DNA of 10,979 bases from NCBI GenBank assembly GCA_001803565.1, contig MHDQ01000190.1, positions 1-10,979 of the forward strand, written 5' to 3'. Numbering within the stretch: position 1 is the first letter of the stretch; each line of letters begins with the position of its first letter. Positions 1 through 10,979 of this stretch are shown one piece after another. The position numbers and the translations under genes are program-made. The notes below the pieces were generated by a model. The model saw only the letters and a list, made by a program, of their open reading frames with translations. It was not told the origin of the DNA and did not search any database. The stretch is from Nitrospinae bacterium RIFCSPLOWO2_12_FULL_45_22. GTDB taxonomy: Bacteria > 2-12-FULL-45-22.

Positions 1-64
1 TCATTCTATTAACGGTTTCAACAACAATTTCAAACAGTATATGTGAAAAACTATGGTGTAGCAT
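1..64 (-). CDS. Start of the next integron-cassette gene, unknown product (partial, runs off left edge)
   Basis: An open frame begins at the ATG at 64 on the minus strand and stays open to the window edge, giving about 21 residues that start MLHHSFSHILFE. A ribosome binding site AGGAG (complement of 71-75) lies 6 bases upstream. A second ATG at 67 is in frame but only 3 bases from that site, so 64 is preferred. The gene begins about 24 bases after the G^TT crossover point of the attC-like site, which is where the first codon of a cassette gene is usually found. Too little protein is visible to name a family. The assignment rests on context and ribosome binding site. Confidence 0.5.
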   Translation of the reverse strand, partial: MLHHSFSHILFEIVVETVNRM

Positions 65-82
65 CATCGGCTCCTTTTGGAA

Positions 83-161
83 GCATAACGTCAGCCATGA
101 GGCGCTCAGGGAGACGCGTTCGGCGCGGGTTCCTGAGTCGCACTCGATGGCTTTGTTCGAT
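83..161 (-). other. attC: attC-like integron recombination site
   Basis: Read on the minus strand the site starts with an R' box ATCGAAC (161-155) and ends with an R'' box GTTATGC (89-83). Each has one mismatch to the RYYYAAC/GTTRRRY consensus. Between them, after 3- and 4-base spacers, two arms (151-132 and 110-94) form a 17-bp stem. The R'-side arm carries three extra single bases (at 146, 142 and 138) that must bulge out, while the other arm has none. The loop of 21 bases (111-131) contains a small CGCG/CGCG stem. Short paired arms with two or three extrahelical bases on one side are the hallmark of attC sites, which integron integrase recognises as folded single strands. Length (79 bp) and position 4 bases after a stop codon also fit. 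Confidence 0.82.
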
Positions 162-727
162 TCTCCTATGTCGGCAACTGTCCGACTGCAATGGGTAGTG
201 ACGTTTTCCCATAGAGCAAGTTTACGACGCCTCTGCGGATGAGTAGCTGCTCTAATTCGATATCCGCGTGCCCTTGAGGGGCATAGAAACCCTTCTTGAG
301 TTGGACACGGTCAAAATCGTGGCCCAGGCACTGTCCCATCACAACAAGAAGGTCGGCAAGGCAATCATCTGTCTTGCTATTCCACGTTTTTTGTTTTGCC
401 TTGTAGTCCGGGTCCGTATAGTCCCTCGGAGCGTTGTACAGGTGGTCCAGATATACCTTCCACGCGTTGAGGACCTTCTTTTCCTTTGTTTTCTTTGTGT
501 TGAATTCAAGGTCTATCATGTTCAGAGCTTCCACATAGGCTGGAGAAAGGCGAGATCCTCTTGTTGCCATGAGTGTCTTGAATATCAGCAACTTCCTGTT
601 TCGTCCTTCTCTCCATTTCTCTATTCCTTTCTGAACCTGGACAGCTATGACCGGGCTCAGCAGGACGGCAAGTATCATCAACCAATCAGCTATGCTCATT
701 CTTCTGTCTCCTCCTCATGGAATCGAA
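89..727 (-). mobile_element. Complete integron gene cassette (639 bp)
   Basis: The proposed cassette runs on the minus strand from TTCGAT (727) to the G at the end of its attC site (89). Before recombination an attC R'' box consists of that final G plus the first six bases of the cassette, here GTTCGAT. This is the exact complement of the R' box ATCGAAC at 155-161, as expected for one cassette whose ends were once joined in a circle. The cassette holds one gene, with a 28-base leader and a 4-base gap between stop codon and attC. No attC is visible just upstream of 728 and no integrase gene is in the window. It may be the first cassette after an attI site, or part of a cluster of attC sites lacking an integrase. 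Confidence 0.75.
166..699 (-). CDS. Cassette-encoded small membrane-anchored protein, function unknown (DUF6680-like)
   Basis: The 177-residue product has one hydrophobic segment at about residues 4-22, followed by a basic, charged, soluble part rich in lysine and arginine. This suggests a single N-terminal membrane anchor with most of the protein in the cytoplasm. From memory the pattern WLM..AVLL.P..AVQ, then a WREGR.RKL motif, then a TLMATR..RLSP..V.ALN motif, matches a domain of unknown function I know as DUF6680; this naming is unverified. The start is fixed by a strong ribosome binding site GAGGAGGAG (complement of 708-716), 8 bases before the ATG. The gene fills almost the whole cassette and its stop lies 4 bases before the attC-like site. 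It is probably transcribed from upstream, possibly by read-through from the folD-xseA-xseB operon, which points the same way. No catalytic motif is apparent. Confidence 0.8.
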   Translation of the reverse strand: MSIADWLMILAVLLSPVIAVQVQKGIEKWREGRNRKLLIFKTLMATRGSRLSPAYVEALNMIDLEFNTKKTKEKKVLNAWKVYLDHLYNAPRDYTDPDYKAKQKTWNSKTDDCLADLLVVMGQCLGHDFDRVQLKKGFYAPQGHADIELEQLLIRRGVVNLLYGKTSLPIAVGQLPT

Positions 728-728
728 C

Positions 729-1044
729 AATTAATAGACGAAGTACTTAATTTTAGATTTTTTCCTTTGCCTTATCATAATTTGCAAATACATACAAAGG
801 AAAAAAGCCCGTAGCAGAAAGAAGATTTCTTTACCTCTATTCATAATTATTTTATAATAGCAGCATTTAAGAAATTCGTATAATATACTTTTTCCATTTT
901 AGGGCCGCTAAATTATTCTTATCGAACGGAACGTTCATATCTGGCTTGGGCCAAAAGGTTCTATTATTATACTTCGAATCTAAAAAAGAGAGGTATCCTG
1001 TCAGCAAGCAGTTTTTCGACTTCTTTGGGTCTACGCATTGTTTA
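729..1044. other. AT-rich spacer between xseB and the cassette
   Basis: No convincing gene is present in this 316-base stretch. It is clearly more AT-rich than its neighbours. It holds a perfect 12-bp inverted repeat (758-769 and 795-806), a smaller hairpin AAAGAA-GAT-TTCTTT at 818-832, and a second ATCGAAC at 921-927 identical to the one at the cassette junction. A 37-codon frame on the minus strand (844-731) encodes a hydrophobic segment with a basic tail but has no ribosome binding site. If the cassette array has an attI site or promoter it should lie here, but I cannot point to one. Confidence 0.6.
758..806. repeat. Perfect 12-bp inverted repeat
   Basis: TTTTTTCCTTTG at 758-769 is matched exactly by its reverse complement CAAAGGAAAAAA at 795-806, with a 25-base loop. 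On the minus strand it lies between xseB and the cassette gene and could form a weak hairpin in the read-through transcript. It does not have the GC-rich stem plus T-tract of a standard terminator. Its role is unknown. Confidence 0.55.
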
Positions 1045-1296
1045 TCAACCGTTGTAAAGTTCTCCCAATTCTTCGGTAAAATCTAATGGCTTGACTTCTA
1101 GCTCCCCGGCCTCGGTCTTTAGCAGCACCTCTACTTTTCTTTCCGCTTCTTCCAACTTTTTTATACACCACCGGGACAGCTTTATCCCTTCTTCAAACAC
1201 TTCTAAAGATTCGTCCAGGGAAAGGTCTCCACCTTCTAATCGCTTGACTAATTCCTCCAGGCGGCTCATAGCCTCTTCAAATCTTGGCTCGGTCAT
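1045..1296 (-). CDS. xseB: Exodeoxyribonuclease VII small subunit
   Basis: The 83-residue protein matches the XseB family in length and pattern. FEEAMSRLEELVKRLEGG at residues 6-23 is followed by a DLSLDESLEVFEEG motif and a helix ending in KKLEEAERKV. XseB is a small, mostly helical protein; several copies bind the C-terminal coiled-coil arm of XseA. The complex degrades single-stranded DNA from both ends in the cytoplasm and acts in mismatch repair and clearance of damaged DNA. The start overlaps the end of xseA by 20 bases, and GGAGGAG (complement of 1307-1313) sits 10 bases upstream, inside xseA. It is the last gene of the operon. The TGA stop is followed at once by TAA. The tail after residue 60 (acidic, ending ELYNG) is variable in the family. 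Confidence 0.95.
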   Translation of the reverse strand: MTEPRFEEAMSRLEELVKRLEGGDLSLDESLEVFEEGIKLSRWCIKKLEEAERKVEVLLKTEAGELEVKPLDFTEELGELYNG

Positions 1297-2689
1297 TATC
1301 TATTTTCTCCTCCGGTTTAGTTTTTTCCACTCGGCAAAAAATTTCTCCTTGATAGAGCTTTACTGATACCTTGTGGCCTTTTTCTACCTCCTGGGCATCT
1401 TTTACTATCTGCCCGCTGGGTAGGCTGCAGCAGATGCTATAGCCCCGTGCCAGGATAGCCAGAGGGCTCAGGCTATTAAGCTGTCCTGCGGTACCCTCCA
1501 ATCGTTTTCTTGTCATACCCAGTCTATAGATCATCTGGCGGGTCAGGTCTTTGAAAAGCCTTTGCAGATAATCTCTTCCATAAAGGATCTTTTCTCTCGG
1601 TGACCGGGAATAGTGCCTCTGGCACAAATGGGCCAGGTATTCCTTTTTATTCTTAAGCTGAATAGAAAGCGTCTTGACTGTCCGGGCCTGTAACTCATCT
1701 ACCCTTTGTTGATGGTATTGCATCTTTTCTTGAGGTATGGAGAAGCCCTTTCGCTGGCAGAGGCGTTGGAGCCGATCTTTTAAGAAGCCCAGGGAATAGC
1801 CCATCCGGTTCCGCAGCCGGCTATGGAGGGTTTGGAGGTGCAAAAGGATATCTTCCTTGTTCTTGACCACTAATTCTGCGCCCGCTGAGGGGGTAGGGGC
1901 CCGCAGGTCAGCCACAAAATCGGCAATAGTAAAATCTATCTCATGGCCCACGGCTGATATTACCGGGATGCGGGAGGCAAAGATTGCCCGCGCTACCGCT
2001 TCTTCATTAAAAGCCCATAGGTCTTCTACTGACCCGCCTCCTCGCCCTATAATCAACACATCTATATCAGGGAACTGGTTTAGGAGCCTGATCCCTTCTG
2101 CGATTTCCTGGGAAGCACCCTCTCCTTGTACCCGGGCGGGATAAAGGATAAGATGGACATTGGCAAAACGCCGCTGGATAACCCGCAAGATATCCTGGAT
2201 AGCAGCCCCAGTAAGTGAAGTCACTATACCGATTTTTTGGGGCAATAGGGGCAAGGGCTTTTTGTGCTGGGGGTCAAATAACCCTTCTTGCGCCAGCTTA
2301 TCTTTCAGTTGCTGGAAGGCCAGTTGCAGAGCCCCTATGCCTTTAGGCTCCATATAATCTATGATGATCTGGTATTCTCCCCGGGGTTCATAGACGCTTA
2401 TTCTACCGCGGACAATGACTTTGAGCCCATCTTCCAGTTTAAACCTGAGGGCCCGCCGCTGGGATTTAAAGAGTAGGGCCTTGATCTGACTGGTTTCATC
2501 TTTGAGGGTAAAATAGGTATGGCCGGAAGAGGGTATCCGGAGGTTAGAGATTTCTCCTTCTACCCAGATAGCTGAAAGTTCCAGCTCTAAAATCAGTTTT
2601 ATCCGGCTGGTCAGCTCGCTAATAGTATATATCGGCTGGCCGGTGCTCAGGGCCCAGGGCTCTGTTTCGGCTATCTTCCTTCCCTCCAT
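1277..2689 (-). CDS. xseA: Exodeoxyribonuclease VII large (catalytic) subunit
   Basis: The 470-residue protein is full length (E. coli XseA is about 456). It has an N-terminal OB-fold for single-stranded DNA at about residues 20-110 (ISELTSRIK, then WVEGEISN and GHTYFTLKD). The nuclease domain at about 135-330 carries IGIVTS with TGAAIQDI (154-168), IIGRGGGSVEDLWAFN (213-228), and SAVGHEIDFT with ADLRAPTPSAGAE (245-272). These hold the conserved acidic and histidine residues of the family. The rest is the long helical arm that binds XseB. With XseB it cuts single-stranded DNA into oligonucleotides without needing metal ions in the well-studied enzymes. The start lies within the last 19 bases of folD, after a GAGGAAAG ribosome binding site. 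This points to translational coupling in one operon. Confidence 0.96.
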   Translation of the reverse strand: MEGRKIAETEPWALSTGQPIYTISELTSRIKLILELELSAIWVEGEISNLRIPSSGHTYFTLKDETSQIKALLFKSQRRALRFKLEDGLKVIVRGRISVYEPRGEYQIIIDYMEPKGIGALQLAFQQLKDKLAQEGLFDPQHKKPLPLLPQKIGIVTSLTGAAIQDILRVIQRRFANVHLILYPARVQGEGASQEIAEGIRLLNQFPDIDVLIIGRGGGSVEDLWAFNEEAVARAIFASRIPVISAVGHEIDFTIADFVADLRAPTPSAGAELVVKNKEDILLHLQTLHSRLRNRMGYSLGFLKDRLQRLCQRKGFSIPQEKMQYHQQRVDELQARTVKTLSIQLKNKKEYLAHLCQRHYSRSPREKILYGRDYLQRLFKDLTRQMIYRLGMTRKRLEGTAGQLNSLSPLAILARGYSICCSLPSGQIVKDAQEVEKGHKVSVKLYQGEIFCRVEKTKPEEKIDNDRAKI

Positions 2690-3591
2690 ATGCTTTCCTC
2701 ATCTAATGCTGGGCCAAAAATCTGTTTACGGTATGCCAATAGAGTGTTTTTCAGCAGCATGGATATTATTAAGGGGCCTACGCCACCGGGTACGGGGACT
2801 ATAAGCCGGGCTTTTTCTGGTGCCCCATCCAGTTCTATGTCACCTACCAGCTTCCCCTTTATCATATTGAACCCCACATCTATTACCATAGCATCATCAG
2901 CCAACATACTGGCTTTGATCGCCCTGGGTTTTCTTAGGTCAGTAATGACAATTTCGGCCTTGCTGAGCAATTCTTCTCCCTGGCTACCCCAGTTGGTTGT
3001 CACCGAGACCGTAGCATAACGCTGAGCCAGGAGCATGGATAAGGGCTTGGCAAAGCCTTCTTCACGCCCTACAATTAATACCCTTTTACCGATAAGATCT
3101 ATTTTGTATCGGCCTAATATTTCAGTTATAGCTGCCAGGGTAGCAGAGACCAGGGTAGCAGTCCCGGCCAGGAGCTTGCCGATGTTTAGTGGGTGAAGGC
3201 CATCTATATCCTTGCGGTAATCTATTGTCTGAGAAAGGGCACCTATATCTATCTCTCCTGGAATAGGCAATCGAATAATTATCCCATGGACTTTAGGGTT
3301 GTTATTCAAGGAATGAATAATTTCCTGGAGCTCCTTTAATGAAATTTCACTGGGTAGATAGGCAACAAAGAAATTAATACCAGCCTTGTCGCATGCCATC
3401 CTTTTCCGTCGCAGAAAGAGTTGGCCAGCTAAGTCCTCACCAATGGAAATAGCTGCTAAACCAGGGGTTATGCCTGTCTGGGCCTTAAGGGCGGCTACTT
3501 CTGTCTTTATTTCCTCCAGGATCTCTACCGCCATAGCCCGCCCATCCAGGACCTTTGCTGTCTCACAAGCAGACTTAGCTAATTCCATCAT
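2671..3591 (-). CDS. folD: Divergent FolD-like methylenetetrahydrofolate dehydrogenase/cyclohydrolase
   Basis: The 306 residues cover the whole FolD fold. FolD normally oxidises 5,10-methylene-tetrahydrofolate with NADP and hydrolyses the product to 10-formyl-tetrahydrofolate in the cytoplasm. Conserved parts include the catalytic lysine K63 in LRRKRMACDKAGI, KDIDGLHPLNIGKL (127-140), VIDVGFN, and VPVPGGVGPL. Several usual residues are changed. The tyrosine four places before the lysine is F59; the QLPLP glutamine is R107; the CTPxG stretch reads SATLA (149-153); the GRSxxVGxP dinucleotide motif reads GREEGFAKP (175-183); and the HSxT motif is replaced by TTNW. The gene is intact and heads the operon, so it is not simply decaying. 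It may have altered cofactor use or only one of the two activities. The start could be the first or second ATG (3591 or 3588). Confidence 0.88.
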   Translation of the reverse strand: MMELAKSACETAKVLDGRAMAVEILEEIKTEVAALKAQTGITPGLAAISIGEDLAGQLFLRRKRMACDKAGINFFVAYLPSEISLKELQEIIHSLNNNPKVHGIIIRLPIPGEIDIGALSQTIDYRKDIDGLHPLNIGKLLAGTATLVSATLAAITEILGRYKIDLIGKRVLIVGREEGFAKPLSMLLAQRYATVSVTTNWGSQGEELLSKAEIVITDLRKPRAIKASMLADDAMVIDVGFNMIKGKLVGDIELDGAPEKARLIVPVPGGVGPLIISMLLKNTLLAYRKQIFGPALDEESIWREGR

Positions 3592-3611
3592 CTCTATCCA
3601 CCCCTATTTAG

Positions 3612-3681
3612 GGAGTAAAGAGTAAGCAGTGAGCCGTGAGCAGTAACGGCTTACTCCTAACTGCTTACTGCTCACTTTTTT
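3612..3681. repeat. Nested inverted repeat with terminator-like form
   Basis: GTGAGCAGTAA at 3636-3646 pairs perfectly with TTACTGCTCAC at 3665-3675, which is followed by six T. A second pair (AGTAAGCAGT at 3621-3630 and ACTGCTTACT at 3660-3669) and a small one (AGTAA/TTACT at 3642-3655) allow alternative folding. On the plus strand it looks like a rho-independent terminator, but no plus-strand gene lies upstream. On the minus strand it lies in the folD leader region. Repeated variants of the word AGTGAGCAGTAAGC suggest a dispersed intergenic repeat rather than a true terminator. Confidence 0.6.
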
Positions 3682-3840
3682 ATAGGTTAAGAGGTTAACG
3701 CTCCGATGCACAATTTTAGGTTTAAAGGTTAGGAAATATTTGCTAGAGAACAATATTACTGCGGTATTAATTAAGGTGCAAGAATTTTCTTATTGAGGTA
3801 AAATGCACCAACTAACTAGTTGTCACTGAAAAAATAGGAT

Positions 3841-3862
3841 GTCGAGCAAGCTCGACCGCTAC
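3841..3862 (-). repeat. REP-like hairpin with GTAG tag (a)
   Basis: On the minus strand a GTAG tetranucleotide is followed by CGGTCGAGCTTGCTCGAC. The 16-base palindrome GTCGAGCAAGCTCGAC (3841-3856) forms the hairpin. A GTAG tag at the foot of a palindrome is the mark of REP sequences mobilised by REP-associated tyrosine transposases. Confidence 0.65.
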
Positions 3863-3869
3863 ACCATTT

Positions 3870-3931
3870 CGTTATTAGGTTATTAGGTCATTGCGTAATT
3901 AATAACCTAATTACCTAATGACCTAATAACG
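3870..3931. repeat. Inverted repeat of TTATTAGGT units inside the miniature element
   Basis: CGTTATTAGGT (3870-3880) is matched perfectly by ACCTAATAACG (3921-3931). Further shifted copies of ATTAGGT on the left and ACCTAAT on the right permit several pairings. The block lies exactly between the two REP-like hairpins of copy 1 and is missing from copy 2 (9770-9888), so it was probably inserted into, or expanded within, the element. Confidence 0.6.
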
Positions 3932-3946
3932 AATCTTCTGTAAGAT

Positions 3947-3969
3947 GTAGTGGCAAAGCTTGTTTTGCC
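3947..3969 (+). repeat. REP-like hairpin with GTAG tag (b)
   Basis: GTAG is followed by TGGCAAAGCTTGTTTTGCC, a hairpin with GGCAAAGC/GTTTTGCC arms (one G-T pair). It is inverted relative to hairpin (a), so the tags face each other. Confidence 0.65.
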
Positions 3970-4003
3970 GAAATTTTTTCAGTGCCAACTAAAACTTTAC
4001 GAT

Positions 4004-4010
4004 AGGAGGG
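4004..4010 (+). promoter_or_regulatory. Ribosome binding site of the dehydrogenase gene
   Basis: AGGAGGG lies 7 bases before the ATG at 4018, which decides this start over the in-frame ATG three codons later. Confidence 0.8.
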
Positions 4011-4017
4011 TAAGAAA

Positions 4018-5064
4018 ATGGCTAAGATGAAATCCCTGATATTTTATGGAGCAAGGGAGGTTAGTATAGAGGAGGTGGATCGGCCTACCATGGAAAAACC
4101 TACCGATGCCCTGGTCAAAGTGACCCTTTCCACTATATGTGGCTCAGACCTCCATATCTATCATGAAGAGCTGCCCATACCACCACCTTTTCCTATAGGA
4201 CATGAATTTGTTGGTGTGATTGAAGAGCTAGGGAAGGATGTCTCGGGTTTTAAAGAAGGCGACCGGGTAGCCGCTTCTTGTGTAGTATATTGTGGCCAGT
4301 GTTATTATTGTCAAAAGGGCTTATATGGCCACTGTGAGAAGGGGGGCCTTTATGGTTGTGGGGCTCTGATGGGCAATCTGGGTGGCACCCAGGCTGAGTA
4401 TGTAAGAGTCCCCTATGCCCAACTGGGACTGCACAAGATCCCGGATGAATTAACTGATGAGCAAGTCCTCTATGTTGGTGATATTTTAACTACGGGGTTT
4501 ACAGCCGCCAGGAAGGGGAATATATTGCCCGGGGATATCGTGGCAGTGTTTGGCTCTGGCCCAGTAGGATTATGTGCCCAGGTATGTGCCCAGCTCTTTG
4601 GCCCGGCCCGGGTTATCGCGGTAGATAGACTGGATTATCGCTTAGAAGTTTCACGGCAGATAGGCTGTGAGCCGATAAATGCGGCTAGAGAAGATCCAGC
4701 CGCTAAGATAAAAGAATTGACCGAGGGCCGTGGAGTTGATGTTGCCATCGAAGCCGTGGGGATCCCGGCAACTATGGCCGGGTGCCTCTCTTCCGTTAGA
4801 CCCGGGGGGAGGGTCTCGGCCGTAGGAATATTCTCTCAGCCTATGGAATTCCCTCTGCCTCAGCTCTGTATGCTGGATATTAGCTTGACCATGAGCATTT
4901 GTGATGTGCAGTGGATGCCCGCCTTGATAAAGCTTATCCAGAACAAAAAGATAGACTTAACCTTTTTGGGCACCCATTCTATGCCCCTGGCCGATGCAGC
5001 AAAGGCATACGAGATATTTGATCAGAAACAGGATCTGGTCTTAAAAATCCTGCTGCGACCCTAA
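4018..5064 (+). CDS. Zinc-dependent medium-chain alcohol dehydrogenase (formaldehyde/threonine dehydrogenase-like)
   Basis: The 348-residue protein is a full-length member of the zinc-binding medium-chain dehydrogenase family, soluble and using NAD(P) to oxidise an alcohol or reduce a carbonyl. Catalytic zinc ligands are expected at C41 (TICGSDLHIYH), H62 and E63 (GHEFVGVIEELG), and D155 (YVGDILTTGF). The four-cysteine structural zinc site is intact at C92, C95, C98 and C106. The Rossmann nucleotide motif GSGPVGL is at 179-185, with an acidic residue D203 at the end of the second strand (VIAVDR), favouring NAD over NADP. GCGALMGNLGGTQAEYVRVPYA (113-134, with a few residues either side) recalls the glutathione-independent formaldehyde dehydrogenase-like branch. 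The substrate cannot be told. The gene stands alone, divergent from folD, behind a strong ribosome binding site. Confidence 0.92.
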   Translation: MAKMKSLIFYGAREVSIEEVDRPTMEKPTDALVKVTLSTICGSDLHIYHEELPIPPPFPIGHEFVGVIEELGKDVSGFKEGDRVAASCVVYCGQCYYCQKGLYGHCEKGGLYGCGALMGNLGGTQAEYVRVPYAQLGLHKIPDELTDEQVLYVGDILTTGFTAARKGNILPGDIVAVFGSGPVGLCAQVCAQLFGPARVIAVDRLDYRLEVSRQIGCEPINAAREDPAAKIKELTEGRGVDVAIEAVGIPATMAGCLSSVRPGGRVSAVGIFSQPMEFPLPQLCMLDISLTMSICDVQWMPALIKLIQNKKIDLTFLGTHSMPLADAAKAYEIFDQKQDLVLKILLRP

Positions 5065-5066
5065 AA

Positions 5067-5089
5067 CCAATTTGACCGTGTCCAATTGG
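5067..5089 (+). terminator. Possible hairpin terminator of the dehydrogenase gene
   Basis: CCAATTTGAC and GTCCAATTGG pair at 9 of 10 positions around a CGT loop, starting 3 bases after the stop codon. No run of T follows, so it is not a standard rho-independent terminator. It may act to protect the 3' end or be chance. Confidence 0.3.
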
Positions 5090-5091
5090 AT

Positions 5092-5215
5092 AAATCCTAA
5101 ATTCGAAATGGTAAATCCTAAACAAATTCAAATGACCAAAATTCAAAACGAGATAATGGTTTTGAAATTTGGATTTACGATTTTGATATTATTTTGGATT
5201 TAATGCTTAGGATTT
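5092..5215. repeat. AT-rich imperfect inverted repeat (124 bp)
   Basis: The ends AAATCCTAA (5092-5100) and TTAGGATTT (5207-5215) are perfect inverses. In the middle CCAAAATTCAAAAC (5136-5149) pairs with GTTTTGAAATTTGG (5159-5172) at 13 of 14 positions around a 9-base loop. The word AAATCCTAA occurs twice on the left (5092 and 5112). It has no coding potential. From memory such AAATTCAAATGACCAAAATTCAAAA blocks recur between genes in several environmental bacterial genomes. Confidence 0.6.
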
Positions 5216-5253
5216 GGGTGTGGCTATTCTTTGTCAGAAATCCATTAACAATG

Positions 5254-5275
5254 GTAGTGGCAGAGCTTGCTCTGC
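5254..5275 (+). repeat. REP-like hairpin with GTAG tag (c)
   Basis: GTAG is followed by TGGCAGAGCTTGCTCTGC, with GCAGAGC/GCTCTGC arms. It pairs as a unit with hairpin (d) 7 bases downstream. Here the GTAG tags face outward, opposite to the pairs at 3841-3969 and 9791-9868. Confidence 0.65.
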
Positions 5276-5282
5276 TAGAAAT

Positions 5283-5304
5283 GTCGAGCAAGCTCGACCA
5301 CTAC
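5283..5304 (-). repeat. REP-like hairpin with GTAG tag (d)
   Basis: The palindrome GTCGAGCAAGCTCGAC (5283-5298) is followed by CACTAC, i.e. GTAGTG at the start on the minus strand. The palindrome is identical to those of hairpins (a) and (e). Confidence 0.65.
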
Positions 5305-5434
5305 AAATTATATTACATAGGCCTTATGACAAAAAATAGCCACTCCCTTAGGATTTAGAGTTTGTTCAGGTTGGTTGCTCTCAATAAATATGACATTGTG
5401 AGGCCAAAACAGGGAGAATTGGGAGTGAGGGGAG

Positions 5435-5887
5435 ATGCTGGAATACCTGAAATGCCCCCAGTGTGGGCAGGTGATAAAAAGTTTTAAATCGCCTACGCCT
5501 ACGGTAGATATCATCATTGAATGCGAGACCAATGACGGAAGAAAAGGGATTGTCCTTATCTATCGCAAGAACCCTCCATTAGCCTGGGCTATCCCTGGTG
5601 GCTATGTAGATTATGGCGAGACCGTGGAAGTGGCGGCAGTGAGGGAAGCCAGGGAAGAGACTTCTTTGGATGTTACTCTGATCCGGCAATTCCATACCTA
5701 TTCTGATCCGAAAAGGGACCCCCGGCAGCATAATATCAGCACAGTATTTATCGCTATTGCCCAGGGAGAACCTATGGCGGCGGATGATGCCACCGCCATA
5801 GGTATATTTACCTCCGATAATATCCCGCTGGAGTTGGCCTTTGACCATGAGCAAATCCTTGCTGACTATTTTCAGAAAAAATATTGA
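5435..5887 (+). CDS. Nudix hydrolase (ADP-ribose pyrophosphatase-like)
   Basis: The 150-residue protein contains a Nudix box at residues 56-78: G56, E62, then REAREETSL from R70 with E71, E74 and E75 as metal-binding residues. The glycine usually found near the end of the box is S77. [10 protein letters not shown] just before and within the box is typical of the group that cleaves ADP-ribose and related nucleoside diphosphates linked to another group. The substrate cannot be fixed from sequence. Residues 7-10 read CPQC, a remnant or half of a zinc ribbon often found ahead of such Nudix domains; no second cysteine pair follows. A purine-rich GTGAGGGGAG precedes the ATG. The gene stands between two ends of the miniature element family (5216-5347 and 5896-5908). 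Confidence 0.9.
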
Positions 5888-5895
5888 TTCCTTAA

Positions 5896-5908
5896 ATAGC
5901 CACACCCG
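5896..5908. repeat. Lone end of the 5216-5347 miniature element family
   Basis: AATAGCCACACCC is identical to the inverse of the outer 13 bases at 5216-5228 and lies in the orientation of a right end. It starts 9 bases after the Nudix stop codon. No matching 9-bp target duplication is evident beyond it (GCTTAATTT against TTAGGATTT at the left element). Confidence 0.5.
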
Positions 5909-6022
5909 CTTAATTTGCTCTTAGCCCCTCTCTGCTAATAATCTCTAAACGTTTGCCGACGAAGCCTTTGCGCCTTATCTACCTGAGTTAAATAGGGGAG
6001 AATAGTTGCATAAAGGGCAATA

Positions 6023-8230
6023 TTACCAGGGATGAAGAGGGGTTAGTATCTCTAGCTCGGGGATAGACCAAAAATGGACGGGGTCTGAGCCGGTCTGGGT
6101 AATTTTCAAGTAACGGGCTTCCTGGGCAGGGAAATAGATTTCAAAGATAGGGTTTTTATGATGCAAAGCAAAAGAGAGTAAGGGCGGTAGTGCAGCCTTT
6201 TCTTTTTTTACTAACTTCCATACTTGTTTATCGGTTGATACCTCTAGCTTATAACCCCGGGGATAGTCAGTCACATATCTTTCCAGATGTATTCTTAAAC
6301 CACTAACAGGATGCTTTTTACCCAGGTCTACCAGAAACCAGGTCCCGGGTCTTTGTGGTACCTGCGCAGACCAGCGGGTCTTCAAAACATCATCTATAGC
6401 ATAAAAGGCATCATGGTCAAAAATGCTTCCCTCTACTTCCCATCCAATATTAACCAGGGAGATAGAGGGGACTGAAGGGGTAGGGTAAAGAACGGGGGCT
6501 AGCTCATAAATATAATCCGAACCGAATTGCTCAACTAGTGCAAGACTGCTATCCATCTCCCCTATCTGTCCCTTAATCCATTTTATCCAGTCTGGTGGAT
6601 AGGGCTGAGAATGCCAGATTATGTATCTTACCCCCAGGGACTGCAAGTCCCTGAGGAATTCTGAGCCCGGGAACAATACCATCCTGTCTTTCAAATAATA
6701 ATATAACGGGGGATAATAGCCGCTGTAGCCGTTAACCAGTTTTTTCCAGTGATAAGTGGAGTAATACATATAAGGGGTTTCATGCCAGAGATCGGTTATG
6801 GGCAACTCAATAATGGCAAAGTCCTCCTTCTGCTTTGCAAGCCAGCCATATACTGGCGGGATGCCCTCGGCATTGTTTACTGAGACCAGGTGGATAGGGC
6901 CGGAGTAGTATTCCAGGAGAATAAGGCCTGGGATCAGGCATAACAATAACTTTTTCTTTGTGTTCCCTTTTATCCTTAAAAGAATGGAAGCACCGTATCC
7001 TGCGAGGGTACTTAAGGCGAACATGGTGAAGATCCCGAACCGGGCTGGGACCCTTAACCCATCAAATCCTGGAATCAGATTATAGAGTAAGGCATATGGC
7101 CCCATGATCAAATCTTTATAGGTGGTATGGATATGGATTAAAGGGCCAAGAGAGAATAGGAAGGCGAGGAAAGCGGTAAGCAGATAATATACCATCGGGT
7201 TCCGCAAAAAAGTTATCTTTCCCTGGACAGATGAGAGGGGCAAGTGTTCGGTTAATTTGGGGTTGAGCTGTCTGCCTCGGCACATAAAACCTATGATTCC
7301 TAATACTGCCAGGCACAGGCATACCAGCCCAGGGAAAAGGGTCTTTTCTATACTATTTCCAGGATCAGCTAATATCGCTCCATATAATTTGTTCTCGGTT
7401 GATACCCGTAAATAGCTTTGAACATCGGCTGAAAAGGGGATGATCTCTTCTAGGGAGCGTTTAAATCCCCAGTCTTTTTTAAGCTTCATATAGGGGTAAA
7501 AAAGAGGGAATAATAGGCTTACTGTAATAAGAGATAAAAGGATAAAGCTCTTTATATTTTGCCAGGCAAAAAAATCTTTTTTGATATTCAGCAGGAGAAA
7601 ACAAGCGATAAATACCGTGGTGAATAGGGCGTAGTAGCCGCAAGACAGGCATTGGAGTACATAAAAGGTTATGGCCAGGATTAAATGGCGATATTTGAAC
7701 TGATTCACAAATTTATGCAGGTAGAGGAAGGCAAAAGGTAGCCATTGGATGGTCAGGAGCTGTAAGTGAGCCAGATGGGCGAAGCGATAGGGGCAGAAGG
7801 CAAATATCAGGGCAGAAATAAAAGCTGGCCAGGAATAACCTGTTAGATGCCTGACCAGTAAGAACATACCCAGGGCAGAGACAAAAAATGAGAATAGGAA
7901 GACGAAGTTATAGGCCAGGATAACATTTTTGGTGAAGAGGATAATAGGCATAGCCAATAGCGAGCTTCCTATTAAATGTTCCGAATAGGCCAGGGTCCGC
8001 TGGTGAGGATGGAATATGTTGGCATTAAATAAGTTTATGGGGTCAGTAAATATCTGGTGTACATCCCAGGCCAGTATCCAGGTGTTCAATAAGGGGTCGC
8101 CCAGATTGTCGGGTAGATGGTCGGTGAGGTGGAGGATCAAGGGATAGGTCATTAAGGCGGTTAGGAGGATGAATAATATTAATATCTTAATAGTGCCTTG
8201 GTGTCCCTTAATCCAATCTTTCAACTCCAT
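6023..8230 (-). CDS. Multi-pass membrane protein, GT-C glycosyltransferase-like, with C-terminal discoidin domain
   Basis: From the ATG at 8230 the product has 735 residues. The first two thirds hold about ten or more hydrophobic segments, beginning at residues 14-35. The first extracytoplasmic loop has acidic residues (D41 and D45 in DNLGDPLLNTWILAW), as in GT-C enzymes, which transfer sugars from lipid carriers outside the membrane. A soluble part follows (FAIIELP, then YSTYHWKKLVNGYSGYYPP and SLGVRYIIWHS). Residues from about 592 to the end form a discoidin (F5/8 type C) domain with KTRWSAQ, FLVDLGKKHPVSGLRIH and ARYLKITQTG, probably binding carbohydrate outside the cell. The start at 8230 has AAAGGA upstream; the frame could extend to a GTG at 8251, but with no ribosome binding site there. 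A paralog lies at 10005. The enzymatic role is inferred only. Confidence 0.82.
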   Translation of the reverse strand: MELKDWIKGHQGTIKILILFILLTALMTYPLILHLTDHLPDNLGDPLLNTWILAWDVHQIFTDPINLFNANIFHPHQRTLAYSEHLIGSSLLAMPIILFTKNVILAYNFVFLFSFFVSALGMFLLVRHLTGYSWPAFISALIFAFCPYRFAHLAHLQLLTIQWLPFAFLYLHKFVNQFKYRHLILAITFYVLQCLSCGYYALFTTVFIACFLLLNIKKDFFAWQNIKSFILLSLITVSLLFPLFYPYMKLKKDWGFKRSLEEIIPFSADVQSYLRVSTENKLYGAILADPGNSIEKTLFPGLVCLCLAVLGIIGFMCRGRQLNPKLTEHLPLSSVQGKITFLRNPMVYYLLTAFLAFLFSLGPLIHIHTTYKDLIMGPYALLYNLIPGFDGLRVPARFGIFTMFALSTLAGYGASILLRIKGNTKKKLLLCLIPGLILLEYYSGPIHLVSVNNAEGIPPVYGWLAKQKEDFAIIELPITDLWHETPYMYYSTYHWKKLVNGYSGYYPPLYYYLKDRMVLFPGSEFLRDLQSLGVRYIIWHSQPYPPDWIKWIKGQIGEMDSSLALVEQFGSDYIYELAPVLYPTPSVPSISLVNIGWEVEGSIFDHDAFYAIDDVLKTRWSAQVPQRPGTWFLVDLGKKHPVSGLRIHLERYVTDYPRGYKLEVSTDKQVWKLVKKEKAALPPLLSFALHHKNPIFEIYFPAQEARYLKITQTGSDPVHFWSIPELEILTPLHPW

Positions 8231-8298
8231 AGCTATCCTTTTGCCCATCACAGATTCTAAGGAACGAGTAGCGCTACCTGTAACAGTTACCGATACTT

Positions 8299-9597
8299 TT
8301 ATATATGGAGCGGCTTTATTTGGTGAATATTCTCTTCCAGGAGCGCTAGGAAGGCGGGAGGGTCTGAGGGAAGGGGTTTTGGCGTATAATCCTGTTTAAT
8401 CCTTTCTAAATATCCTGGTAGGGTGGGATATTGGCTGATTATATAATCCATATTGGGACTGAGTCCGCAGCACAGCCGGTTCAAACGCCAGTAACTCAGC
8501 AAAAAATCCCGGGCCAGCGCAATATCTTTTTGTTGCAATTGGTTATAGATAGCACATTCTTGCTCTAGCAGGCTATTTACTTTTCTTAACAAGGAGGTAT
8601 CTACGCCAGTACTCTTTTCCACTAAGGCAATGCCGATATTTTCGTTCTCATGACGAAACATAGCTCCTCGCAGGGCGCTCAAGAGGGCATCGCGGCCCAT
8701 GGAGGATAGGTGCTGCTGTCCTGCATCTTCATACATCTTTAAGCGAGATTGGATTATCTCTTCTGAATTACCTAAATTCAGGCCCAAATTTCTCCCTACC
8801 GAGATTCCCTGTTCGATGATCCTGGTCATTAATCCCCGCAAGAGCTGGTTATCTATTACTTCGCCACAGGTACAGCCAATCAGGGCCGAGACAGGGTTTA
8901 TCAAGTTGGCCAGGGTCTTATCAAAACTATCTTTCCTGAAGCTATTCTCGAACTCAGCCCTTACCTGAAGCCTTTGGGGAGGGAAGAGGGTTTTTACCCG
9001 CTGGAGGGTTTGTTCAAACTCCGGGGTCTTTTTCTCAAACCAGTTACCGATAACAATCTCACTGATACCGCTCCTTACCAGCCGTACTGGGTGGCTCCCT
9101 ATTTCCTGCAGCTCATAATCGGTCCCACCCATTATTACTACCCGGACTAATGTATTGGTAATACCCCTTGCTTTATGCCCGGCCAGGGCCTTTTCTTCCG
9201 GGGCTAATCCATTAACCAGATAGGTTATCACACTATCTGGCTTAGCAATCTCTTTAATTAGATCCTGGACCGCTGCATAATCATATGCCTTAACCGCCAC
9301 AAAAATAACCGCTCCATCGGCCAGCCCTATCTGGCCCAAGGCCATAGTGGAATAAGCCGCTACCTCACCTGGAGCCAATGTTTTCGGGTTCGCTATTATT
9401 TTACCCAATGGAATAACCGTTTTATCATCAGGATAATAGACATCTTTTTCTATGCGTAATTCCTGGGTCGTTAATGCCTTTACTGGTTGAGGTAGGTCCA
9501 GGGCCCCTAGCCGTGCCTCCGTACTATAGAGTTTGAGCATAAAATAAGAGCCAATCTGCCCACCAGCCCCTATAATGAGCAAATCAATCTTTGTCAT
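8299..9597 (-). CDS. Ketopantoate reductase-like oxidoreductase with a long C-terminal extension
   Basis: Starting at the ATG at 9597 the product has 432 residues, against about 300 for PanE. The N-terminal Rossmann motif is IIGAGGQIGS (8-17). Family features follow: VAVKAYDY with K103, YLVNGLAPEE (127-135), and FDKTLANLINPVSALIGCTCGE (226-246) holding the lysine K227 and N231 in the positions of the PanE catalytic pair. SSMGRDALLSALR with RHENEN (298-320) matches the C-terminal helical domain. PanE reduces 2-oxopantoate to pantoate with NADPH for coenzyme A synthesis, but many family members act on other 2-oxo acids, so no gene name is given. Residues from about 347 on are an added segment with two cysteines (C376, C377). 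The frame could begin at a GTG at 9636, but this lies in repeat-like DNA. It sits between two paralogous membrane protein genes. Confidence 0.85.
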   Translation of the reverse strand: MTKIDLLIIGAGGQIGSYFMLKLYSTEARLGALDLPQPVKALTTQELRIEKDVYYPDDKTVIPLGKIIANPKTLAPGEVAAYSTMALGQIGLADGAVIFVAVKAYDYAAVQDLIKEIAKPDSVITYLVNGLAPEEKALAGHKARGITNTLVRVVIMGGTDYELQEIGSHPVRLVRSGISEIVIGNWFEKKTPEFEQTLQRVKTLFPPQRLQVRAEFENSFRKDSFDKTLANLINPVSALIGCTCGEVIDNQLLRGLMTRIIEQGISVGRNLGLNLGNSEEIIQSRLKMYEDAGQQHLSSMGRDALLSALRGAMFRHENENIGIALVEKSTGVDTSLLRKVNSLLEQECAIYNQLQQKDIALARDFLLSYWRLNRLCCGLSPNMDYIISQYPTLPGYLERIKQDYTPKPLPSDPPAFLALLEENIHQIKPLHI

Positions 9598-9790
9598 TTT
9601 TCTGTTAATAAAACTCAAAAGTAGATACTTAATCACGAATTACACGAATGGACGAATGACACCAATGGCTCTTAGCATTGCCCGCAACGGTCTAACTATA
9701 TTCGTGCTATTCATACATTCCCAAAACCGCATTATTAAAATGAAAATTCCTCTAGTATCTAGTTATTTAGTTGCCACTGAAAAATGGGGT

Positions 9791-9812
9791 GTCGAGCAAG
9801 CTCGACCACTAC
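9791..9812 (-). repeat. REP-like hairpin with GTAG tag (e)
   Basis: It is base-for-base the same as hairpin (d): the palindrome GTCGAGCAAGCTCGAC followed by CACTAC. Confidence 0.65.
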
Positions 9813-9846
9813 ATGCATCATGAAAACAGTATTGCTATAGCAATAT

Positions 9847-9868
9847 GTAGCGGCAAAGCTTGCTTTGC
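9847..9868 (+). repeat. REP-like hairpin with GTAG tag (f)
   Basis: GTAG is followed by CGGCAAAGCTTGCTTTGC, with GCAAAGC/GCTTTGC arms. It faces hairpin (e) across the 14-base palindrome. Confidence 0.65.
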
Positions 9869-9948
9869 TGGTTTTTTTCAGTGGGAACTATTTAGTATAC
9901 CGAAATACGGGTAATTTTGCTATGGATGGATGGGACTTAACCAGGGCC

Positions 9949-10054
9949 ACGTCAAAGTCATCTTAGAAGTCGATTGGGTAACTCAAGGCTTTAGCCTTGA
10001 CAGATCAACCCTGAAGGGTTGAGTTACAGGGGCTGCTCAGGATCACTTTGACGT
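9949..10054. repeat. Nested hairpin repeat overlapping the 3' end of the second discoidin gene
   Basis: Outer arms ACGTCAAAGTCATC (9949-9962) and GATCACTTTGACGT (10041-10054) pair at 13 of 14 positions. Inside, GTAACTCAA (9978-9986) pairs with TTGAGTTAC (10019-10027). Two perfect 8-bp hairpins occupy the centre: TCAAGGCTTTAGCCTTGA (9983-10000) and TCAACCCTGAAGGGTTGA (10005-10022). The block looks like a complete small dispersed element. The neighbouring reading frame enters it and stops at 10005. Confidence 0.72.
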
Positions 10055-10979
10055 TACCGTGGGGGCTTAACACCTCTAGCTCGTGGATAGTCCAGCGATA
10101 TTGGTGGTTACCTGTCAGGGTAATTTTTAGATACCGGGCTTCGTGGGGCGGGAAATAAATCTCAAAGATAGGGTCTTTGGGCTGCCGGGCATAGGATAAG
10201 AGGGGTGGCAATGGGTCTCTTTCTTCTTTGACTAATTCCCAGACCGCTTTATCCGCAGATATTTCTAGTGTGTAACCCCGGGGATACTCTGCTACATCTT
10301 CTCCCAGGTGGATTCTTACGCCATTTATTAGGCACTCTTTACCGAGGTCTATCAAGAAATAACTCCCTGGCCTCTGGGGCTCGTGGGTGGACCAGTAAGT
10401 CTCCAAAATGCCATCAATGGCCTTTGGGGAATCAATACTAAATCTGTTTGCCTCGACTTGCCATTTAGCCTTATCCAGAACGGTGAAAGAATCCGGCGGA
10501 ATAGGAAAGGGGCCAGGGTCTATGGCATACACATAGTCGGTATAGAATTGCCGGACTAACCGGAGGGTGCTACCGAGCTCAGCAATCTGCGACTTTATTC
10601 GTTCCCTCTGCCCTGGGGAATAGAGATGGGAATGCCAGACCAGATACTTGACCCGGAGGGCCTGCAAGTCTCGAAGAAAATCGCGGGACGGGAAAAGGGT
10701 CGCCCTATCCCTCAAATAAAAATAATAGAGGGGTGGATAATAACCACTGTGACCATTAACCAGCTTTTTCCAATGATAAGTAGAATAGTAGGTATAGAGG
10801 GTTTCTTGCCCTGGATCGGTCATGGGGAGCTCTATGATAGCAAAATCTCCTTTTTGATTAGCGAGCCACTGATATACCGGGGGAATTTCTTTTCCTGCCT
10901 TTACCGGTGCGATAGGGATCGGTGCCGGGTAATATTCAATAAGGATTAGAGATGAAAATATAAAAAAGAACAGGCCCTT
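10005..10979 (-). CDS. Second discoidin-tailed membrane protein, paralog of the 6023-8230 gene (5' end beyond right edge)
   Basis: The frame is open through the right edge, so 324 C-terminal residues are visible; the ATG at 10823 is internal. The first visible residues are a hydrophobic segment, then EYYPAP and IPPVYQWLANQKGDFAIIEL, aligning with the last membrane segment and loop of the first paralog. STYHWKKLVNGHSGYYPPLY, FLRDLQALRVKYLVWHS and a complete discoidin domain follow (ETYWSTHEPQRPGSYFLIDL, then HLGEDVAEYPRGYTLEISAD and ARYLKITLTG). By eye the two proteins share well over half their residues. After ELEVLSP the last 18 residues are unlike the paralog and are encoded by the nested hairpin repeat. 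The product is probably a membrane enzyme acting on surface sugars, by analogy only. Confidence 0.82.
   Translation of the reverse strand, partial: KGLFFFIFSSLILIEYYPAPIPIAPVKAGKEIPPVYQWLANQKGDFAIIELPMTDPGQETLYTYYSTYHWKKLVNGHSGYYPPLYYFYLRDRATLFPSRDFLRDLQALRVKYLVWHSHLYSPGQRERIKSQIAELGSTLRLVRQFYTDYVYAIDPGPFPIPPDSFTVLDKAKWQVEANRFSIDSPKAIDGILETYWSTHEPQRPGSYFLIDLGKECLINGVRIHLGEDVAEYPRGYTLEISADKAVWELVKEERDPLPPLLSYARQPKDPIFEIYFPPHEARYLKITLTGNHQYRWTIHELEVLSPHGNVKVILSSPCNSTLQG

Follow-up and report, generated by a model that had tools for sequence, protein, structure and literature searches.

An integron attC site and its gene cassette beside xseB at the edge of a Nitrospinae contig

Organization of the Locus

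The window analysed here is an entire contig (C190; 10,979 nucleotides) of the 3.67-Mb, 321-contig genome of the uncultured Nitrospinae bacterium RIFCSPLOWO2_12_FULL_45_22. Near its left end, a minus-strand gene at positions 166-699 encodes a 177-amino-acid DUF6680 protein (Pfam PF20385, E 5.6e-54) with a hydrophobic stretch at its start. The TAG stop codon of this gene lies at 168-166, and an imperfect hairpin (83-161) begins four bases further on, the same spacing that an earlier note on this DNA had given. On the other side of the gene, an AT-rich gap of 316 bp (729-1044), which contains neither attC nor intI, extends from the head of the array to the stop codon of xseB (1045-1296, minus strand), a chromosomal gene that is accompanied by xseA (1277-2689) and folD (2671-3591). 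Farther to the right, two large membrane proteins, paralogues that resemble each other in their C-terminal regions, are encoded at 6023-8251 and 10005-10979 (minus strand), flanking a gene at 8299-9636; the membrane-protein gene at 10005-10979 reaches past the end of the contig.

Structure of the attC Site

The hairpin at 83-161 folds strongly on both strands (z -4.1 on the plus strand and -5.2 on the minus strand), and none of 200 dinucleotide-preserving shuffles folds as well, in agreement with the earlier view that a chance origin is very unlikely. Its stem consists of 18 bp arranged as 6+3+3+6, with AAC (87-89) opposite GTT (155-157) at the ends. The arm AGCCAT-GAG-GCG-CTCAGG (93-110) pairs with CCTGAG (132-137), CGC (139-141), CTC (143-145) and ATGGCT (147-152), leaving three single unpaired bases, T138, A142 and G146 on the plus strand. 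The earlier note had placed the site at exactly these coordinates, with three unpaired single bases and the same AAC/GTT ends; it counted 17 bp in the stem rather than 18.

In general, the extrahelical bases of known attC sites are found on the R''/L'' arm. The window's site has the same arrangement: the gene is on the minus strand, so the minus strand is the attC top strand and the bulges belong to the R''/L'' arm. The earlier assignment to the R' arm came from reading the plus strand. In the orientation of the gene, the site begins with the R'' box ATCGAAC (161-155), followed by the L'' arm with the extrahelical bases G146, A142 and T138, a variable terminal structure (VTS; 131-111), the L' arm, and the R' box GTTATGC (89-83). 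The bottom strand, which corresponds to the plus strand of the window, carries the bulges in the order G, A, T. An imperfect hairpin, extrahelical bases on the '' arm, a central spacer and a terminal structure are therefore all present at 83-161. Extrahelical bases are a feature of known attC sites (PMC8946536, PMC5371416), and the length of 79 bp falls inside the published range of 57-141 bp (PMC5371416).

Each of the two boxes differs from consensus (RYYYAAC / GTTRRRY) by one base, as the earlier note had observed, whereas AAC and GTT are exact. One mismatch in the degenerate part of a box is ordinary among the attC sites of this genome and is shared with many of them. No R' box of the genome is more frequent than GTTATGC (8 of 67), and R'' boxes ending in CGAAC are recurrent. 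At L'', the motif TCGAG(T)GCGAC agrees with the canonical L'' of the genome's attC set. A site on another contig (C156:2230-2304) is a twin of the window's attC in its three-bulge layout.

The site resembles the attC sites of sedentary chromosomal integrons, such as the VCR of Vibrio cholerae, and those of class 1 cassettes, such as attC aadA7, in its AAC/GTT cleavage boxes and in the order R''-L''-VTS-L'-R'. It also shares with them extrahelical bases that are confined to one side, the outermost of which is G when the bottom strand is read. Unlike these sites, it has one more extrahelical base, which interrupts the 6-bp L stem at its middle, and a central spacer that is partly paired (AGC/GCT).

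Covariance Model Matches

A plain IUPAC pattern applied to the genome returned mostly chance matches and one true attC. Two covariance models, both built in this analysis and distinct from IntegronFinder's own attC model, were used to search for attC sites. The model R1 was derived from aligned attC sites near integron integrases on other contigs, with the window excluded; its best match in the window is 83-161 on the minus strand (19.5 bits; second best, 8.1). The model R2 was derived from 71 R1 matches, overlapping loci included and the window again excluded. R2 arrives at precisely the same interval and strand, with a score of 31.6 bits (E 4.6e-6; second best, 7.1), which bears out the proposal that an attC covariance model would find the site. 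The maximum R2 score in control DNA (793 kb around xseA of 80 other genomes) is 15.2 bits. On the other side, with the 11-sequence model alone, E for the window's site is only 0.0068. The site was found by direct scanning and is absent from two whole-genome scans, which scored only 150 candidates taken from a fast first look, probably as a result of this limit on candidates. Its model score is below that of most attC sites of the genome.

The Gene Cassette and Its Boundaries

The first bases of an inserted cassette, TTRRRY, complete the cassette's own R' box in its circular form and should therefore be complementary to its own R'' box. The R'' box ATCGAAC thus predicts that the cassette begins with GTTCGAT. 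This heptamer, the exact complement of R'', occupies 728-722 of the minus strand; between it and the ATG at 699, which lies 23 bases downstream, there is a ribosome-binding sequence; the cut is expected between G728 and T727. Among 33 neighbouring attC pairs of the genome, the complementarity is exact in 22 (shuffled mean 1.9, maximum 8), and a mean of 3.42 of the four variable positions agree (shuffled mean 1.97, maximum 2.55). From these two boundaries, the whole gene cassette would measure about 639 bp, from T727 to G89 on the minus strand. A gene, the attC behind it, and a start complementary to its own R'' thus occur in the order of a gene cassette. The identification of 83-161 as an attC site, put forward in the earlier note, gains from both the model match and this predicted start. 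A second copy of GTTCGAT, at 927-921 on the minus strand within an apparent gene remnant, is taken as chance.

The sequence to the left of the attC (1-88, minus strand) is most likely the start of the next cassette, judging from its TTATGC box, followed by AAAAGGAG and by ATGATG (67-62), from which a frame (MMLHHSFSHILFEIVVETVNRM...) stays open as far as the contig end. This probable second cassette is cut by the contig end, and its left side is therefore unreadable. Neither the bases to the left of the attC nor those to the right of the array head have a second copy in the genome. Contig C114 was considered as the adjoining contig and rejected: it has a fitting GCATAAC R'' box near a contig end and shares no overlap with the end of the window.

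Interpretation and Alternatives

With near certainty, the DUF6680 gene lies in an integron gene cassette (about 727 to 89, minus strand) that has its attC site at positions 83-161. Further points against this reading are the presence of only one attC on the contig, the one-base deviation of each box and the lack of an adjacent intI or attI. A hairpin four bases past a stop codon, with a strong stem, might instead be a Rho-independent terminator or another RNA hairpin behind the DUF6680 gene rather than a recombination site. This is very improbable: there is no T-run after the hairpin, the terminator scan is silent at 83-161, and Rfam has no match in the window. A terminator would also leave the GTT/AAC boxes, the one-sided bulges, the R''-complementary start and the attC model match unexplained. 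A chance imperfect palindrome, to which the single consensus mismatch in each box might point, has a negligible probability. That reading is already refuted by the model (E 4.6e-6 per window), by the control DNA, whose best score lies below that of the site, and by the cassette boundary found where it was predicted.

It is more conceivable, but still unlikely, that the site is a degenerate attC that no longer recombines and that the cassette is a fossil. The many intI fragments in the genome, the contig's own lack of intI and the modest model score are in keeping with such decay; the stem, GTT/AAC and the extrahelical bases are nevertheless intact, as are the exactly matching boundary and the open frame of the gene, and the genome encodes two full-length IntI. 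The feature is a true attC with its gene cassette, of an ordinary kind in an unusual host.

How this attC site folds in the cell, which of its strands is used, where it is cut and whether the cassette moves can be proposed by analogy with the integron literature. The attC bottom strand, here the plus strand of the window, would fold into a hairpin that has an unpaired central spacer, ends in a terminal loop and leaves three bases extrahelical, and the integron integrase would bind it as a folded single strand. The integrase would be expected to cut the R' box between G and TT, a cut through which the cassette could be excised and inserted elsewhere. The two intact IntI encoded on other contigs could act in trans.

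The Array Head and the xseB Flank

At the window, xseB stands where intI and attI would stand in a complete integron. The window contains no intI, and the stretch from the first cassette to xseB has no recognisable attI. Within 150 bases upstream of the cassette start at 728 there is no AAC able to form an attC, the region 728-1045 has no R2 match above 5.1 bits, and the array-head flank has no significant similarity to the attI side of contig C243. Just upstream of the cassette head, a perfect inverted repeat occupies 758-806; its 12-bp arms (TTTTTTCCTTTG / CAAAGGAAAAAA) are separated by a loop of 25 bases. Between the cassette and xseB, the apparent gene remnant mentioned above lies at 1013-867 on the minus strand (..GYLSFLDSKYNNRTFWPKPDMNVPFDKNNLAALKWKKYIIRIS*).

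In the same-order relative, the only one among the relatives searched, a prenyl-synthase gene directly follows xseB; the genome studied here therefore differs from it in what lies behind xseB. A search with the relative's ispA-like protein, aimed at the far side of the array, retrieved only a 34% homologue, on contig C158.

Three origins would each fit the position of the array head beside xseB: insertion of the attG type, erosion of a former attI, or rearrangement of a CALIN. A CALIN is defined as at least two attC sites within 4 kb without intI. The window resembles one in having a cassette with an attC on a contig that lacks intI, while intact IntI are encoded elsewhere in the genome; it differs in that one attC is visible before the contig ends, whereas the usual rule asks for at least two (PMC9024848, PMC9668308). 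With a single attC on the contig, the cluster rule is inapplicable. Insertion of cassettes into genomic attG sites is described by Loot et al. 2024, as related in PMC11023631 and PMC12444791. As in such insertions, the array head adjoins ordinary chromosomal DNA (the xseB side) at G/TT, with no recognisable attI or attC. It is tentatively possible that IntI placed a cassette into an ordinary chromosomal G/TT and that a multi-cassette array then grew away from any attI, in a lineage whose integrases include several that are live and several that are dead.

A cassette that ends in an attC and lies at the edge of a contig would be lost under default CALIN rules; it can be recognised through the complementarity between its start and its R'' box.

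The DUF6680 Cargo

Only two DUF6680 genes are present in the genome. The second, whose product is 41% identical to that of the window's gene, is flanked by attC sites in the array of contig C304, which also carries an IntI. Homologues are also found on plasmids of Vibrio and Klebsiella, the Klebsiella copy adjoining a YpjF-YfjZ toxin-antitoxin pair, and on three IMG/VR contigs. DUF6680 is uncharacterised: PADLOC, PHROGs and phage searches returned no function for it, and no mention was found in the literature searched. An accessory or defence role is possible.

Integrons Elsewhere in the Genome

The genome contains about 65-80 attC sites, which are spread over some 40 contigs (R1 and R2 scans). 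Many of these sites are close to the end of a contig, which would be expected of arrays at which the assembly breaks. Complete integron arrangements are present on C243 and C304, each with an intact full-length IntI in which the catalytic regions are present together with the integron-specific patch III motif (RKYPxAAxEWxWQYVFP). The integron on C304 is canonical, with intI on the plus strand and the array on the minus strand. With this genome, a thinly sampled lineage gains an integron host that is rich in cassettes; integrons are probably widespread in the lineage.

Besides the two intact genes, partial integron integrase genes occur on C115, C136, C7, C317, C287, C248, C17, C95 and C106; the fragments on C136 and C317 lack the same stretch (model positions about 125-269). 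In the sole same-order relative searched (G001), attC model matches are found on four contigs (L190-L193).
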